This document shows positions 1 to 64,000 of a DNA stretch of 64,000 bases, piece after piece (positions within the stretch are counted from its first letter, which is position 1; each line of letters begins with the position of its first letter). Origin of the DNA: Malaciobacter molluscorum LMG 25693 (lineage in GTDB: Bacteria > Campylobacterota > Campylobacteria > Campylobacterales > Arcobacteraceae). Where the stretch lies: contig NZ_CP032098.1 of assembly GCF_003544935.1 (NCBI RefSeq), positions 310,001-374,000 on the forward strand. The letters are read 5' to 3'. The notes under the pieces were generated by a model that did not search any database, was not told where the DNA came from, and saw only the letters and a program-made list of their open reading frames with translations. The translations under genes and the position numbers were made by a program.

Positions 1-201
1 GGAAGTGATTATACAAAGCAAGAAAAACAAGTATTAAACTCTTTACTAAGTAAAGCAAGTGGACATATAAAAACATACTGCTTAAATGCAACAGGATGGT
101 ATAAATGTCCAAATTTCAAATTTAAAGCTGATGATACATTAGAGCAAAGTATGAAAATGGAAGCTTTATTTGATAAAATAAAATCAAAAAAACAGGATTA
201 A
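1..201 (+). CDS. rbfA: 30S ribosome-binding factor A (C-terminal part; start lies before the window)
   Basis: The window opens inside a reading frame that runs 66 codons to a TAA at 199-201. The residues, including SGHIKTYCLNATGWYKCPNF and then DDTLEQSMKMEALF, resemble the C-terminal KH-like part of RbfA, where a DDSLE-type segment is conserved. RbfA binds the 16S rRNA 5' helix and assists late maturation of the 30S subunit. It lies 5 bases before rimP, another 30S maturation factor, and infB-rbfA-rimP is a common bacterial operon order. The N-terminal half and the promoter are not visible. The identification rests on a short fragment plus context, so it is good but not certain. Confidence 0.8.
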   Translation, partial: GSDYTKQEKQVLNSLLSKASGHIKTYCLNATGWYKCPNFKFKADDTLEQSMKMEALFDKIKSKKQD

Positions 202-206
202 TATAG

Positions 207-635
207 ATGAGTTTACAAGAATCTATTGAAATGACAGTAAATAGTTGTGGTGTACAATTGTATGATATTGTAACTACAAAAGAGAATGATAAAAATATTT
301 ATAGAATTTATATTACATCAAAAGATGGAGTATCTTTAGATAAATGTGCTGAAATATCAAGATTAATTTCACCTATATTAGATGTTGAAGAACCAATGCA
401 AGGTAATTATTATTTAGAAGTTAGTTCACCAGGTATTGAAAGAAAATTGAAAAAGATTGAACATTTTAAAGCATCAGTTGGAGAAAAAATAAAAGTTAAA
501 GATATTGCAACTGAAGTTTATAAAGGTGAATTATTAAGTGCAGATGATAAAAATATAGTTATTAAAACTGAATTAGGTGATGAAATTGTATCTTATGATT
601 CTATACTTTCTGCAGCTACGTACTTTGAGTGGTAA
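207..635 (+). CDS. rimP: Ribosome maturation factor RimP
   Basis: The 142-residue protein has the usual RimP layout: an N-terminal alpha/beta domain carrying the [14 protein letters not shown] signature at about residues 70-83, followed by a small SH3-like C-terminal domain. RimP binds the free 30S subunit and is needed for its maturation. It starts 5 bases after rbfA, so the two are surely cotranscribed. A perfect 10-bp hairpin begins at its stop codon, so transcription probably ends here and ribD downstream has its own start. Length is at the short end for the family, as is common in Campylobacterota. Confidence 0.93.
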
Positions 636-661
636 TAGAGTAAACTAAACTCTATTACTTT
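632..661 (+). terminator. Hairpin terminator after rimP
   Basis: A perfect 10-bp stem, GTAATAGAGT (632-641) with ACTCTATTAC (649-658), has a 7-base loop and is followed by a short T run. It overlaps the rimP stop codon. The stem is AT-rich, so termination may be partial. Confidence 0.6.
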
Positions 662-728
662 AATTAAATTAACTACTTATTTACTACTTTTAATATATAC
701 TATCACCAAAAATTATTTGGAATTAACA

Positions 729-1739
729 ATGAAAATAAATGATAAATTTTTTATGAAATTAGCTATTGATGAAGCTTGGAAATATCAATTCTTAACTTAC
801 CCTAATCCTTCTGTTGGATGTGTTATTGTAAAAGGTGATAGTGAAATACTAAGTATCGAAGCACATAAACAAGCAGGTCAAGCACATGCTGAAGTAAATG
901 CTCTTAAAACAGCCTTTTTAAAATATCATCCTAATGATGTAATTAAGACATTAAATGATAGTTTTGATATACACGATTATTTAAAAAGAAAACATAATGA
1001 CTTTTTTAATGATTGTACTATATATGTTACATTAGAACCTTGTAATCATGTAGGAAAAACACCTTCTTGTGCACAGTTATTAAGTGAACTTAAACCAAAA
1101 AGAGTGGTAATAGCTCATGAAGATATAAACAAAGAGGCAAAAGGTGGACTAGAAACATTAGAAAAGGCTTCAGTTAAGTGTGAACTAGGATGTATGAAAA
1201 AAGAAGCTTATGAGCTTTTATATCCATTTATAAAGTGGAATAGTGGAAGTTTTATATTTTATAAAATGGCACAAACAATAAATGGAACAATTGATGGTGG
1301 AAAAATATCATCAAATCATGCACTTGCATATGTTCATGCATTAAGAGATAGAATAGATTTACTTGTTATTGGTGGAAATACTGTACGAGTGGATAAACCA
1401 ATTTTAGATGCAAGGCACGTAATTGGAAGAGCACCAAATGTAATGATTTATTCGAAAAGAAAGATATTTGATAAAGATATACCACTATTTAAAGTTCCTA
1501 ACAGAGAAGTTGTTATATCAAATGATTTATTTAAACTTTTAGATTATAAATTTGTAATGATAGAAGGTGGATATAATTTATTAGATAAACTAAAAGAAAA
1601 AGTTGATTTTTTAGTATTGATTGTAACACCTAAAATGAGAGCAGGGCTCAATATCGAAAATAATATGGATATTGATTTTGAAATAATACACGAAAACTTT
1701 ATTGGAAAAGATAAGTTAATATATTTAAAAAGAAAATAG
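729..1739 (+). CDS. ribD: Bifunctional riboflavin deaminase/reductase RibD
   Basis: RibD carries out the second and third steps of riboflavin synthesis: deamination of the pyrimidine, then NADPH reduction of the ribosyl side chain. The N-terminal cytidine-deaminase-like domain has the zinc motif HAE (about residues 53-55) and the PCNHVGKTPSC motif. The C-terminal half (from about residue 170) is the DHFR-like reductase, with KMAQTINGTIDG and IGGNTVRVDKP. The frame is open from a TTG at 717, but I chose the ATG at 729 because a GGA at 719-721 sits 7 bases before it; this gives 336 residues. It stands alone after the rimP terminator and converges on a chemoreceptor gene. Confidence 0.93.
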   Translation: MKINDKFFMKLAIDEAWKYQFLTYPNPSVGCVIVKGDSEILSIEAHKQAGQAHAEVNALKTAFLKYHPNDVIKTLNDSFDIHDYLKRKHNDFFNDCTIYVTLEPCNHVGKTPSCAQLLSELKPKRVVIAHEDINKEAKGGLETLEKASVKCELGCMKKEAYELLYPFIKWNSGSFIFYKMAQTINGTIDGGKISSNHALAYVHALRDRIDLLVIGGNTVRVDKPILDARHVIGRAPNVMIYSKRKIFDKDIPLFKVPNREVVISNDLFKLLDYKFVMIEGGYNLLDKLKEKVDFLVLIVTPKMRAGLNIENNMDIDFEIIHENFIGKDKLIYLKRK

Positions 1740-1760
1740 TAAGATATTCTTACTATTTTC
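1732..1760. terminator. Bidirectional terminator between ribD and the chemoreceptor gene
   Basis: A perfect 13-bp inverted repeat, GAAAATAGTAAGA (1732-1744) and TCTTACTATTTTC (1748-1760), covers the stop codons of both convergent genes. The A and T runs at its ends would act as T tracts in either direction. Confidence 0.65.
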
Positions 1761-3951
1761 CTATAAATTCTTTTTCATTTACACTGTTTAATATTTTATG
1801 TGCAATCGTAGATGTTTTATGTGCAACTTCTGTAGTTTGTGTAGCCATAGTTGCATTTTCTTGAGTTTGTGCATCTAATGTATTAATTGCATTATTTATT
1901 TGTTCTATACCAATTAATTGTTCTTTTGATGCATTTTCTATATCTTTTATAATCTCAATAGTTTTTTGAAGATCTGAATTTAATTCTTCATATCCTTCAA
2001 TCATTTCTATACTGATTTTTTTACCTTCATTTGTTTTAACTGTTGCATTATCAACTAATTCTTTAATCTCTTTTGCTGCTTGTGCACTTCTACTTGCAAG
2101 ATTTCTTACTTCTTGTGCAACAATTGCAAATCCTTTACCAGCTTCTCCTGCTGTTGCAGCTTCTACTGCTGCATTTAATGAAAGAATATTTGTTTGGAAT
2201 GCAATTTGATCAATTATAGTAATTGCATCAGCAATTGAATTTGTTTGTTCATTTATTTCTTCCATAGATGTAGTTGTTTTTGATGCTAATTTTTCACCTT
2301 TTGTTGAAGAATTTTTAAGTGAAGTGGCAAAATCTGACATTTTTATAATATTATTTGTATTATTTCTAATATTACCAGTAATCTCTTCGACTGCCGCTGA
2401 TGTCTCTTCTAGTGATGTAGCTGCATTAGATGATGATTGATTTAAACTATCAACATATTTTAATAAATTATTTGATGATTTATCAAGTTGTAATCCATCA
2501 TTTTTATTTTCATTTAACATATTATTAATTAAGTTAATTACATTATTAATTGCAAATGGTATTTTACCATTTTCATCAGATATTTTATTTCTAAAGTCAT
2601 TTTTTGATAATTTGTCTAATATATCCAATATAATATTTGTATCATTACCTATATTTTTAGATAGAGTATCAAGCATCTCATTGAAGTTTTTTCTTAATTC
2701 TTCTAAACTTTCATCATCCATTTTTTTATCAAGTCTTTTAACTAAATACCCTTTTTTTATCTCTTTAACTATATTTTCGACATCTAATAAAAATGCATTT
2801 CTTTTCTCTAAATTTTCTTTTGATTTGTTAATATTGTCATTAATAATTTTTGACATATTACCAATCTCATCTTTGCTATCATTTGTTAAAAGTTTAACTT
2901 CAGTTGCTTCCCTATTTAAAAATTTAAAGAATGTAACTAGACCTGTTTGAAATGAATTAAGCTCTTTTTTTATGTACCTAGATACAAAATAAGATATAAT
3001 TAATAAAATTATAATAGATAAAATAGCTATTGTAATTGTTAAATATTTAATAATGTCTTTGATATTATTTACAGCAGATGCATAACTAGATTCTATTTTT
3101 TCATTCATATCAGTTAAATATATACCTGTAATTATAACCCAATTCCATTGGTCTATTCTTTTACCAATTGCTAATTTCTCATTAAGTTGTTTTGTCTTTG
3201 GATTAAAAAATACATAAGGTACAAATGTTATACCCTCACTATTATTTTCTAAATTATCAAGAATTTGTTTTCTGTATGGTCTTCCTTTTTTATCTTTATG
3301 TGTTAAATCCCATCTTTTTCCAAATCTTTTAAATTTAGATCCATCAACAACATACCAAGCACTTTTATCTTTTTTTACTTCTACCCCATAAAAGTAACCA
3401 TTGCCAAGAAATCTTAGATTTGACAGTACATTTGCTGCATCTTTTTTATAAGATTCTTGTATATCTTTGATAAAAGCTTTTATATAAATAGTTATATCCA
3501 ACTTTGAGAAATAGAATGATTTAATTATTTGATTATTATTTTTATCATTGCTATTTATAACATTTTTGCCACTTTTTATTGTAACATTTTTATTTTTTGA
3601 AATTGTACTATTTAATAATAGTACGAGTCGATCTTTTTCAATTGAATTATTTTTCATATATAATTCATTTGTAAGTGTTTCTAAACTTTTAATATCTTTA
3701 CTTAATTCTTCGTTAATTGCTGATTCTGTACTCATTTTTAAGTAAGAATCAATTGATGTTTCTGCCAATTGTCCAAATGCCTTAAGTTCTTCTTTTGCTG
3801 TTTGATTTACTAGTTTTGAAAAATCATTTTTTTGATATTGAGCCAATTTCTTAAACTCTAGCGCCATTATTATTATAGAGATTAAAAATGTCAAAACAAT
3901 AGAAATAGTTACTATTGAAAGTATTTTATTTTTTATTGATAAGTTCCTCAT
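1753..3951 (-). CDS. Methyl-accepting chemotaxis protein with single Cache (sCache_2) sensor
   Basis: A 732-residue transmembrane chemoreceptor. It has an N-terminal membrane helix (about 11-30), then a long periplasmic region with Cache_2 features ([10 protein letters not shown], then [14 protein letters not shown]). A second membrane helix lies at about 300-322. The cytoplasmic part ends in the conserved MCP hairpin tip ([40 protein letters not shown]). sCache_2 domains typically bind small organic acids, but the ligand cannot be read from the sequence. There is no CheR/CheB-binding pentapeptide at the C-terminus. It appears monocistronic, with a clear AAGGAG ribosome site and a TATAAT box. 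Its signalling tip is closely similar to the second receptor at 33132-35372. Confidence 0.93.
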
Positions 3952-3970
3952 ATTACTCCTTTACACTAAA

Positions 3971-3976
3971 ATTATA
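3971..3976 (-). promoter_or_regulatory. Probable sigma-70 -10 box of the chemoreceptor gene
   Basis: On the minus strand this reads TATAAT within GGATATAATTTT, about 20 bases before the start codon, with an AAGGAG site between. Upstream DNA is T-rich, which is typical of campylobacterotal promoters lacking a -35 box. Confidence 0.5.
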
Positions 3977-4061
3977 TCCTAATTGTAAAAAGATAATCAT
4001 TAAATGTAAAAAAAAAATTAAGAAATATATAAGAAAAGTATAAGAAGTATCTAAGAAAAAT

Positions 4062-4090
4062 AAAAAAAGAGTGAATTTCACTCTTTTTTA
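4062..4090 (-). terminator. Rho-independent terminator after efp
   Basis: A 12-bp stem, AAAAAAGAGTGA (4063-4074) with TCACTCTTTTTT (4078-4089), lies directly after the efp stop. Read on the minus strand the stem is followed by a T run. It ends the serA-efp unit. Confidence 0.7.
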
Positions 4091-4651
4091 TTATTTAACT
4101 TTTTCTAAATAATCACCAGTTTTAGTATCAACTCTAATAATATCATCTTCAATTAAATGAAAAGGAACTTGAACTACAGCCCCTGATTCTAAAGTTGCAG
4201 GTTTTTTACCACCTTGTGAATCACCTTTGAAGTTAGGTGGAGTTTCCACAATTTTAAGTTCAACTACTGCAGGAGCTTCAACAGTGATTGCTTCACCGTT
4301 AAAGAACATCATATCAACATTCATACCATCAATGATCCATTTTTCTGTTTCACCTACTTGGTCATAAGTTAAACCAATTTGCTCATATGTCTCATTATCC
4401 ATGAATTGCAACATCTCTCCATCATCATAAAGATATTGCATAGTTTTTTGCTGTAAATCTGGAGTTTCACATTTATCACCAGCATGAAAAGTTTTTTCAA
4501 TAACTTTTCCATTTAAAAATGATTTAATTTTACATCTAACAAATGCAGCACCTTTACCAGGTTTTACATGTTGATATTCAGTAATTTTATAAGGAATTCC
4601 ATCGATTTCAATCTTTAATCCCTTTTTTAATTCACTCATAGAAATTGCCAT
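4091..4651 (-). CDS. efp: Elongation factor P
   Basis: EF-P binds between the P and E sites and rescues ribosomes stalled at polyproline stretches. The 186-residue length and three-domain layout match the family. The domain I loop KPGKGAA places the modifiable lysine at residue 33, equivalent to Lys34 of E. coli EF-P, so lysylation by EpmA/EpmB-type enzymes is possible; no such genes are in the window. The C-terminal domain ends with the usual GDYLEKVK. It follows serA by 9 bases and ends at a strong hairpin, so it is the last gene of a serA-efp or rpsA-serA-efp transcript. Confidence 0.97.
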
Positions 4652-4660
4652 TAATTCTCC

Positions 4661-6244
4661 TTAAATTTCAGCATAAGAAACAGAAATTGCTGCTTCTAAA
4701 TTAACTAATTTTTCTAATACATCATTTTTGATTTTTTCATCTACAAGAATAACTGCAAGTGCAGCATCTTTTCCTCTTGATAATCTAAAATCTGCAATAT
4801 TAATACCTTCATTTCCTAAAACTTTACCCACTTCTCCAATAACACCAGGTACATCAGAGTTTCTAAGTAAAATCATATTACCTTTTGGTTCAATATCAAA
4901 TGCAAAATTATTTATATTTATAATTCTTTGTTTATCTTCATCAAACACTGTTCCAGCAATAGTATTCATGCCTTTTTCAGTTGTAATTTTAATCATAACT
5001 TTATTACTGTATCCACTGTTATGTGCTAGTTCAGAAGTTTCGAATTTGATACCTTTTTCTTCTGCCCAAAACTGTGCATTTACATAATTAACTTCATCTC
5101 CAGCTGAAACAGATAGTGCTCCTACTGTAGCAAATGTAGATAAAGAATCTAAATATTCTGCAATTTTTCCTTCAGCACTAATACTAATAGATCTAATAGC
5201 ACTTTTGTCACTTTGTGCCAGTAAAAATGCCATTTTTTGTGTTAACTCTATATATGGTTTTACAAATGAAGGAATTTTACTTTCATCAATTGGTAAATTA
5301 AGTGCATTTGGATAAGAACTTCCTCTTGCAGATTCAATTGCATTTTGTGCTGCTTGAATTGCAATTTTCTTTTGTGATTCTTTAGTATTTGCACCTAAGT
5401 GTGCAGTAACTGTTACATTGTCTAAGTCTAATATAGGATGATCTGTTGCAGGCTCTTTTTTAAATACATCAATACCTGCCATTGCAATTTTTCCAGATTT
5501 TAATCCATTTACAAGAGCTTCTTCATTATAAAGACCTCCTCTTGCACAGTTAATTAGGATTACTCCATCTTTCATTTTTGCAATCTCTTTTTCATTGATC
5601 ATATCAATAGTCTCTGAATTTTTTGGAGTATGTATTGTAATAATATCACAAGCTAAAATATCATCAAAGTTTGTAGTATATTCTATACCTAAATCAGTTG
5701 CTTTAGTTGAAGGAATATATGGGTCATATGTTACTACATCCATCTCAAAAGATTTTGCTCTTAATGCAACTCTATGTCCAATGTTACCAAAACCAATAAC
5801 ACCTAATTTTTTCCCAAATAATTCATTTCCGTACCAATCTTCTCTTTTCCAGATTCTATCTTGTTTTAATTGATTATGTGCATAAGGGAATTTTCTCATA
5901 CAAGATAACATGTGAGCCATTGTAAGTTCAACTGCTGCGATAGTATTTGCTGTAGGAACATTCATAGCAATAATTCCTCTTTTGCTACAACCTTCCATAT
6001 CAACATTATCATATCCAACACCTGCTCTAACTACAGCTTTTAAATTTACTGCTGCATTTAAAAATTTTTCATCTACATCTGTAGAACTTCTTGTTATTGC
6101 TACATCAGCATCTTTTATTATATCTAAAAGTGCAGTTTTATCTATATCAGCGGCATATACGTAATTTACATCCTCTGTATTTTTAAGGATGTTTAGTCCA
6201 TCCTCATGAATATGGTCGCAAACTACGATTGTATGTTTACTCAT
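4661..6244 (-). CDS. serA: D-3-phosphoglycerate dehydrogenase
   Basis: SerA oxidises 3-phosphoglycerate to phosphohydroxypyruvate with NAD+, the first step of serine synthesis. This is the long (type I) form of 527 residues. It has a split substrate-binding domain, a Rossmann NAD domain with GVIGFGNIGHRVA (about 143-155), and the catalytic Arg/Glu/His region (INCARGG, then HLGANTKESQ). An intervening domain follows, and a C-terminal ACT domain from about residue 455 (NMILLRNSDVPGVIGEVGKVL). ACT domains usually mediate serine feedback inhibition. It lies 38 bases after rpsA, the same pairing as in Campylobacter. Confidence 0.96.
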   Translation of the reverse strand: MSKHTIVVCDHIHEDGLNILKNTEDVNYVYAADIDKTALLDIIKDADVAITRSSTDVDEKFLNAAVNLKAVVRAGVGYDNVDMEGCSKRGIIAMNVPTANTIAAVELTMAHMLSCMRKFPYAHNQLKQDRIWKREDWYGNELFGKKLGVIGFGNIGHRVALRAKSFEMDVVTYDPYIPSTKATDLGIEYTTNFDDILACDIITIHTPKNSETIDMINEKEIAKMKDGVILINCARGGLYNEEALVNGLKSGKIAMAGIDVFKKEPATDHPILDLDNVTVTAHLGANTKESQKKIAIQAAQNAIESARGSSYPNALNLPIDESKIPSFVKPYIELTQKMAFLLAQSDKSAIRSISISAEGKIAEYLDSLSTFATVGALSVSAGDEVNYVNAQFWAEEKGIKFETSELAHNSGYSNKVMIKITTEKGMNTIAGTVFDEDKQRIININNFAFDIEPKGNMILLRNSDVPGVIGEVGKVLGNEGINIADFRLSRGKDAALAVILVDEKIKNDVLEKLVNLEAAISVSYAEI

Positions 6245-6282
6245 TTTTCAAATCCCTCTTATTTTCTTCTATTATAAACTTA

Positions 6283-7935
6283 TTATTTTATTTGATCTTT
6301 TAATAAATCACCTAAAGTCATATGAGAATCATCATTTACTGCTTTTAAAACTTCTCTTTCTTGTTGAATCTCTAATCTTTTAACTGATAATCTAACTCTA
6401 TTTTTCTTAGTATCTATATTTACTACAACTGCTTCAATTTCATCACCAATTTTAATTTCATCAGCTTTTAATGGTCCAAAGTCTTCAGTTCTTACTAAAC
6501 CATCTAAATTATCTTCTAATTTAATGAATAAACCAAAATCTTTAATATCTTTAATTGGTCCTTTTATAATATCACCAATTTTATGTTCATCTTGGAATTT
6601 TTTTGCAGGAGAATCAGTAATTTCTTTAATACTTAAAGAAATGTTTTCTTTTTCTTTATCAATTTTAATAATTTTAACTTCTACTTCATCACCTTTTTTG
6701 AAGATAGATTTACATTTTGCATTACCTTCCCAAGAAGCTTCTTCATTATGTAAAAGACCATCAATTTCACCAAGTGTAATAAATGCACCAAAGTCAGTTA
6801 AAGTAGCAACTTTTCCTTTTATAATATCACCAACTTTATGTTCTTTTGTAAATTTAGCAAAAGGTTTTTCTTGTAGATTTTTTAAAGATACTCTTAATCT
6901 TTTTTTATCAATATCTAATTCAATTACTTCAACATTAACTTCTTCACCTAAAGTTAAAATCTCTTTTGGATTTTTAATATTTTTATTCCAAGTGATTTCT
7001 GAAATATGTAATAAACCTTCAATATCATTACCTAAATCAACAAATGCACCATAAGATTCAAAATTAGAAACAGTAACAGTAATAGTATCACCTACTTCTA
7101 ATTGATCTTTGATCTCTTCCCATGGATTTGGTAAAGCAGCTTTGATTGATAATGATAAGTGTTGTTTTGCTTTATCATAAGATAAAATTGCAACAGTAAC
7201 TTCATCACCTTCTTCATAATAATTAGCTGGATTAACTGGACCTTTATATGAGATTTCATTGTAGTTAACTAAACCATCAATTCCACCTAAATCAACAAAC
7301 ATCCCATAAGAAGTTATTTTTTTGATTGTTCCGTTTACTGGTTCACCAGATTCTAAAATTTCAGCTATTTTAGTATCTTTTTGTGCTTTTGCTTCTTCTA
7401 TTAATTTTTTTCTTGAGATTATAATAGAGTTTTGGTTTTCATTTACTTTTAAAACTTTTGCTTTAATTTTTTTACCAATTGCTCCATGCACTTTTAAGTA
7501 AGATTGTGCCATAGGCATGAAGTATTCACATCCATCTTCATCTTCAACGATGAAACCACCTTTATTCTTAACAGAAACTACTTTTCCCTCAACTGTAACA
7601 TCTTCTAAATCATCTTTGTGTTGTGCTACAAATGCATCAAATTTCTCTTTTTGTAAAACTTTTCTATAAGAAATTGCAGGTCTTTCACCTCTATTTCCCA
7701 TTAACATAACAGGGATAGTATCACCTTCTTTGTACTTCAATTCACCATTTACAGTGATTTCAGAGATGTTAAGTTTACCTTCAATTTTTTGACCAACATC
7801 AACAAGCGCACTATCATCAGTAATTTCTACAATTACACCATTTACTACAGAGTTATTTTCAGCATTCTCAAAAGACTCATTAAGCATTTGCTCAAAGTCA
7901 AAGTCTTCACCAATTTCAATATCATCGATACCCAT
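6283..7935 (-). CDS. rpsA: 30S ribosomal protein S1
   Basis: A 550-residue protein built from about six S1 (OB-fold) RNA-binding repeats. Characteristic repeat cores recur, such as ITSYGMFVDLGGIDGLVNYNEIS, FESYGAFVDLGNDIEGLLHISEI, LTDFGAFITLGEIDGLLHNEE and IKDFGLFIKLEDNLDGLVRTEDF. S1 holds mRNA on the 30S subunit and helps initiation at weak ribosome sites, which are frequent in this AT-rich genome. It has its own TATAAT box and an AAGGA ribosome site, follows ispH by 72 bases, and probably drives serA and efp downstream. Confidence 0.97.
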   Translation of the reverse strand: MGIDDIEIGEDFDFEQMLNESFENAENNSVVNGVIVEITDDSALVDVGQKIEGKLNISEITVNGELKYKEGDTIPVMLMGNRGERPAISYRKVLQKEKFDAFVAQHKDDLEDVTVEGKVVSVKNKGGFIVEDEDGCEYFMPMAQSYLKVHGAIGKKIKAKVLKVNENQNSIIISRKKLIEEAKAQKDTKIAEILESGEPVNGTIKKITSYGMFVDLGGIDGLVNYNEISYKGPVNPANYYEEGDEVTVAILSYDKAKQHLSLSIKAALPNPWEEIKDQLEVGDTITVTVSNFESYGAFVDLGNDIEGLLHISEITWNKNIKNPKEILTLGEEVNVEVIELDIDKKRLRVSLKNLQEKPFAKFTKEHKVGDIIKGKVATLTDFGAFITLGEIDGLLHNEEASWEGNAKCKSIFKKGDEVEVKIIKIDKEKENISLSIKEITDSPAKKFQDEHKIGDIIKGPIKDIKDFGLFIKLEDNLDGLVRTEDFGPLKADEIKIGDEIEAVVVNIDTKKNRVRLSVKRLEIQQEREVLKAVNDDSHMTLGDLLKDQIK

Positions 7936-7975
7936 ATTATTCCTTCGTATTAACCATTATTTATTAAATGGGATG

Positions 7976-7981
7976 ATTATA
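7976..7981 (-). promoter_or_regulatory. Probable -10 box of rpsA
   Basis: The minus strand reads TATAAT in TTAGATATAATC, about 40 bases before the rpsA ATG, in the 72-base gap after ispH. Confidence 0.5.
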
Positions 7982-8007
7982 TCTAAAACTGACTTAAAAT
8001 AAAATGT

Positions 8008-8847
8008 CTATTTAATCTTTTGTACTTTATTTACAACTTCTTGAATAATCCAATCTGGCGTAGATGCACCAGCAGTTATTCCACATAATTTTTTGTTATT
8101 AAACCATTTTTCTTCTAGTTCTTTAGAGTTTTCTATTAAGTAAGAATCAGAGCAGTTTTCTAAACATATAGCTTGTAGTTGTTTTGTATTTGATGAGTTT
8201 TTACCACCAATTACAATCATAATATCAACTTCTTTTGAAAGATCTCTTGCAGCATCTTGATTTTCAAAGGTTGCATCGCATATAGTATTAAAAACTCTTA
8301 CTTCTTTATTTTTTAAAATAAGGGCATTTACTATTTCTAAATATACTTCTTTTTTCTTTGTTGTTTGTGCTACTGTTGCTATTTTATCATGTTTGAATTT
8401 TATATTATCTAGATCTTTTACACTCATTACAACATGAACATCTTCTTGATCTTCACCATATGATTTCACACCTTTTACTTCAGGATGACTACTATCTCCA
8501 AAAATAAGAATTGAGTAGTTTTCTTTAGACATCTTTTTAACTATTTGTTGTGGAGTTGTAACAAAAGGGCAAGTTGCATTTATAACTTTTGCAGCTTTAT
8601 TATTTTTTAAATTTTTTAAATCATTTTTAGGAATACCATGAGTTCTAATTATAACTGTATCATCTTTTTTTACTTCTTCTAATGAGTTATATAATCCTAC
8701 ATTAAAATTGTTTTTTAACCTATCTATTTCATTTTGATTATGGATTAAAGGTCCCATAGTTGCAGAGTTTTCATATGATTCCGCTATTTTAATAGCTCTT
8801 TTTACTCCAAAACAAAAACCATAACTAGATGCTAATTTTACTTGCAT
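8008..8847 (-). CDS. ispH: 4-hydroxy-3-methylbut-2-enyl diphosphate reductase (IspH/LytB)
   Basis: IspH is the last enzyme of the MEP isoprenoid pathway and makes IPP and DMAPP with a [4Fe-4S] cluster. The three expected cluster cysteines are visible: Cys12 in YGFCFGVKRA, one in NATCPFV and one in NTICDAT. The catalytic glutamate lies in the TTKKKEVYLEIV region, and the family motif AGASTPDWIIQEV is near the end. At 279 residues it is full length. It starts 8 bases after aroA, within the pheS-pheT-aroA-ispH run known from Campylobacter. Confidence 0.96.
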   Translation of the reverse strand: MQVKLASSYGFCFGVKRAIKIAESYENSATMGPLIHNQNEIDRLKNNFNVGLYNSLEEVKKDDTVIIRTHGIPKNDLKNLKNNKAAKVINATCPFVTTPQQIVKKMSKENYSILIFGDSSHPEVKGVKSYGEDQEDVHVVMSVKDLDNIKFKHDKIATVAQTTKKKEVYLEIVNALILKNKEVRVFNTICDATFENQDAARDLSKEVDIMIVIGGKNSSNTKQLQAICLENCSDSYLIENSKELEEKWFNNKKLCGITAGASTPDWIIQEVVNKVQKIK

Positions 8848-8855
8848 ATATTTCC

Positions 8856-10130
8856 TTAATATAGAGTGTTTAAAATATCTTTAAAGTTTGGAAATGATGT
8901 TTGAATACATTGTGTATCTTCTATTTGCATGTCACAAATTGTTCCTGCGATTGCAAAACTCATAGCAATTCTGTGATCACCATATGAATTTATAGTGGCT
9001 TTATTTATCTTACCACCAGTTATTTCGTAACCATCTTCAAACTCTTTATAATTAACACCACAAAGTTTTAAATTTTCAACAACAGAAGATATTCTATCAC
9101 TCTCTTTTACTCTAAGTTCATGAGCATTTGAAACTTTTGAAGTTCCTTTTGCTAAACTCATAGCAATTGACAAAGCAGGTAGTTCATCAATTAACCAAGA
9201 TATATTTTCATTAACATCAACACCATTTAATTGGTTGTGTTCAACAATAATATCTCCAATTGGTTCATAGATATTCTCTTTTTCTATGTATTGAACTTTT
9301 ACACCCATTCTTTCTAAGATTTTGTATGCTTCAATTCTTGTTGGATTTAAAGTTACATTTTTAATTGTAACTTTAGAACCTTCATTAATTGCAGCTGCAA
9401 CAGCAAAGAAAAATGCAGATGAAGGATCAGTTGGAACTGTAATATTTAAAGGTTTTAAATGCGAAGATAAAGGTTTTATATTTATAAAACTTTCTTTATC
9501 TGTAAAAATATCTGCACCCATACCTTTTAACATTCGTTCAGTGTGATCTCTTGTAAGTTCTTCTTCTTTGTATTTACATATATCTTCTGCTTTTAAAGCT
9601 GCTAAAATCATAGCAGATTTTACTTGTGCAGAGTTTATAGGTGATTGGTACTTAAATGCTTTAAGTTTATTACCTCTGATAAATAAAGGAGCTTTATTAC
9701 CATTATCTCTTCCATCAATATTTGCACCAATATCTCTTAAAGGTTGAGCTACTCTTTTCATTGGTCTTGCTCTTAAATATTTATCACCACTTAATGTAAA
9801 TGCTCCATTAATACTTGCAAGTAATCCGCAAAAAAGTCTTATTGCTGTTCCTGAATTTCCACAGTCTAAAACATCATCTGGTTCTAAAAGTTCATTTGTT
9901 GGTGTAATCTCAACATATGAACCATCCCTTTTTATTGTTGCACCAAGTTGTTCAACAATACTAAGAGTATTTAATGTATCTTCTGCTGTTAAATAATTTT
10001 TTATATATGAAGTTTTATTTGAAAATAGTGAAAACATTGCACATCTATGAGATATTGATTTATCACTACTTATATTATCTATTATAATATTAAATGGCTT
10101 GTTTATTTTTTCTATGTTTAATGTTTCCAC
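8856..10130 (-). CDS. aroA: 3-phosphoshikimate 1-carboxyvinyltransferase (EPSP synthase)
   Basis: AroA joins shikimate-3-phosphate and PEP in the sixth step of the shikimate pathway. The 424 residues carry the first signature DKSISHR (about 23-29), the [12 protein letters not shown] motif (about 89-100), an RPM(K)RV segment, and the late KESDRI and [10 protein letters not shown] motifs with catalytic charged residues. It is sandwiched by 10 and 8 bases between pheT and ispH, so it is cotranscribed with them. The NSGTAIR loop has the alanine-containing form; I draw no conclusion about inhibitor sensitivity. Confidence 0.96.
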
Positions 10131-10140
10131 TTATTTCCTT

Positions 10141-12462
10141 TTATCTTAATTTAATATTTAATTCAGAATCAAGTTTGTCTAATATTTTATTCATTGTTGC
10201 AGTTATATCATCTTCTTCTAATGTTTTCTCATCATTTTGAAGAATAAATCTAATAGTTAAACTCTCTTTATCTTCAAGTTTATCATCAGAATAAATATCA
10301 ATTAAATTAAACTGTTTAATATTATTATCATTGATTGATTTTATTGCATTTTTTATTTTTGAAAAAGGCATATTTTTTGGTGCAATTATACTTAAATCTT
10401 TTCTTGAGATTTGGAATTTTGATGTTGAATGAACTTTTATTAATTCATCGTTAATTGTATCAAAATCAATTTCTGAAATAAATGTATCAGGTAAATCAAA
10501 TTCATTTGCTACACTTGGATGAAGTTTACAAATATATCCTGCTACTTTGCCATCTATAATAATTTGTGCATTTTGATAAGGGTGAATAAATTTATTTTCT
10601 ATATTTTCCATTGGAATTAAATCAAACTTTCCAATTGAATTTAATACTCTTTTTGCAAAATCAAAAAAGTCAATATTTTCTGGTTTTCCAGCATTTGTAA
10701 AACTCTCTTGCTCTTTAGCTCCACTATAAATAAATGCTACTTTTGTTGATTCTTCTCTATTCTCATTTATAATTTTACCAATTTCATAAAAAGATGCTTT
10801 TCTTACACCTTGTTTAAAGTTATTTGAGCAAGCTTCTACTAAATTCAATAACATAGTAGTTCTTAATGTATTAAGTTCATTTACAATTGGATTTAAAATA
10901 TCAAGTTCTTCTTTTACAACTTTAAAACCATATTGTTGTAAATTTTCTCTATTTGAAAATACATAAGTTAATGTTTCATAAAATCCATTTTCAATTGCTT
11001 TTCTTCTAATTTTATTTTTTTTAATTAAATCAATTGCAGTTTGATTAAATCTATTTACTTCTTCAATAGCAAGAGGTTTAGCTTTAATATTATCTATTCC
11101 TACTATTCTTACTATCTCTTCTGTTACATCATGCATATTCTTAATATCATGTCTATGTAAAGGAATTTGAATAGAAAATACATTATTTAATCCCTCTTTA
11201 GCTTCGAATCCTAAAGAAGTTAATATATTTTCAATTTCTGCTTTTGGAATTTCTTGACCAATAATTGCATTAATTTTATCAGTATTAATATCTAAATATT
11301 TAGGTTGAATATCTTCTACAAAAGCTTCTGCCCCATTATAGATTTTTGCTCCAAATTTTGATATAAATGTAGTAAAAGAATCAATACCTTCTTTGATATT
11401 TGGTTCACTTCCTCTTGATGTTCTATAATAAATTTCACCAGTTTTTCTTTTTGTTTCAAAAACCTTTTTTGATAATTTTTCAGGATTTATATATGAAGCT
11501 TCAACTATATATGTACAATCACTGCTATCTTCTAATTTTTTATGCTCTATACAAACAGTACTTAGTAAATCTTTCCCATAAACATTATCAAAACCATCTT
11601 TATCTTTTTTTACATGAATTACAGATAAGTCATTTAATTTATCTGCATCTTTATTTGCATATGCATTTAATATAACTCCATGACAATGAGTAGAGTATGA
11701 AATTGCATCACTAATATCATTTTCTTCAAATTTATCTATAATTCCTACTCTAATTTTATATAAAACTGGAAGTTTGAAATCATTAAAATCAATTGCTTTA
11801 AAAATTAATGAACTACTTACATTACTTTGACACTCAACTTCTAAAAATTGTCCAATACCTAATTCATTGTTATCTAATATTTTCTCTTTTTTAATAATTG
11901 GAAGATTATAAAATGCACTTAACTCTCTTGCAACACCATTAATGCTTAGACAATCACCTCTATTAGCAGTTAATTCAATTTCTATAATATCATCATTAAT
12001 TAATGGATATTCATTTAATTCTTTACCAATTTCTAATTTTCCAATTGAATCATCAAGCTCTAAAATTCCATTATTAAGTTTTGCAAGTCCTAATTCAGTA
12101 GAAGAACAAATCATTCCATTTGATTCAACACCTCTTAATTTTGCTTTTTTTATTTTAAAATCATCACTTAATTTACAACCAACTGTTGCAACAGGTACAT
12201 ATTGTCCTGCATCTACATTTTTAGCTCCACATACAATTTGTACAGTTTCACTTCCAATATCAACTTGGCAAATATTTAATTTATCAGCATCAGGATGTTT
12301 TTGTTTTTCTAATACTTTTCCAACTACTACTTTAGGAGCGATTCTTATCTTTTCTAAGCTATCAACTTCTAAACCAATTGCATTTAATGTTGTGCAAATA
12401 TCTTCAGTTGATATTTTTGATATATCAATAAATTCTTCTAACCATTTTCTTGTAATTATCAT
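10141..12462 (-). CDS. pheT: Phenylalanyl-tRNA synthetase beta subunit
   Basis: The 773-residue beta chain has the standard domain order: an N-terminal tRNA-binding (EMAP-like) domain from about residue 40 with [23 protein letters not shown]3/B4 editing domains, B5, a core catalytic-like domain, and a C-terminal anticodon-binding FDX domain ([18 protein letters not shown]). It pairs with PheS as an alpha2beta2 enzyme. Its start overlaps the pheS stop by 4 bases, indicating translational coupling. Length is typical. Confidence 0.97.
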
Positions 12463-13451
12463 TTAAACTGTCCTAATAATTTTAAATCACTCTCAAATAA
12501 AGATCTTAAATCACCTATGTTATGAATTAACATAGCAACTCTTTCTACTCCTAAACCAAAAGCATATCCTGAAACATTTTCATATCCAACAGATTTAAAT
12601 ACGTTTGGATCCACAACACCACATCCAAGTATTTCTATCCAACCTGTATGTGAACATACTCTACAACCTTCACCTTTACAGAATACGCATGAAATATCAA
12701 CTTCTGCACTTGGTTCAGTAAAAGGGAAAAAAGAGGGTCTAAATCTAACTTCAACATCTCCAAACATATGTTGTAAAAATTCAGTTAATACATGTTTTAA
12801 ATTTGCAAAAGATACTTTATCTTCACTATCTACAACTAGACCTTCAACTTGATGAAACATTGGTGTATGCGTTAAATCAAAATCTCTTCTAAATACTGTA
12901 CCTGGTGCTATCATTCTAATTGGAGGCTTTTGTTTTAACATTGATCTAATTTGCACAGGAGAAGTATGAGTTCTTAATACAGTAAAATCTTTATTATAAA
13001 ATGTATCTTGCATATCTCTTGCAGGATGATATTTTGGCAAATTTAAAGCTTCAAAATTATGAAAGTCATCTTCTACAAGTGGACCTTCTTCAACTGCAAA
13101 GTTTAAGTTTTGAAAATATGTTATAATTTTATTCATAGTCTCTATTACTGGATGTACTGCAGCTGAAGAAACTTCATTGTTAAATCTTGTTACATCAATT
13201 TTTTCATCTTCTAATTTTTTATTTAATGCTTCTTCTTCAAGTACAACTTTTTTATTATCAATAGCTTCAGTTATTGAAATTTTTTGTTCATTTAAATTTT
13301 GAGCAAAGGCTTTCTTTTCTTCATTTGGGATTGTTTTTAGTTTTGCAAATTCTACTGTTAAAACACCCTTTTTCCCAAGCGTTTCAACTCTTAAAGATTC
13401 TAATTCTTCAAGTGAATTGGCATTAGTAATTTTTTCTATCCATTCTTTCAC
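12459..13451 (-). CDS. pheS: Phenylalanyl-tRNA synthetase alpha subunit
   Basis: This is the 330-residue catalytic alpha chain. A coiled-coil N-terminus (about 1-85) is followed by the class II aminoacyl-tRNA synthetase core. Visible motifs are motif 2 ([24 protein letters not shown]), the [12 protein letters not shown] segment, and motif 3 ([10 protein letters not shown]). [18 protein letters not shown] cysteine cluster near residue 260 may bind zinc, as seen in several bacterial PheS proteins. It heads the pheS-pheT-aroA-ispH transcript and is divergent from the HIT gene, with a TATAAT box between them. Confidence 0.97.
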
Positions 13452-13493
13452 TTAATATTCTCCTGTAGTATATTCATCTTCTAATTTTTAGGG

Positions 13494-13499
13494 ATTATA
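13494..13499 (-). promoter_or_regulatory. Probable -10 box of the pheST-aroA-ispH operon
   Basis: The minus strand reads TATAAT within TGTATAATCCC, about 43 bases before the pheS start codon, in the divergent region shared with the HIT gene. Confidence 0.5.
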
Positions 13500-13523
13500 C
13501 ATAATAATTTATTAGAGTTTGGT

Positions 13524-13529
13524 TATAAT
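13524..13529 (+). promoter_or_regulatory. Probable -10 box of the HIT-family gene
   Basis: TATAAT in GGTTATAATAAAATC lies 28 bases before the ATG, with an AAAGGA ribosome site between. Confidence 0.5.
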
Positions 13530-13556
13530 AAAATCATAAAAAATAAAGGAATAGAT

Positions 13557-13895
13557 ATGTGTATATTTTGTAAAATTGTAGATGGTGAAATACCAAATCA
13601 AACTGTTCTTGAAAATGAAGACTTTTTATGCTTTCATGATATTAATCCTGTAGCAAAAATTCATGTTCTAATAATTCCTAAAAAACATTATGACTCATTT
13701 GATGTTATTGAACCTGAATTAATGGTAAAAATGACAAATTTTATTCATGAAGTTGCACAAAAATTAAATGTAAGAGAAAAGGGATATAGAATTATTACAA
13801 ATATTAAAGAACATGGTGGGCAAGAAGTTCCACATTTACATTTTCATCTTTTAGCTGGAGAATATGTTGGAAGGTTAGTAGGAAATAAAAAGTAG
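13557..13895 (+). CDS. HIT-family purine nucleoside phosphoramidase (HinT-like)
   Basis: At 112 residues this has the size and fold signature of HinT. The histidine triad reads H93-L-H95-F-H97-L-L, and the N-terminus (CIFCKIVDGEIP) is characteristic, with CxxC cysteines that often bind zinc. HinT enzymes hydrolyse adenosine 5'-monophosphoramidates such as AMP-lysine; the physiological role in bacteria is poorly defined. The same gene lies next to pheS in Campylobacter. It is monocistronic between divergent pheS and convergent accA. Confidence 0.92.
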   Translation: MCIFCKIVDGEIPNQTVLENEDFLCFHDINPVAKIHVLIIPKKHYDSFDVIEPELMVKMTNFIHEVAQKLNVREKGYRIITNIKEHGGQEVPHLHFHLLAGEYVGRLVGNKK

Positions 13896-13901
13896 TTTTT
13901 G

Positions 13902-14846
13902 CTACTTTTTATCACTTTCAAATTTACCTAATTTCATTAGTTTTTCATATCTATTATTTAATCTTTCTTCAACACTTTGTTCTTTTAATTGTGCTAAAGA
14001 ATTTAAAAAATAATCACCTAATGCTTGAATTGCTTCTTCTTTTCTTTTATGAGCACCAATTAGTGGCTCTTCAATTACATCATCAATAAGTTCTAAACTT
14101 TTTAGTGCTTCTGCTGTTATTTTTAAAGAATTTGCTGCTGTTTCTGCATGTGCAGGATCATTCCATAAAATTGCTGCACATCCTTCAGGTGATATTACTG
14201 CATAAACTGAGTATCTCATCATTGCAAGTTTATCTGCCACTGAAATTGCAAGTGCACCACCTGAACCACCTTCTCCAATAACTACAGAAACTGTAGGTGT
14301 TTTTAAATTAGAAAATTCATATAAGTTTTTTGCAATTGCTTCACTTTGATTTCTTTCTTCTGCTCCAATTCCTGGATATGCACCTGGAGTGTCAACTAGC
14401 ATTAAAATTGGAATACCAAATTTTTCTGCCATTTTAGCACATCGTAGAGCTTTTCTATATCCTTCAGGACTTGGCATTCCAAAGTTTCTTTTTAATTTAT
14501 TTTTTGTACCTCTACCTTTTTGTTCACCAATAACCATTACTTTTTGTTGCCCAATATATCCTAGAAAACAAACTATTGCATTATCATCAACATAATGTCT
14601 ATCACCATGTATTTCATATGCATCTGTTAATAGACCTCTAATATAATCTAAAGCATATGGTCTGTCTGGATGACGTGCAAGTTGTAGTTTTTGATAATCA
14701 TTTAAGTTTTTAAAAGTTTTTTGTACTTCTTTTTCAAGTTTTTTTTCTAGTATATTTACAGCAGGTTCATCTGAACGGCTTTTTGCAACTAAGATGTCTT
14801 CTTCAATTTGTTTTATTTTGTCTTCAAAATCTAAATAAGTTGCCAA
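13902..14846 (-). CDS. accA: Acetyl-CoA carboxylase carboxyltransferase subunit alpha
   Basis: AccA and AccD together transfer the carboxyl group from biotin to acetyl-CoA, giving malonyl-CoA for fatty-acid synthesis. The 314 residues show an N-terminal helical region with [12 protein letters not shown] and then the crotonase-like core: [64 protein letters not shown] and [12 protein letters not shown]. accD is not in the window. It follows fabF by 55 bases, and a hairpin without a T tract in the gap may only attenuate, so fabF-accA cotranscription is likely. Confidence 0.97.
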
Positions 14847-14901
14847 AATTTTCCTTTTTTCAAAGAGGAATAAATCCTCTTTTTAAGATTGTAAGTTAGT
14901 A

Positions 14902-16149
14902 TTAAATCTTTTTGAATATAACAGAACCGTTTGTTCCACCAAATCCAAAGTTGTTACTCATAACAGTAGTTAAATTTGCTTTTCTCCCTTTTAAAGGAAC
15001 AAAGTCTAAATCGCAGTTTTCATCTGGATTTTCAAGATTTATAGTTGGAGGGATAATTCCTTCATTTAATGCTTTTATTGTAAAAATTGCTTCAATTGCT
15101 CCAGCTGCACCTAAACAATGTCCAACTTGACCTTTTGTTGAAGATACAATAGGGCAATCATTATTAAATAACTCTTTAATAGCTTTTACTTCATTACCAT
15201 CACCAACAGGAGTTGAAGTTCCATGAGCATTAATATAATCGATTTTTAAATCTTCTCCCACATTAGCTTTTGCCATAGAAAGCGCTGCTTTCATAGCTCT
15301 TAATGGACCATCAACTACTGGTGCAGTGATATGATTTGCATCTGCACTTTCACCAAATCCAATAACTTCAGCATAAATTTTTGCACCTCTTTCTTGTGCT
15401 GACTCTAGTGTTTCAAGAACTAATGCTCCAGCTCCTTCACCCATAACAAAGCCATCTCTATCTTTATCAAATGGTCTTGATGCTTTTTTAGGATCATCAT
15501 TTCTAGTTGATAATGCTTTCATTGATGCAAAACCACCAACACCAGCGCCACAAATAGCACTTTCAGCACCAACAACTAAAATTCTATCTGCACCACCTGT
15601 TACAATTGTTTTAACACCATCAGCTAGTGCGTGAGTAGAAGCAGCACAAGCAGTAACATGAGATAAACTTGGACCTCTTAATCCATGTTCAATTGAAATA
15701 AATCCACCTAACATATTAACTAATGAAGAAGGAATAAAGAAAGGAGAGATTTTTCTTGGACCTCTATTTTGACAAACAACTGAGTTTTTTTCAATAGTTC
15801 CTAATCCACCAATACCTGATGCAGATATAATTCCAAATCTTTCTGATATAGAGTCATCAACTTTTTTATTTTCATCATCTATGAATTTTGCATCTTTCAT
15901 AGCTTCATTAGCTGCTTTTATACCTAATTGGATAAATCTGTCAGCTTTTTTTACATCTTTTTTGTCCATAACTTCTGTAGGGTCAAAGTTTTTTACTTCC
16001 CCTGCAATTTGTACAGGATATTCTGAAGCATCAAATAGACTGATAGTATCAATACCACATACTCCATCTACTACAGCTTTAAATGAATCCTCTACATTAT
16101 TTCCTACAGAATTAATAGTACCTAAACCAGTTACAACAACTCTTCTCAT
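14902..16149 (-). CDS. fabF: Beta-ketoacyl-ACP synthase II
   Basis: FabF condenses malonyl-ACP with acyl-ACP in chain elongation. The 415 residues show the thiolase-fold signature with the catalytic cysteine in VTACAASTHALADG (about residue 168). The two histidines of the Cys-His-His triad are in NAHGTSTPVGD and GQVGHCLGAAGA. The C-terminal MSNNFGFGGTNGSVIF loop is typical. It lies downstream of acpP in the common fabG-acpP-fabF order. The acpP hairpin in the 122-base gap suggests that much of its transcription starts separately. Confidence 0.97.
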   Translation of the reverse strand: MRRVVVTGLGTINSVGNNVEDSFKAVVDGVCGIDTISLFDASEYPVQIAGEVKNFDPTEVMDKKDVKKADRFIQLGIKAANEAMKDAKFIDDENKKVDDSISERFGIISASGIGGLGTIEKNSVVCQNRGPRKISPFFIPSSLVNMLGGFISIEHGLRGPSLSHVTACAASTHALADGVKTIVTGGADRILVVGAESAICGAGVGGFASMKALSTRNDDPKKASRPFDKDRDGFVMGEGAGALVLETLESAQERGAKIYAEVIGFGESADANHITAPVVDGPLRAMKAALSMAKANVGEDLKIDYINAHGTSTPVGDGNEVKAIKELFNNDCPIVSSTKGQVGHCLGAAGAIEAIFTIKALNEGIIPPTINLENPDENCDLDFVPLKGRKANLTTVMSNNFGFGGTNGSVIFKKI

Positions 16150-16231
16150 TAATTATGCTCCGTTTCTTGTATTAAAATCAATTTATTTAAAATATTCAAT
16201 TTTTTTAAATAAAAAACTTAATATTTTAAAT

Positions 16232-16255
16232 AAAAAGCTAGCATACTAGCTTTTT
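16232..16255 (-). terminator. Terminator or attenuator after acpP
   Basis: A perfect 10-bp stem, AAAAAGCTAG (16232-16241) with CTAGCTTTTT (16246-16255), has a 4-base loop. Read on the minus strand it follows the acpP stop and ends in a T run. The strong hairpin would uncouple high acpP expression from fabF. Confidence 0.65.
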
Positions 16256-16271
16256 ATTCTAAAAGTTAAAA

Positions 16272-16502
16272 TTATGCGTGCTCTTCGATGTATTTGATAG
16301 CATCAGCAACTGTTTGGATACCTTCAGCATCTTCATCAGGGATTTCGATATCAAATTTTTCTTCTAAAGCCATAACTAATTCAACTACGTCTAAAGAGTC
16401 TGCACCTAAATCCTCAATAAATTTAGAATCTTCTTTAATTTCTGCAATATCACAATCTAGTTGCTCTACTACTACTTCTTTTACATCATCTAATAATGCC
16501 AT
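16272..16502 (-). CDS. acpP: Acyl carrier protein
   Basis: A 76-residue acidic helical protein with the universal DSL motif. Ser36 (in [16 protein letters not shown]) is the site for 4'-phosphopantetheine attachment. It carries growing acyl chains between FabG, FabF and the other FAS II enzymes. It lies 82 bases downstream of fabG and is followed by a strong hairpin. Length and sequence are textbook. Confidence 0.98.
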
Positions 16503-16584
16503 ATTTTTTCCTTTTATAAAATTATCATCGTATTATAGCCAAAAAGATTTTAAAAATTCTTTTAAACTATTTTTTTAAAAAATA

Positions 16585-17328
16585 TTAAACGTATAATCCA
16601 CCGTTAACTTTTAATATTTCACCAGTAATATAAGAAGAGTAATCACTAAGTAAAAATGCTACTGCATCTGCAATTTCGCTTGGTTGTCCAAATCTACTTA
16701 ATGGAATATTCTTTTCATATTCAGCTTTAATTTCATCTTTTAATTCATCTGTCATATCAGTTTGAATAAATCCAGGTGTTACTGCATTATATCTTATACC
16801 TCTAGCAGCTGCTTCTTTTGCAAAAGATTTAGTCATTGCATTTAGACCACCTTTTGAAGCAGAATAATTAGTTTGACCTGGATTACCCATTTCTCCAACA
16901 ATAGAAGAGATGTTAACAACTGCTCCAAATCTTTTTTTTCCCATAACTTTTAATGCATTCTTACATCCAATAAAAGCTGAAGTTAAATTTGCATTAATAA
17001 CATCTGTAAAATCATCAACTGACATTCTTAATGCTAATTTATCTTTTGTAATACCAGCGTTGTTTACTAAGTATGAAAGTTCTCCATCTGCATCAACTAC
17101 AGTTTTTATTGCAGCTGTAAACTCTTCTTCAGAAGTTACATCAGCTTTAATTACAGCAGCGCATCCTCCAGCAGCTTCAATCTCTTCTTTAATTTTGATT
17201 GCTGCATCTGCACCACTTCTATAATTTATCCATACTTTTAAACCATGTGTTGCTAATGTTTTAGCTATTTGTGCTCCAATACCTCTGCTAGCACCTGTAA
17301 CTAATACATTTTTACCACTAAATTTCAT
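16585..17328 (-). CDS. fabG: 3-oxoacyl-ACP reductase
   Basis: FabG reduces the beta-keto group of acyl-ACP with NADPH. The 247 residues carry the SDR nucleotide motif TGASRGIG (about 11-18), NNAG, the catalytic serine in NISSIVGEMGNPGQ, and Tyr-x3-Lys in YSASKGG. The C-terminus ends with SYITGEILKVNGGLYV, as in FabG. It heads the fabG-acpP-fabF-accA group and has its own -10 box. This distinguishes it from the accessory SDR at 42461. Confidence 0.96.
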   Translation of the reverse strand: MKFSGKNVLVTGASRGIGAQIAKTLATHGLKVWINYRSGADAAIKIKEEIEAAGGCAAVIKADVTSEEEFTAAIKTVVDADGELSYLVNNAGITKDKLALRMSVDDFTDVINANLTSAFIGCKNALKVMGKKRFGAVVNISSIVGEMGNPGQTNYSASKGGLNAMTKSFAKEAAARGIRYNAVTPGFIQTDMTDELKDEIKAEYEKNIPLSRFGQPSEIADAVAFLLSDYSSYITGEILKVNGGLYV

Positions 17329-17395
17329 TTAAATCCTTTGTTTATAAGTTTTTGTTGATGTAGATGATAATCTAAATCTTTTACATGTAGGTGGA

Positions 17396-17401
17396 ATTAT
17401 A
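17396..17401 (-). promoter_or_regulatory. Probable -10 box of the fabG operon
   Basis: The minus strand reads TATAAT in GTGATATAATTCC, about 68 bases before the fabG start, in the gap between queE and fabG. Confidence 0.45.
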
Positions 17402-17444
17402 TCACCATTTTTATAAAGAAAAAAATATTGATGAAATAATTTAC

Positions 17445-18197
17445 TTAGACACCCCTTTTATTATCCCATACTCTTATATGCAATCTATCACAATATTTAA
17501 ATCCAGTCTCTAATGCTAAATTAATTACTGATTCACTATTTTCTTGCATTGATATAGCATTATCGCCCATTGGCATTAAATATACTTCAACTTCTGGAAT
17601 TTGTTTTAAAATATCAAAAATCTCTTTTTTTGCATCATTTAAAAAATCTTTATTTATTACAAATTTTAAATATTTATCATCGCTTTTTGTAATAATATTT
17701 GTTAATGTTTTTATATTTACTCTTTTTCTTAATGGTTCCAAAGAGTTACTTAATTTTACACTCATTGAAAAAAGAATCTTTTTTTGATAATTTTGTGTAA
17801 TATCAATATTTAAAGATGCATTTGTTTCTATAGTTACTTTATATTCATTTTCAACATAATATTTTAATAGTCTTTGAAACTCTTTATTTTTCCAATATAG
17901 TAGAGGTTCTCCTCCTGTAATTACAATATCACATTTATAAGATGGAAGATATTTTTCAACTTCTTTTATTAAATCATTTGATGAAGAAAATGTAAGCCAT
18001 TGATCTTTAAATGCTGGATCAACAGCATAATATGAATCACATGCACACTTTTTTACTCCGCTTGGAGTTTCATACTCAATTGCAAAACCTTCACATCTAA
18101 AGTTACATTTTCCAAATCTAATAAATACAGAAGAAGTTCCTACCCTTTTACCTTCTCCTTGTATTGTAGGTCCAAATATTTCATTTACTTCAAGCAT
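17445..18197 (-). CDS. queE: 7-carboxy-7-deazaguanine synthase (QueE), radical SAM
   Basis: QueE uses SAM and a [4Fe-4S] cluster to convert 6-carboxytetrahydropterin to 7-carboxy-7-deazaguanine on the way to queuosine. The 250 residues show EIFGPTIQGEGKRVGTSSVFIRFGKCNFRC, matching the family N-terminus, and ITGGEPLLY. The cysteine spacing is unusual: C31, C35, C51 and C53, with an inserted EYETPSGVKK stretch between, rather than a compact CxxxCxxC. Length is somewhat above the usual 210-230. It is the last gene of moeA-queC-queD-queE and overlaps queD by 8 bases. Confidence 0.9.
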   Translation of the reverse strand: MLEVNEIFGPTIQGEGKRVGTSSVFIRFGKCNFRCEGFAIEYETPSGVKKCACDSYYAVDPAFKDQWLTFSSSNDLIKEVEKYLPSYKCDIVITGGEPLLYWKNKEFQRLLKYYVENEYKVTIETNASLNIDITQNYQKKILFSMSVKLSNSLEPLRKRVNIKTLTNIITKSDDKYLKFVINKDFLNDAKKEIFDILKQIPEVEVYLMPMGDNAISMQENSESVINLALETGFKYCDRLHIRVWDNKRGV

Positions 18198-18723
18198 AAA
18201 AAGTGCTCTTACTTTTAGGTGTTTCTAAAAATTCTATATGAGATACTTTTATATTTAATTTATTCATTTTATTTTGAACTATTTTTAAAAACCAAGCTGA
18301 TAAGTTTTCACTTGTTGGAACAAAGTCTACAATTACATAACCTTCATATAATTCAATTATATGAGGTTGGTTATTCTCCAATTTAGTTAAATCAACTAAA
18401 TAATATCCTTGTTCATATTTTACTAAAGATTCTTTTTTTATATTTGGTAGAAGAGTTTGGAATAATGGATCATTAATATCAATTATAAATTTATGATCAA
18501 GAATATCATCAATAAACTTTTTGAACCAATTTAAATGTTTAAAGTCTGTAACCATTCCATTATCTAATTCATTTGCTTCTAAATATACTATTATTTTCCC
18601 TTGATGTCCATGTAAATGCCTACATTTTAGACATCCATCAAGAGAAAATTCTGTATTTAAACTTTGAGACCAAACTCTATGTCCATAACAAAAATCAAAC
18701 TCTTTTGAAATTTTCCAATGCAT
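18190..18723 (-). CDS. queD: 6-carboxy-5,6,7,8-tetrahydropterin synthase (QueD)
   Basis: QueD is a PTPS-family enzyme that makes 6-carboxytetrahydropterin from dihydroneopterin triphosphate. Zinc-binding histidines are visible in FCYGHRVW and CRHLHGHQGK, and a catalytic Cys is likely in GCLKCRHLHGH. The MVTDFKHLNWFKKFIDDILDHKFIID segment is the conserved second half. At 177 residues it is longer than the usual 120-140, with an insertion in the second half. It overlaps queC by one base and queE by 8, so all three queuosine precursor genes are translationally coupled. Confidence 0.9.
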   Translation of the reverse strand: MHWKISKEFDFCYGHRVWSQSLNTEFSLDGCLKCRHLHGHQGKIIVYLEANELDNGMVTDFKHLNWFKKFIDDILDHKFIIDINDPLFQTLLPNIKKESLVKYEQGYYLVDLTKLENNQPHIIELYEGYVIVDFVPTSENLSAWFLKIVQNKMNKLNIKVSHIEFLETPKSKSTFYA

Positions 18724-19391
18724 TATTTTACCTTATATGGTATTTTATCTTTACTATTTGCTTTTTCAAAACCATTTAATCTTAATCTACAACTATCACA
18801 TACTCCACATGCTTCTTCTTCCTCTTTATAACATGACCAAGTTAATTCTAAAGGAACATTTAATTGCATTGCTTTTAAAACTATTTCGCTCTTAAGTAAA
18901 TGAACAAGTGGTGTTTTTATCTCAATATTTGTTGTATTTTTTGTTCCTGTATTTATAGTATAATTTATAGATTTTATAAATTCATCTGTGCAATCAGGAT
19001 ATCCTGAACTATCCTCTTCAACAACTCCTATATATAATGCATTCGCATTCTCTTTTTCTGCAATGGCTGTTGCAATAGATAAAAAAATTCCATTTCTAAA
19101 AGGTACATAAGTAATAGGAACTCCTGTTTCGATTCCATCAACTGGTACATCAATATTTTTATCTGTTAAAGCACTTGCTCCTATTTGTACAAAAAATGGA
19201 ATATCTATTTCATATTTTTCTTTTATGTTTAAATCTTTACAAATATCTCTAAATGCTTTTAATTCTCTTTTTTCTGTTCTTTGTCCATAATTAAAATGAA
19301 CAGCAATAATTTCATAACCCTCATTTTTGGCTATATATGATGCTAGTGTAGAGTCCATTCCTCCACTTAAAATACAAACTGCTTTTTTCAT
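18723..19391 (-). CDS. queC: 7-cyano-7-deazaguanine synthase (QueC)
   Basis: QueC converts 7-carboxy-7-deazaguanine to preQ0 with ATP and ammonia. The 222 residues have the PP-loop motif [11 protein letters not shown] near the N-terminus, the [13 protein letters not shown] segment, and a C-terminal zinc site with cysteines in [20 protein letters not shown]. It overlaps moeA by 4 bases at its start and queD by one base at its end. The product feeds queuosine tRNA modification; queF and tgt are not in this window. Confidence 0.95.
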
Positions 19392-20614
19392 TTTGTTATA
19401 AAATCCTTTTTTATATCAGTAAAAAACTTCCAATTTATTGGCAAAATTTTAAGCATATAATCTTTTGGTAATTTTTCAATTTCATCATCCAAAACTATCA
19501 TACTATTAGCTTTACTAAGTACATTTACCATCCCTGGACTTCTTTTTTCAATTACATGAAAATACTCTCCATCAAACATTCCTGGTATTATTGTATATTT
19601 ACCTTTTTTAATCTCTAATTTATTAGATAACTTTCCTAAAATAAAGTTGTGATATAAATTATTTGAGCCAATTAATTTTTGTATAATTAATCTTCCAAAT
19701 AGTTCAAATATTAATGCAGATGCTAAAGGATTACCTGGTAAATTTAAAATATAAGTATTTTTAATTTTACCAAAGATTGTTGGTTTCCCTGGTTTTATAA
19801 TGATACCATCAATTATTGTATCAAAATCAAGTGTTTGAAATGCCTCTTTTGTAAAATCCGCATCTCCTACACTTACTCCACCAGAAGTTATAATCAAATC
19901 AGCATTTAAAGAGTTATTAATTAATTCTTTGATTGATTCTACACTATCTTTAGCTTGTCCCATAAAAGTAACTTCACATCCTAACTCTTTTGCTCTTGCT
20001 ATAAATGTTGGTGTATTTGAGTTATAAATTTGATAATCTTCTATTTTTTCATAATGAAGTTTTAACTCTTCTCCTGATGCAAATACAGCAATTTTAGGTT
20101 TTTTATATACTTTTAAATGTGAGATTCCTTGAGATGAAAGTAGGGTGATTTTTGAAAAATTTATTCTATCTCCAATATTAATAAGTTTTTCATTTAAACT
20201 TATATCTTCTCCAATAAATTTTATATGTTGAAACTCTTTTACTTTTATTTTATTTTTAATTTTTATTTTATTATTGTTTAATAGTTTTGTCTCTTCTTTA
20301 GGTATTATGGCTGTTGCATTAGATGGAATTTTTGCTCCAGTCATTATTTTTACGCAACAATTCTTATTTAAAGTGATATTAGTATTATCACCTGCAAATA
20401 TGGTATCAATTACATCTAATTCATTATTTCTATCATCAAATAATATAGCATAACCATCCATAGCAGAATTATCAAACTTTGGAAGTGAGCAATTAGCAAA
20501 TATATTTTCAGCACTAATTCTATTTATTGTTTCTTCTATTGGAATGATTTCAAAGTCTAAACTTGGATATAAATTTTCTATAATTTTTAATGTATCATTA
20601 ATATTTAAAGCCAT
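19388..20614 (-). CDS. moeA: Molybdopterin molybdotransferase MoeA
   Basis: MoeA inserts molybdate into adenylylated molybdopterin to make the molybdenum cofactor. The 408 residues show [13 protein letters not shown] (about 43-55), [34 protein letters not shown], the MPT-binding motif [12 protein letters not shown], and [11 protein letters not shown]. It is first in a tight cluster with queC, queD and queE. The pathways are not known to interact, so this looks like transcriptional convenience. It is divergent from a membrane-protein gene. Confidence 0.94.
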
Positions 20615-20649
20615 TGATTTCCTTTACTAATACCTTATGACAAGTTTGC

Positions 20650-20655
20650 TATAAT
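20650..20655 (+). promoter_or_regulatory. Probable -10 box for the membrane protein-rsmE pair
   Basis: TATAAT in TTTGCTATAATACC lies about 28 bases before the ATG at 20684. Confidence 0.5.
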
Positions 20656-20683
20656 ACCAAAATTTTTTAAAAGTGAGATAAAC

Positions 20684-21088
20684 ATGGAAATTATGCACGA
20701 AGCATTAACTGCTCATATTTATGCTATTTATCTATTTATAATAATTATGTTATTTAATTTTTATAGTGTTATAAATATAGATGATTTTATGAAATTAGCA
20801 AGAAGATTAAAATTTATGACACCTCTTTATCACTTAACAAATGCAGTCATAATGTACAGTGGAGCAATTATTGCAGCTTATGCACACTCTTTTAGTTTGA
20901 AAGTAATTTTAATGATACCCGTATCAATTTTTTTAATGGTAATTGAAATTAAGAGATATAAAAAAATGAGGGTAATTAAAACCTCAGATGAAAATTTACA
21001 AAATGAATTTAAAACTTATGCAAAAAAAATATACATAATTGAAATTGCAGTATTATTTGCAGTATTTTTATTAGTAAAGGTTTTATAG
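20684..21088 (+). CDS. Small integral membrane protein of unknown function
   Basis: I do not recognise a characterised family. The 134 residues contain about four hydrophobic segments: about 12-30 (AIYLFIIIMLFNFYSVI), 50-68, 71-90 (LKVILMIPVSIFLMVIE) and 113-133 (IYIIEIAVLFAVFLLVKVL). A basic loop (KRYKKMRVIK) follows the third. The start has a GTGAGAT ribosome site. The stop codon directly abuts the ATG of rsmE, so the two are cotranscribed; this shared order is the only functional hint. No catalytic motif is visible. Confidence 0.8.
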   Translation: MEIMHEALTAHIYAIYLFIIIMLFNFYSVINIDDFMKLARRLKFMTPLYHLTNAVIMYSGAIIAAYAHSFSLKVILMIPVSIFLMVIEIKRYKKMRVIKTSDENLQNEFKTYAKKIYIIEIAVLFAVFLLVKVL

Positions 21089-21760
21089 ATGCAATTTACT
21101 TATGATAGTTTAGCAAAAAATGATATTTTAAAAATAGAAAATGAAAACTATAAACATATTATAAAAGCAAGAAGACATAAAGTAGGGGATATTTTAGCTT
21201 TTAGAAATTTAGATGATAATTTTTTATATTATTATGAAATCACACTTATTGATAAAAGAAGTGCAATCTTAAATCTTAAATCATTTGAAGAAAAAATTGT
21301 TGAGGTAAGTAATAAGTTACATATTGGTTGGTGTATTGTTGATCCAAAAACTATTGAAAAAGAGTTACCATATTTAAATGAATTAGGTGTTGATAAAATT
21401 ACATTTATTCCATGTGATTATTCTCAAAATAATTTTAAATTGAATATTGAAAAAATGGAAAAAATATTAATCAACTCTTCTCAACAATGTGGAAGAAGTT
21501 CTTATATTAAATTAGATATATCTTCTGGATTAAAAGAGTTTATAAGTAAATATCCTGATTCTTTTATGCTAAATTTTTCTAATAAATATATTGAAGATTG
21601 TAAAAGTAAAATAAATACTATTATTATAGGTTGTGAAGGTGGCTTTTCTAAAAATGAAGTAAATAATTTCGATGTAGAAAAAATAGTAGGATTTAATACC
21701 CCTTTAATTTTAAAATCACAAACAGCAATTACCGCAATTGCTTCAAAGATATTAATTTAA
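21089..21760 (+). CDS. rsmE: 16S rRNA (uracil-1498-N3)-methyltransferase RsmE
   Basis: RsmE methylates U1498 of 16S rRNA. The 223 residues show an N-terminal PUA-like domain with the HIIKARRHKVGD(IL)AF segment and a C-terminal SPOUT methyltransferase domain. The knotted SAM site is IIIGCEGGFSKNEV followed by LILKSQTAITAIASKIL. The QQCGRSSYIKLD segment is also typical of the family, though slightly diverged. It begins at the base after the preceding stop codon and ends at a strong bidirectional hairpin. Confidence 0.93.
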   Translation: MQFTYDSLAKNDILKIENENYKHIIKARRHKVGDILAFRNLDDNFLYYYEITLIDKRSAILNLKSFEEKIVEVSNKLHIGWCIVDPKTIEKELPYLNELGVDKITFIPCDYSQNNFKLNIEKMEKILINSSQQCGRSSYIKLDISSGLKEFISKYPDSFMLNFSNKYIEDCKSKINTIIIGCEGGFSKNEVNNFDVEKIVGFNTPLILKSQTAITAIASKILI

Positions 21761-21788
21761 AAGATAGAGATTTTCTATCTTTTAAATT
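21754..21788. terminator. Bidirectional terminator between rsmE and the cytochrome gene
   Basis: A perfect 15-bp inverted repeat, AATTTAAAAGATAGA (21754-21768) and TCTATCTTTTAAATT (21774-21788), has a 5-base loop and is flanked by T runs on the plus strand. It sits between convergent stop codons. Confidence 0.7.
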
Positions 21789-21789
21789 T

Positions 21790-22185
21790 TTACCAACTTC
21801 TTACAATAGAGTGGCATCTTGAACATGCATTTAGCATATCTGAATATGCATTTGCAGCATTTAAATAAGCTTTAACTTCTAAATTTAATTCTAATACATT
21901 TATATCTAATGCAATTCTTCTTGAAGTATTTTCAGCAACATTTACCATATGTTTTTTATCTTTTGGTAAATATTTTTCAATTACATTTTTATCATTAAAA
22001 AGGCTATTTCCTTCTTTTACAAGCTTTGTTCCACTTTTTATTAACTCAAGATTATTATTTAAAAAACCTTGTTGAATTTGAGTTATACCCTTTTCCATCG
22101 TTGACATTGATTTTTGTATTATATCTTGTGCACATGCAACTGTAATAAATAATGTACATGCTAAGACAACTTTAGCTAGCTTCAT
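21790..22185 (-). CDS. Periplasmic cytochrome c'-like protein
   Basis: The 131 residues begin with a signal peptide (MKLAKVVLACTLFITVACA) and are otherwise helical. A single c-type heme motif lies at the very C-terminus: C121-S-R-C124-H125. A C-terminal CxxCH after four helices is the pattern of cytochrome c' and related four-helix-bundle cytochromes, which bind NO or shuttle electrons. It lies just downstream of petABC on the same strand, but a hairpin at 22317-22352 separates them. The exact role is unknown; an electron carrier or gas-binding protein is an inference. Confidence 0.75.
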   Translation of the reverse strand: MKLAKVVLACTLFITVACAQDIIQKSMSTMEKGITQIQQGFLNNNLELIKSGTKLVKEGNSLFNDKNVIEKYLPKDKKHMVNVAENTSRRIALDINVLELNLEVKAYLNAANAYSDMLNACSRCHSIVRSW

Positions 22186-22316
22186 CTCATTCCTTTTAAT
22201 TAAATTACAAAAATGTTACACTTTGAGATATTAAAGATTACTTAAGAATATAAAAATAAGTTATTAATACATTATAAATATAAAATAGTTTTCAATTTGA
22301 CACAATTATTAGGCAT

Positions 22317-22352
22317 AAAAAAAGGAAAGATTATTAATAAATCTTCCCTTTT
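22317..22352 (-). terminator. Terminator of the petABC operon
   Basis: A 12-bp stem with one mismatch, AAAGGAAAGATT (22321-22332) and AATCTTCCCTTT (22340-22351), is followed on the minus strand by a run of seven T. It lies 26 bases after the petC stop. Confidence 0.65.
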
Positions 22353-22377
22353 AAATAGTTTTTGAGTTTATATGTTC

Positions 22378-23418
22378 TTAGTGAACATCTCTCCATTTGC
22401 TAGCTTTCCATAACCATGCAAAGATTGCAAAAATTACTAGATAAATTAAGAATTTAGGTCCTAATTCTTCTCTTTGTGCTTTTTTAGAGTCACCAACTTT
22501 TTCTAAGTAAGAAATTACTTTTTCTTCAGAATCTTTAGTTAATCCAACTCTAGGCATTGCAGTACTTTCTAAGTGTTTTTGAGGGTCATTAATAAATTCA
22601 TGTAAATATTGAGCACCTCTACTTCTAATGTATTGTGATAAATCTGGTGGAACTTTTCCCATATATGCTTTAATATTAGTTTCAGGAGTATGTGCAGCCA
22701 TTGTACCACCTAGCATATCTCCATATTTAATACCATGACATCTTTGACAAGCATTTTGGAATACTTCTTTATCTGTCATTTTATCTGGTGCAATTGATTG
22801 TAGATATGCTACCATATCAGCAATCTCCTGTGGTTGCATCCAAGAATAAGAAGGCATTGGGTGAACTCTACCATCAACAAATTTATGTGAAACTTTTGAA
22901 GCTAAAGTTGGTTCTTTTATAAATCCAACTAAATACTCTTTTGAGTAAAGTTTACCAGCTGTACTTAAGTCTGGTGGAACTACACCATATGCTGCAGCAG
23001 AACTTGCATCATCCATTACAGGAGGGAATCCCTCTTTTTTTATTGAGTGGCAAGCTGTACAGTTTGCTTGTACTAAAGTTGCACCATTTGTCGCATTACC
23101 TGTTAAACTTAATGCTTCTTTATTTGAAGCCCAAAAATCATTTATTGTTTTTTCAAATTTAACAGCTTCATTATATTCACTTTTTGGAATATGAGTTAAT
23201 TTTTCGTTACCAGTTGCTTTAGCTTGAGCTTCAGCTTTTTCAAGAGCTTCTTTTTTTTCATCAACTTGCTCTTTTGCACTTACTTTATCAGCTTGTGCAA
23301 AATCATAATTTGCAGGATCTACATGAGGATGCATTTGTGAATGAGCAAATGGTTCAACACCCCAGTAAGTTATTAGTGTTAAAACTACTACTACTGCTAA
23401 TATTTTTATTTCTCTCAT
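22378..23418 (-). CDS. petC: Ubiquinol-cytochrome c reductase, di-heme cytochrome c1 subunit
   Basis: This is the cytochrome c subunit of the bc1 complex. The 346 residues have an N-terminal membrane anchor (about 4-20) and two c-type heme motifs, C120-T-A-C123-H124 and C224-Q-R-C227-H228. Candidate sixth-ligand methionines lie in HPMPSY and AMPRVG, and a C-terminal membrane helix (about 325-341) is present. A two-heme, two-anchor subunit is the epsilonproteobacterial type, unlike mono-heme cytochrome c1. A charged coiled segment (about 45-95) precedes the first heme domain. It overlaps petB by one base. Confidence 0.95.
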   Translation of the reverse strand: MREIKILAVVVVLTLITYWGVEPFAHSQMHPHVDPANYDFAQADKVSAKEQVDEKKEALEKAEAQAKATGNEKLTHIPKSEYNEAVKFEKTINDFWASNKEALSLTGNATNGATLVQANCTACHSIKKEGFPPVMDDASSAAAYGVVPPDLSTAGKLYSKEYLVGFIKEPTLASKVSHKFVDGRVHPMPSYSWMQPQEIADMVAYLQSIAPDKMTDKEVFQNACQRCHGIKYGDMLGGTMAAHTPETNIKAYMGKVPPDLSQYIRSRGAQYLHEFINDPQKHLESTAMPRVGLTKDSEEKVISYLEKVGDSKKAQREELGPKFLIYLVIFAIFAWLWKASKWRDVH

Positions 23419-24665
23419 TATGCACCTCTCTTTTTAGCATCAATTTTTGAAATAACTGGTAATAGGATAAACAGTACAATAAATAGAGTAGCTGCTACAA
23501 ATCCAACCCATGCATTTGCACCTGTTGGAGGTAATTTACCCCAAATAGTTAATACAATTAAGTCTGCCATTAATATCCAGAACCAAACAAAAAATGCAGG
23601 TCTTTTATGTGCTGGTAAAATTTTTGTATCTCTATCTAAGAATGGTAAGAACAAGAAAATTGCATTTGCAAAACCAAATGCAGCTAATCCAATATCAAAT
23701 GCCTTCATAGGACCAATATCAAAGAAGAAACCTCTTAATACTTCATATGACCATAAGAAATACCACTCAGGATAAATATGTGCAGGAGTTGCCATATTAT
23801 CAGCTGGATCAAAGTTAACTGGATCCATCGCAAATTCATAATGGAAGAATACTAAGTAAAAATAGAATAATAAGAAGATCCCTAAAACTGCTAAATCTTT
23901 AGAAATAAAGATAGGCCAGAATGGAATAACTTTCGATTCTTTTTTATTACCACTTAAATATTTTTCAGCTTCAGCATCAAAGTCAAGTTCTTCAGAATCT
24001 TGATTATTAACATGAGGAATTCTTAAAGTATAGAAGTGGAATGCAATAAGTCCCATAATTACGATTGGTAATAAGAACACATGTAACATAAAAAATCTAG
24101 TTAATGTAGCATCAGCAACATTAAAGTCACCCCTAATCCATACAACTAAATCAGGACCAATAAATGGAATACCACCAAATAAATTTGTAATAACCATTGC
24201 TGCCCAGTAAGACATTTGTCCCCAAGGTAACATATATCCAGAAAAACCAGCTGCACTAAATACTACAAATAGTAACATACCAGAGATCCAAATCATCTCT
24301 CTACCTTGTTTATAAGAACCATAGTAAATTCCAGTAAACATATGTATGTAAATAATTAAGAATACAACTGATGCAGCAACTCCATGCATATGTCTAAATA
24401 ACCAACCATATGCAACTTCTTGCATAATTGTGTAGTTAACAGAATCAAATGCTAAGTTTACATCTGGTTTGTAATACATCATTAAAAAAATTCCAGAAAT
24501 TACTAAAATTCCAAATGTTGTAGCTAATAATACACCCATTGCCCATAAGAAGTTAATATCTTTTGGAATCCAATACTCAGTCATTAAAACTTTGTTTAGT
24601 GTAGTTGTATTTAATCTTTGATCTAACCACTCACCAACAGAGTTTGCTTTAGTAAATTTTGCCAT
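23418..24665 (-). CDS. petB: Cytochrome b subunit of the bc1 complex
   Basis: PetB is the quinol-oxidising, proton-translocating core of complex III. The 415 residues contain about eight membrane helices with the four heme-ligand histidines in helices II and IV (FRHMHGVAASVVFLIIYIHMF and MLHVFLLPIVIMGLIAFHFY). The Qo-site motif PEWY is present in HIYPEWYFLWSYEVLRG. It is a single long chain rather than the split b6/subunit IV form. It lies 11 bases after petA and overlaps petC by one base. Confidence 0.97.
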   Translation of the reverse strand: MAKFTKANSVGEWLDQRLNTTTLNKVLMTEYWIPKDINFLWAMGVLLATTFGILVISGIFLMMYYKPDVNLAFDSVNYTIMQEVAYGWLFRHMHGVAASVVFLIIYIHMFTGIYYGSYKQGREMIWISGMLLFVVFSAAGFSGYMLPWGQMSYWAAMVITNLFGGIPFIGPDLVVWIRGDFNVADATLTRFFMLHVFLLPIVIMGLIAFHFYTLRIPHVNNQDSEELDFDAEAEKYLSGNKKESKVIPFWPIFISKDLAVLGIFLLFYFYLVFFHYEFAMDPVNFDPADNMATPAHIYPEWYFLWSYEVLRGFFFDIGPMKAFDIGLAAFGFANAIFLFLPFLDRDTKILPAHKRPAFFVWFWILMADLIVLTIWGKLPPTGANAWVGFVAATLFIVLFILLPVISKIDAKKRGA

Positions 24666-24676
24666 TGCTTAACTCC

Positions 24677-25177
24677 TTATGCCTTCATCGCAGCTGCGAT
24701 TTTTTTATATTCAGGACCTTCTTCACCTAAAACAATTTTAGTACCAGAAATACTAAATGGAGGTAAGTCAAGAGGTCTTGGTGGTGGACCAAAAATTTCT
24801 TCACCGCTGGCATTAAATTCGCCACCGTGACATGGACATTTCCATTTTGTTTTTTTCCAAGCAGGAATACATCCAAGGTGAGTACACAATCCAATTGCAA
24901 TTGTATATCTGTCACCATTAATAATTAAGTCTCTTTTATTAGGTTGCATATCAGCAGTTTTTTTAAGTATAAATACGGGTTTTCCTCTCCACATGATTGT
25001 ACTTGGATGACCAGCTTTTACTGCACTTAAATCAAATTCAGTAAATCCGCTAGATAATACACTTGGAAGTGGATCCCATGCTTTCTTCATTCCAACTAAA
25101 GAAGCAGCACCACCGACTGCAGCGACTGCAGCAAATGTATAACCAAGAAAATCTCGTCTATTTGTTTCGTTAGACAT
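24677..25177 (-). CDS. petA: Rieske iron-sulfur subunit of the bc1 complex
   Basis: The 166 residues start with a Tat-like signal-anchor, RRDFLGYTFAAVAAVGGAASL. The [2Fe-2S] ligands are in the two Rieske motifs, CTHLGC and CPCHGGEF, each supplying one Cys-His pair, with the extra Cys pair available for the stabilising disulfide. It passes electrons from quinol at the PetB Qo site to the PetC hemes. It is first in petA-petB-petC and has a clear TATAAT box upstream. Confidence 0.96.
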   Translation of the reverse strand: MSNETNRRDFLGYTFAAVAAVGGAASLVGMKKAWDPLPSVLSSGFTEFDLSAVKAGHPSTIMWRGKPVFILKKTADMQPNKRDLIINGDRYTIAIGLCTHLGCIPAWKKTKWKCPCHGGEFNASGEEIFGPPPRPLDLPPFSISGTKIVLGEEGPEYKKIAAAMKA

Positions 25178-25209
25178 ATATCTTCCTTATTTTAAAATAA
25201 AATCTAACT

Positions 25210-25215
25210 ATTATA
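25210..25215 (-). promoter_or_regulatory. Probable -10 box of petABC
   Basis: The minus strand reads TATAAT within CTCAATATAATAG, about 33 bases before the petA start. Only one promoter is evident for the three genes. Confidence 0.5.
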
Positions 25216-25320
25216 TTGAGAATTTTCTTAAATTGTTATGACATAAGTCAATTAAGTTCACTTTTGTGTCATTTTGTGCCCATTGTGAGAAAAATAGATA
25301 CACAGAAATATAAGTTTTTG

Positions 25321-25349
25321 TTATTAGAGAGATTAATTCTCTCTAATAA
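25321..25349 (-). terminator. Hairpin at the end of thrC
   Basis: A perfect 12-bp stem, TTATTAGAGAGA (25321-25332) with TCTCTCTAATAA (25338-25349), spans the thrC stop codon. The T run that follows on the minus strand is weak, so this is a probable but imperfect terminator. Confidence 0.5.
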
Positions 25350-26814
25350 ATCTTACGATTTCTTCTTCTATGTCTTTTTTATCTATGATAGTTTTGTGAA
25401 TAATTTTAGAATTAAATAATTTTTTAATGTTGTCAGGTAAAGTTGCATTGTATTTATGCGCAATTTCTTCTAAAGCTTCTTTATCGTTATATTTTGTATT
25501 ATCTTGCTTTAGTGCATTTAATACTGTTGGTGAGAATTTTGTCCACTCAGCAGTAGAATAAATTACAGTTTTTAAATCTTTTTCTCTTAAGTTTTCATAA
25601 GCTTTAAGACAAGTAGCCGTATGTGGATCCATTAAGTAACCATTATCTAAAAACTCTTTTATTTTTATAGCACCATAACTATCATCTGAGTTTATAGCTG
25701 AAAATTCAGATTGTAATAGTTGTTTTTCATCATTTGTTAATGTAAAAATATTATCTTTTGCTAAATTCTCAAATAACTCTTTTGTTCTTTTTGCTCCAAA
25801 TAAATCATACATTACTCTTTCTATATTTGAAGATTTTAATATATCCATTGCAGGAGATTTTGTAAGAATTAATTGTTTATCTTTTATGTCATAAACACCT
25901 GTGTTAATCCATTCTGTTAATATATTATTTTCATTAGAAGCAACAAGAAGTTTTTCAATAGGTAATCCCATTTTTTTAGCATAATATGCACCTAATACGT
26001 TACCAAAATTACCACTTGGAACTACTAGATAGATTTTATCATGGTTTTTAATCTCATTTTGTCTAATTAATTCTAAATATGAGTGGAAGTGATATATAAT
26101 TTGGAAAATAATTCTACCAAAGTTTACAGAATTTGCTGCACTTAGTTTTATTCCGTCATTATCTAACTCTTTTTTAAATGATTGTGAGTTTAAAAGATTT
26201 TTTAATGCTGTTTGTGCATCATCAAAGTTACCTTTTATTCCAATAACTTTTTGATTTTCTCCATCTTCACAAACCATTTGTAATCTTTGTACATCTGAAG
26301 TTCCACCATCTGGATACATACAAGCTATTTTTATATTCTCTTTGTTTTTGAAAGTATTTAGTGCAGCTGGACCTGTATCTCCACTTGTTGCTGCTAAAAT
26401 TAGATACTTCTCATCTCTTTTTTTAGCAATTGAACTTAAAATAGATCCAAAAGGTTGTAATGCCATATCTTTAAATGCTCTTGTTGGTCCATGATATTGC
26501 TCATGTACAAATAAATCCTCTTTTACTTTTACAACTGGGCATGGATTTTTTGCATCATCAAAATTATCATATAGTGATAATGCATTATTAATATCATCAT
26601 CACTAATATCTATTTTAAAAGCTTTTAATATGTCATATGCAAGTTTTTTGTAGTTTTTATCTAAATGTTTTTGAATAAAGTTTTCTTCTAATTTAGGTAA
26701 TTCTTTTGGAACATATAAACCCCCAAATGAAGCACTTGGATTTAGTATTGCTTCACTAAAACTAACTTCTAATGGTTTAACTCCATCATTTCCTCTTGTT
26801 TCTATAAAATTCAT
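25333..26814 (-). CDS. thrC: Threonine synthase
   Basis: ThrC converts O-phosphohomoserine to threonine with PLP. The 493 residues begin with the family N-terminus, MNFIETRGNDGVKPLEVSFSEAIL. The PLP lysine is in HGPTRAFKDMALQ (about residue 111), the phosphate-binding loop is in AATSGDTGPAALN, and SGNFGNVLGAYYAK is conserved. The long form with an extended C-terminus matches the E. coli-like group. It starts 11 bases after argB, so the two are cotranscribed although their pathways differ. Confidence 0.96.
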   Translation of the reverse strand: MNFIETRGNDGVKPLEVSFSEAILNPSASFGGLYVPKELPKLEENFIQKHLDKNYKKLAYDILKAFKIDISDDDINNALSLYDNFDDAKNPCPVVKVKEDLFVHEQYHGPTRAFKDMALQPFGSILSSIAKKRDEKYLILAATSGDTGPAALNTFKNKENIKIACMYPDGGTSDVQRLQMVCEDGENQKVIGIKGNFDDAQTALKNLLNSQSFKKELDNDGIKLSAANSVNFGRIIFQIIYHFHSYLELIRQNEIKNHDKIYLVVPSGNFGNVLGAYYAKKMGLPIEKLLVASNENNILTEWINTGVYDIKDKQLILTKSPAMDILKSSNIERVMYDLFGAKRTKELFENLAKDNIFTLTNDEKQLLQSEFSAINSDDSYGAIKIKEFLDNGYLMDPHTATCLKAYENLREKDLKTVIYSTAEWTKFSPTVLNALKQDNTKYNDKEALEEIAHKYNATLPDNIKKLFNSKIIHKTIIDKKDIEEEIVRFIREN

Positions 26815-26825
26815 TAAATTTCCCT

Positions 26826-27728
26826 CTATATTTCTTTTAATAATTTTTCTATGTCAATTCCGTTATTTTTACCGTCTTTTCTAAGAAATTGAGTACCAAC
26901 TCCATCACTAGTGAATAATTCTAATAAAATTGAGTGTTCAACTCTTCCATCGATTATATGAGCTTTATTTACGCCATTATAAATAGCATCAATGCATGAA
27001 TCAACTTTAGGAATCATTCCACCAGCAATTGTTCCATCTTCTTTTAATTTTTCAACATCTTCTTTGTCTAATGAATTTAAAAGATTAGCTTCTTTATCTA
27101 ATACACCTTTTGTATCTGTTAAAAATAATACTTTTTGAGCATTTACTGCAATTGCAACTTTACTTGCTGCAACATCTGCATTTATATTAAATCCTGGATG
27201 ATTTGGTTTATCACTATCTGCAATTGGTGCAATTACAGGAATATAACCTTGTTTTACAAGATTATTAATAAGTTCACCATTTACTTTTGTAACAACACCT
27301 GTAAAACCAAATTTACCATCTTCTTTAGGTTTAGCATTTATTATTGATGAGTCTTTACCTGAAATACCAATAGCTTTTGCCCCATGGTGATTTAGTAATG
27401 AAGTAATATTTTTATTTATATCTCCACTAAGAACCATCTCAACAATTCTCATAGTCTCTTGACTTGTTACCCTATGTCCATTTACAAATTCAGTTGGTAT
27501 TCCTAATTTTTCTAAAAGATCAGAAATTTTTGCTCCCCCACCATGAACAATAATTGGATTCATACCCACTAACTTTAATAATACTATATCTTCTGCAAAT
27601 TTTGCTTGTAAATCAGGACTAGTTTGTGCAGAACCACCATATTTGATAACTATTGTTTTTCCATAAAATTTTTTAATATGAGGTATTGCATCTAGCAACA
27701 CTTGAACTTTATGTTGTTTTTTATGCAT
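26826..27728 (-). CDS. argB: Acetylglutamate kinase
   Basis: ArgB phosphorylates N-acetylglutamate in arginine synthesis. The 300 residues have the amino-acid-kinase fold: the lysine-glycine motif IVIKYGGSAQ (about 26-35), IVHGGGAKISDLL, the GHRVTSQETMRIVEMVLSG arginine-binding segment, and IAGGMIPKVDSCIDAI. The N-terminal helix upstream of the kinase core is the feature linked to hexamer formation and arginine inhibition in other bacteria; inhibition here is inferred. It is first in argB-thrC and has its own -10 box. Confidence 0.96.
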   Translation of the reverse strand: MHKKQHKVQVLLDAIPHIKKFYGKTIVIKYGGSAQTSPDLQAKFAEDIVLLKLVGMNPIIVHGGGAKISDLLEKLGIPTEFVNGHRVTSQETMRIVEMVLSGDINKNITSLLNHHGAKAIGISGKDSSIINAKPKEDGKFGFTGVVTKVNGELINNLVKQGYIPVIAPIADSDKPNHPGFNINADVAASKVAIAVNAQKVLFLTDTKGVLDKEANLLNSLDKEDVEKLKEDGTIAGGMIPKVDSCIDAIYNGVNKAHIIDGRVEHSILLELFTSDGVGTQFLRKDGKNNGIDIEKLLKEI

Positions 27729-27758
27729 AATATTTCCTAGGATTATTTTAAGATGTGA

Positions 27759-27764
27759 ATTATA
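27759..27764 (-). promoter_or_regulatory. Probable -10 box of argB-thrC
   Basis: The minus strand reads TATAAT in TTAGATATAATTC, about 31 bases before the argB start. Confidence 0.5.
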
Positions 27765-27786
27765 TCTAAAAGATGCTTAATGGGTG

Positions 27787-27811
27787 AAGAAGTAGGTTTA
27801 ACCTACTTCTT
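27787..27811 (-). terminator. Possible hairpin terminator of the GGDEF gene
   Basis: AAGAAGTAGG (27787-27796) pairs with CCTACTTCTT (27802-27811) around the stop codon with a 5-base loop. No T tract follows on the minus strand, so Rho-independent termination is doubtful. Confidence 0.35.
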
Positions 27812-29626
27812 TAGTAATTCTTCATGAAATGCTACTACTTTATTTCTTCCAGTCTCTTTTGCTTCATATAAAGCTAAATCTGCATATTTAATACAATCTT
27901 TAACATTATCATTATCTTTTGGATACATACTTGTACCAATACTCATAGTTTTGCTAATAGTTGTATTTCCTGCAGGTATTTTTTTAAGAGCAAACGCTTC
28001 TTTTATTTTTAAAGATAGCTTGTCAACTGATTTTTCATCACAATTGTAAAGTAATACTATAAACTCTTCTCCCCCAAATCTAATAACAATATCAGACTCT
28101 CTTGTATTTTCAATTAATGTTTCAGCAACAATTTTTATAGCATTATCTCCAACATCATGTCCATAAGTATCATTAACTTTTTTAAAGTGGTCAATATCTA
28201 CCATTAATACACCATATTTGATGTTTGCTCTTGTTGCTTGTGCTGTTATTTTATCAATTGAATCTTCTAAATATTTTCTATTGTAAAGTCCTGTTAAAGG
28301 ATCAGTTCTAGCATTTAATTCAAGAATATTCATAAGTTTTTTACTTACAATTACTGTTTTAGCAGTATCAATATAATCTTTAATATATGGAATAAGTTCT
28401 CTAATTCTTTTTGTTTCTTCTTCTTTATTTGTATAAATTGATACAATTAAATCTAATTCATTAGATATAGAGTAAGGAACACAAAAATAGTTAGTTTCTT
28501 TACATTTCTTACAAGCAGAACATACATTTTGAAATTGTGTTGAATCGATTATTGTATTTGTTCTATCTGCTCTACAACCCATTTCTGTAATATCGCAATA
28601 TAATTGATTTTCTACATATACAACATTTATTTTATTATGAATAGTATCAGATTCAAAAAAGTTAAAATCTTTTAAACCTAATTGTTCTTTAAATACATGT
28701 GCAAGTCTAGAATATACTTCTTCTAATGTATCGTCATATTCAATAGTTTTTCTAAATCTATAAACATCAGAAAGTCTATCAACGGTATTTTTTACATTAA
28801 TCAAGTGGTCTTTTTCATCCACACTATTTTCAGTTAAGAAAACTGAAATTTTAGAATCCATCTCATCCAAAGAACTCTCTAATTTTTCAAGTAAGCCATT
28901 AATCCAAGAAGCCACATCTTTTGATTCTTTTCCTTCTGGATTATCTATTCTTTGAGAATAATCTCCATCTTGTGCTTTACTCATAACTTTTTTAATCTCA
29001 TCAAATACACTTAAAAATGGAGAGATTAACATATTTATTAAGAAAATAATAATAACCATTAGAAGTAAGGCTATAACTGCTGTATGAGCAACTGTTGTGA
29101 TTCCTACTTCTTTAGAATCATCAATAGACATAGTAATCGTAATTGCTCCTAAAGTATCACCTTCTTTTGCATTTGTATGACATTGCATACAGTTTATTTT
29201 TCCTTGTGATGTAGCTTTATAAGGAATAGTAATTCTATAATGACTTTTTGAAAAAATATTTTCACTAATTACTCTTTTTATATTTCCTGTTTTTAAAACT
29301 TCTTTATCAATTTCATCTCTTGCTATTTCATTATTAAACCCTATCCCAAACATCTCTACAACATCTTTACCTCTACTTAACCAGATTTTATCAATATTTG
29401 GTAAATCTTCTAATTGACTTAAAAATAGTTCTCTATTTTCAATAACACCTGTAACCATTTGGGAAGTTAAGGAGTGTTCAATAGTTTTTGCAAGTACATG
29501 TGCTTTGTCATCGATATTTTTTACACCATAATCTCTAAAGTTATAAATTAAATTAGCAATTAATAAAACAAACATGGAAAATGTGATGAATATTACAAGA
29601 AATATAATTTTATTTTTAGTTCGCAT
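27803..29626 (-). CDS. Membrane diguanylate cyclase with a periplasmic c-type heme motif
   Basis: A 607-residue signalling protein. Membrane helices lie at about 8-27 and 178-203 and enclose a periplasmic domain. Within it, C146-M-Q-C149-H150 is a c-type heme-attachment motif, resembling heme-containing DUF3365/Tll0287-like sensors. A HAMP-like linker follows, then a GAF-like region with six cysteines (C344, C351, C369, C372, C375, C382). The C-terminal GGDEF domain reads RFGGEEF, with the inhibitory RxxD site RESD five residues before, so it should make c-di-GMP and be feedback-inhibited. Redox or gas sensing is an inference. It is divergent from addA. Confidence 0.88.
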   Translation of the reverse strand: MRTKNKIIFLVIFITFSMFVLLIANLIYNFRDYGVKNIDDKAHVLAKTIEHSLTSQMVTGVIENRELFLSQLEDLPNIDKIWLSRGKDVVEMFGIGFNNEIARDEIDKEVLKTGNIKRVISENIFSKSHYRITIPYKATSQGKINCMQCHTNAKEGDTLGAITITMSIDDSKEVGITTVAHTAVIALLLMVIIIFLINMLISPFLSVFDEIKKVMSKAQDGDYSQRIDNPEGKESKDVASWINGLLEKLESSLDEMDSKISVFLTENSVDEKDHLINVKNTVDRLSDVYRFRKTIEYDDTLEEVYSRLAHVFKEQLGLKDFNFFESDTIHNKINVVYVENQLYCDITEMGCRADRTNTIIDSTQFQNVCSACKKCKETNYFCVPYSISNELDLIVSIYTNKEEETKRIRELIPYIKDYIDTAKTVIVSKKLMNILELNARTDPLTGLYNRKYLEDSIDKITAQATRANIKYGVLMVDIDHFKKVNDTYGHDVGDNAIKIVAETLIENTRESDIVIRFGGEEFIVLLYNCDEKSVDKLSLKIKEAFALKKIPAGNTTISKTMSIGTSMYPKDNDNVKDCIKYADLALYEAKETGRNKVVAFHEELLKK

Positions 29627-29749
29627 AAATTTTCCCCAAATCTTTTTACCTTAATAGTAACACAATAATAACATTAATAAAATAAAAATAAGCAAATCTT
29701 AAAAATAACAATATTGCAAATTTTAATAATTCTTTTGTATTATACTTTT

Positions 29750-32497
29750 ATGAAACAATTTTTAGCATTAAAAGCAAGTGCAGGAAGTGGCAAAACTTTC
29801 GCATTAACAATAAGATATATAACACTTTTATTAAAAGAAGCAAATCCAAGTGAAATATTAACTCTAACATTTACAAATAAAGCTGCAAATGAGATGAGTG
29901 AAAGAATTTATAAAACACTACAAACCTTGGGAGATGATGAAGCGTATATAAATGCAATACAGATTCAATCTGGATTTTCAAAACAAGAAATCTTAGGAAA
30001 AAAACATTTATTAATTAAGAAGTTTGTAAATGCGACATTATCTATTTATACAATTGATAAATTTGTAAATAAAATATTAAGAGAGTTTTGTGGATATGTT
30101 GGAATTAGTGATGATTTTGATATTAAAGAAGATGATATTGATACTTTAAGTTACAAATTTTTACAATCATTAGATATAGAAAAATTTGAGAAATTAATAG
30201 AATTTTCTTGGTATGAAAATAAAAAATTTAATTCATTATTTGATTTATTTAAATTACTTTTAGAAAAAAACGAAGATATAAAAGTGGTAAATATTGAATC
30301 ATCATTAATACCTTTACAAAAACAAGAAGTTTTAAAATATGCTTTTAAAATAAAAGAGATTGTATTAAATACAAGTAATGCTTCAAATGCAGCAAAAAAT
30401 GCAGTTAATTTTGAAACATTTGATGATTTATTAGGTAGAACATGGCTTACAAAAGATAGTGTAAGTGATTATAATTATTTTAAAAAATTTGCTGATGATA
30501 CTATGAATGCACATTTTATAAAATTAAAAGAAGAATTATCAAAATATTATAAGTTAAGAAGTGCATACTCTTTAAATAAACTTTTTGAGCTTTTTCATAC
30601 ATTTAAAGCATTCAAGGCTTCATACAATAAAGTTAAAAACTACTTAGAGTTTAACGATATTTCAAATTTAGTTTATGAGTTATTAAGTACAAAAATAGAT
30701 AAAGATTTCTTATATTTTAGATTAGATTCTAAATATTCACATATATTAATTGATGAGTTTCAAGATACTTCACTTTTGCAATATAAAATATTACAACCTT
30801 TGATTGATGAAATATTATCAGGAAGTAATGAAAAGTTTAAATCTTTTTTTTATGTGGGAGATACAAAGCAATCAATATATAGATTTAGAGGTGGTAAAAG
30901 AGAACTATTTGATTATGTTGCAAAAAGTAATTCTTTAATAGAAGTAGAAGTTTTAAATACAAATTATAGGTCTTGCGAGAATATTGTAAATTATGTAAAC
31001 TCTTTATATACGCCACTTACAAATTATGAATATCACGATCAATTATCTATAAATAAAGATGGTTATGTAGAAGTAATAGAAGATGAGGCTTTAAATGAAG
31101 AAGATCAGAAGTTTAAAACAATTGCTTCAAAAATTGCAACATTACTTCAAAATGGAGTTAATAGTAATGAAATTGCAATATTAACATATACTAATTCTGA
31201 TGTCTTATCATTATATTCATATTTATCTTCAAAATTCCCAAACTTAAAAATCACAACTGAAATGACTTCAAAACTTATAAATCAAGAGAATGTAAAAGCT
31301 ATAATAAATATGATTAAATATTTGTATTTTAAAGAAGAAATTTATAAAGAAAATGTAAATGCAATAATAGGAAATGAGCCATCGACAAAATTAAATTTAA
31401 ATATTGATTTACATAAAAATAATATACAACAAGTTATAAAAATAATAGCAAATACTTTAAATCTTATGGATGAAAATGTAATAAAATTAATAGAAGAGAG
31501 TTATAGTTTTGAGACAATTGTTGATTTTGTATTTGAAATAGATAAACTTGAATCATCGATGGAAAATAGTGAAAAAACAGGACTTCAGATTTTAACAATA
31601 TTTAAATCAAAAGGTTTAGAGTTTCATACAGTTTTACTTTTAGATAGAATAAAAAGAAAGACTGTAGATAAGAGTTCACTTCTTTTTGAATATGATGAGG
31701 TCTTTTTAAAAAATATCTATTATAAAATAAAAGATTTAGAACATTATAATGTAAATTATAATAAAGCTTTAAAAAAAGAGAAAGCTTTAACTTATGATGA
31801 TGAATTAAATATATTATATGTAGCGCTGACAAGAGCAAAAAAGAATTTACTTATATTTAAAAAACAAAAAAGTTCAGTTTTTGATATTTTAAGTATTAAA
31901 AGTTTAACAATAGGAAATATTATTCCAAGTTCAAATAAGTCCATAAATTATGAAAAAGTAGAAAAAGTTAAATATAGTCCATTAGATTTAGGAAAACAAG
32001 ATAATATTATTAAAGTAGATGAAGAAGATGAAAAAGATTATTCAGATTCATTATATAATAGATATTTTGGTTTAGCAACTCATTATTGTCTAGAAATGTT
32101 AGGAGAATTTACTAAAACTAGTTTAAAAAAATCAATTGATTTTGCAAGATATAAATATTCTCAATATTTAGATGAAAGTGATTTTATTAAAATTGAAAAT
32201 AGAATTGAGTATATGCTAGAAAATCAGACTTTTCAAAATCTGATAAAAGATTCTTCTTTTACAAGTGAACAATCAATTATTTACAATGGCGAAATAAAAA
32301 TTATTGATTTATTTGTTCAAAAAGGTGATGATTTTTATATTTTTGATTATAAAACTACAAAAGAGCAAATGAGTGAACATGAAGTTCAAGTTAATAACTA
32401 TATAAAAGCTATTAAAGAGATAATGCAAACAAATAGAGTAAAAGGCTATCTTCTTTACTTAAAACCAAATGAGTTTGTTTTAAAAGAACTTATATAA
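29750..32497 (+). CDS. addA: AddA-like ATP-dependent helicase-nuclease (RecB-like)
   Basis: A UvrD/RecB superfamily 1 helicase of 915 residues. Walker A is ASAGSGKTFAL with Lys15, and EMSERIY matches a helicase motif. Walker B is ILIDEFQDTSLLQYKIL, motif III/IV is GDTKQSIYRFRGG, and late motifs are TIFKSKGLEF and LYVALTRAKKNL. The C-terminus carries the RecB-type nuclease (GEIKIIDLFVQKGDDFYIFDYKTTKEQ). AddAB enzymes process double-strand breaks for recombination. No AddB partner is adjacent. The frame is open from 29714, but the ATG at 29750 starts exactly at the conserved N-terminus. It has no visible ribosome site and overlaps the convergent thiE-like gene by 8 bases. Confidence 0.88.
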   Translation: MKQFLALKASAGSGKTFALTIRYITLLLKEANPSEILTLTFTNKAANEMSERIYKTLQTLGDDEAYINAIQIQSGFSKQEILGKKHLLIKKFVNATLSIYTIDKFVNKILREFCGYVGISDDFDIKEDDIDTLSYKFLQSLDIEKFEKLIEFSWYENKKFNSLFDLFKLLLEKNEDIKVVNIESSLIPLQKQEVLKYAFKIKEIVLNTSNASNAAKNAVNFETFDDLLGRTWLTKDSVSDYNYFKKFADDTMNAHFIKLKEELSKYYKLRSAYSLNKLFELFHTFKAFKASYNKVKNYLEFNDISNLVYELLSTKIDKDFLYFRLDSKYSHILIDEFQDTSLLQYKILQPLIDEILSGSNEKFKSFFYVGDTKQSIYRFRGGKRELFDYVAKSNSLIEVEVLNTNYRSCENIVNYVNSLYTPLTNYEYHDQLSINKDGYVEVIEDEALNEEDQKFKTIASKIATLLQNGVNSNEIAILTYTNSDVLSLYSYLSSKFPNLKITTEMTSKLINQENVKAIINMIKYLYFKEEIYKENVNAIIGNEPSTKLNLNIDLHKNNIQQVIKIIANTLNLMDENVIKLIEESYSFETIVDFVFEIDKLESSMENSEKTGLQILTIFKSKGLEFHTVLLLDRIKRKTVDKSSLLFEYDEVFLKNIYYKIKDLEHYNVNYNKALKKEKALTYDDELNILYVALTRAKKNLLIFKKQKSSVFDILSIKSLTIGNIIPSSNKSINYEKVEKVKYSPLDLGKQDNIIKVDEEDEKDYSDSLYNRYFGLATHYCLEMLGEFTKTSLKKSIDFARYKYSQYLDESDFIKIENRIEYMLENQTFQNLIKDSSFTSEQSIIYNGEIKIIDLFVQKGDDFYIFDYKTTKEQMSEHEVQVNNYIKAIKEIMQTNRVKGYLLYLKPNEFVLKELI

Positions 32498-33044
32498 AAT
32501 ACCTAATAGAAGCAAAACCATATGGTTTTGCATAAGCAACTTTTTTTAAATCCTCTTTTGTTGTTATTCCACCTAAGGCTATAATATCAATATCTTCAAA
32601 TATCTTTATTGCCTCTTTTAACTTATGTATACCTTTTGGTTCACCTTTATTTGCTACATTAAAAATAGGAGAATAAGTAACACAATTAGCATAAAAGCTT
32701 TGTGCTTTTTCTATATCATTATAATTGTGACAAGAGATAATTGTATATAAGTCATTTTCTTTTGCTTCTTTTATTTGATTAAATTGATCAGATGTTAAAT
32801 GCACTCCTGTTGCTTTTAATTGTTTTGCTAAATTAATATGTGAATTAATAAGTGTAGTTTCTATTTTGAACTCATTACATACATCTATAAATACTTTTGC
32901 TAAATCTTCATAATTATGTGAAATTTTGTCTCTAAAACAAGCAATATCTACTTTATGGTTTTTTAATACTCTTGTTAGATTTTTTCTAAATAATATTGTA
33001 TTATCTGAATAATATTTAGGATCCGTAATCAAATATTTTTTCAA
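32490..33044 (-). CDS. Thiamine-phosphate synthase-like (ThiE/TenI family) protein
   Basis: The 184 residues have the TIM-barrel signatures of ThiE/TenI: MKKYLITDPKYY at the N-terminus, VDIACFRDK (usually QLR(E/D)K), TLINSHINLAKQLKATGVHLTSDQ, SCHNYNDIEKA, VTYSPIFNVANKGEPKG and IIALGGITTKED. ThiE joins the pyrimidine and thiazole halves of thiamine, and TenI isomerises the thiazole. The substitution of the QLR motif and the short length suggest a TenI-like or diverged enzyme; a true ThiE may lie elsewhere. Its 3' end overlaps convergent addA by 8 bases. Confidence 0.75.
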   Translation of the reverse strand: MKKYLITDPKYYSDNTILFRKNLTRVLKNHKVDIACFRDKISHNYEDLAKVFIDVCNEFKIETTLINSHINLAKQLKATGVHLTSDQFNQIKEAKENDLYTIISCHNYNDIEKAQSFYANCVTYSPIFNVANKGEPKGIHKLKEAIKIFEDIDIIALGGITTKEDLKKVAYAKPYGFASIRYFI

Positions 33045-33099
33045 TTTTTTTCTCTTTGGATTTTTTTTAATTTTACTATATAAATATTGAAAGAATAAT

Positions 33100-33127
33100 G
33101 ATTAAAACAGATAAATCTGTTTTAATC
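33100..33127 (-). terminator. Hairpin after the second chemoreceptor gene
   Basis: A 13-bp palindrome, GATTAAAACAGAT (33100-33112) with ATCTGTTTTAATC (33115-33127), lies just past the stop codon. The closing loop would be short and no strong T run follows on the minus strand, so termination strength is uncertain. Confidence 0.4.
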
Positions 33128-33131
33128 TTAA

Positions 33132-35372
33132 TTAGAATTTTGCTTTTTGTGCTTCATCAACTATCAAATTAGCAATTTTATTTGTATTTTTTGATATATC
33201 TGATGCTTGTCTTGCTACATTTGCATTTGTTTGAGTTATTTTATCTAAATTATTAACTGCATGATTTATTTGTTCAATACCTTTTAATTGTTCATTTGCC
33301 GTACTAGTTACTTGACTTATAATCTCTGTAGTCTCTTTTATATTTTCTCTTAATTTTTCATAACCTTTAATCATTTGAGAAGAGATCTCTTTTCCTTCAT
33401 TTGATTTTATTGTGGCATTTTCTACAATTGCTTTGATTTCATTTGCTGCTTCAGCACTTCTATTTGCAAGGTTTCTTACTTCTTGTGCTACAACTGCAAA
33501 ACCTTTTCCTGCTTCACCTGCTGTTGCTGCTTCTACTGCTGCATTTAATGAAAGTATATTTGTTTGAAATGCTATTTGATCAATTATTGTAATTGCTTCT
33601 GCAATTGCTTGTGTTTGTTCATTTATTTCATCCATGGCAATAGAAGTATTAGTTGCTAATTTTTCTCCTGTTGTTACTTCATTTGATAAAGATTGAGAAT
33701 TATTTCTCATTTGTTGCATTGCTTGCTGAGCATTTTTCATAGTTGAAGTAACTTCTTCAAGTGATGCTGCTGTTTCTTCAAGTGATGCTGCTTGTTCATT
33801 TGAACTATTACTTAAATTAGAAATAATTTCATTTAATTCATTTGAACTATTTTGAAGTTCTTTTCCATTTTCAAGATTCTGTTTTAACATATTTGATGCA
33901 GATTCTCCTAAGATATTACTGTTTTCATATAGTTTTTTTATCTGTGCTTCTACTTCTTTTACTTCTAATCTTTTTGTATAATCGTAATTTGTAAATGAGT
34001 TTAATAATGTCTCAACATTATTAATATGAAAAGTTATATTGCCTAGCATTTTATTAACTACATCTTTTAACTCATTTAAACTACTATTATTTGAAGATTT
34101 TGTTATTCTTTTATCTAAAATACCTTTATTTACATAGTTCGCAACTTCAACAGTATTTTCAATAAGTAAATTATCTACTTGTATATTTTCTTTTGTTTTT
34201 TGAATATTTTCATTTATAACTTTAGACATCATTCCAATTTCATCATTAGATAAAATTTTAATTGTATTTGTATCTTCTTTTTCATTTTTTAAAAAAGCAA
34301 AGAAGTCACTTAGTCCTGTTTGCAAATTATGAAGAGGATTTATTACTAATTTTCGTATTATTATAAAAATTAAAATTCCAATTAATATAATAGAAATAAT
34401 ACTTAAAACTGCAAGTATTACTGTAAAATTTGTACTCTCTTCTAAGAATTCATCTTTTGTTGCCCCAATAATTATTTTCCAATTTCTTGGTTCATAATCT
34501 TCAAAAATAATTAATTTTTCTTTTTCTTTTCCTTCATCATCTACACTATAAGTAATAGTTCCTTTTTTAGAAGAGAATAAATCTTTTAATCTCTCATCTT
34601 TATTCACATCAAATATGTTTGTATTTTTATCATATTCTGGATGTAAAAGAAAGTTTCCTTTTGTTTTTGATTTTGTACTTAGAATATATACATACCCTGT
34701 TTTCCCAATAACTTTATTTTTAAGTCTTTTTATAAATTCATTATAACTTTCTGTATAATTGTAACCTACATATAAAATACCTATGACTTTATTGTTTTTA
34801 ATTATTGGATTATATACAGCCATATATTCATTTCCAAATAAATGCGCAGTTCCAAAGTATTTTTTACCACTCATAATTACATCATACGCTGGTGAGTTTT
34901 TTCCTAAGAATGTACCAAGAGTTCTTGTTCCATCTGGTCTTTTAAGTGATGTTGTAACTCTTACAAATTTATCTTCCATTTTTACAAAAACTGTAGCTGT
35001 TGAGCCTTTGATTTTTGTGTAATTATCTACAATTTTAAAGTTATTATTTAATATCTCTCCATTATTTGTTATTATGGGTGTATCTATATCATTAACTTTT
35101 ATTGTTTTATTTTCATTAATTTCTATATCATCAAATTGAGATTGAAATGCAGAATAAAGACTATTTGCAGTTGTTTTTAATAAATGATCATATGTCTCTA
35201 GAGTTTCAATTGTTTCATGAAGTCTTTGCTCTAGTTGTTTATTTACTTTTTTAGAAATTATATTTTTTGTATATATTGCACTAAATATATTTAAACTTAT
35301 CAATAATATTGATAAAACAGTGGCTAAAAGAAATGTTGTTTTTGTTACTAAATTCGCATTTTTTAAATTCAT
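33132..35372 (-). CDS. Methyl-accepting chemotaxis protein with Cache_3-Cache_2 type sensor
   Basis: A 746-residue chemoreceptor. The N-terminal membrane helix lies at about 10-32. The periplasmic sensor has features of the Cache_3/Cache_2 fusion: [54 protein letters not shown], then [23 protein letters not shown] and [12 protein letters not shown]. The second membrane helix is at about 315-340. The signalling hairpin is [51 protein letters not shown]. The sensor differs from that of the receptor at 1753-3951, so the ligand should differ. It is monocistronic. Confidence 0.93.
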
Positions 35373-35465
35373 TTTAATACTCCATTAAAATTTTAGTAAA
35401 TTTTATTTTACCTAGAAATTAATAATAGCTTAATTAAGATAATTAAAAAATGGCTAAAAGAAAAT

Positions 35466-35500
35466 AAAAAAAGGGGAAAAGTATCTCTTTCCCCCTTTTT
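35466..35500 (-). terminator. Rho-independent terminator of atpB
   Basis: AAAAAGGGGAAA (35468-35479) pairs with TTTCCCC-CTTTTT (35488-35500, one bulged C). It is G/C-rich in the stem core for this genome and is followed by T on the minus strand. Confidence 0.7.
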
Positions 35501-35524
35501 ATAGAATTTGAAGATTAAAATTAA

Positions 35525-36211
35525 TTAGTGATCTTCATGTTCCATCATGATTGAACCTGCGATATAAACATAAGTTAATATCATGAAAATAAATGCTTGT
35601 AAGAAACCAAAAGCAGTTAACATGAAGAAACCTGAAATAGGTACAATCCAAGGTACTAACATTAAAAGTACCATTGTAAACATATCATCACCTTTAATTG
35701 AACCAAAAAGTCTGAATGATAAAGAAATAATTCTTGACAAATGAGAAATTATTTCAATAGGAAACATTAATGGAGCAAGTATAGGCATAGGACCCATAAA
35801 ATGTTTAAAATAACTTCCAATACCATTTTTCTTAATACCTAGATAGTTGTAGTAAACAAAAACAATTAATGCTAATGAAAGTGTAAAGTTGATATTTGCA
35901 GTTGGAGATTCAAATCCAGGTACAATACCTAACATATTACTAACAAATATTACAAGACCTAATGAAGCAATTAGAGGCATGTATCTTCTTGCATTTTCTT
36001 CACCCATAGTGTCAGTACCCATAGCTACTACACCACCAATGTAAGCTTCCATAACATTTTGTGAACCCGTTGGAACTAATTGCATTTTTCTAGTAGCAGC
36101 TCTTGCAACTAGGAATATTACAGCAATTACTAGAATATAATGTGATAAAATGATCCATTCTTGACCGTGCCCACCGATAGCACCAAAGAATGTAAACAAT
36201 CTTCCTTCCAT
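35525..36211 (-). CDS. atpB: F0F1 ATP synthase subunit a
   Basis: Subunit a forms the proton half-channels against the c-ring. The 228 residues have about five to six membrane helices. The essential arginine is in the helix region ISHLSRIISLSFRLFGSIKGDDM, with the family signature SLSFRLFGN-type segment. The C-terminal helix MLTAFGFLQAFIFMILTYVYIAGSI supplies conserved Gln and Tyr. It stands alone with its own promoter and terminator, away from the other ATP synthase genes, as is usual in Campylobacterota. Confidence 0.96.
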   Translation of the reverse strand: MEGRLFTFFGAIGGHGQEWIILSHYILVIAVIFLVARAATRKMQLVPTGSQNVMEAYIGGVVAMGTDTMGEENARRYMPLIASLGLVIFVSNMLGIVPGFESPTANINFTLSLALIVFVYYNYLGIKKNGIGSYFKHFMGPMPILAPLMFPIEIISHLSRIISLSFRLFGSIKGDDMFTMVLLMLVPWIVPISGFFMLTAFGFLQAFIFMILTYVYIAGSIMMEHEDH

Positions 36212-36259
36212 CTTCTTCCTTTTCTTAATTTCTTTTGTGTTTGCACTTTTTTGTCGTGT

Positions 36260-36265
36260 ATTATA
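36260..36265 (-). promoter_or_regulatory. Probable -10 box of atpB
   Basis: The minus strand reads TATAAT within AATAATATAATACACG, about 49 bases before the atpB start. An AAGGAAG ribosome site lies closer in. Confidence 0.45.
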
Positions 36266-36297
36266 TTATTTATTTTCTAAAAACTTTATAAATCACC

Positions 36298-36324
36298 AAA
36301 AAAATGTTAGATTTGTTTAAATCT
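36298..36324 (-). terminator. Possible terminator of ilvA
   Basis: AGATTT (36309-36314) pairs with AAATCT (36319-36324) at the ilvA stop codon, and on the minus strand a run of seven T follows. The stem is short. Confidence 0.4.
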
Positions 36325-37512
36325 GTAACCATTACCTTTTAGTTTATCTTTTATCAATTTTTGGTGCTCTTCACCCTTTGTCTCTAAAGACATTGTGATT
36401 TGTGCATCTCCAAATTCAAGTTGAACAGAGTCTCTATCGTAATCAATTTGAACAATATTTGCTCCACAATCTCTAAAAATATTACTTAATTCAGTTAATG
36501 CGCCTGGTTTATCTCTTAATTTTATTATTAAGTTCATTTTTCTATATGATTTTACTAAACCTTTTTCAATAATTTGAGAAATCATAGTTACATCAATATT
36601 TCCACCACTAACAATTGCACAAACTTTTGAATCTTCTATATCAATTTTTCCATGCATAATAGCAGCAGTAGAAGCTGCACCTGCTCCTTCTACTACCAAT
36701 TTATGTTTTTCTAATAAAAATAAAATTGCATTTGCAATTTCATTATCACTTACTTCAACTATATGATCAACATAGTCTAAGATTATATTTAATAATTTTG
36801 GATTTACATCACGCACAGCTATTCCATCTGCAATCGTTCTAACAGAAGCTGAATCAATTGGAGTTTGTGATTTATATGATTCTTTCATACCTCTTGCTCC
36901 ACTTGCAACAACACCTATAACTTTAATATCAGGATTTATAGCTTTTGCAGCAATTGCAATTCCAGAAATTAATCCACCACCACCAATTGGTACAATTATT
37001 TGTTTTAAATCTGGTATTTGTTCTAATATTTCTAAAGAAATAGTACCTTGTCCAGCTATTACATCATCATCTGCAAATGGATGTACAAATTCACAGTCAT
37101 TTTGTTCTTTAAATTTTATAGCTGCTGCATATGCTTCATCAAAGTTTTCACCATGCAAGACAACATTCGCTCCATATGCTTTTACTCCGCTAACTTTTGT
37201 TAAAGGAGTTGCTTCTGGCATAAAAATTGTAGCTTCACAACCAAATTTACTTGCTGAAAATGCGACACCTTGTGCATGATTTCCTGCACTTGCAGCAACT
37301 ACTCCTTTTGCTCTTTTATCTTCTGATATATTAGCTATTTTATTATATGCTCCCCTTAATTTAAAGCTTCCTGTTAATTGAAGATTTTCTTTTTTTAGAA
37401 AGACTTCACTTTTGAACATTTCACTTAAAAGTGGAGCTTTTGTAATCGGAGTATTTTCTCTAATCTCTTCTAGATTTTTTTTAGCTTCTTTTATATTATC
37501 TATTGTAATCAT
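36307..37512 (-). CDS. ilvA: Threonine ammonia-lyase (threonine dehydratase) with ACT domain
   Basis: This PLP enzyme deaminates threonine to 2-oxobutanoate, the entry to isoleucine synthesis. The 401 residues show the PLP lysine Lys51 in TGSFKLRGAYNK, ASAGNHAQGVAFSA, and the PLP phosphate loop PIGGGGLISGIA. SGGNID precedes a C-terminal ACT domain (NLIIKLRDKPGALTELSNIF, from about residue 326). The single ACT domain and length fit the shorter form, sometimes called catabolic TdcB-like with ACT; whether its main role is biosynthetic is inferred. It is divergent from trmD. Confidence 0.92.
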   Translation of the reverse strand: MITIDNIKEAKKNLEEIRENTPITKAPLLSEMFKSEVFLKKENLQLTGSFKLRGAYNKIANISEDKRAKGVVAASAGNHAQGVAFSASKFGCEATIFMPEATPLTKVSGVKAYGANVVLHGENFDEAYAAAIKFKEQNDCEFVHPFADDDVIAGQGTISLEILEQIPDLKQIIVPIGGGGLISGIAIAAKAINPDIKVIGVVASGARGMKESYKSQTPIDSASVRTIADGIAVRDVNPKLLNIILDYVDHIVEVSDNEIANAILFLLEKHKLVVEGAGAASTAAIMHGKIDIEDSKVCAIVSGGNIDVTMISQIIEKGLVKSYRKMNLIIKLRDKPGALTELSNIFRDCGANIVQIDYDRDSVQLEFGDAQITMSLETKGEEHQKLIKDKLKGNGYRFKQI

Positions 37513-37596
37513 TTTTTTAACTTTATTCTTGAATTTTGGGGCAATAATATCAAAAATTTGTTTTTATGAGAATTAAAAGAGATTGTTTATATGCTA

Positions 37597-37602
37597 TATA
37601 AT
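37597..37602 (+). promoter_or_regulatory. Probable -10 box of trmD-rplS
   Basis: TATAAT in GCTATATAATAAG lies about 40 bases before the trmD start. An AAAGG site is at 37632-37636. Confidence 0.5.
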
Positions 37603-37642
37603 AAGTTTTATGGTAAAATTTTAAAAAATTTAAAGGTTGTTA

Positions 37643-38320
37643 TTGAAGTTTACTTACGTGACTCTTTTTTCTAATTTGATAGAACCATATTTTTATGATT
37701 CTATTTTGAAAAGAGCAATTGATTCGAATTTATTAGAATATGAATTTTATAATCCAAGGGATTTTACTAAAAATAAACACAATAAAGTAGATAAACAAAT
37801 GGTTGGTGGTGGAGCAGGAATGCTTATGACTCCTCAACCTTTATTTGATTGTCTTGATGAAATTAAAAGAAAAAACGAAGATGCTTATATTATCTTTCCT
37901 CTTGCATCAGCTAAACCATTTAAACAAAATGATGCAAAAAGATTAGCAAAAAAGAAAAATGTAGTTTTTGTTAGTGGAAGATATGAAGGAATTGATGAAA
38001 GAGTTATTGAAAAATATGCAAATGAAGTATTTTCAATAGGAGAATTTGTATTAACAGGTGGAGAATTACCATCTTTAGTTATGAGTGATGCAATTTCTAG
38101 AAATATTGATGGGGTACTTGGAAATGCCCAATCTTTGGAGGTTGAAAGTTATGAAAATAATCTTTTAGAAGCTCCATCTTTCACAAAACCTGAAATTTTC
38201 CAAAATTTAAGTGTTGTTAAAGAATTCTTAAAGGGAAATCATAGTAAAATTTCCGACTTAAAATTCCAAATGTCAATTTGTAAAACAAAATATTATAGAC
38301 CCAATAAGGAAAAGAGATGA
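37643..38320 (+). CDS. trmD: tRNA (guanine-37-N1)-methyltransferase
   Basis: TrmD makes m1G37 next to the anticodon, preventing frameshifts. The 225 residues show [16 protein letters not shown] at the N-terminus, the [18 protein letters not shown] loop, and the SPOUT trefoil-knot SAM site [13 protein letters not shown] followed by [22 protein letters not shown]. The frame is open from a TTG at 37637. I prefer the TTG at 37643, since AAAGG sits 6 bases before it and it gives the usual MKFTYVTLF start. Its stop overlaps the rplS start by 4 bases; trmD-rplS is a conserved pair. Confidence 0.95.
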
Positions 38321-38673
38321 AAAATAGATATATTGCTAGCTTCGAAGCAGCTCAAATAGAGTCTAAAGAAATTCCTCAGTTTAGAGCAGGAGATAACGTA
38401 AGACTTGGTGTTGAAATTAAAGAAGGTGAAAAAACTAGAGTTCAATCTTACGAAGGTGTAGTTATTGCTAGAAGTGGTGAAGGTGCTTCTGCAACTTTTA
38501 CTGTTAGAAAGATAGGTGCAAACTCAGTAGGTGTTGAAAGAATTTTCCCATTATATTCTGAGTCAATTAAAACTTTTGAAGTAATCAGAAGAGGTAGAGT
38601 AAGAAGAGCTAAATTACATTACCTAAGAGGACTTAAAGGTAAAGCTGCAAGAATTAAAGAGCTTAAAAAGTAA
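38317..38673 (+). CDS. rplS: 50S ribosomal protein L19
   Basis: L19 lies at the interface between the subunits. The 118 residues match the family: an N-terminal helix, [31 protein letters not shown], and the signature [43 protein letters not shown]. It overlaps trmD by 4 bases (ATGA), so translation is coupled. A hairpin follows 3 bases after the stop. Confidence 0.98.
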
Positions 38674-38676
38674 TTT

Positions 38677-38705
38677 AACTAAGGCTTGTCCTTAGTTTTA
38701 CTTTT
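38677..38705 (+). terminator. Rho-independent terminator after rplS
   Basis: AACTAAGG (38677-38684) pairs with CCTTAGTT (38690-38697) with a 5-base loop, followed by TTTACTTTT. The T tract ends exactly at the ATG of the next gene. Confidence 0.65.
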
Positions 38706-39227
38706 ATGAGTAACAAAACTTTAATTCATAGTGCACTTCTTTGTGAGTGCCAATGCTTAATTGACTTCTTTAAACTTAAACAAGATAAAACTTGTAGTGC
38801 ATTTAAACTTTATCATAATGAAATAATCGTATTAGTCGTATCTGGAATAGGAAAACAAAACACAATAAATGCACTTAGATTTGCTTTTGATAATTTTATT
38901 ATAAATAAAGCTATAAATATTGGAATTGCTGGTTGTAAAGATGAAGCAATAAAAATAGGAACACTTTTCTCTACTAATAAACAAATTAAAAATATAAATT
39001 TTACTACATTAACTACAATTGATAAACCATTAGATAAAAATGATAACCTAAAAACTACATTAGTTGATATGGAAGCTTTTTATTTTGAAGAATATTGTAA
39101 ACAATATTGTGAGAATATTACAGTTCTAAAAGTTGTATCTGATTATTTAGATATAAATATACCTAAAAAGTCATTTATTATTGACTTAATGAGAAAAAGT
39201 TTTAATCAATGGAAAAATTTAATATGA
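38706..39227 (+). CDS. Nucleoside phosphorylase/nucleosidase-fold protein
   Basis: The 173 residues resemble a shortened MTA/SAH nucleosidase or purine nucleoside phosphorylase. Matches are the N-terminal IHSALLCECQ segment, VVSGIGKQNTINAL, INIGIAGCKDEAIKIG, and LVDMEAFYF, equivalent to the VDMEGAA motif that binds ribose. VLKVVSDYLD is equivalent to the KxISDxAD segment with its catalytic aspartate. It is about 60 residues shorter than Pfs/MtnN. Substrate is unknown. The start follows the rplS terminator with no ribosome site. Its stop overlaps the next gene, a radical SAM protein, suggesting a joint function such as removal of 5'-deoxyadenosine. Confidence 0.65.
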   Translation: MSNKTLIHSALLCECQCLIDFFKLKQDKTCSAFKLYHNEIIVLVVSGIGKQNTINALRFAFDNFIINKAINIGIAGCKDEAIKIGTLFSTNKQIKNINFTTLTTIDKPLDKNDNLKTTLVDMEAFYFEEYCKQYCENITVLKVVSDYLDINIPKKSFIIDLMRKSFNQWKNLI

Positions 39228-40513
39228 GTTATAATGAAAAATTTTGTTCAAGTATAGAAAAAAGTAATTACAATAAATTAGATGAAAAATCACAAGTTTT
39301 TATAAAAGAGCTATCATTTACTTATCAGTTTTCTTTTCAAGAATTAAAGCAAATAATTGATTTTGCAATTGATTTTAAAATGTGGCATGAAAAAGAGATT
39401 TTTGAAGTTTGTAAAGATGAATATTCTAATAGAAAAGAGTGTTTTAATCATATTAGAAATATTTGGCAAGAACTAAGAAAAAGACCAAATTCATATAGTA
39501 AATTTACAAAACAACTTTATAAAGATGATGTAAGAAAAATATCTTTTAGGAATTTTCAAGGAGAAAGAGCAGCTTTGGGGTCATGCCCTGTTGCAAGTCC
39601 TAATACAAGATGTTGTAATCTTTTAACACTTGATGCTGTTCAATCATGTGGTTTTGACTGTTCATACTGTTCAATCCAATCTTTTTATAATCAAGATAAA
39701 GTAGGCTTTGATGTAAACTTTAAAGATAATCTAAAAAATTTAAAACTTGATGCAAATGAGATTTATCATATAGGAACAGGTCAAAGTTCTGATTCTTTGA
39801 TGTGGGGAAATAAAGAGGGAATTTTAGATGCTTTATTTGAGTTTGCTAAAAATAATCCAAACGTAATACTTGAATTTAAAACAAAATCAAATAATGTAAA
39901 ATACTTTTTGGAAAATGATGTTCCAGCAAATATAATTTGTACTTGGTCTTTAAACACTCCCACAATTATTGAAAATGAAGAGCATTTAGCTGCAAGTTTA
40001 GAAAAAAGAATTGCTGCTGCTAAAAAAGTTAGTGAGAAGGGTATTTTAGTTGGTTTTCACTTTCATCCAATAGTGCATTATGAAAACTATTTAAATGAAT
40101 ATGAAGAGGTGTATCAAACATTAATAAATACATTTGATGCAAAAAAAGTTGCACTTGTTTCTATGGGAACACTAACATTTATAAAACCAGTTATAAATAA
40201 AATAAGAAGTAGAAACTTTAAATCAAAAATACTACAAATGCCTATGGTTGATGCAAATGGAAAACAATCTTATCCATTAGAAATAAAAAAAGAGATGTTT
40301 AAACATGCATATGATACTTTTAAAGCTTGGCATAAAGATGTATATTTCTATCTTTGTATGGAAGATGAATCTTTATGGAAAGATGTTTTTGGATATGAAT
40401 ATTCAAGCAATAATCAAATGGAAGATTTTATGAAAATGAGTTATATGAATAAAATCAAACAAAACTCACCTTCTCATAATTTTTCTTTTTCAAGTGATAG
40501 TCTAAGCTTTTAG
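39224..40513 (+). CDS. Spore photoproduct lyase-like radical SAM protein
   Basis: The 429 residues have a radical SAM cluster motif CGFDCSYC (C-x3-C-x2-C), preceded by GSCPVASPNTRCCNLLTLDAVQS. The pattern resembles the SplB family, which in spore formers repairs spore photoproduct in DNA. Campylobacterota do not form spores, so the substrate here is unknown. Later SplB-like features are IYHIGTGQSSDSL, EFKTKSNNV and FHFHPIVHYENY. The frame is open from 39209, but the ATG at 39224 gives a 4-base ATGA overlap with the upstream gene and is preferred. It ends at a strong hairpin. Confidence 0.75.
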   Translation: MSYNEKFCSSIEKSNYNKLDEKSQVFIKELSFTYQFSFQELKQIIDFAIDFKMWHEKEIFEVCKDEYSNRKECFNHIRNIWQELRKRPNSYSKFTKQLYKDDVRKISFRNFQGERAALGSCPVASPNTRCCNLLTLDAVQSCGFDCSYCSIQSFYNQDKVGFDVNFKDNLKNLKLDANEIYHIGTGQSSDSLMWGNKEGILDALFEFAKNNPNVILEFKTKSNNVKYFLENDVPANIICTWSLNTPTIIENEEHLAASLEKRIAAAKKVSEKGILVGFHFHPIVHYENYLNEYEEVYQTLINTFDAKKVALVSMGTLTFIKPVINKIRSRNFKSKILQMPMVDANGKQSYPLEIKKEMFKHAYDTFKAWHKDVYFYLCMEDESLWKDVFGYEYSSNNQMEDFMKMSYMNKIKQNSPSHNFSFSSDSLSF

Positions 40514-40519
40514 ACTATC
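40496..40519. terminator. Bidirectional terminator between the radical SAM gene and the LysE gene
   Basis: GATAGTCTAA (40496-40505) pairs perfectly with TTAGACTATC (40510-40519) with a 4-base loop, between convergent stop codons. A short TTT run follows on the plus strand. Confidence 0.6.
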
Positions 40520-40520
40520 T

Positions 40521-41153
40521 TTAAATATTAGATGAAGCTACTTTTATCCCTAATGCTATAAGTATAACACCTATTGCTTTTTCTATTTTAGCTTTGTAAG
40601 ATTTGAATCTATTTAAAATTATTGGATGGCTTAAAAATAAAGATACTAAACTAAACCAAATGAAATGTGCTGTACTAATTATAACTCCATAAATAAGTTG
40701 AACTAAGATAGGTGTATGTACATCTACAAATTGAGTGAATATACTAAGAAAAAATATAGTTGCTTTTGGATTTAGTACATTTGTAAAAAAGCCAATTTTA
40801 AATGATTTAAAGTTAGATATATCTTTTTTAACACCTTCTATTTTTAGATCTAATTTTGAATCTGATTTTAAGTTTTTATAACCAATATAAATAAGATATG
40901 CAGCAGCAATATATTTTATTATAGAAAATAAAATTATTGAATTTGAGATAACAATTGCAAGTCCTGCTATACAATATAATAGGTGGATCCAAATAGCTAC
41001 ACTAATTCCCAATGCAGAATAAAGACCAGATTTTTTTCCATGTAATAAAGTATTCCTTGTTACCATAACAAAATCAACACCAGGACTAATAGCCATAAAT
41101 ATTGCAATTGTAGAAACTGCAATAATTTGTGGTAAATAGTTTAAAACTTCCAT
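40521..41153 (-). CDS. LysE/RhtB-family amino acid exporter
   Basis: The 210 residues form about six membrane helices. The family N-terminus ISPGVDFVMVTRNTLLHGKKSGLYSALGIS is clear, and GFFTNVLNPKATIFFLSIFTQFV is the second conserved LysE signature. These proteins export amino acids such as lysine, homoserine or threonine; the substrate cannot be read here. It follows the flavoprotein gene by 11 bases and is probably cotranscribed with it. Confidence 0.88.
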   Translation of the reverse strand: MEVLNYLPQIIAVSTIAIFMAISPGVDFVMVTRNTLLHGKKSGLYSALGISVAIWIHLLYCIAGLAIVISNSIILFSIIKYIAAAYLIYIGYKNLKSDSKLDLKIEGVKKDISNFKSFKIGFFTNVLNPKATIFFLSIFTQFVDVHTPILVQLIYGVIISTAHFIWFSLVSLFLSHPIILNRFKSYKAKIEKAIGVILIALGIKVASSNI

Positions 41154-41164
41154 ATTTTTTCCTT

Positions 41165-41728
41165 TTAGCTATTTAAATATTTAGATAAAGACGAACTCCA
41201 TTCATCACTTTGTAAAAGTTTTTTGTACTCATCTGCTTTGTTTTCAAGTTCATCATCTGTTATTTTTAAAGCTTTATAAATATAAAAAGGCATAGTATAA
41301 GTCATTCTTGTAAATCTTGCCATTGTTTCAAATGGTTTTAGAAGTTCATTCATACTTACTTGCATATAAGAACCAGATTGATATGCAAACTCAGGCGAAC
41401 CCATTGTTGTTACAATTTTAAACTCTTTTGTTAAAAGTTTACCACCTTCACTTCCATAAGCAAATCCATATTCTAAGACTTTATCTTGCCAATCTTTTAA
41501 CAGTCCTGGTGAACTAAACCAATAAAATGGAAACTGAAATATAATTCTATCATGTTCTAATAATAATCTTTGTTCTTCTTTTTCATCAATATCTTTAAAA
41601 GATTTATATTTTGAATAAATATCATGTATTGTAATGTTTTTTATATCTTTAATCTTATTTATTAATGCTTTATTTAATCTAGATTCATCAAAGTTTGGAT
41701 GAGCTAAAATAATAAGTGTTTTTTTCAT
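41165..41728 (-). CDS. NAD(P)H-dependent flavoprotein oxidoreductase (quinone reductase/KefF-like)
   Basis: The 187 residues have the flavodoxin-like fold of the NQO1/KefF/MdaB group: LIILAHPNFDESRLNKALI at the FMN phosphate-binding N-terminus, HDRIIFQFPFYWFSSPGLLKDWQDKVLEYGFAYG (the classic family signature) and VTTMGSPEFAYQ. Such enzymes reduce quinones or regulate Kef potassium efflux; no kef gene is nearby. It is first in a likely two-gene unit with the LysE-type exporter. Confidence 0.85.
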   Translation of the reverse strand: MKKTLIILAHPNFDESRLNKALINKIKDIKNITIHDIYSKYKSFKDIDEKEEQRLLLEHDRIIFQFPFYWFSSPGLLKDWQDKVLEYGFAYGSEGGKLLTKEFKIVTTMGSPEFAYQSGSYMQVSMNELLKPFETMARFTRMTYTMPFYIYKALKITDDELENKADEYKKLLQSDEWSSSLSKYLNS

Positions 41729-41868
41729 GAACCAACCTTATTTTAATTTTACATTTTAGGAAATAATTACTTAAAATAACATTACTTTACTTTAGGTAAG
41801 TATTTAAATTTAAATCATTCATTAACATATTTTTAGATAGTATTTCAAAAATTAAAATAAAAGAGTTT

Positions 41869-42486
41869 GTGTTGTTAGAAGTTATTATAAATTATATTGT
41901 TGAAACAGTAGGAACATTGGGATATTTGGGAATATTTATTATGATGTTTTTAGAAAGTTCATTTTTCCCTTTTCCTAGTGAAGTAGTAATGATTCCTGCT
42001 GGATATTTAGTATATAAAAATGAAATGAGTCTTGTATTAGTTTTGTTGTGTGGCATTTTAGGAAGTTTAGCGGGTGCACTTTTTAATTATTTCTTAGCAA
42101 TTAAATATGGAAGAGCTTTTTTGATTAAATATGGGAAGTATTTTTTTATTAGTGAAGAGACTATTCACAAAGTTGAATATTTCTTTAAAGAACATGGACA
42201 TATTTCTACATTTAGTGGTAGATTAATACCTGCTGTTCGACAATATATATCTTTTCCTGCTGGACTTGCTAAAATGGATTTAAAAACATTTAGTTTATAT
42301 ACAATCTTTGGTGCAGGAATATGGGTTATAATTTTGACTGCTCTTGGGTATTTTATTGGTGGAAATGAGCAGTTATTAAAAGAATACTTACATTATATAC
42401 TAATAGCAATATTCCTGTTTTTAATAGTATTAGGATATTTTTATATTAAAAGAAGAAAAAATGAAAGCAATAGTAACAGGATATAG
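41869..42486 (+). CDS. DedA-family membrane protein
   Basis: The 205 residues show the DedA/SNARE-associated (VTT) domain: [23 protein letters not shown] (about 28-49), a [30 protein letters not shown] stretch, and the arginine-containing re-entrant segment [22 protein letters not shown]. The family is linked to undecaprenyl-phosphate or phospholipid translocation and membrane homeostasis. The frame starts with GTG at 41869; a TTG follows immediately as an alternative. Its 3' end overlaps the SDR gene by 26 bases. Confidence 0.9.
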
Positions 42487-43093
42487 TTCAGGAATTGGAA
42501 GTGAAATATCTAAAATTCTTGAAAAAAATAAATATGAAGTAATAAAATTAAAAAGTAGGCTTAATGATAAGAAATCTTTGCAACTGGAAATAAAACAGAT
42601 ATTAAAAGAAAATGATATAAATCTTTTGATCAATTGTGCAGGAGTAGGGGTATTTAAACCACATGAAGAGATAGGTATAGATAAAATCCAAGAGTTAATA
42701 GATGTTAATTTAACAGCTCCTATTATTCTTTCAAATTTATGTCTTAGAAGTTTGAAAAAAACAAAAGGACATATAATAAATATATCTTCTATTGAAGCTA
42801 CAAGACATTCAAAATTTTCAGCATTATATACAGCAACAAAAGCAGGACTAAGAAATTTTTCTCTTGCTCTTTTTGAAGAGTTAAGAAAAACAGATGTAAA
42901 AGTGACAAATATAAATCCAGATTTAACAAAAACAAATTTTTTTGATGATTTTAATTTTGAACCAAGTGATAATCACAATGCACATTTAACTGCTGAAAAT
43001 ATAGCAAAAAAAGTTTTTGAAATAATTAACTTTGAAGGTGTTATCACAGATATTACTTTAAGACCTCAAAGATTAGAGATAAAGAAAAAATAA
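42461..43093 (+). CDS. Short-chain dehydrogenase/reductase
   Basis: The 210 residues have the SDR Rossmann motif [14 protein letters not shown] (about 7-20), NCAGVGVF (NNAG-equivalent), the catalytic serine in [15 protein letters not shown] and YxxxK in [11 protein letters not shown]. It is shorter than FabG and lacks its C-terminal signature. Substrate is unknown. The start lies inside the dedA-like gene (26-base overlap), preceded by AAGAAGAAAA, so translation is coupled to it. Confidence 0.88.
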
Positions 43094-43112
43094 GTCATTA
43101 AAAAATGACTTA
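43091..43112 (-). terminator. Terminator of the ThrE-type exporter pair
   Basis: TAAGTCATT (43091-43099) pairs with AATGACTTA (43104-43112) with a 4-base loop. On the minus strand TTTTTTCTTT follows, so it mainly serves the exporter genes, although it also overlaps the SDR stop. Confidence 0.65.
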
Positions 43113-43580
43113 TATGATTGGTCTATTATATCTTATAAAATATAAAGAAGGTAAGGCAAGACCAAAACTAATTGCTCCTAAAATAGATACAGCTTTTAAC
43201 CCATCTTCAATAAATAGTGAAATATGTTCTGGGGTAACTCCATTTGTATTCATCTCTACTAAAGTAATAACTGCATTAAAAGCATATGTTCCTGGAATTA
43301 AAGGAATAATTGCAGCAACTGTATAAATAGGTCTTGGAACAATATATTTTCTTGACCAATAAACAGCTAAAGTACCAAAAAGTAAGCTTGCTAAAAATGT
43401 TGAGATTTCTATATATATTCCTAAATCCATAAAAATACTTCTTAAAGTATATACAATTGCACCACCTAAAGCACAAAACTTTAAAGCAAATTTTGGAACA
43501 TTAAAAACCATTGCAAATCCAACAGCTGGTATTGCTGCAAATATTGCATCTAAAATATACTTAATAATGACATCTTGCAT
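43110..43580 (-). CDS. Threonine/serine exporter-type small membrane subunit (YjjB/DUF3815-like)
   Basis: The 156 residues have about four to five membrane helices with AIFAAIPAVGFAMVFNVPKFALKFCALGGAIVYTLR and PRPIYTVAAIIPLIPGTYAFNAV, the latter containing the PGxxxx motif repeated in ThrE exporters. It is the small half of a split ThrE. It starts 1 base after the large-subunit gene, so the pair is coupled. In other bacteria the YjjP/YjjB pair exports succinate, so the substrate is open. Confidence 0.85.
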   Translation of the reverse strand: MQDVIIKYILDAIFAAIPAVGFAMVFNVPKFALKFCALGGAIVYTLRSIFMDLGIYIEISTFLASLLFGTLAVYWSRKYIVPRPIYTVAAIIPLIPGTYAFNAVITLVEMNTNGVTPEHISLFIEDGLKAVSILGAISFGLALPSLYFIRYNRPII

Positions 43581-43581
43581 C

Positions 43582-44358
43582 TTACCAACCTTTCATATTT
43601 AAAACAGCCATGGCAAAAATAATTCCCATACTTGTAGCTAAAGTCAAAAGAGTTGCTTGCATCCAACGTCCCCATCCCATACTTAAATAGCCTTTTACTG
43701 CATCCAAAAAAGAGTTAATAAATGGAAATCCTGGAACTAATAATAATACACTAGCAGATAGTGCAATATTAGCAGTTGAACTTACCTGTGAAGCTAAACT
43801 AGCAATTAATGTTGCAAAAAAAGCAGTTGTGGCAAATGTAATAATTAAAATAAATTTATGTTTTGCAAGTTGTTGTCTAATAAACATAGCAATACTTGAA
43901 GCTACAAAAGTAACTGCAAAAGCTGGCCAATCGGCACCTCTTAAATAAGCAAAAGAAGCACAAGATAGTCCAATCATAAAAATTATAAGCCATTTATTAT
44001 AGTAGTTAGGTTTTATTTGTTTTAATAATAGAATAGTTTTTTCTGCACCTAATTCAAATTTTTCTAAATCTATACAAAGTCTTTGTACATCATATACAAT
44101 GGACATATTTATTGGTTTGTGATGTGCTTGTCTTGTAGTTGTTACTGATTGATTTGTATTTGAAAGAGTTGTCAAAACAATAGCAGAAGGAATAAGTGAA
44201 ATTTCTACGGATTTTACTCCTAAAGCTTTTCCCATTCTTTTTGTTGTTTGTTCAATTAGTTTGCTCTCTGCACCATATTCAAGCATTAAAACAGCAGCTC
44301 TTATTATTGCTTGTGTTATCTTTGTTTGATATTGATACGTTAATGTTAAGTTACTCAT
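43582..44358 (-). CDS. Threonine/serine exporter-type large subunit (YjjP/DUF1212-like)
   Basis: The 258 residues begin with a cytoplasmic domain holding the family pattern ITQAIIRAAVLMLEYGAESKLIEQTTKRMGKALGV and SLIPSAIVLTT. Five membrane helices from about residue 130 include LVPGFPFINSFLDAVKGYLSMGWGRWMQAT, the conserved PGxPxxN signature of ThrE. It pairs with the adjacent small subunit. An amino-acid or dicarboxylate exporter is expected. Confidence 0.87.
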   Translation of the reverse strand: MSNLTLTYQYQTKITQAIIRAAVLMLEYGAESKLIEQTTKRMGKALGVKSVEISLIPSAIVLTTLSNTNQSVTTTRQAHHKPINMSIVYDVQRLCIDLEKFELGAEKTILLLKQIKPNYYNKWLIIFMIGLSCASFAYLRGADWPAFAVTFVASSIAMFIRQQLAKHKFILIITFATTAFFATLIASLASQVSSTANIALSASVLLLVPGFPFINSFLDAVKGYLSMGWGRWMQATLLTLATSMGIIFAMAVLNMKGW

Positions 44359-44458
44359 ATTTATTTTCCATTTTTGTATTTTATCATTTTTATTAAAAAA
44401 GAAAGAATGGAATTGTATAAATCAGATACAATTTTTAATATAAAATAAATAAACTATA

Positions 44459-45448
44459 TTAAAATATACTTTTTAAAAGACTTGGTTTATAATAGATATA
44501 TATAAATATTATTATTAATATGATTATCCATGATAAAATATAAATTATCATAGATTTTTTTGCCTTTTCTTTTTTATCCCAAAATGTAGGTCGAATACCT
44601 TTTATAAAAAATACTACTTTACTAGCTAAGTTTATAGAAGTGATATTAATTAAAAGTAAAATAGCTGCACCAATTGCAAGTTCACTATTTCCTGAACCTA
44701 ACATAAGTCCTAGCACTGTAGCAGGAGGTAAAAGTGCAGCTGATACCATTACACCAACTAATATACTAGATAAACCTGCTGTAATTGATAGTGAAGCAGC
44801 AGCACCTGATGCTAAAGCAAGAATAAAGGAATCATAGCTAACTTCTGTTTTTGATACTAATTCATATGTATCAAGATTTTGTCCAAAAAATAGTGCAAAA
44901 ATTAATGGGAGTATTATTGCTATAAAGAACCCAAGTAATACTGCTTTTATTGATGAGTACATTAATTGGGCATCACCAATTGAAACTGCAAAACTAAAGG
45001 CCATATTAGGACCTAATAATGGTGCAATAACCATTGCCCCAATTATAATGGCTAAATTATTATGAATAAGTCCTATTGTTGCCACGATTGTTGAAAAAAC
45101 TAATAAAAGAATAAAGTTTGAATTGATATTACTATTTTTCTTTATTTCATTATATATTGCTTCTTTTGATGCAGTTGCTTTTTCTTCTTTTTTATCTTTT
45201 TCTGAGTTCTTAGGTAAATAAGCTTCAATTGGTAAAATTACTATTTTGGATGTTATTTGGTCTCCCATAATATGACAAAAACTATTTATAGCTTCTTGTA
45301 AATAGTAATCTTTTACAATCATTCGTGATATTTGCATACCATCTTTGTCAACAGGATAAAACCGTAAATCTTCAGCTTTTACATTTTCAGCAATTTTTTT
45401 TATAATTTCACTGCTTGATTCATTTAATACAATTTCAAGATATTTCAT
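44459..45448 (-). CDS. DUF389-family membrane protein
   Basis: The 329 residues have a soluble ferredoxin-like N-terminus (about 1-80), a charged linker (KNSEKDKKEEKATASKEA) and then about six membrane helices. They include FILLLVFSTIVATIGLIHNNLAIIIGAMVIAPLLGPNMAFSFAVSIGD, the DUF389 signature, and GVMVSAALLPPATVLGLMLGSG. No biochemical function is established for the family. It is divergent from the duplicated membrane-protein gene, with 68 bases between the start codons. Confidence 0.85.
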   Translation of the reverse strand: MKYLEIVLNESSSEIIKKIAENVKAEDLRFYPVDKDGMQISRMIVKDYYLQEAINSFCHIMGDQITSKIVILPIEAYLPKNSEKDKKEEKATASKEAIYNEIKKNSNINSNFILLLVFSTIVATIGLIHNNLAIIIGAMVIAPLLGPNMAFSFAVSIGDAQLMYSSIKAVLLGFFIAIILPLIFALFFGQNLDTYELVSKTEVSYDSFILALASGAAASLSITAGLSSILVGVMVSAALLPPATVLGLMLGSGNSELAIGAAILLLINITSINLASKVVFFIKGIRPTFWDKKEKAKKSMIIYILSWIIILIIIFIYIYYKPSLLKSIF

Positions 45449-45492
45449 TTAATCTCTTTTTTTATAATGTATCATATTTAAAATAAATATAT

Positions 45493-45498
45493 TATAAT
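45493..45498 (+). promoter_or_regulatory. Probable -10 box of the first membrane-protein copy
   Basis: TATAAT in ATATTATAATTAAAG lies 19 bases before the TTG start, with an AAAGGA site between. The identical box recurs at 46334-46339 before the second copy, so both can be transcribed. Confidence 0.45.
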
Positions 45499-45516
45499 TA
45501 AAGAAAGGACATTTAT

Positions 45517-46308
45517 TTGAAAAAATTTATAAATTATTTTCTTAAAAATTGGAATAAAATATTATTAGTTATATTTACATTAGTTGCATTATCTTTAGCT
45601 TTTAGTTTAAGTATTGATGAAACTGCAAAAAAATTAATAGATGAATCTTTCAAACAAGCAGTTGTTGTTTTTGGTAGTGCCAAAGCCTTAAATGCTGTAG
45701 TATCATTAGCTCAAGGGACTCAACTTGATTTACCTTTTGTGATAGTATCAATTGGTGAAGTTTTAGACCCAATTAATGATTTGGTTGAACAATTTTCTCT
45801 TGTAATGCTAGCAAGTCTTACTTCTCTTGGCATACAAAAAATATTATTAAACTTTGTTACAACCGATATTTATAATTATATACTTACTTTTTTTATAATT
45901 ATTTTCAATTTTTGGCTATTTAAAAGATTTAAAAAAGATGAAAAAATAAGATATATATTTTTTAAAATTACTGTTGTATTACTTTTTTTAAGATTTGCTA
46001 TTCCTTTTATAAGTTATGTAAACGATATTTCATATAATTATTTCGTAAAATCACAATATAATATAGAAATTTTAAATAAAGATATTGAAAAAATAAAAAA
46101 TGAAGTTAGTAAAGTCAATCAAAGTACAATAAAAGAAAAAAATGATAGTTCCTTTTTTCAAAAAGTTAAAGAAAAATTTGATTCTTCATATTATGAGAAT
46201 AAAATAAATGAATATAAAAATGCAGTTAATAGTTCAAGTGAATATATTGTTGATTTAATAATTGTGTTTATATTTCAAACTATATTTTTACCAATACTTT
46301 TTTTATAA
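45517..46308 (+). CDS. Membrane protein of unknown function, upstream copy (C-terminally truncated by the duplication)
   Basis: The 263 residues are identical to the first 263 of the next gene. I do not recognise a family. Hydrophobic helices lie at about 14-31, 90-110, 118-137 and 147-167. A polar coiled-coil-prone segment follows (about 180-238, rich in K/E/N/S), and then a last hydrophobic helix. Reading passes through the duplication junction and stops at once (CTT TTT TTA TAA), so the final 16 residues, including the basic tail, are missing. The start is TTG, 7 bases after AAAGGA. It may still insert in the membrane; activity is unknown. Confidence 0.75.
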   Translation: MKKFINYFLKNWNKILLVIFTLVALSLAFSLSIDETAKKLIDESFKQAVVVFGSAKALNAVVSLAQGTQLDLPFVIVSIGEVLDPINDLVEQFSLVMLASLTSLGIQKILLNFVTTDIYNYILTFFIIIFNFWLFKRFKKDEKIRYIFFKITVVLLFLRFAIPFISYVNDISYNYFVKSQYNIEILNKDIEKIKNEVSKVNQSTIKEKNDSSFFQKVKEKFDSSYYENKINEYKNAVNSSSEYIVDLIIVFIFQTIFLPILFL

Positions 46309-46357
46309 TGTATCATATTTAAAATAAATATATTATAATTAAAGAAAGGACATTTAT

Positions 46358-47197
46358 TTGAAAAAATTTATAAATTATTTTCTTAAAAATTGGAATAAAA
46401 TATTATTAGTTATATTTACATTAGTTGCATTATCTTTAGCTTTTAGTTTAAGTATTGATGAAACTGCAAAAAAATTAATAGATGAATCTTTCAAACAAGC
46501 AGTTGTTGTTTTTGGTAGTGCCAAAGCCTTAAATGCTGTAGTATCATTAGCTCAAGGGACTCAACTTGATTTACCTTTTGTGATAGTATCAATTGGTGAA
46601 GTTTTAGACCCAATTAATGATTTGGTTGAACAATTTTCTCTTGTAATGCTAGCAAGTCTTACTTCTCTTGGCATACAAAAAATATTATTAAACTTTGTTA
46701 CAACCGATATTTATAATTATATACTTACTTTTTTTATAATTATTTTCAATTTTTGGCTATTTAAAAGATTTAAAAAAGATGAAAAAATAAGATATATATT
46801 TTTTAAAATTACTGTTGTATTACTTTTTTTAAGATTTGCTATTCCTTTTATAAGTTATGTAAACGATATTTCATATAATTATTTCGTAAAATCACAATAT
46901 AATATAGAAATTTTAAATAAAGATATTGAAAAAATAAAAAATGAAGTTAGTAAAGTCAATCAAAGTACAATAAAAGAAAAAAATGATAGTTCCTTTTTTC
47001 AAAAAGTTAAAGAAAAATTTGATTCTTCATATTATGAGAATAAAATAAATGAATATAAAAATGCAGTTAATAGTTCAAGTGAATATATTGTTGATTTAAT
47101 AATTGTGTTTATATTTCAAACTATATTTTTACCAATACTTTTTTTACTTAGTTTATATTGGTTTATAAAATCTATTTTTAGTATGAGAAGGCTGTAA
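46358..47197 (+). CDS. Membrane protein of unknown function, downstream full-length copy
   Basis: This 279-residue copy keeps the native C-terminus, FLLSLYWFIKSIFSMRRL, whose positive tail should anchor the last helix on the cytoplasmic side. The rest is identical to the upstream copy: four N-terminal helices, a soluble coiled-coil-like region at about 180-238, and a C-terminal helix. The start is TTG with AAAGGA at the same spacing. No catalytic motif is visible. The only neighbours are a divergent DUF389 gene and a convergent AraC regulator, so context gives no function. Confidence 0.8.
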   Translation: MKKFINYFLKNWNKILLVIFTLVALSLAFSLSIDETAKKLIDESFKQAVVVFGSAKALNAVVSLAQGTQLDLPFVIVSIGEVLDPINDLVEQFSLVMLASLTSLGIQKILLNFVTTDIYNYILTFFIIIFNFWLFKRFKKDEKIRYIFFKITVVLLFLRFAIPFISYVNDISYNYFVKSQYNIEILNKDIEKIKNEVSKVNQSTIKEKNDSSFFQKVKEKFDSSYYENKINEYKNAVNSSSEYIVDLIIVFIFQTIFLPILFLLSLYWFIKSIFSMRRL

Positions 47198-47208
47198 AGT
47201 AATAATAT

Positions 47209-48162
47209 CTAGAAATAGTATTTCCTTTGTTTTATTAATTCTTTTGGTTTTATTCCAAAATATTTTATAAAAGCATTTGTGAAATTTTGTTGGTATTTAT
47301 ATCCCACAAAATTTGATATTTCATAAATAGAAAACTCACTACTTTTTAATAGCTCTTTTGCATATAACATTTTATATTTTAATATCATACTTCCTGGAGT
47401 TGTATTAAATAATTTTTTAAATCCATATTTTAATTTAAATTCATTTATTGCAACTTTTTTTGAAAGGGTATTTATATCTGGATACTCTTTTGTGTACATA
47501 ATAATATCTTTTGCTTTATTTAATGCAAAAATATCTTCTTGTGATAGTTTTATTTTCTGATTTATATTTTTATTGTGAGAGGTTAAGTCAATACATTCAT
47601 TATAAATTATTTCTAATATTTTACTTTGTATATAAATATTGTGTAAATTACCTTTAAATGGTGAATTAAATAACTCTTTGGCTAGATGTATATTTTTTGA
47701 AGTCTCATTTTTTAATGTTAAAGAGGGGAGTTCTTGTATAGCTTTTGAGTGTGATTCAAAAATATCGGAAAAATTTTTTTCTAAAAAATCATTTTTTATT
47801 AAAAGTCCAATTCCTTGTGAATGATTATTTAAAATAGTTGTCATGTTAAATTCATTTATATATGAAATCTTTATATCATTTTTTTTTAAAGTAATATTTT
47901 CTTTTAATAAATTATCTTTATAATTAACTACTCCATCTAAAAGTATTCCAATATATAAACCATTTACTTTTTGCGTCGATTGTATTTGGATATTTTTTTT
48001 AGAAGTAAATCTTGATTTAAAAAATATAATATCTTTCGATATGACCTTTTTTTGAGATTTAATTGAGCCAATATCTTTTGGAAAATTTATAACATAATCA
48101 TTTTCTGTTGAAACTGAATCAATAAAGTCACTCATATCCTCTTGAGTAAAGTTGTAAGACAT
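47209..48162 (-). CDS. AraC-family transcriptional regulator
   Basis: The 317 residues end in a two-HTH AraC domain: INTLSKKVAINEFKLKYGFKKLFNTTPGSMILKYKMLYAKELL, then IYEISNFVGYKYQQNFTNAFIKYFGIKPKEL. The N-terminal 200 residues lack a clear known ligand-binding signature but fit the layout of PchR-type siderophore-responsive activators. It is divergent from a TonB-dependent receptor with a 118-base shared region, the usual arrangement for a regulator that activates its receptor when the cognate siderophore is present. That assignment is an inference. Confidence 0.88.
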   Translation of the reverse strand: MSYNFTQEDMSDFIDSVSTENDYVINFPKDIGSIKSQKKVISKDIIFFKSRFTSKKNIQIQSTQKVNGLYIGILLDGVVNYKDNLLKENITLKKNDIKISYINEFNMTTILNNHSQGIGLLIKNDFLEKNFSDIFESHSKAIQELPSLTLKNETSKNIHLAKELFNSPFKGNLHNIYIQSKILEIIYNECIDLTSHNKNINQKIKLSQEDIFALNKAKDIIMYTKEYPDINTLSKKVAINEFKLKYGFKKLFNTTPGSMILKYKMLYAKELLKSSEFSIYEISNFVGYKYQQNFTNAFIKYFGIKPKELIKQRKYYF

Positions 48163-48217
48163 TTTATCCCTTAATAATTAAAAATAATACTAAAATAAGA
48201 AAAAAGCACTTGAATTT

Positions 48218-48236
48218 GATAATTAATATCATTATA
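48218..48236 (+). promoter_or_regulatory. Fur box before the TonB-dependent receptor gene
   Basis: This 19-base site matches the consensus GATAATGATAATCATTATC at 15 of 19 positions by my count; GATAAT and ATCATTAT are intact. It lies 45 bases before the receptor ATG in the divergent region with the AraC gene, where Fur-Fe2+ would block RNA polymerase. In AT-rich DNA chance matches occur, but position and neighbours support it. Confidence 0.65.
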
Positions 48237-48280
48237 ATCGAAAGCAATTTAAAATATTATTAATACAAGGAAAGTAAGTA

Positions 48281-50365
48281 ATGAAAAAATTTTATATAAA
48301 AAGACTTTTACTGATTTCATTAGTTGTAAATTCAATTTTACAAGGAGCACAAAAAACAACAAATTTAGGAGATGTTTTTGTTAGTGCAAATAAAATTGAA
48401 GAAAATATTAAAGATATTCCTCAAAGTATCACAGTAATTGATAAAGAAATAATAGATGAAAAAGGAATAAAGAACGTAGCAGATGTAATTAATGAAATTC
48501 CTAATATGTATATATCACCAAGTCATGGAGGTGCATTGAATTTTAGAGGATTGAATACTTCAATGTTCACAAATAATAATCCTGTAGTGATTTATATTGA
48601 TGGAATACCTACAACAGATAGAAATTCATTTGATGTATCTTTACAAAATATTGAAAGAATAGAGATTTTAAGAGGTCCACAAGGTACATTATATGGGAAA
48701 GATGCAATTGGTGGAGTTATTAATGTAATTACAAAAGAACCAAATAATATAACTTCAGGAAGTATTAATTTAGAGTATGGAAGTAATAATTATAAATTAA
48801 CAACTTTTGATATTAGTACACCAATTATAGAAAATAAACTATTTTTTAATTTGAATGGTTCTATAAGTTCAGATGATGGTTGGGTGAAAAATAATTATAA
48901 TAAAGATGATAATGCATCAAAACAGAAAGAAAAAAGATTTAACACTACTTTTTTATATAAAGTAAACGATAAATTATCTACAAAACTTGTATTAAAAAAA
49001 GAAAAAACAAAAAACTATTGGGGAAATGACTTAGGTATTGCAAATGCAACAAGTTTAAATCAATTTAAAAGAGAAGATGCAAAAAATACAAGTTTTGATA
49101 TGCCTTCAATTGAAAAGAATGATATAGATTCACAAAGCTTAAATATTAAATATGAAGAAGATAAATATATATTAAATTTTTTGACAACACATAAGAAAAA
49201 TAGATTTGATAGTATTTTTGATGCAGATTTTACAAGTGAAAATGCTTATGATGGGTCATATATGCAACGTGATATGACAAATGATACATACACTGGCGAA
49301 GTAAGATTAACAAATGGTAAAAATTCAAATTTTAAATGGATAGGTGGCTTATATTTTGATACTGAAGAAAGAAAATATAATCCTTATTTAATGGATTATT
49401 ATTTTAATAATTCTTTGTTTATGTCAGGGAATGCAGTATCAAGTGCAGATAGTTCTACAAAAGCAATATTTGCACAAACTATGATTCCTATAAATGATAA
49501 AGTTGAATTGACTCTTGGTGGTAGATATCAAAAAATAAAAAAAACAATTGATATGACAGTTTTTAATTATGCTATGGGAATTGGTAAATCAAGTTTTGAT
49601 TTTGATTCAGAAAAAACATGGAATACTTTTCTTCCTAAAGTTGCTTTATCTTATAAAATTAATGACAATTTTAGTTCTTATATCTCTTTTTCTAAAGGTT
49701 ATATGCCAGGCGGATTTAATAATTATGCATCTTCTTCAAATGAAAAACAAAATTTATTTGATCCTCAAAAATCGACAAATTATGAACTTGGAATAAAAGC
49801 ACAATTAAAAGATTTCATTTTTTCAGCTTCTATTTTTAGAATGGATATAAAAGATATTCATGTATATAGACAAGTTCTTGGAAATTATTATACTGATAAT
49901 GCACAAAAAGCTTACTCTCAAGGAGTTGAATTTGATTTTACCTATTTTATCAATGATAATATAGAGTTAAGTGGTGCAGTTGGACTTATTGATACAAAAT
50001 ATGAATCATTTGATGCAGGAGATTATGACTTTAGCAATAATAAAATAGAAAATACTCCTTCTCATACTGCTAATATAAGTATTTCATATCATCATCCAAA
50101 GGGTTTTTATGCAAGGGCTGATTTGAAAAATCAAGGTTCATTATATTTCTATGATGATAGACAAAAGAAGTTTTTAAAAAATGATGGATATACTACACTT
50201 GATACTAAACTTGGTTATAAAACATCAAATTGGGATATTTATGCATATGTAAAAAATTTAACAGATACTGAATATATAACTTATTACAATTCAAATTCAA
50301 TGGTATCCCTTGCTTCATTTGGTGATAGTAGAATAATTGGTGTTGGTTTAAAATATAAATTTTAA
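48281..50365 (+). CDS. TonB-dependent outer-membrane receptor (siderophore type)
   Basis: The 694 residues comprise a signal peptide (about 1-23) and a plug domain with DVFVSANKIEENIKDIPQSITVIDKEII (TonB-box region), LNFRGLN and RIEILRGPQGTLYGKDAIGGVINVITK. A 22-strand-type beta barrel follows and ends in a C-terminal phenylalanine (IGVGLKYKF). The plug motifs are those of ferric-siderophore or other iron-complex receptors. Iron regulation is supported by the Fur box, and substrate-specific control by the divergent AraC gene. Energy would come from a TonB-ExbBD system such as the one at 60951-63820. The exact ligand is unknown. Confidence 0.92.
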   Translation: MKKFYIKRLLLISLVVNSILQGAQKTTNLGDVFVSANKIEENIKDIPQSITVIDKEIIDEKGIKNVADVINEIPNMYISPSHGGALNFRGLNTSMFTNNNPVVIYIDGIPTTDRNSFDVSLQNIERIEILRGPQGTLYGKDAIGGVINVITKEPNNITSGSINLEYGSNNYKLTTFDISTPIIENKLFFNLNGSISSDDGWVKNNYNKDDNASKQKEKRFNTTFLYKVNDKLSTKLVLKKEKTKNYWGNDLGIANATSLNQFKREDAKNTSFDMPSIEKNDIDSQSLNIKYEEDKYILNFLTTHKKNRFDSIFDADFTSENAYDGSYMQRDMTNDTYTGEVRLTNGKNSNFKWIGGLYFDTEERKYNPYLMDYYFNNSLFMSGNAVSSADSSTKAIFAQTMIPINDKVELTLGGRYQKIKKTIDMTVFNYAMGIGKSSFDFDSEKTWNTFLPKVALSYKINDNFSSYISFSKGYMPGGFNNYASSSNEKQNLFDPQKSTNYELGIKAQLKDFIFSASIFRMDIKDIHVYRQVLGNYYTDNAQKAYSQGVEFDFTYFINDNIELSGAVGLIDTKYESFDAGDYDFSNNKIENTPSHTANISISYHHPKGFYARADLKNQGSLYFYDDRQKKFLKNDGYTTLDTKLGYKTSNWDIYAYVKNLTDTEYITYYNSNSMVSLASFGDSRIIGVGLKYKF

Positions 50366-50455
50366 AATAGTGCAATAGGTGTATCTTTCTTAGCATTATT
50401 CTTTAAAAAATAAAAAAAAGTTCAATAAAATACAGCTTTATAATATATTTTTGAT

Positions 50456-50461
50456 TATAAT
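50456..50461 (+). promoter_or_regulatory. Probable -10 box of the coaX-hisG operon
   Basis: TATAAT in TTGATTATAATTTG lies 27 bases before the TTG start at 50488, with AAAGGA at 50475-50480 between. A second TATAAT at 50439-50444 is an alternative. Confidence 0.45.
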
Positions 50462-50487
50462 TTGATGATTGAAAAAAGGACAGCTAT

Positions 50488-50820
50488 TTGAAAAATCTTA
50501 CAAACTATTTTTTAAAAAAGAATATATTATTTAAAGAAATAAGTGAAGTTATACCAAAAGAATTAGGAAGTAGAAAAAAAATACAAATTTATACAGCAAC
50601 TGATATAAAAGCTTCATATTATGCTATTTTTATTGTTGATGCAAAAAGTAGATTTATTAGAAAAAATGCAAATGATTTATTAGAACTTTTTGATAAACTT
50701 ATATCTTATAAAGACCATAATTTTAAACATAAAGAGCTTCTTATTAGTTCACCTTTATGCTCAAAAGCAAAAGAGTTCTTAAAACAAAATGGATGGAGTG
50801 TTAGAGTTGATTTTATGTGA
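50488..50820 (+). CDS. Small hypothetical protein upstream of coaX
   Basis: The 110 residues are soluble and basic, with no family I recognise: IQIYTATDIKASYYAIFIVDAKSRFIRKNANDLLELFDKLISYKDHNFKHKELLISSPLCSKAKEFLKQNGWSVRVDF. The C-terminal part looks like a small alpha/beta domain ending in a GWSV beta strand. The start is TTG at a good distance from AAAGGA. Its last 32 bases overlap the start of coaX, so it is translationally coupled to it. It may be a conserved accessory of this operon. Confidence 0.7.
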   Translation: MKNLTNYFLKKNILFKEISEVIPKELGSRKKIQIYTATDIKASYYAIFIVDAKSRFIRKNANDLLELFDKLISYKDHNFKHKELLISSPLCSKAKEFLKQNGWSVRVDFM

Positions 50821-51433
50821 TATAGGAAATACAACATTTCATCTATTAATAAATGAAAATGAAAAAAGATATTTATTGAATGAAAAGCTACCAGCATTTA
50901 ACGAAAAAGTTTACTATATTTCTGTAAATGATAAGGGTCAAGATAGTTTAAAATCAACACATAATGATATTGTCAATTTAGAAAATTATATAGATTTTGA
51001 GACTTCATATAAAGGTATGGGAATAGATAGAAAAGTTGCTTGTTATGGAATAATTGATGCAATTGTAGTTGATGCAGGAAGTGCAATTACTGTTGATATT
51101 ATGAGTAATAGTGAGCATAAAGGTGGATTTATTCTGCCAGGATTTAAAAAAATTGAGAATTTATATACTCAAATATCTTCTAAGCTTGACTTTGATTTTA
51201 ATACAAAGGTAAATTTAGATAAAATCCCACTTTGTACACAAGATGCTATCTCATACGCAATCTTACAATCAATAATAGAACCAATCAAAAATATAAGAGA
51301 AAAACAACAAATTATATTTACTGGTGGAGATGGAGAATTTTTAAGTAAATATTTTGAAAATAGTATCTATAAAAAAGATTTAATTTTTGAAAATATGAAA
51401 AGGATAATTAATGCTAACAATTGCATTGCCTAA
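50789..51433 (+). CDS. coaX: Type III pantothenate kinase
   Basis: CoaX phosphorylates pantothenate in the first step of CoA synthesis and is not inhibited by CoA. The 214 residues carry the ASKHA phosphate-binding motif LILCDIGNTTFHL, the substrate motif GMGIDRKVACYG, and VVDAGSAITVDIM, then GGFILPGF and IIFTGGDGEFLS. The ATG at 50789 is used; GTG at 50798 or TTG at 50807 would give a start closer to the motif. It overlaps the upstream small gene by 32 bases and hisG by 23. Confidence 0.92.
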   Translation: MDGVLELILCDIGNTTFHLLINENEKRYLLNEKLPAFNEKVYYISVNDKGQDSLKSTHNDIVNLENYIDFETSYKGMGIDRKVACYGIIDAIVVDAGSAITVDIMSNSEHKGGFILPGFKKIENLYTQISSKLDFDFNTKVNLDKIPLCTQDAISYAILQSIIEPIKNIREKQQIIFTGGDGEFLSKYFENSIYKKDLIFENMKRIINANNCIA

Positions 51434-52019
51434 GGGAAGAATCGCAAAAGAGACCTTAGATAAGTTTCAAAAAGCTTTTAATGAAGAGTTTATATTTGAA
51501 GATAGAAAGTTAATATTAGAAAAACAAAATTTTAGATTTTTAAATGTTAGAAATCAAGATGTACCAACATATGTTATGCATGGAGCTGCTGATTTAGGTG
51601 TGGTTGGGCTTGATGTTTTAGAAGAAAAAGAGTACGATTTAATAAAATTATTAGATTTACAATTAGGTAAATGTAAAGTTGCTTTCGGACTTAGAAAAGG
51701 TGAAGAGTTAGATTTTTCTAAAAGTGAAATTACAGTAGCAACAAAACATGAAAAAATTGCAAAAAAATATTTTGAGCAAAAAGCTATGGCTGTTGAGATT
51801 ATTAAATTATATGGTTCAATAGAACTTGCTCCTTTAGTAGGCTTAAGTGATTGTATCGTTGATATTGTTGAAACAGGAACAACAATGAAACAAAATGGAC
51901 TTGAAGTTGGTCCTACAATTATGGAAAGTTCAGCACATTTAATCGCAAATAAAAACTCTTTTTATGCAAAAAAAGACAGAATATTAGATTTAAAAAATAG
52001 AATACAAGAAGTAATTTAA
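51411..52019 (+). CDS. hisG: ATP phosphoribosyltransferase, short form
   Basis: HisG condenses ATP with PRPP in the first step of histidine synthesis. The 202 residues cover only the catalytic domains: LTIALPKGRIAKETLDKF, DVPTYVMHGAADLGVVGLDVL, and the PRPP site SDCIVDIVETGTTMKQNGLE. The C-terminal histidine-binding domain of the long form is absent, so the enzyme should need a HisZ regulatory partner, which is not in the window. It overlaps coaX by 23 bases and its stop shares one base with the next start. Confidence 0.94.
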   Translation: MLTIALPKGRIAKETLDKFQKAFNEEFIFEDRKLILEKQNFRFLNVRNQDVPTYVMHGAADLGVVGLDVLEEKEYDLIKLLDLQLGKCKVAFGLRKGEELDFSKSEITVATKHEKIAKKYFEQKAMAVEIIKLYGSIELAPLVGLSDCIVDIVETGTTMKQNGLEVGPTIMESSAHLIANKNSFYAKKDRILDLKNRIQEVI

Positions 52020-52720
52020 TGGGTTTAGATTTATATTCAAGAATAGAACAATACTTAGATTTTGAAGATGAGGTTTATTCACTGCATAAAGAATTTATGA
52101 CTTTTGTGATGATGAATGAATTTGATAATATTATTGATATTGGATGTGGTCAAGGATATTTTCTTGAAAATCTTAAAATAAATGGAAAAAAAGCTTTTGG
52201 TATTGATTTAAGTGCTGAACAAATAAAAGTATGTGAACAAAGAGGCGTTGATGCTAAATGTATGCCTTTACATGATGTAAAAGAAAAATTTGATTGTGCA
52301 ACTGCTATTTTTGATGTAGTAAATTATATACCTAAAAATTATTTAAAAGATTTTTTTGTAGATACTTATAATGTTTTAAATGAAAATGGTTATTATATGT
52401 TTGATGTAAACTCACTATATGGTTTTAGTGTAGTTGCAGATGGAAGTTTGACTATAAATAAAGAAGAGAAGTTTATAGCTGTTGATGCTGTTTATGATGA
52501 AGATGAATTAAATACAAATATTATTTTATTTGATAAACAAAAAGATGGTTTATATAAAAAAGAAGAAGATATGATAACTCAATATTATCATGATATTCCA
52601 AGTTTAAAAAAAGTTTTAAATGAAGTTGGTTTTGTTGTTGAGTCTGTAACGGATTATAATTTACATGATTTTGATAAACCAGATAAACATATGTTAATTT
52701 GTAAAAAAGTATCAAAATAA
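52019..52720 (+). CDS. Class I SAM-dependent methyltransferase
   Basis: The 233 residues have the Rossmann-like methyltransferase core. Motif I is IIDIGCGQGYFLENL (about 40-54), the acidic strand-2 end is AFGIDLSAEQIKVC, and CATAIFDVVNYIP matches motif IV, followed by a YMFDVNSLYGF strand. Substrate is unknown. It is last in the coaX-hisG operon (one-base overlap with hisG). Its final codons (KKVSK and stop) lie within the left direct repeat flanking the lipase/lipoprotein islet. Confidence 0.85.
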   Translation: MGLDLYSRIEQYLDFEDEVYSLHKEFMTFVMMNEFDNIIDIGCGQGYFLENLKINGKKAFGIDLSAEQIKVCEQRGVDAKCMPLHDVKEKFDCATAIFDVVNYIPKNYLKDFFVDTYNVLNENGYYMFDVNSLYGFSVVADGSLTINKEEKFIAVDAVYDEDELNTNIILFDKQKDGLYKKEEDMITQYYHDIPSLKKVLNEVGFVVESVTDYNLHDFDKPDKHMLICKKVSK

Positions 52721-52727
52721 AAAAGGC
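52703..52727. repeat. Left direct repeat flanking the lipase/lipoprotein pair
   Basis: A 25-base segment with core AAGTATCAAAATAAAAA, ending in GGC, recurs at 56794-56817, differing only in the length of an A run. Here it consists of the last codons of the methyltransferase gene plus the left arm of its terminator. The two copies bracket 4.1 kb, as target-site or attachment-site repeats would. Confidence 0.6.
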
Positions 52728-52741
52728 AGAAGCCTTTTTTT
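52719..52741. terminator. Bidirectional terminator between the methyltransferase and lipase genes
   Basis: AAAAAAGGC (52719-52727) pairs with GCCTTTTTT (52732-52740) with the loop AGAA. T runs follow on both strands, between convergent genes. Confidence 0.75.
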
Positions 52742-52742
52742 A

Positions 52743-55331
52743 TTAAGTATTAATATTTTCTCCAAGAAGATTATAAATCACTCTTTTCCCATAAATCTCA
52801 TCTGTGGCTCTTTCATTACCTTTTATTGAAGGTTTATTAACTAGATTGAAATCAGAAGAGTGATGAATAAATTTTTTTCTTAGTTTTTTATATTTTAAAT
52901 CATCTATTTTTTCAAAAGCTTGTATTTTTTTATTTATATCACTTAATAAATCAAAATCCTCATCTTTTAGTTTTTTAGTCTGTTTTAGTGTTGATAGTTT
53001 ATATTTCTCATCTAAGTTTCTTTTTAGTGGTACTCTATCTTCTTCTTTTCTTTTTTTATCTTTATCCGTAGCAATTTTATGAAGTAGATTCAAAATAACT
53101 AATTCATATTCCCATGAAATATTTGTTCTACACATATAAGCACCACTTGTATTGATTTGATTATAATTTCTTGATTTCTCATAAAATATACCATCTTCTT
53201 TTAGTTCGTATAAGCTATTAGTACCTTTTATTAATTTATCAGTATTTTCTAACCATCCATATTTATTATTCCATGCTTTTATTTTATTATTATTTCCTGA
53301 ATAATATTCTAAAACTTTTACACTTTCTATGTTCCCAAAGTTTTCGTACCCTCCACCCACATCAGCATGAGCTCCAGGTACAATAAACTCTTTAAGATTA
53401 CCATCTTCTTTTAAAATAGCTTTGTTTTTATCTTTAAAAATTGAGTATGCCTCAAAGTTATATCTATATTCATCTGCTGCCATAAGATGAAAAACAGAAC
53501 CAATCTTATTTTTATCAAACTCTAATCTTAAATCTTTCCAATCATCTGATTGTCTTACTCCATAATGTGTAACAGTATCGACTATATTAGCATGCCTAAA
53601 AGAAATAGTATCAATAGAGATTTCATCTTCACCAAAATATGGATTTTCTTCATATATTGTAGCAGTTCTTGATCCTGCACTTATTGTTCTTTTTATTTGT
53701 TTTATATCAGTTCTTAAGGGATTAAAAAAAACTCTATTTTCTATTTTTGTATATAAACCATCTTGATATGGAAAAAAACAAGAAAATATATCTTTTTCTT
53801 TTGTATTTAGTGCATATTTTAGATATTCATCTTCTTTTTTTATTAATTCAAACTCTTTTTGAATAGAACAGATAAAATGTCTAGCTTCTGTAGCACCTCT
53901 ACTAAATCCAAAAATATCAAATACAAGTTCGTTAATTTGATTTATTTTTTCTTTTCTTAATTCTGTTGCTATTTTATGGCAAATATATAAAATATGAGCA
54001 TCAATACCAGTTTTACCAACTCCTAATCCTAGACCAAAGATAGAGTCTTTATCTAGTGAACTATTTTCAAAAGGATCAACAGTACCAGAACCTGCTGCAT
54101 AAACTTTGAATCTTTTTAAATCATACTTATGGGCATTTTCATTTTTTTCTAAACTATCTTTTCCTTCATAGTGATCATAAAGTCTTTTTACATTTGTATA
54201 TCCATTTGTATAACTACTACTTTTACTATTTGAAGGAAGTATTTTTTTTATGATTAGTTCTTTTATCTCTTTTTCTTTTCCTGTTACTGCATCTACTCCT
54301 TCTATCTTTTCTATCATATTTTCAACAAATGAATCTTCACCTTTTAAAGTATTTCTTACTTCAAGTAAAAACTTAAATACCTCTTTTGCATCTTTTGAAG
54401 CATTGTTGTTATCTTCATAATTATCTTTTATTTTAGATTTTGGTTCAAAATATGTTATTTTATCAATTATTTCATTTCTTACAAGATTCATAATATTTGG
54501 ATAATTTTCAGGGTCTGGGTGGTGAGTAATTATATCTATTGAAGTTTGATATTCTTTAAATTTTCTATTTTTTGTATAATTATTTTTAATATACTCACAC
54601 TGACTAGTTATATAATCTTTATAATCTTGATAAAACTTTACATTATACATATTGTTATTTGTCCCATCAAAAAAGACTCCATATTCTACTTGCGTTTTTG
54701 GCATCAAAGTTACTGAATCACTGTTTTCTTCTATAGTTAGTACCATCTTATTATTTTCTTTATTATAAACATAAGGTACTATTATCAAAGCATAAGCTTG
54801 TTTATCTATATCTTTTATATTTTTATTAAATCTATTTATCTCTTCTTTTATTATATTATTACAACTATTTTTTGATTTATTTAAGTATGCTACACCTGAA
54901 TTTATATCTTCTTGCTTTTTTTCATTTTCTAAGTTTTTACAAGCACTATAAAACTTTAAAGATTTTAAAAAACTTTCAAACTTCTTTCCATACCTTATTG
55001 GTATAGATTGAAGATAAACTATCTTTTTATCTATATTTACACTACTTAAAAAACTATCTTTATTTGTTTTTTTATATTTTTCTTCTTCTTTTATAGCTTC
55101 TCTTACTATTTTGCCATATTTATCTTTTATACTATTTAAGACTTTTTGTTTATCATCTAAATTTTCACAAAGATTTTTTGCTTCACTTTTAGAAATAATC
55201 ATATATGCACATCTACTTCTTTCGTCATCTATATAAACTTCATTAGAATCAACTAATGAAAAAGATTCTTTTATGATAAACTCATCATTATTATAATAAA
55301 CCTCTCCAATAAAATTTTTATTATTCATCAT
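52743..55331 (-). CDS. DUF2235 alpha/beta-hydrolase, probable Tle1-type phospholipase effector
   Basis: The 862 residues have a 215-residue N-terminal extension of unknown fold, then a DUF2235 hydrolase. It shows VFFDGTNNN (221-227, Asp222) and the nucleophile elbow IFGFSRGATEARHF with Ser477. VDTVTHYG supplies Asp585, and PGAHADVGGGY supplies His655, giving a plausible Ser-Asp-His triad in family order. DUF2235 proteins include type VI secretion phospholipase effectors (Tle1). No signal peptide, VgrG, Hcp or PAAR gene is present here. It overlaps an upstream lipoprotein gene by 4 bases, which would fit an effector-immunity pair. Function is inferred. Confidence 0.72.
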   Translation of the reverse strand: MMNNKNFIGEVYYNNDEFIIKESFSLVDSNEVYIDDERSRCAYMIISKSEAKNLCENLDDKQKVLNSIKDKYGKIVREAIKEEEKYKKTNKDSFLSSVNIDKKIVYLQSIPIRYGKKFESFLKSLKFYSACKNLENEKKQEDINSGVAYLNKSKNSCNNIIKEEINRFNKNIKDIDKQAYALIIVPYVYNKENNKMVLTIEENSDSVTLMPKTQVEYGVFFDGTNNNMYNVKFYQDYKDYITSQCEYIKNNYTKNRKFKEYQTSIDIITHHPDPENYPNIMNLVRNEIIDKITYFEPKSKIKDNYEDNNNASKDAKEVFKFLLEVRNTLKGEDSFVENMIEKIEGVDAVTGKEKEIKELIIKKILPSNSKSSSYTNGYTNVKRLYDHYEGKDSLEKNENAHKYDLKRFKVYAAGSGTVDPFENSSLDKDSIFGLGLGVGKTGIDAHILYICHKIATELRKEKINQINELVFDIFGFSRGATEARHFICSIQKEFELIKKEDEYLKYALNTKEKDIFSCFFPYQDGLYTKIENRVFFNPLRTDIKQIKRTISAGSRTATIYEENPYFGEDEISIDTISFRHANIVDTVTHYGVRQSDDWKDLRLEFDKNKIGSVFHLMAADEYRYNFEAYSIFKDKNKAILKEDGNLKEFIVPGAHADVGGGYENFGNIESVKVLEYYSGNNNKIKAWNNKYGWLENTDKLIKGTNSLYELKEDGIFYEKSRNYNQINTSGAYMCRTNISWEYELVILNLLHKIATDKDKKRKEEDRVPLKRNLDEKYKLSTLKQTKKLKDEDFDLLSDINKKIQAFEKIDDLKYKKLRKKFIHHSSDFNLVNKPSIKGNERATDEIYGKRVIYNLLGENINT

Positions 55332-56713
55332 AAAACTCCCAGTTTTTTAAGTTTTTTTTCTAAGGATTTATCTCCTAAATCATAAGCTTTCTTAAACCAT
55401 ATCTTTGCTTTTTCTTCATCTTTTAACTCTTTTTCATAAAGCCATGCTAGATTTTGTGCTGCTGTAGCATCTCCTATTTTAGCTGCTTGTTTATATAAAA
55501 TTATTGATTTATCATAATTCTTTTCTATGACATCATAATAAACTGCAAAATTTATCATTGCAGCACTACTTCCTAAATTCACACCAATTTTATATGTCTC
55601 TTTTGCTTTTTTATAATCTTTGAGGTTCTCTTCATACATTATTCCTAATCCAGCAGCACAATCGCCATAACCTTTATTGATACATTCTGTAAAAATTTGC
55701 TCAGCTTTTTTATAATCCTTTTTCTTTTTATAATATATACCTAAATATATATATCCATTTATATATCTTAATTTTTGCATTTTTTTTAAAACTTTAATCA
55801 TATTTTTTTCATTGTCTGTTTTTCTATATAAATCTGTTAAAGCTAAAAAAGCATAGTTTTCTTTATACTCTATTGGAAAGGCTACTTTTTTTGCTCTTAT
55901 TGCTTGAACTAACCAATATACTGCATCATCGTATCTATCCTTCCTTGAATACTCTATGCCTAAGTTATACATTGAAATCACTTTTTTTTCATTTTTATCT
56001 TTTAACTCATTTGCAGCTTTTGTATAATTATAAATGGCTCTGCCTTTTTTAAGTAAATATGCTGAATATAAATTACCTAAATAATAATATGCCTCTTTAT
56101 CTCCTAAACTAAGTAGCTTTTCATAAGAGTCTTTTGCATCATAATAATCTCTTTGTTTTATATGAAGTAATCCTTGACAAATATATGCTTTATTATTTGC
56201 TTTTTTTATTTGTTGTTCATAAAAATCAAATGCATCATCATCGTCTTTTAAAGCAAGTATTCCTCCAACTTGACAAGTTGAATCTTTATAATCTAAAATA
56301 CTCATAAAAAGTTTTTTTGCTTTATTTCTTTGTTTAGTTTGTTCATTGTATAAACCAGCAAGTAAATAAGTAGCTTTTTTACTACCTTTTTTAATTGCTT
56401 CTTGATATATTTTAATAGCACTGTTATAATCTCTTCTTACTACATAAACTCCAGCAAGAAATTCTAAGTTTTTAATAGATGGATTTTTATTTACTTCTTT
56501 TTTAATACATTGTAAAAACTCTTGTTTTTTATTTAATAAATCTTTACATAAAATATTTGTATCTTTTTTATTAAAGTTTTTTAATACATTGTCAAGATTG
56601 ATATTTGATATATCTTTTTGCTCTTTTTTTAAAGCAATATCTTCTATTTTTTTATTACAGCCAGTTAATATTATTATTGTTAAAATTATTGAAAAATAAG
56701 TTTTTATATGCAT
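55328..56713 (-). CDS. TPR/Sel1-repeat lipoprotein, candidate immunity protein of the lipase
   Basis: With the ATG at 56713 the protein has 461 residues. This start has AAGGA 6 bases before it and gives a clean lipoprotein signal (MHIKTYFSIILTIIILTGC, lipid Cys19). An earlier ATG at 56743 would add 10 residues. The rest is a chain of helical repeats of Sel1/TPR type, such as AIKIYQEAIKKGSKKATYLLAGLYNE and YDKSIILYKQAAKIGDATAAQNLAWLYEKELKDEEKAKIWFKKAYDLGD. Lipid-anchored periplasmic proteins commonly act as immunity partners of phospholipase effectors, and the 4-base overlap supports pairing. The role is inferred. Confidence 0.72.
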   Translation of the reverse strand: MHIKTYFSIILTIIILTGCNKKIEDIALKKEQKDISNINLDNVLKNFNKKDTNILCKDLLNKKQEFLQCIKKEVNKNPSIKNLEFLAGVYVVRRDYNSAIKIYQEAIKKGSKKATYLLAGLYNEQTKQRNKAKKLFMSILDYKDSTCQVGGILALKDDDDAFDFYEQQIKKANNKAYICQGLLHIKQRDYYDAKDSYEKLLSLGDKEAYYYLGNLYSAYLLKKGRAIYNYTKAANELKDKNEKKVISMYNLGIEYSRKDRYDDAVYWLVQAIRAKKVAFPIEYKENYAFLALTDLYRKTDNEKNMIKVLKKMQKLRYINGYIYLGIYYKKKKDYKKAEQIFTECINKGYGDCAAGLGIMYEENLKDYKKAKETYKIGVNLGSSAAMINFAVYYDVIEKNYDKSIILYKQAAKIGDATAAQNLAWLYEKELKDEEKAKIWFKKAYDLGDKSLEKKLKKLGVL

Positions 56714-56793
56714 AATTTTCCTTTTAAATTGTAAATTATACAAAAAACAAATTATAATTAAATAAATTATTTTTATAGTGGATAGTTAATCAA

Positions 56794-56817
56794 AAAAAGT
56801 ATCAAAATAAAAAAGGC
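56794..56817. repeat. Right direct repeat flanking the lipase/lipoprotein pair
   Basis: This copy (24 bases) matches 52703-52727 apart from an A-run length difference. Unlike the left copy it is not inside a gene: it looks like a detached methyltransferase gene end, including the stop and terminator arm, now placed next to trpS. Confidence 0.6.
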
Positions 56818-56831
56818 TTATGCCTTTTTTA
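56809..56831. terminator. Bidirectional terminator at the end of trpS
   Basis: The A-run plus GGC (to 56817) pairs with GCC plus the T-run (56822-56830) with the loop TTAT, just after the trpS stop on the minus strand. It resembles the hairpin at 52719 but has a different loop. Confidence 0.7.
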
Positions 56832-56833
56832 TC

Positions 56834-57802
56834 TTATAATTTAAGACCGATAATATCTCTTACTTGTTCCATTTTTGCTTGAGCGATTTTTCTTGCTTTA
56901 GAAGCACCATGAGCTAAAATATCTCTTACTTCATCTTTATTGTTTACGTAATATTCTCTTTTTTCCAAATATGGTTCAAAGTGTTCATTTATTTTATCAA
57001 GTAGTGTTAATTTAAAATGACCATAACCTTCACCTGGAGTTTCATATCTTTTTTGCAAAGCTAATAATTCATCTTGATTCATAAATAGTTCACAAAGTTT
57101 ATAGATATTACATCCATTCCAATCTTTTACTTCATCAAGTTCTTTTGAGTCTGTTACAATACTCATAACTTGTTTTTTTAGCTTTTTCTTACTCGCAAAC
57201 ATATCAATTGTATTTCCATACGATTTTGACATTTTTGCTCCATCAGTTCCTGGAACTGTTGCAACTATTTCATCAACTTTTGCTTCAGGAAGTACAAAAA
57301 CTTCTTGTTTATAAGCATGATTAAAAGAGTTTGCAATATCTCTTGTCATCTCTACGTGTTGAATTTGATCTTTTCCTACTGGCACTACATTTACATCATA
57401 AAGTAAAATATCTGCAGCCATTAAAACAGGATATGAAAATAACCCGTGATTTGCTTGAATTCCTCTTGCAGTTTTATCTTTATATGAGTGTGCTCTTTCT
57501 AATAATCCCATTGAAGTGTGATTTGATAATATCCAGTATAATTCAAGTACCTCTTTTACATCATGTTGTACCCAAAATGTAGATTTCTCTGGGTCCATTC
57601 CTAAAGCTAAAAAGTTTACAGCAGCTTCAAACATATTGTTTTGTAAAGCCTCTTTTTCTTTTACTGATGTTAAAGCATGGTATGATGCTAAAAATGCAAA
57701 AAGTTCACCGTCATTTTGCGATTCTATCATTTTTTTTATCATACCAAAGTAGTTACCTATGTGTATAGTACCTGATGGTTGAATTCCTGATAATATTCTC
57801 AA
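56834..57802 (-). CDS. trpS: Tryptophanyl-tRNA synthetase
   Basis: TrpS charges tRNA-Trp. The class I signatures are visible: HIGN in GIQPSGTIHIGNYFGMI near the N-terminus and KMSKS in DGAKMSKSYGN. The frame is open from a TTG at 57817, but the TTG at 57802 fits better: AAGGAT sits 6 bases before it and it gives the usual MRILSGIQPSG start, for 322 residues. Other family segments are VPVGKDQIQHVEMTRDIA and a C-terminal helical domain. It is monocistronic, 70 bases downstream of the TAXI gene. Confidence 0.96.
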   Translation of the reverse strand: MRILSGIQPSGTIHIGNYFGMIKKMIESQNDGELFAFLASYHALTSVKEKEALQNNMFEAAVNFLALGMDPEKSTFWVQHDVKEVLELYWILSNHTSMGLLERAHSYKDKTARGIQANHGLFSYPVLMAADILLYDVNVVPVGKDQIQHVEMTRDIANSFNHAYKQEVFVLPEAKVDEIVATVPGTDGAKMSKSYGNTIDMFASKKKLKKQVMSIVTDSKELDEVKDWNGCNIYKLCELFMNQDELLALQKRYETPGEGYGHFKLTLLDKINEHFEPYLEKREYYVNNKDEVRDILAHGASKARKIAQAKMEQVRDIIGLKL

Positions 57803-57871
57803 AACTAAATCCTTCAATTTTTTTTGGAATTATATCCAAATTAGCCTAAAATAGACATCTTATTAACTATA

Positions 57872-59155
57872 TTATAAAGACTTTAATTTTGTTTTCATCT
57901 TTTGTTCAATCATATTTATATGCATAAGTAGATTGTAATATTCCCCCATAAAAGATAGGGGAACTTTAGTCTCTTTTGAAATCTCTTCTTGAAATTGTTG
58001 TATCTTTTTTAATTCTTGTTCTAGTTGATCTTTTTTTAATGTAGGAATAGATCTTTCTATTTGTTTTACTTCATCATACCATCTATATATTTTAGAACGC
58101 ATACTCCATTGATAAAGAGGAAAAGCTCCTTTTAATAAAGGTATCATCAAGGTAATTAAAGGAATTAGAAATATTTTTAATCTATCTATATTTGCAGCTA
58201 TCCAATAAGGAAATATTTTTTCAAGCCAAGTGTCTCCATTTTTGAAATATATTTTAGCTTCTTCATTTGATTCAAGTTTCAAATTAGTAAGATTTGGAAA
58301 TTCATTCTCTTTTGAAAATAAGTCTTTTTTACTATGTACTTCTTTTACTTTTTTTAATAATATTCTTATTAGTTCCTGTGAAAAGTTATTCTTTACTACA
58401 AGATTTGCTGTTGTTGCAAGTAAATTTATATTCTCATCTGGAAGATTTTTATATAAATCTATTGTTCCTTCATAAAGTTTAAGTGATTCTAAATATGAGT
58501 ATTTTCTACTATAGGCTTTTGCTCTTTTAAAGCTAAAAGTATTTATATTTGGATTTTCAAGTAAGTCTCTTACTATTTTTGAATTATGAGAAGCTACTAT
58601 AAACATAGCATCTATCTTTTTATTTAAAAGAAGTTCTTTTGCTTTAGATGGAGAATATGTATAAATAGTTGAGTTTTCATTTGATATTTTATTATCTTTT
58701 AATATTTGTAAGCTTAAATCATAAGTGCCACTTCCTATTTCTCCAATAGATATTTTTTTTGTTATTAATTGAATAATATAATCAATTTTATAACCTTCAT
58801 TTCTATAAAATACCCATAATGGTTCATAATAAATAGAAGCTATAGCTTTTATTTTATTTGTATTTTTAGAAGTTATTGTCCCATTTTGAATAAAAGCTAC
58901 ATCAACAAGATTATCTTCTATCAGTTTTATATTTTCAATAGAACCTTTAGAAGTTAGTATATTTACTTTTACTTTTTCTTTTTCTAATAATTTTTTATAT
59001 TCAAGTGCAGTTTTATAATATTGTGCATCTTTTGAACCTACTGCAATTGTAATCTCTTTTTTTGGTGCTGGTTTTACAAACTTTGATGTTATATAAAAAG
59101 AAGCAATAATTAAAAGTAAAATAGGAATTGAAATTTTAAAAAATTTATTTTTCAT
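57872..59155 (-). CDS. TAXI-family solute-binding protein with C-terminal membrane anchor
   Basis: The 427 residues have an N-terminal signal-anchor (about 7-24), then a TAXI-type periplasmic binding domain: ITIAVGSKDAQYYKTALEYKKLL, DVAFIQNGTIT, IGEIGSGTYDLSLQIL and DAMFIVASHNSKIVRDLL. A second membrane helix lies at about 325-348, followed by a cytoplasmic coiled segment (WYDEVKQIERSIPTLKKDQLEQELKKIQQF). Classical TAXI proteins are free periplasmic TRAP subunits, and no TRAP permease is adjacent. The C-terminal anchor and tail suggest a sensor-like or membrane-tethered role; this is inferred. Confidence 0.82.
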   Translation of the reverse strand: MKNKFFKISIPILLLIIASFYITSKFVKPAPKKEITIAVGSKDAQYYKTALEYKKLLEKEKVKVNILTSKGSIENIKLIEDNLVDVAFIQNGTITSKNTNKIKAIASIYYEPLWVFYRNEGYKIDYIIQLITKKISIGEIGSGTYDLSLQILKDNKISNENSTIYTYSPSKAKELLLNKKIDAMFIVASHNSKIVRDLLENPNINTFSFKRAKAYSRKYSYLESLKLYEGTIDLYKNLPDENINLLATTANLVVKNNFSQELIRILLKKVKEVHSKKDLFSKENEFPNLTNLKLESNEEAKIYFKNGDTWLEKIFPYWIAANIDRLKIFLIPLITLMIPLLKGAFPLYQWSMRSKIYRWYDEVKQIERSIPTLKKDQLEQELKKIQQFQEEISKETKVPLSFMGEYYNLLMHINMIEQKMKTKLKSL

Positions 59156-59187
59156 AAATATACCTTTAAATTGGATAATTTATGATA

Positions 59188-59733
59188 TTATAAATTTTCT
59201 AATAATACTTTAAATCCTATACATATTAATACAATACCACCTAAAATCTCAGCTTTGCTTTCAAATTTTGCTGTTCCTTTTGAACCAATCATTACGCCTA
59301 TAAAACTAAAAATAAATGTAGTTACACCAATAATTAAAAGTGATAAATATACATTTAAATCAAATAGTTGTAGTGTAAATCCTGCTGCCATTGCATCAAT
59401 ACTAGTAGCAATTGCTAAAGTTAAAAGTATTTTATTTGAAACTTTTGCAATATCTTCTTCAGTATTTTCACCATAAGCTTCATAAATCATTTTTCCACCA
59501 ATTATAAGAAGTAGAATAAATGCAACCCAATAATCAAATCCACCTATATACTCTTTTAATCCAACACCACCAAAATATCCAATAAATGGCATAATAGCTT
59601 GAAATAAACCAAAATATAAACCAGCTTTTAAAGCAAGAACTTTTAAATTTTCATTACTTTTTATTCCAAGCCCAATAGATACTGCAAATGCATCCATACT
59701 AAGTGCAATTGCTAATATAATGACATCTAACAA
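59188..59733 (-). CDS. mntP: Manganese efflux pump MntP
   Basis: The 181 residues form six membrane helices in two homologous halves. The acidic motif SMDAFAVSIGLGI is in the first helix and its counterpart ATSIDAMAAGF in the second half. The ends match the family (LGGIVLICIGFKVLLENL). MntP exports excess Mn2+. No Mn riboswitch or MntR site is evident in the 48-base gap upstream, which follows the TonB cluster. Confidence 0.92.
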   Translation of the reverse strand: MLDVIILAIALSMDAFAVSIGLGIKSNENLKVLALKAGLYFGLFQAIMPFIGYFGGVGLKEYIGGFDYWVAFILLLIIGGKMIYEAYGENTEEDIAKVSNKILLTLAIATSIDAMAAGFTLQLFDLNVYLSLLIIGVTTFIFSFIGVMIGSKGTAKFESKAEILGGIVLICIGFKVLLENL

Positions 59734-59781
59734 AATAATTCCTCTATTTAATTTTTGGGAATTATAATAAATTTCTTTATA

Positions 59782-60954
59782 TTAACTTCTTAATTCTTTT
59801 AAAATACTTCTTGCTCTTTTTTTATGGTAGGGATTATTAACTACTTTTTCAAGTGTTTTTATACTTTGTGTTTTATTATTAAGTTCATAATAACATAAAG
59901 CTTTTAATATCTGTTTTTCTCCATCAACTTTACTATTTGTTTTTGTTTTCATTGAATCAACTATTTTAATACTTTTATTATATTGTTCTTTATTATAATA
60001 TAAATTAGCAAGTATCATTTTATATTTATTTTCATTTGCAAATTGTGATGATTCTAATTTTTTTATAGCTAAATCTATCTCTTTTGCATTGATATAGCAA
60101 GTTAATAATATTTCAAATGTTTTTTTATCTTCTTCTATTAGTTTTTGATTTATAGCTTTTGTTAAAAGAATACCTGCTTTATTATAAACATCATTTTGTA
60201 ATAAAATATTTATAAAGTATAAAATATTGTCTTTTTTTGTTAATATATTATTTTTATATGCTAGTTCTAAAGTTGATAATGATTTTTTTAATCTATCTTT
60301 TTGTTGGTACAATGAAGCTAATTGAACCCAATATTGTTCATTTGTATTAAATATCTTAACCATTTTTTCCATTGTACTCAAAGCACCATTATAGTCTTTT
60401 ATTTCAATATAAGATGAATATAAAATTTTATACCATGATTCTTCTATTTGTTTTTTTATAGACATATATCTATTTGAATAATCAATAGCTTTTTTATATT
60501 TTTTATTATAATAATATCCAAGAATTAGATTTTCATAAATATCTTCTTTTTTTATAAACTTACTATTTAATAAAGATTCTGATATTTTTAAACTCTTTTT
60601 ATATTTTTCAATTGAAAGATATATTTTTGCTAAAGAGTATTTTATACTATCGATGCTTTTAGGCTCAAATGCATTTAATTTTATAATTTGTTCATATATT
60701 TTTGCAACTTTTTCATATTTATTATTTGTTATGTAAATATTAGAAAGTGTTTGTAAAATATATGATTTCTCATACGCATTTTTATCTTGCTTAAGTAGTT
60801 CATCTAAAATAGTTTTTGCTTTATTTAACTTATTTTCTTCCATGAGTTTTTGAGCATTTGTTAAACTATTATATGTACTTTTTGACATATGTTGTTTTGC
60901 ATATAAACTACAACTTAAAGTAATTGCTAAAGTTAAAAATAATTTTTTTATCAT
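59782..60954 (-). CDS. TPR-repeat periplasmic protein of the TonB cluster
   Basis: The 390 residues have a signal peptide (MIKKLFLTLAITLSCSLYA) and then helical TPR repeats throughout, such as AKTILDELLKQDKNAYEKSYILQTLSNIYITNNKYEKVAKIYEQIIKLN. It overlaps tonB by 4 bases and is last in the DUF3450-TtpC-ExbB-ExbD-TonB-TPR order, where a TPR protein is a regular member in marine gammaproteobacterial TonB2 systems. It probably links the inner-membrane motor to the outer membrane or organises the periplasmic complex; its precise role is not established. Confidence 0.85.
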   Translation of the reverse strand: MIKKLFLTLAITLSCSLYAKQHMSKSTYNSLTNAQKLMEENKLNKAKTILDELLKQDKNAYEKSYILQTLSNIYITNNKYEKVAKIYEQIIKLNAFEPKSIDSIKYSLAKIYLSIEKYKKSLKISESLLNSKFIKKEDIYENLILGYYYNKKYKKAIDYSNRYMSIKKQIEESWYKILYSSYIEIKDYNGALSTMEKMVKIFNTNEQYWVQLASLYQQKDRLKKSLSTLELAYKNNILTKKDNILYFINILLQNDVYNKAGILLTKAINQKLIEEDKKTFEILLTCYINAKEIDLAIKKLESSQFANENKYKMILANLYYNKEQYNKSIKIVDSMKTKTNSKVDGEKQILKALCYYELNNKTQSIKTLEKVVNNPYHKKRARSILKELRS

Positions 60955-61577
60955 CTTGCCAACCTAAAATTAAAAGTAATTGTTGCGTTTTTGAAGCTAC
61001 CTTCAACATCATCTTTAGACGGTTTAAATCTCCATCTTTTTATTGCATTAATAGAAGCTTTTTCAAATAGACCTTTAGGATTAGATTCTACAACTTTTAC
61101 ATCTTTTACAAAACCATTAGAATCAATTTTAAATGCTAATTGAACAAAACCTTCTTGTCTTCTCATCTTTGCTTTTCTTGGATACCTTGGGTTTACTCTT
61201 TTAAGTGCTGAAAGCATATTTGCATCTAATAAATTTGAACCTAATTCTATTTGTGCACCATTTAGAGAATTTATAGAAGATATATCAATATTTCTATTTA
61301 CTGCAAGAGGTTTTATTTTTACATTTTTATCAAGATTTTTATTTAAATTTGTTTTTATATCAAGCTTTTTAGGTTCAACTTTTTTCACTTCTTCTTTTGG
61401 TTTAATTCTTTTTTTCTTTTGTATATCTGTATCTTTTTTATCTCTTAAATATGTAAGTTGAATCGGTTCACTTCTTTTTTGTAAAGCTTTACCCTCCGTT
61501 GATGTCATCTCATTCATTAAAATAAACATAGAAATAGAAATTACAAAAGATAAAGAAATTGCAATAAAAATTCTCAT
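60951..61577 (-). CDS. tonB: TonB protein
   Basis: The 208 residues have an N-terminal membrane anchor (about 3-22) and a lysine-rich middle (KKKRIKPKEEVKKVEPKKLDIK) in place of a long Pro-rich spacer. The TonB C-terminal domain reads RVNPRYPRKAKMRRQEGFVQLAFKIDSNGFVKDVKVVESNPKGLFEKASINAIKRWRFKP. TonB carries energy from ExbBD to outer-membrane receptors. Its short spacer is typical of TonB2-type proteins. It starts 1 base after exbD and overlaps the TPR gene by 4 bases. Confidence 0.94.
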   Translation of the reverse strand: MRIFIAISLSFVISISMFILMNEMTSTEGKALQKRSEPIQLTYLRDKKDTDIQKKKRIKPKEEVKKVEPKKLDIKTNLNKNLDKNVKIKPLAVNRNIDISSINSLNGAQIELGSNLLDANMLSALKRVNPRYPRKAKMRRQEGFVQLAFKIDSNGFVKDVKVVESNPKGLFEKASINAIKRWRFKPSKDDVEGSFKNATITFNFRLAR

Positions 61578-61578
61578 A

Positions 61579-61983
61579 CTAATTCTTTAATGTTGAAATT
61601 GAAATATTTGTAATTCCTGCAAGTCTTACTTGATCCATTACTTTTACTAAAACACCAGTTCTTGCATCTTTATCTGATTGTACAACTACACTGTTTTGAG
61701 AATTGCTAGCTTTTAATCTTTCTATATTTGAACGAACTGCTCTTATATCAACCATTCTTTTATCAATCCAAATTTCATCATTGTTTTTTATAGCAATTAA
61801 TATATTTGCTTGAGATTTTTGTTGACTTGTTTTTGCACTTGGTCTATTTACTTCAACACCAGCTTCTTTTACAAAAGATGTAGTTACAATAAAAAATATC
61901 AACATAATAAAAACTACATCAAGCATTGGAGTTAGATTTATTTCTGTCTCTTCTTTATGCTGTTTATGGGAAAATCTTCTCAT
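61579..61983 (-). CDS. exbD: Biopolymer transport protein ExbD
   Basis: The 134 residues have a short cytoplasmic start, then a single membrane helix with the proton-carrying aspartate in ETEINLTPMLDVVFIMLIFFIVTTSF, and a periplasmic ExbD/TolR domain (NILIAIKNNDEIWIDKRMV, then RTGVLVKVMDQVRLAGITNISIST). It directly abuts exbB and tonB. Together they form the proton-driven motor in the inner membrane. Confidence 0.95.
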   Translation of the reverse strand: MRRFSHKQHKEETEINLTPMLDVVFIMLIFFIVTTSFVKEAGVEVNRPSAKTSQQKSQANILIAIKNNDEIWIDKRMVDIRAVRSNIERLKASNSQNSVVVQSDKDARTGVLVKVMDQVRLAGITNISISTLKN

Positions 61984-62502
61984 TTATAAAACCTTTGAAA
62001 TCTCTAAATATAATTTATCTGTGTGGTATTTTATTGAAAGTTCTAATTTTTTTTCAAAAAGTATTCCACTTAATGCTACTACCATTCCTGCCATTGTAGG
62101 AATAGTTGCCATTGATACACCGTTTGCCATAGATTTTACATTACTTGTTCCATTTATTGCCATTACATCAAAAACTTCTATCATTCCTGTAACTGTTCCT
62201 AATAGACCAACTAATGGACAAACAATAATTAAAGTTTTGATAAAACTAAGGCCTTTTTTTAACTTCATATTTGAATCTTCAATCAAATATCTTTTAATTT
62301 CTTCTTTAAATTTTTTTTCATATTGATTATTTTTCAAATCTTCAAAAAGAGCTTTTCTAAATTTTTTATATTCAATACTTATGTACATATATCTTTCAAT
62401 CAGCAATGCCCAAAGAAATAGGGCAATTGCAAAAACAATATATAGTACAAAACCACCTTTATTAAAAAAGCCAAGTAAATTATCTATATATATATCAATC
62501 AT
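61984..62502 (-). CDS. exbB: Biopolymer transport protein ExbB (short form)
   Basis: The 172 residues form a MotA/TolQ/ExbB proton-channel protein with three membrane helices: an N-terminal one (FVLYIVFAIALFLWALLIER) and a C-terminal pair with FIKTLIIVCPLVGLLGTVTGMIEVFDVMAINGTSNVKSMANGVSMATIPTMAGMVVALSGILFE. In the cluster it pairs with ExbD, while the longer paralogue upstream is the TtpC-like extra subunit. It abuts exbD exactly and starts 1 base after the longer gene. Confidence 0.94.
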   Translation of the reverse strand: MIDIYIDNLLGFFNKGGFVLYIVFAIALFLWALLIERYMYISIEYKKFRKALFEDLKNNQYEKKFKEEIKRYLIEDSNMKLKKGLSFIKTLIIVCPLVGLLGTVTGMIEVFDVMAINGTSNVKSMANGVSMATIPTMAGMVVALSGILFEKKLELSIKYHTDKLYLEISKVL

Positions 62503-62503
62503 G

Positions 62504-63820
62504 TTATTTTAAATTTTTTGCTAACATTCCTATACTTTGCTCTTCTAATATTGATACTATAGCTTCAGATTTTGAAGAGATATATGTATATGCAAAAAGT
62601 AATGGAATGGCTGTAACTAAACCTAAAACTGTTGTAATTAAAGCAGTTGAAATTCCTCCTGCCATCAGTTTTGGGTCACCTGTACCAAATAAAGTGATTG
62701 CTTGGAAAGTTGCAATCATCCCTGTAACAGTTCCTAAAAGACCAAGTAATGGTGTAACAGCTGCAAGTAGTTTCACAAAACTTTGACCTTTTTTTATTTC
62801 ATTTGTCTCTTTTAAAATAGCTTCACTTATTCTTATTTCTAAATCATTGATTGAGTTATCTTGATTTTTATAGAATACTTCTGCAATTTTTCCTAAAGAG
62901 TTTGAATTATCGTAATTTGAAATATTTTTTTCTTGTTTTTTTATTTTATTATGAATGATATTTAAAATAGCGATTTTATAAATAGCAAATAAAATACCTA
63001 ACCCTCCAAGAACTAAAATTATATAACCTACAATTCCACCTTGATTTACTCTATCCATAAGTGTAGGGTTATTGCCTAACATATCAAATAGAGTTCCTTT
63101 TGTAGGATCAATTAAAACTTGTTTAATCTCATTTGAACTATTTTCAAAATCTTTTGCTTCACTTTTATAGTTAGAACTTGGTTGTACTGATAATTCTACA
63201 AGAGAGTTAATATCATTTGAATATTTTAAATAATTTCCATCTGAAAATGCAGAAAATAATCCAACTCTAGTTACATCTTTTAATGTTTTTTCTCCATTAT
63301 CCGAAATTACTGTTGCTTTATATTTTGAAATATTACCACTTTGAATTATTTCATCTAACATTGTGTGCCAAAAAGTAGTTAATTCTTCAATAGTTGGAAG
63401 TTTTTTAGAATTTGAGAATTTTTTAAAAATCTCTTCTTTTTTAGGAAATTGTGAAGCTGTAAAACTTCTATTGTAGTTTGTAAGAAAATCAGCAGATGTT
63501 TGTCTTACACTTCCAAACATCTCACCTAAATCTCCAATCTTTACATTAAGTAAAGCTTCTTGTTTTGATAATACTTTTTCTTTTTCTTCAATTATTGCTT
63601 TTAATTTTTTTGTTTTTAAATTCTCTTGTTTTAATTCATTTTGAGTTTTTATTAAAAGTTGTTTTTGTTTTTCTTTATTATTTAAAAATTCTTCAAGTCT
63701 TTTTTGCTCTTCAAGTAGTTCTTTGTTTGAACTTTGTTTCACATTATTTAATAGATTATTTAAATCAAGACCAAAAGCAAAGTTTGAAATTAAAATAACA
63801 GTTAATATATATTTAATCAT
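62504..63820 (-). CDS. TtpC-like long MotA/TolQ/ExbB family protein
   Basis: The 438 residues begin with a signal peptide (MIKYILTVILISNFAFG) and a periplasmic coiled coil (about 25-95, KRLEEFLNNKEKQKQLLIKTQNELKQENLKTKKLKAIIEEKEKVLSKQEALL). A middle domain and then the ExbB core follow, with membrane helices at about 263-285, 350-372 and 392-418 (SFVKLLAAVTPLLGLLGTVTGMIATFQAITLFGTGDPKLMAGGISTALITTVLGLVTAIPLLFAY). This layout is that of TtpC, the extra subunit needed by Vibrio TonB2 systems. It lies between DUF3450 and exbB, as in those systems. Confidence 0.88.
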   Translation of the reverse strand: MIKYILTVILISNFAFGLDLNNLLNNVKQSSNKELLEEQKRLEEFLNNKEKQKQLLIKTQNELKQENLKTKKLKAIIEEKEKVLSKQEALLNVKIGDLGEMFGSVRQTSADFLTNYNRSFTASQFPKKEEIFKKFSNSKKLPTIEELTTFWHTMLDEIIQSGNISKYKATVISDNGEKTLKDVTRVGLFSAFSDGNYLKYSNDINSLVELSVQPSSNYKSEAKDFENSSNEIKQVLIDPTKGTLFDMLGNNPTLMDRVNQGGIVGYIILVLGGLGILFAIYKIAILNIIHNKIKKQEKNISNYDNSNSLGKIAEVFYKNQDNSINDLEIRISEAILKETNEIKKGQSFVKLLAAVTPLLGLLGTVTGMIATFQAITLFGTGDPKLMAGGISTALITTVLGLVTAIPLLFAYTYISSKSEAIVSILEEQSIGMLAKNLK

Positions 63821-63837
63821 TTACTATCCTTAAGTGT

Positions 63838-64000
63838 TAAAAATGGTAGGTTCAAAAAATCTACATTTTGTTGTTTTTTTGCAATTTTTATGGCTTTTCT
63901 TATATTTGATTTAGCACTACTATCATCAATTTCTATCCATGTTTTTTTACTTTTATCCCAATATCCATAATCTTTTAAATCTAAGCTTTGATAATATAAT
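63838..64000 (-). CDS. DUF3450-family periplasmic protein (C-terminal part; start lies beyond the window)
   Basis: An open minus-strand frame enters from the window end and stops at 63838-63840. The 53 complete codons seen end YYQSLDLKDYGYWDKSKKTWIEIDD, then IRKAIKIAKKQQNVDFLNLPF. The pattern of YYQSLD, a W-containing DxxxKxW segment, and airiArkq..dLl.LP matches the C-terminus of DUF3450 proteins. DUF3450 is the regular first gene of TtpC-type TonB2 clusters, which supports the call. It ends 17 bases before the TtpC-like start. Confidence 0.8.

Follow-up and report, generated by a model that had tools for sequence, protein, structure and literature searches.

The closest described counterparts of the duplication reported here arise spontaneously around sigH in Staphylococcus aureus, where short-junction duplications form at repeats of 8 bp (a 1210-bp duplication) and 7 bp (1888 bp) (PMC3486894). 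These duplications place sigH in frame behind the start of the downstream nusG or rplK gene, and they readily revert (PMC3486894). In E. coli, amplification junctions carry 3–30 bp of microhomology, a pattern that has been explained by template switching (PMC3161906).

A duplication of this class lies in the genome of Malaciobacter molluscorum LMG 25693, within a window (the whole stretch of DNA analysed) of 64,000 nucleotides spanning positions 310,001 to 374,000 of contig NZ_CP032098.1. It doubles most of a gene designated here as GENE, and it belongs to the known class of short-junction tandem duplications, with a local history that is itself informative. The likeness to the S. aureus events is close: both are head-to-tail, range across the two systems from ~0.8 to 1.9 kb and have junction repeats of 7–10 bp (PMC3486894). 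The sigH events, however, are reverting duplications observed in the laboratory, whereas the 841-bp duplication is known from a genome assembly. It has in common with the amplifications of starving E. coli a short junction, between a few and 30 bp in length, formed without long homology (PMC3161906). Those amplicons extend over kilobases to hundreds of kilobases, are often complex and are selected; the M. molluscorum duplication, by contrast, is a simple 841 bp with no known selection.

Geometry of the duplication

Positions 45456–46305 and 46297–47146 are identical over 850 bases with a period of 841, and because this is the maximal exact match at an offset of 841, the unit is 841 bp plus a 9-bp overlap, CTTTTTTTA (Table 1). 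A first-pass annotation had described a perfect 841-bp tandem duplication with a 9-base microhomology, and both the exact match and the occurrence of CTTTTTTTA at three places bear this out. The copies are direct, with the short repeat at each end and once at the junction, where nothing has been inserted; the junction with its flanking letters, CCAATACTTTTTTTATAATG, marks the boundary between copy 1 and copy 2, and the junction 30-mer occurs once, with none expected by chance. For two breakpoints drawn at random from sequence that is 74% AT, the probability of sharing at least 9 bases is ~2.5e-4. The pair is the sole long exact repeat in the 64-kb window, and the assembly, a single contig of 2,800,582 bp, holds two full copies of the unit, both at the tandem repeat.

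Table 1. Features of the duplicated locus and its surroundings (positions in the window)
Feature	Position	Strand	Basis or comparison
Scar at the ancestral site of GENE: old GENE upstream sequence (TCAGATACAATTTTTAATATAA) abuts the 3' end of DUF389	44359..44478	.	Alignment
Membrane protein gene (DUF389/TIGR00341), oriented divergently from the duplicated unit	44459..45448	-	Family profile match
Sequence upstream of DUF389; up to TATAATTAAAGAA it is homologous to the nearest relative's DUF389-orf110 intergenic region	45449..45505	.	Alignment
Copy 1 of the 841-bp unit (intergenic DNA and 263 codons of GENE)	45456..46296	+	Exact match, offset 841
Left microhomology CTTTTTTTA, 8 bp upstream of the DUF389 start codon	45456..45464	+	Nearest relative: CTTTTTTAT
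GENE start region (ribosome site, TTG, ~9 codons), orf110-like; repeated at 46340-46391	45499..45550	+	Alignment
GENE', truncated, 263 aa, TTG start, TAA stop made by the junction	45517..46308	+	ORF list
Copy 2 of the 841-bp unit	46297..47137	+	Exact match, offset 841
CTTTTTTTA at the copy 1/copy 2 junction	46297..46305	+	
Full-length GENE, TTG start, 279 aa; GEVLDPINDLVE motif, uncharacterised membrane protein	46358..47197	+	
Right microhomology CTTTTTTTA, within codons 261-263 of full GENE	47138..47146	+	Nearest relative: CTATTTTTA
Genes lying between GENE and orf110: araC-type regulator (-), TonB-dependent receptor (+)	47209..50365	.	
orf110, from which the GENE start region is proposed to derive; own upstream sequence intact	50488..50820	+	

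Two other routes to a duplication were considered and do not fit the sequence. A tandem-inversion duplication does not fit, as the junction has no inverted segment or repeats; inverted repeats of at least 40 bp are absent from the window, and the junction is simple and direct. A duplication mediated by an insertion sequence or a long repeat is likewise at odds with ends that share 9 bp only and with the lack of any other long exact repeat in the window; no transposase-like ORF was seen adjoining the 841-bp unit.

The two gene copies and their product

The first-pass annotation had read the outcome as one truncated gene of 263 aa followed by the full gene of 279 aa, and both ORFs were recovered as such. 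GENE' and GENE are identical across 263 residues. The last 16 aa are missing from GENE', yet every residue invariant in the family is kept, the last of them being P259; among 31 relatives the invariant positions include N59, S63, Q66, the GEVLDP stretch (80–85), N87, D88, E91 and P259, and I86 is nearly invariant. The product is an uncharacterised integral membrane protein. Searches of Pfam and NCBIfam assigned it to no family, and although the AlphaFold2 model is nearly all-helical (pLDDT 82.7), a fold search with the protein against the PDB returned no match (best E 0.17). A DUF815 ATPase gene follows GENE in three genus members. The membrane-protein family with the GEVLDPINDLVE motif also occurs in scattered other Proteobacteria.

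The start region lies inside the 841-bp unit, and the promoter is probably inside the unit as well; the downstream copy retains the whole gene. A promoter scan found 38 candidates against 38.1 expected, the AT-rich DNA making such a scan uninformative.

Distribution among relatives

Comparison with related genomes, which the first-pass annotation had proposed as a check, revealed the single-copy state in close relatives that have GENE. By protein identity, Arcobacter sp. CECT 8985 (89%) and Malaciobacter halophilus (74%) come closest among named relatives. Of the five other genomes in the genus, four have GENE once and one lacks it. Across the family, the gene is present in 48 of 104 genomes and forms a tandem pair in the window genome only; one other family genome yielded two matches, but these are partial, lie on separate contigs and together make up one gene. 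As GENE is doubled in tandem only here among the 104 genomes, the duplication is lineage-specific. The perfect 9-bp pair is also a feature of this lineage and is absent from the nearest relative, whose two breakpoint sites read CTTTTTTAT and CTATTTTTA. With a 9-bp junction, a single copy in gene-bearing relatives and neither insertion sequence nor inversion at the ends, the suggestion of a tandem duplication by slippage or short-homology recombination is supported.

An older rearrangement at the same locus

The surroundings of GENE point to an earlier event, which the first-pass annotation had no means of seeing. The nearest relative has thrE1(-) GENE(+) DUF389(-) orf110(+) in that order, and thrE1 and GENE also adjoin in two other genus members, there without DUF389. 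The window instead reads thrE1(-) DUF389(-) GENE'(+) GENE(+) araC(-) TonB receptor(+) orf110(+). Between thrE1 and DUF389 lies a deletion scar, in which what used to precede GENE runs straight into the 3' end of DUF389. The araC-TonB receptor pair is not at the corresponding place in the five other genus members, and the two nearest genomes (G004 and G005) hold no TonB receptor with more than ~34% identity to that of the window. Homologues of the receptor with 49–51% identity are located elsewhere in three genus members.

The start of GENE is a mosaic: it follows the relative's DUF389-side intergenic sequence up to TATAATTAAAGAA, is orf110-like from AAAGGACA for ~9 codons, and continues as GENE from AATTGG. 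Aligned without gaps and in register, it matches the orf110 start (50473–50520) at 38 of 48 positions, the best of 1.69 million positions scanned; the next-best position reached 33 of 48, and the orthologous GENE start region of the relative matches at orf110 only 22 of 49. On these alignments the start region in the window appears to be foreign rather than ancestral. GENE thus stands in frame with the start region of its downstream neighbour, as a chimeric gene would, and in this respect resembles sigH joined to the start of a downstream gene. The two parents have not both survived around the older duplication, however: orf110 is intact, and the original GENE is lost, with the scar at 44359–44478 in its place. 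Because the original is gone, the older event is proposed as similar to short-junction duplications rather than filed as a demonstrated member of that class. Unlike the reverting sigH duplications, this fusion is fixed. The step is also old, unlike the 841-bp duplication, as the start region is 21% diverged from that of orf110. The best reading of the alignments is an earlier short-junction duplication followed by loss, through which GENE was relocated and its 5' end swapped before the 841-bp duplication.

A plausible course of events begins with the ancestral layout thrE1 - GENE - DUF389 - orf110. The 5' ends of GENE and orf110, which in the nearest relative share TATTTTTT and each encode NYF, may have been the endpoints of a short-junction duplication that created, downstream of DUF389, an orf110'-'GENE fusion. 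Loss of the original GENE, leaving the scar, would have followed, ~290 bp of intergenic DNA would have been deleted, and the araC-TonB receptor genes would have come to occupy the place of the expected second DUF389. The tandem duplication-random loss model, known mainly from mitochondrial genomes, describes changes of this kind, and the passage from thrE1-GENE-DUF389 to DUF389-GENE could be reached by duplication followed by loss of alternate copies. In contrast to the mitochondrial cases, the proposal here draws on one locus, at which the footprint is a fused start region. Such a history, in which the first GENE and the second DUF389 were lost after a tandem duplication, would be the simplest account; it calls for several steps that have left no surviving intermediate, and a transposition-like capture is a possible alternative.

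Formation of the tandem repeat and alternative explanations

The reading that we favour, at a probability of roughly 80%, is that a real and recent short-junction tandem duplication formed independently of RecA on a locus that had already been rebuilt. A replicating 3' end may have paired the CTTTTTTTA near GENE codons 261–263 with the CTTTTTTTA just upstream of DUF389, by slipped pairing or by a template switch between sister strands, so that a stretch of 841 bp was replicated a second time. Reading of the upstream copy would then end at the junction TAA and yield a protein of 263 aa, and the downstream copy would retain the gene, its start region and its probable promoter. RecA can collapse a tandem duplication to one copy; the usual behaviour of such repeats suggests both that this one formed without RecA and that it is unstable.

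The genome holds a second exact two-copy tandem duplication, of a 673-bp unit with the 10-bp microhomology ACTTAAAAAA, at genome positions ~1,312,802–1,314,157 (L075:12802-14157). This unit carries a frameshifted SMI1/KNR4-like gene (the Pfam match is sub-threshold), and none of the other genus genomes contains a full match to it. The pair bears on the question of an assembly artefact, in which contigs or long reads with a true 850-bp overlap would have been placed one after the other, or the overlap from circularisation never trimmed off, so that a single-copy locus looks doubled. An artefact would explain the perfect identity of the copies, the duplication is known from one assembly of one strain, and a second perfect pair could betray a systematic habit of the assembly. 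There is no reason, however, for such joins to hit a 9-bp repeat (~2.5e-4 per junction), and the second pair has its own 10-bp microhomology; a circularisation overlap could account for one place only, and the genome is one contig. Short-read assemblers normally collapse exact 841-bp repeats rather than create them, which also counts against a faulty join. That faulty joins should fall twice on repeats of 9 or 10 bp would be unexpected, which favours a real event and makes an artefact unlikely. Duplication frequency was compared between ~1.25 Mb of this genome, including the window, and 1.2 Mb drawn from four complete relatives. Leaving aside short-period repeats and coding repeat arrays, there were two exact tandem duplications here and none in the relatives, from which an excess in the window genome is not established. 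Among the exact arrays encountered were one of 327 bp in ~17 copies in a relative (L147:1-5700) and one of 344 bp in ~2.5 copies in the window genome (L157:12301-13338), each probably a gene for a repetitive surface protein.

How recent the real duplication would be depends on what has kept its copies alike. They show no differences over an estimated ~220 nearly neutral sites (synonymous and non-coding), which gives an upper 95% bound of ~1.4% divergence; dS between GENE and its counterpart in the nearest relative is 0.45, within a range of 0.16–0.70 for six genes. If no gene conversion has occurred, the age of the duplication would be at most roughly 3% of that of the divergence from the closest species sequenced. 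The first-pass annotation had suggested a very recent event. The absence of differences makes this plausible within that bound, but identity by itself cannot date the event, as RecA-dependent conversion that homogenised the copies would give the same picture. Long identical direct repeats recombine readily, which lends some weight to an older duplication kept identical by conversion, or to an array shifting between one and two copies; the sigH duplications, too, often revert (PMC3486894). Against this, a single species shows the duplication, and its closest relative does not have the microhomology pair; we regard such a history as doubtful, although sequence alone does not distinguish it from a single recent event. 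Selection was also raised, in the form of a gene-dosage amplification, for which the evidence offers nothing. More broadly, the doubled gene might be kept because a larger amount of the membrane protein, or its truncated form, is useful: the unit contains the start region and the probable promoter, the truncated copy retains all invariant residues, and an earlier rearrangement at the locus had replaced the start region of GENE. The genome's other exact tandem duplication, of a frameshifted gene, suggests that such events also occur without obvious benefit, and an adaptive duplication is rather improbable.

Implications

Short-junction duplications have mostly been seen under laboratory selection, and here one is preserved in a genome assembly, its junction still intact. 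Annotators should be aware that the 263-aa gene upstream is a fragment produced by duplication. It is tempting to speculate, with less than even confidence, that the locus records repeated short-junction duplication, an early one having moved and rewired GENE and a fresh one having doubled it, in a genome unusually prone to homopolymer-anchored duplications of 0.7–0.85 kb. GENE seems to have been fused earlier to its neighbour's start by a like process and, if so, duplication and loss would constitute a traceable route by which bacterial genes are moved and rewired.
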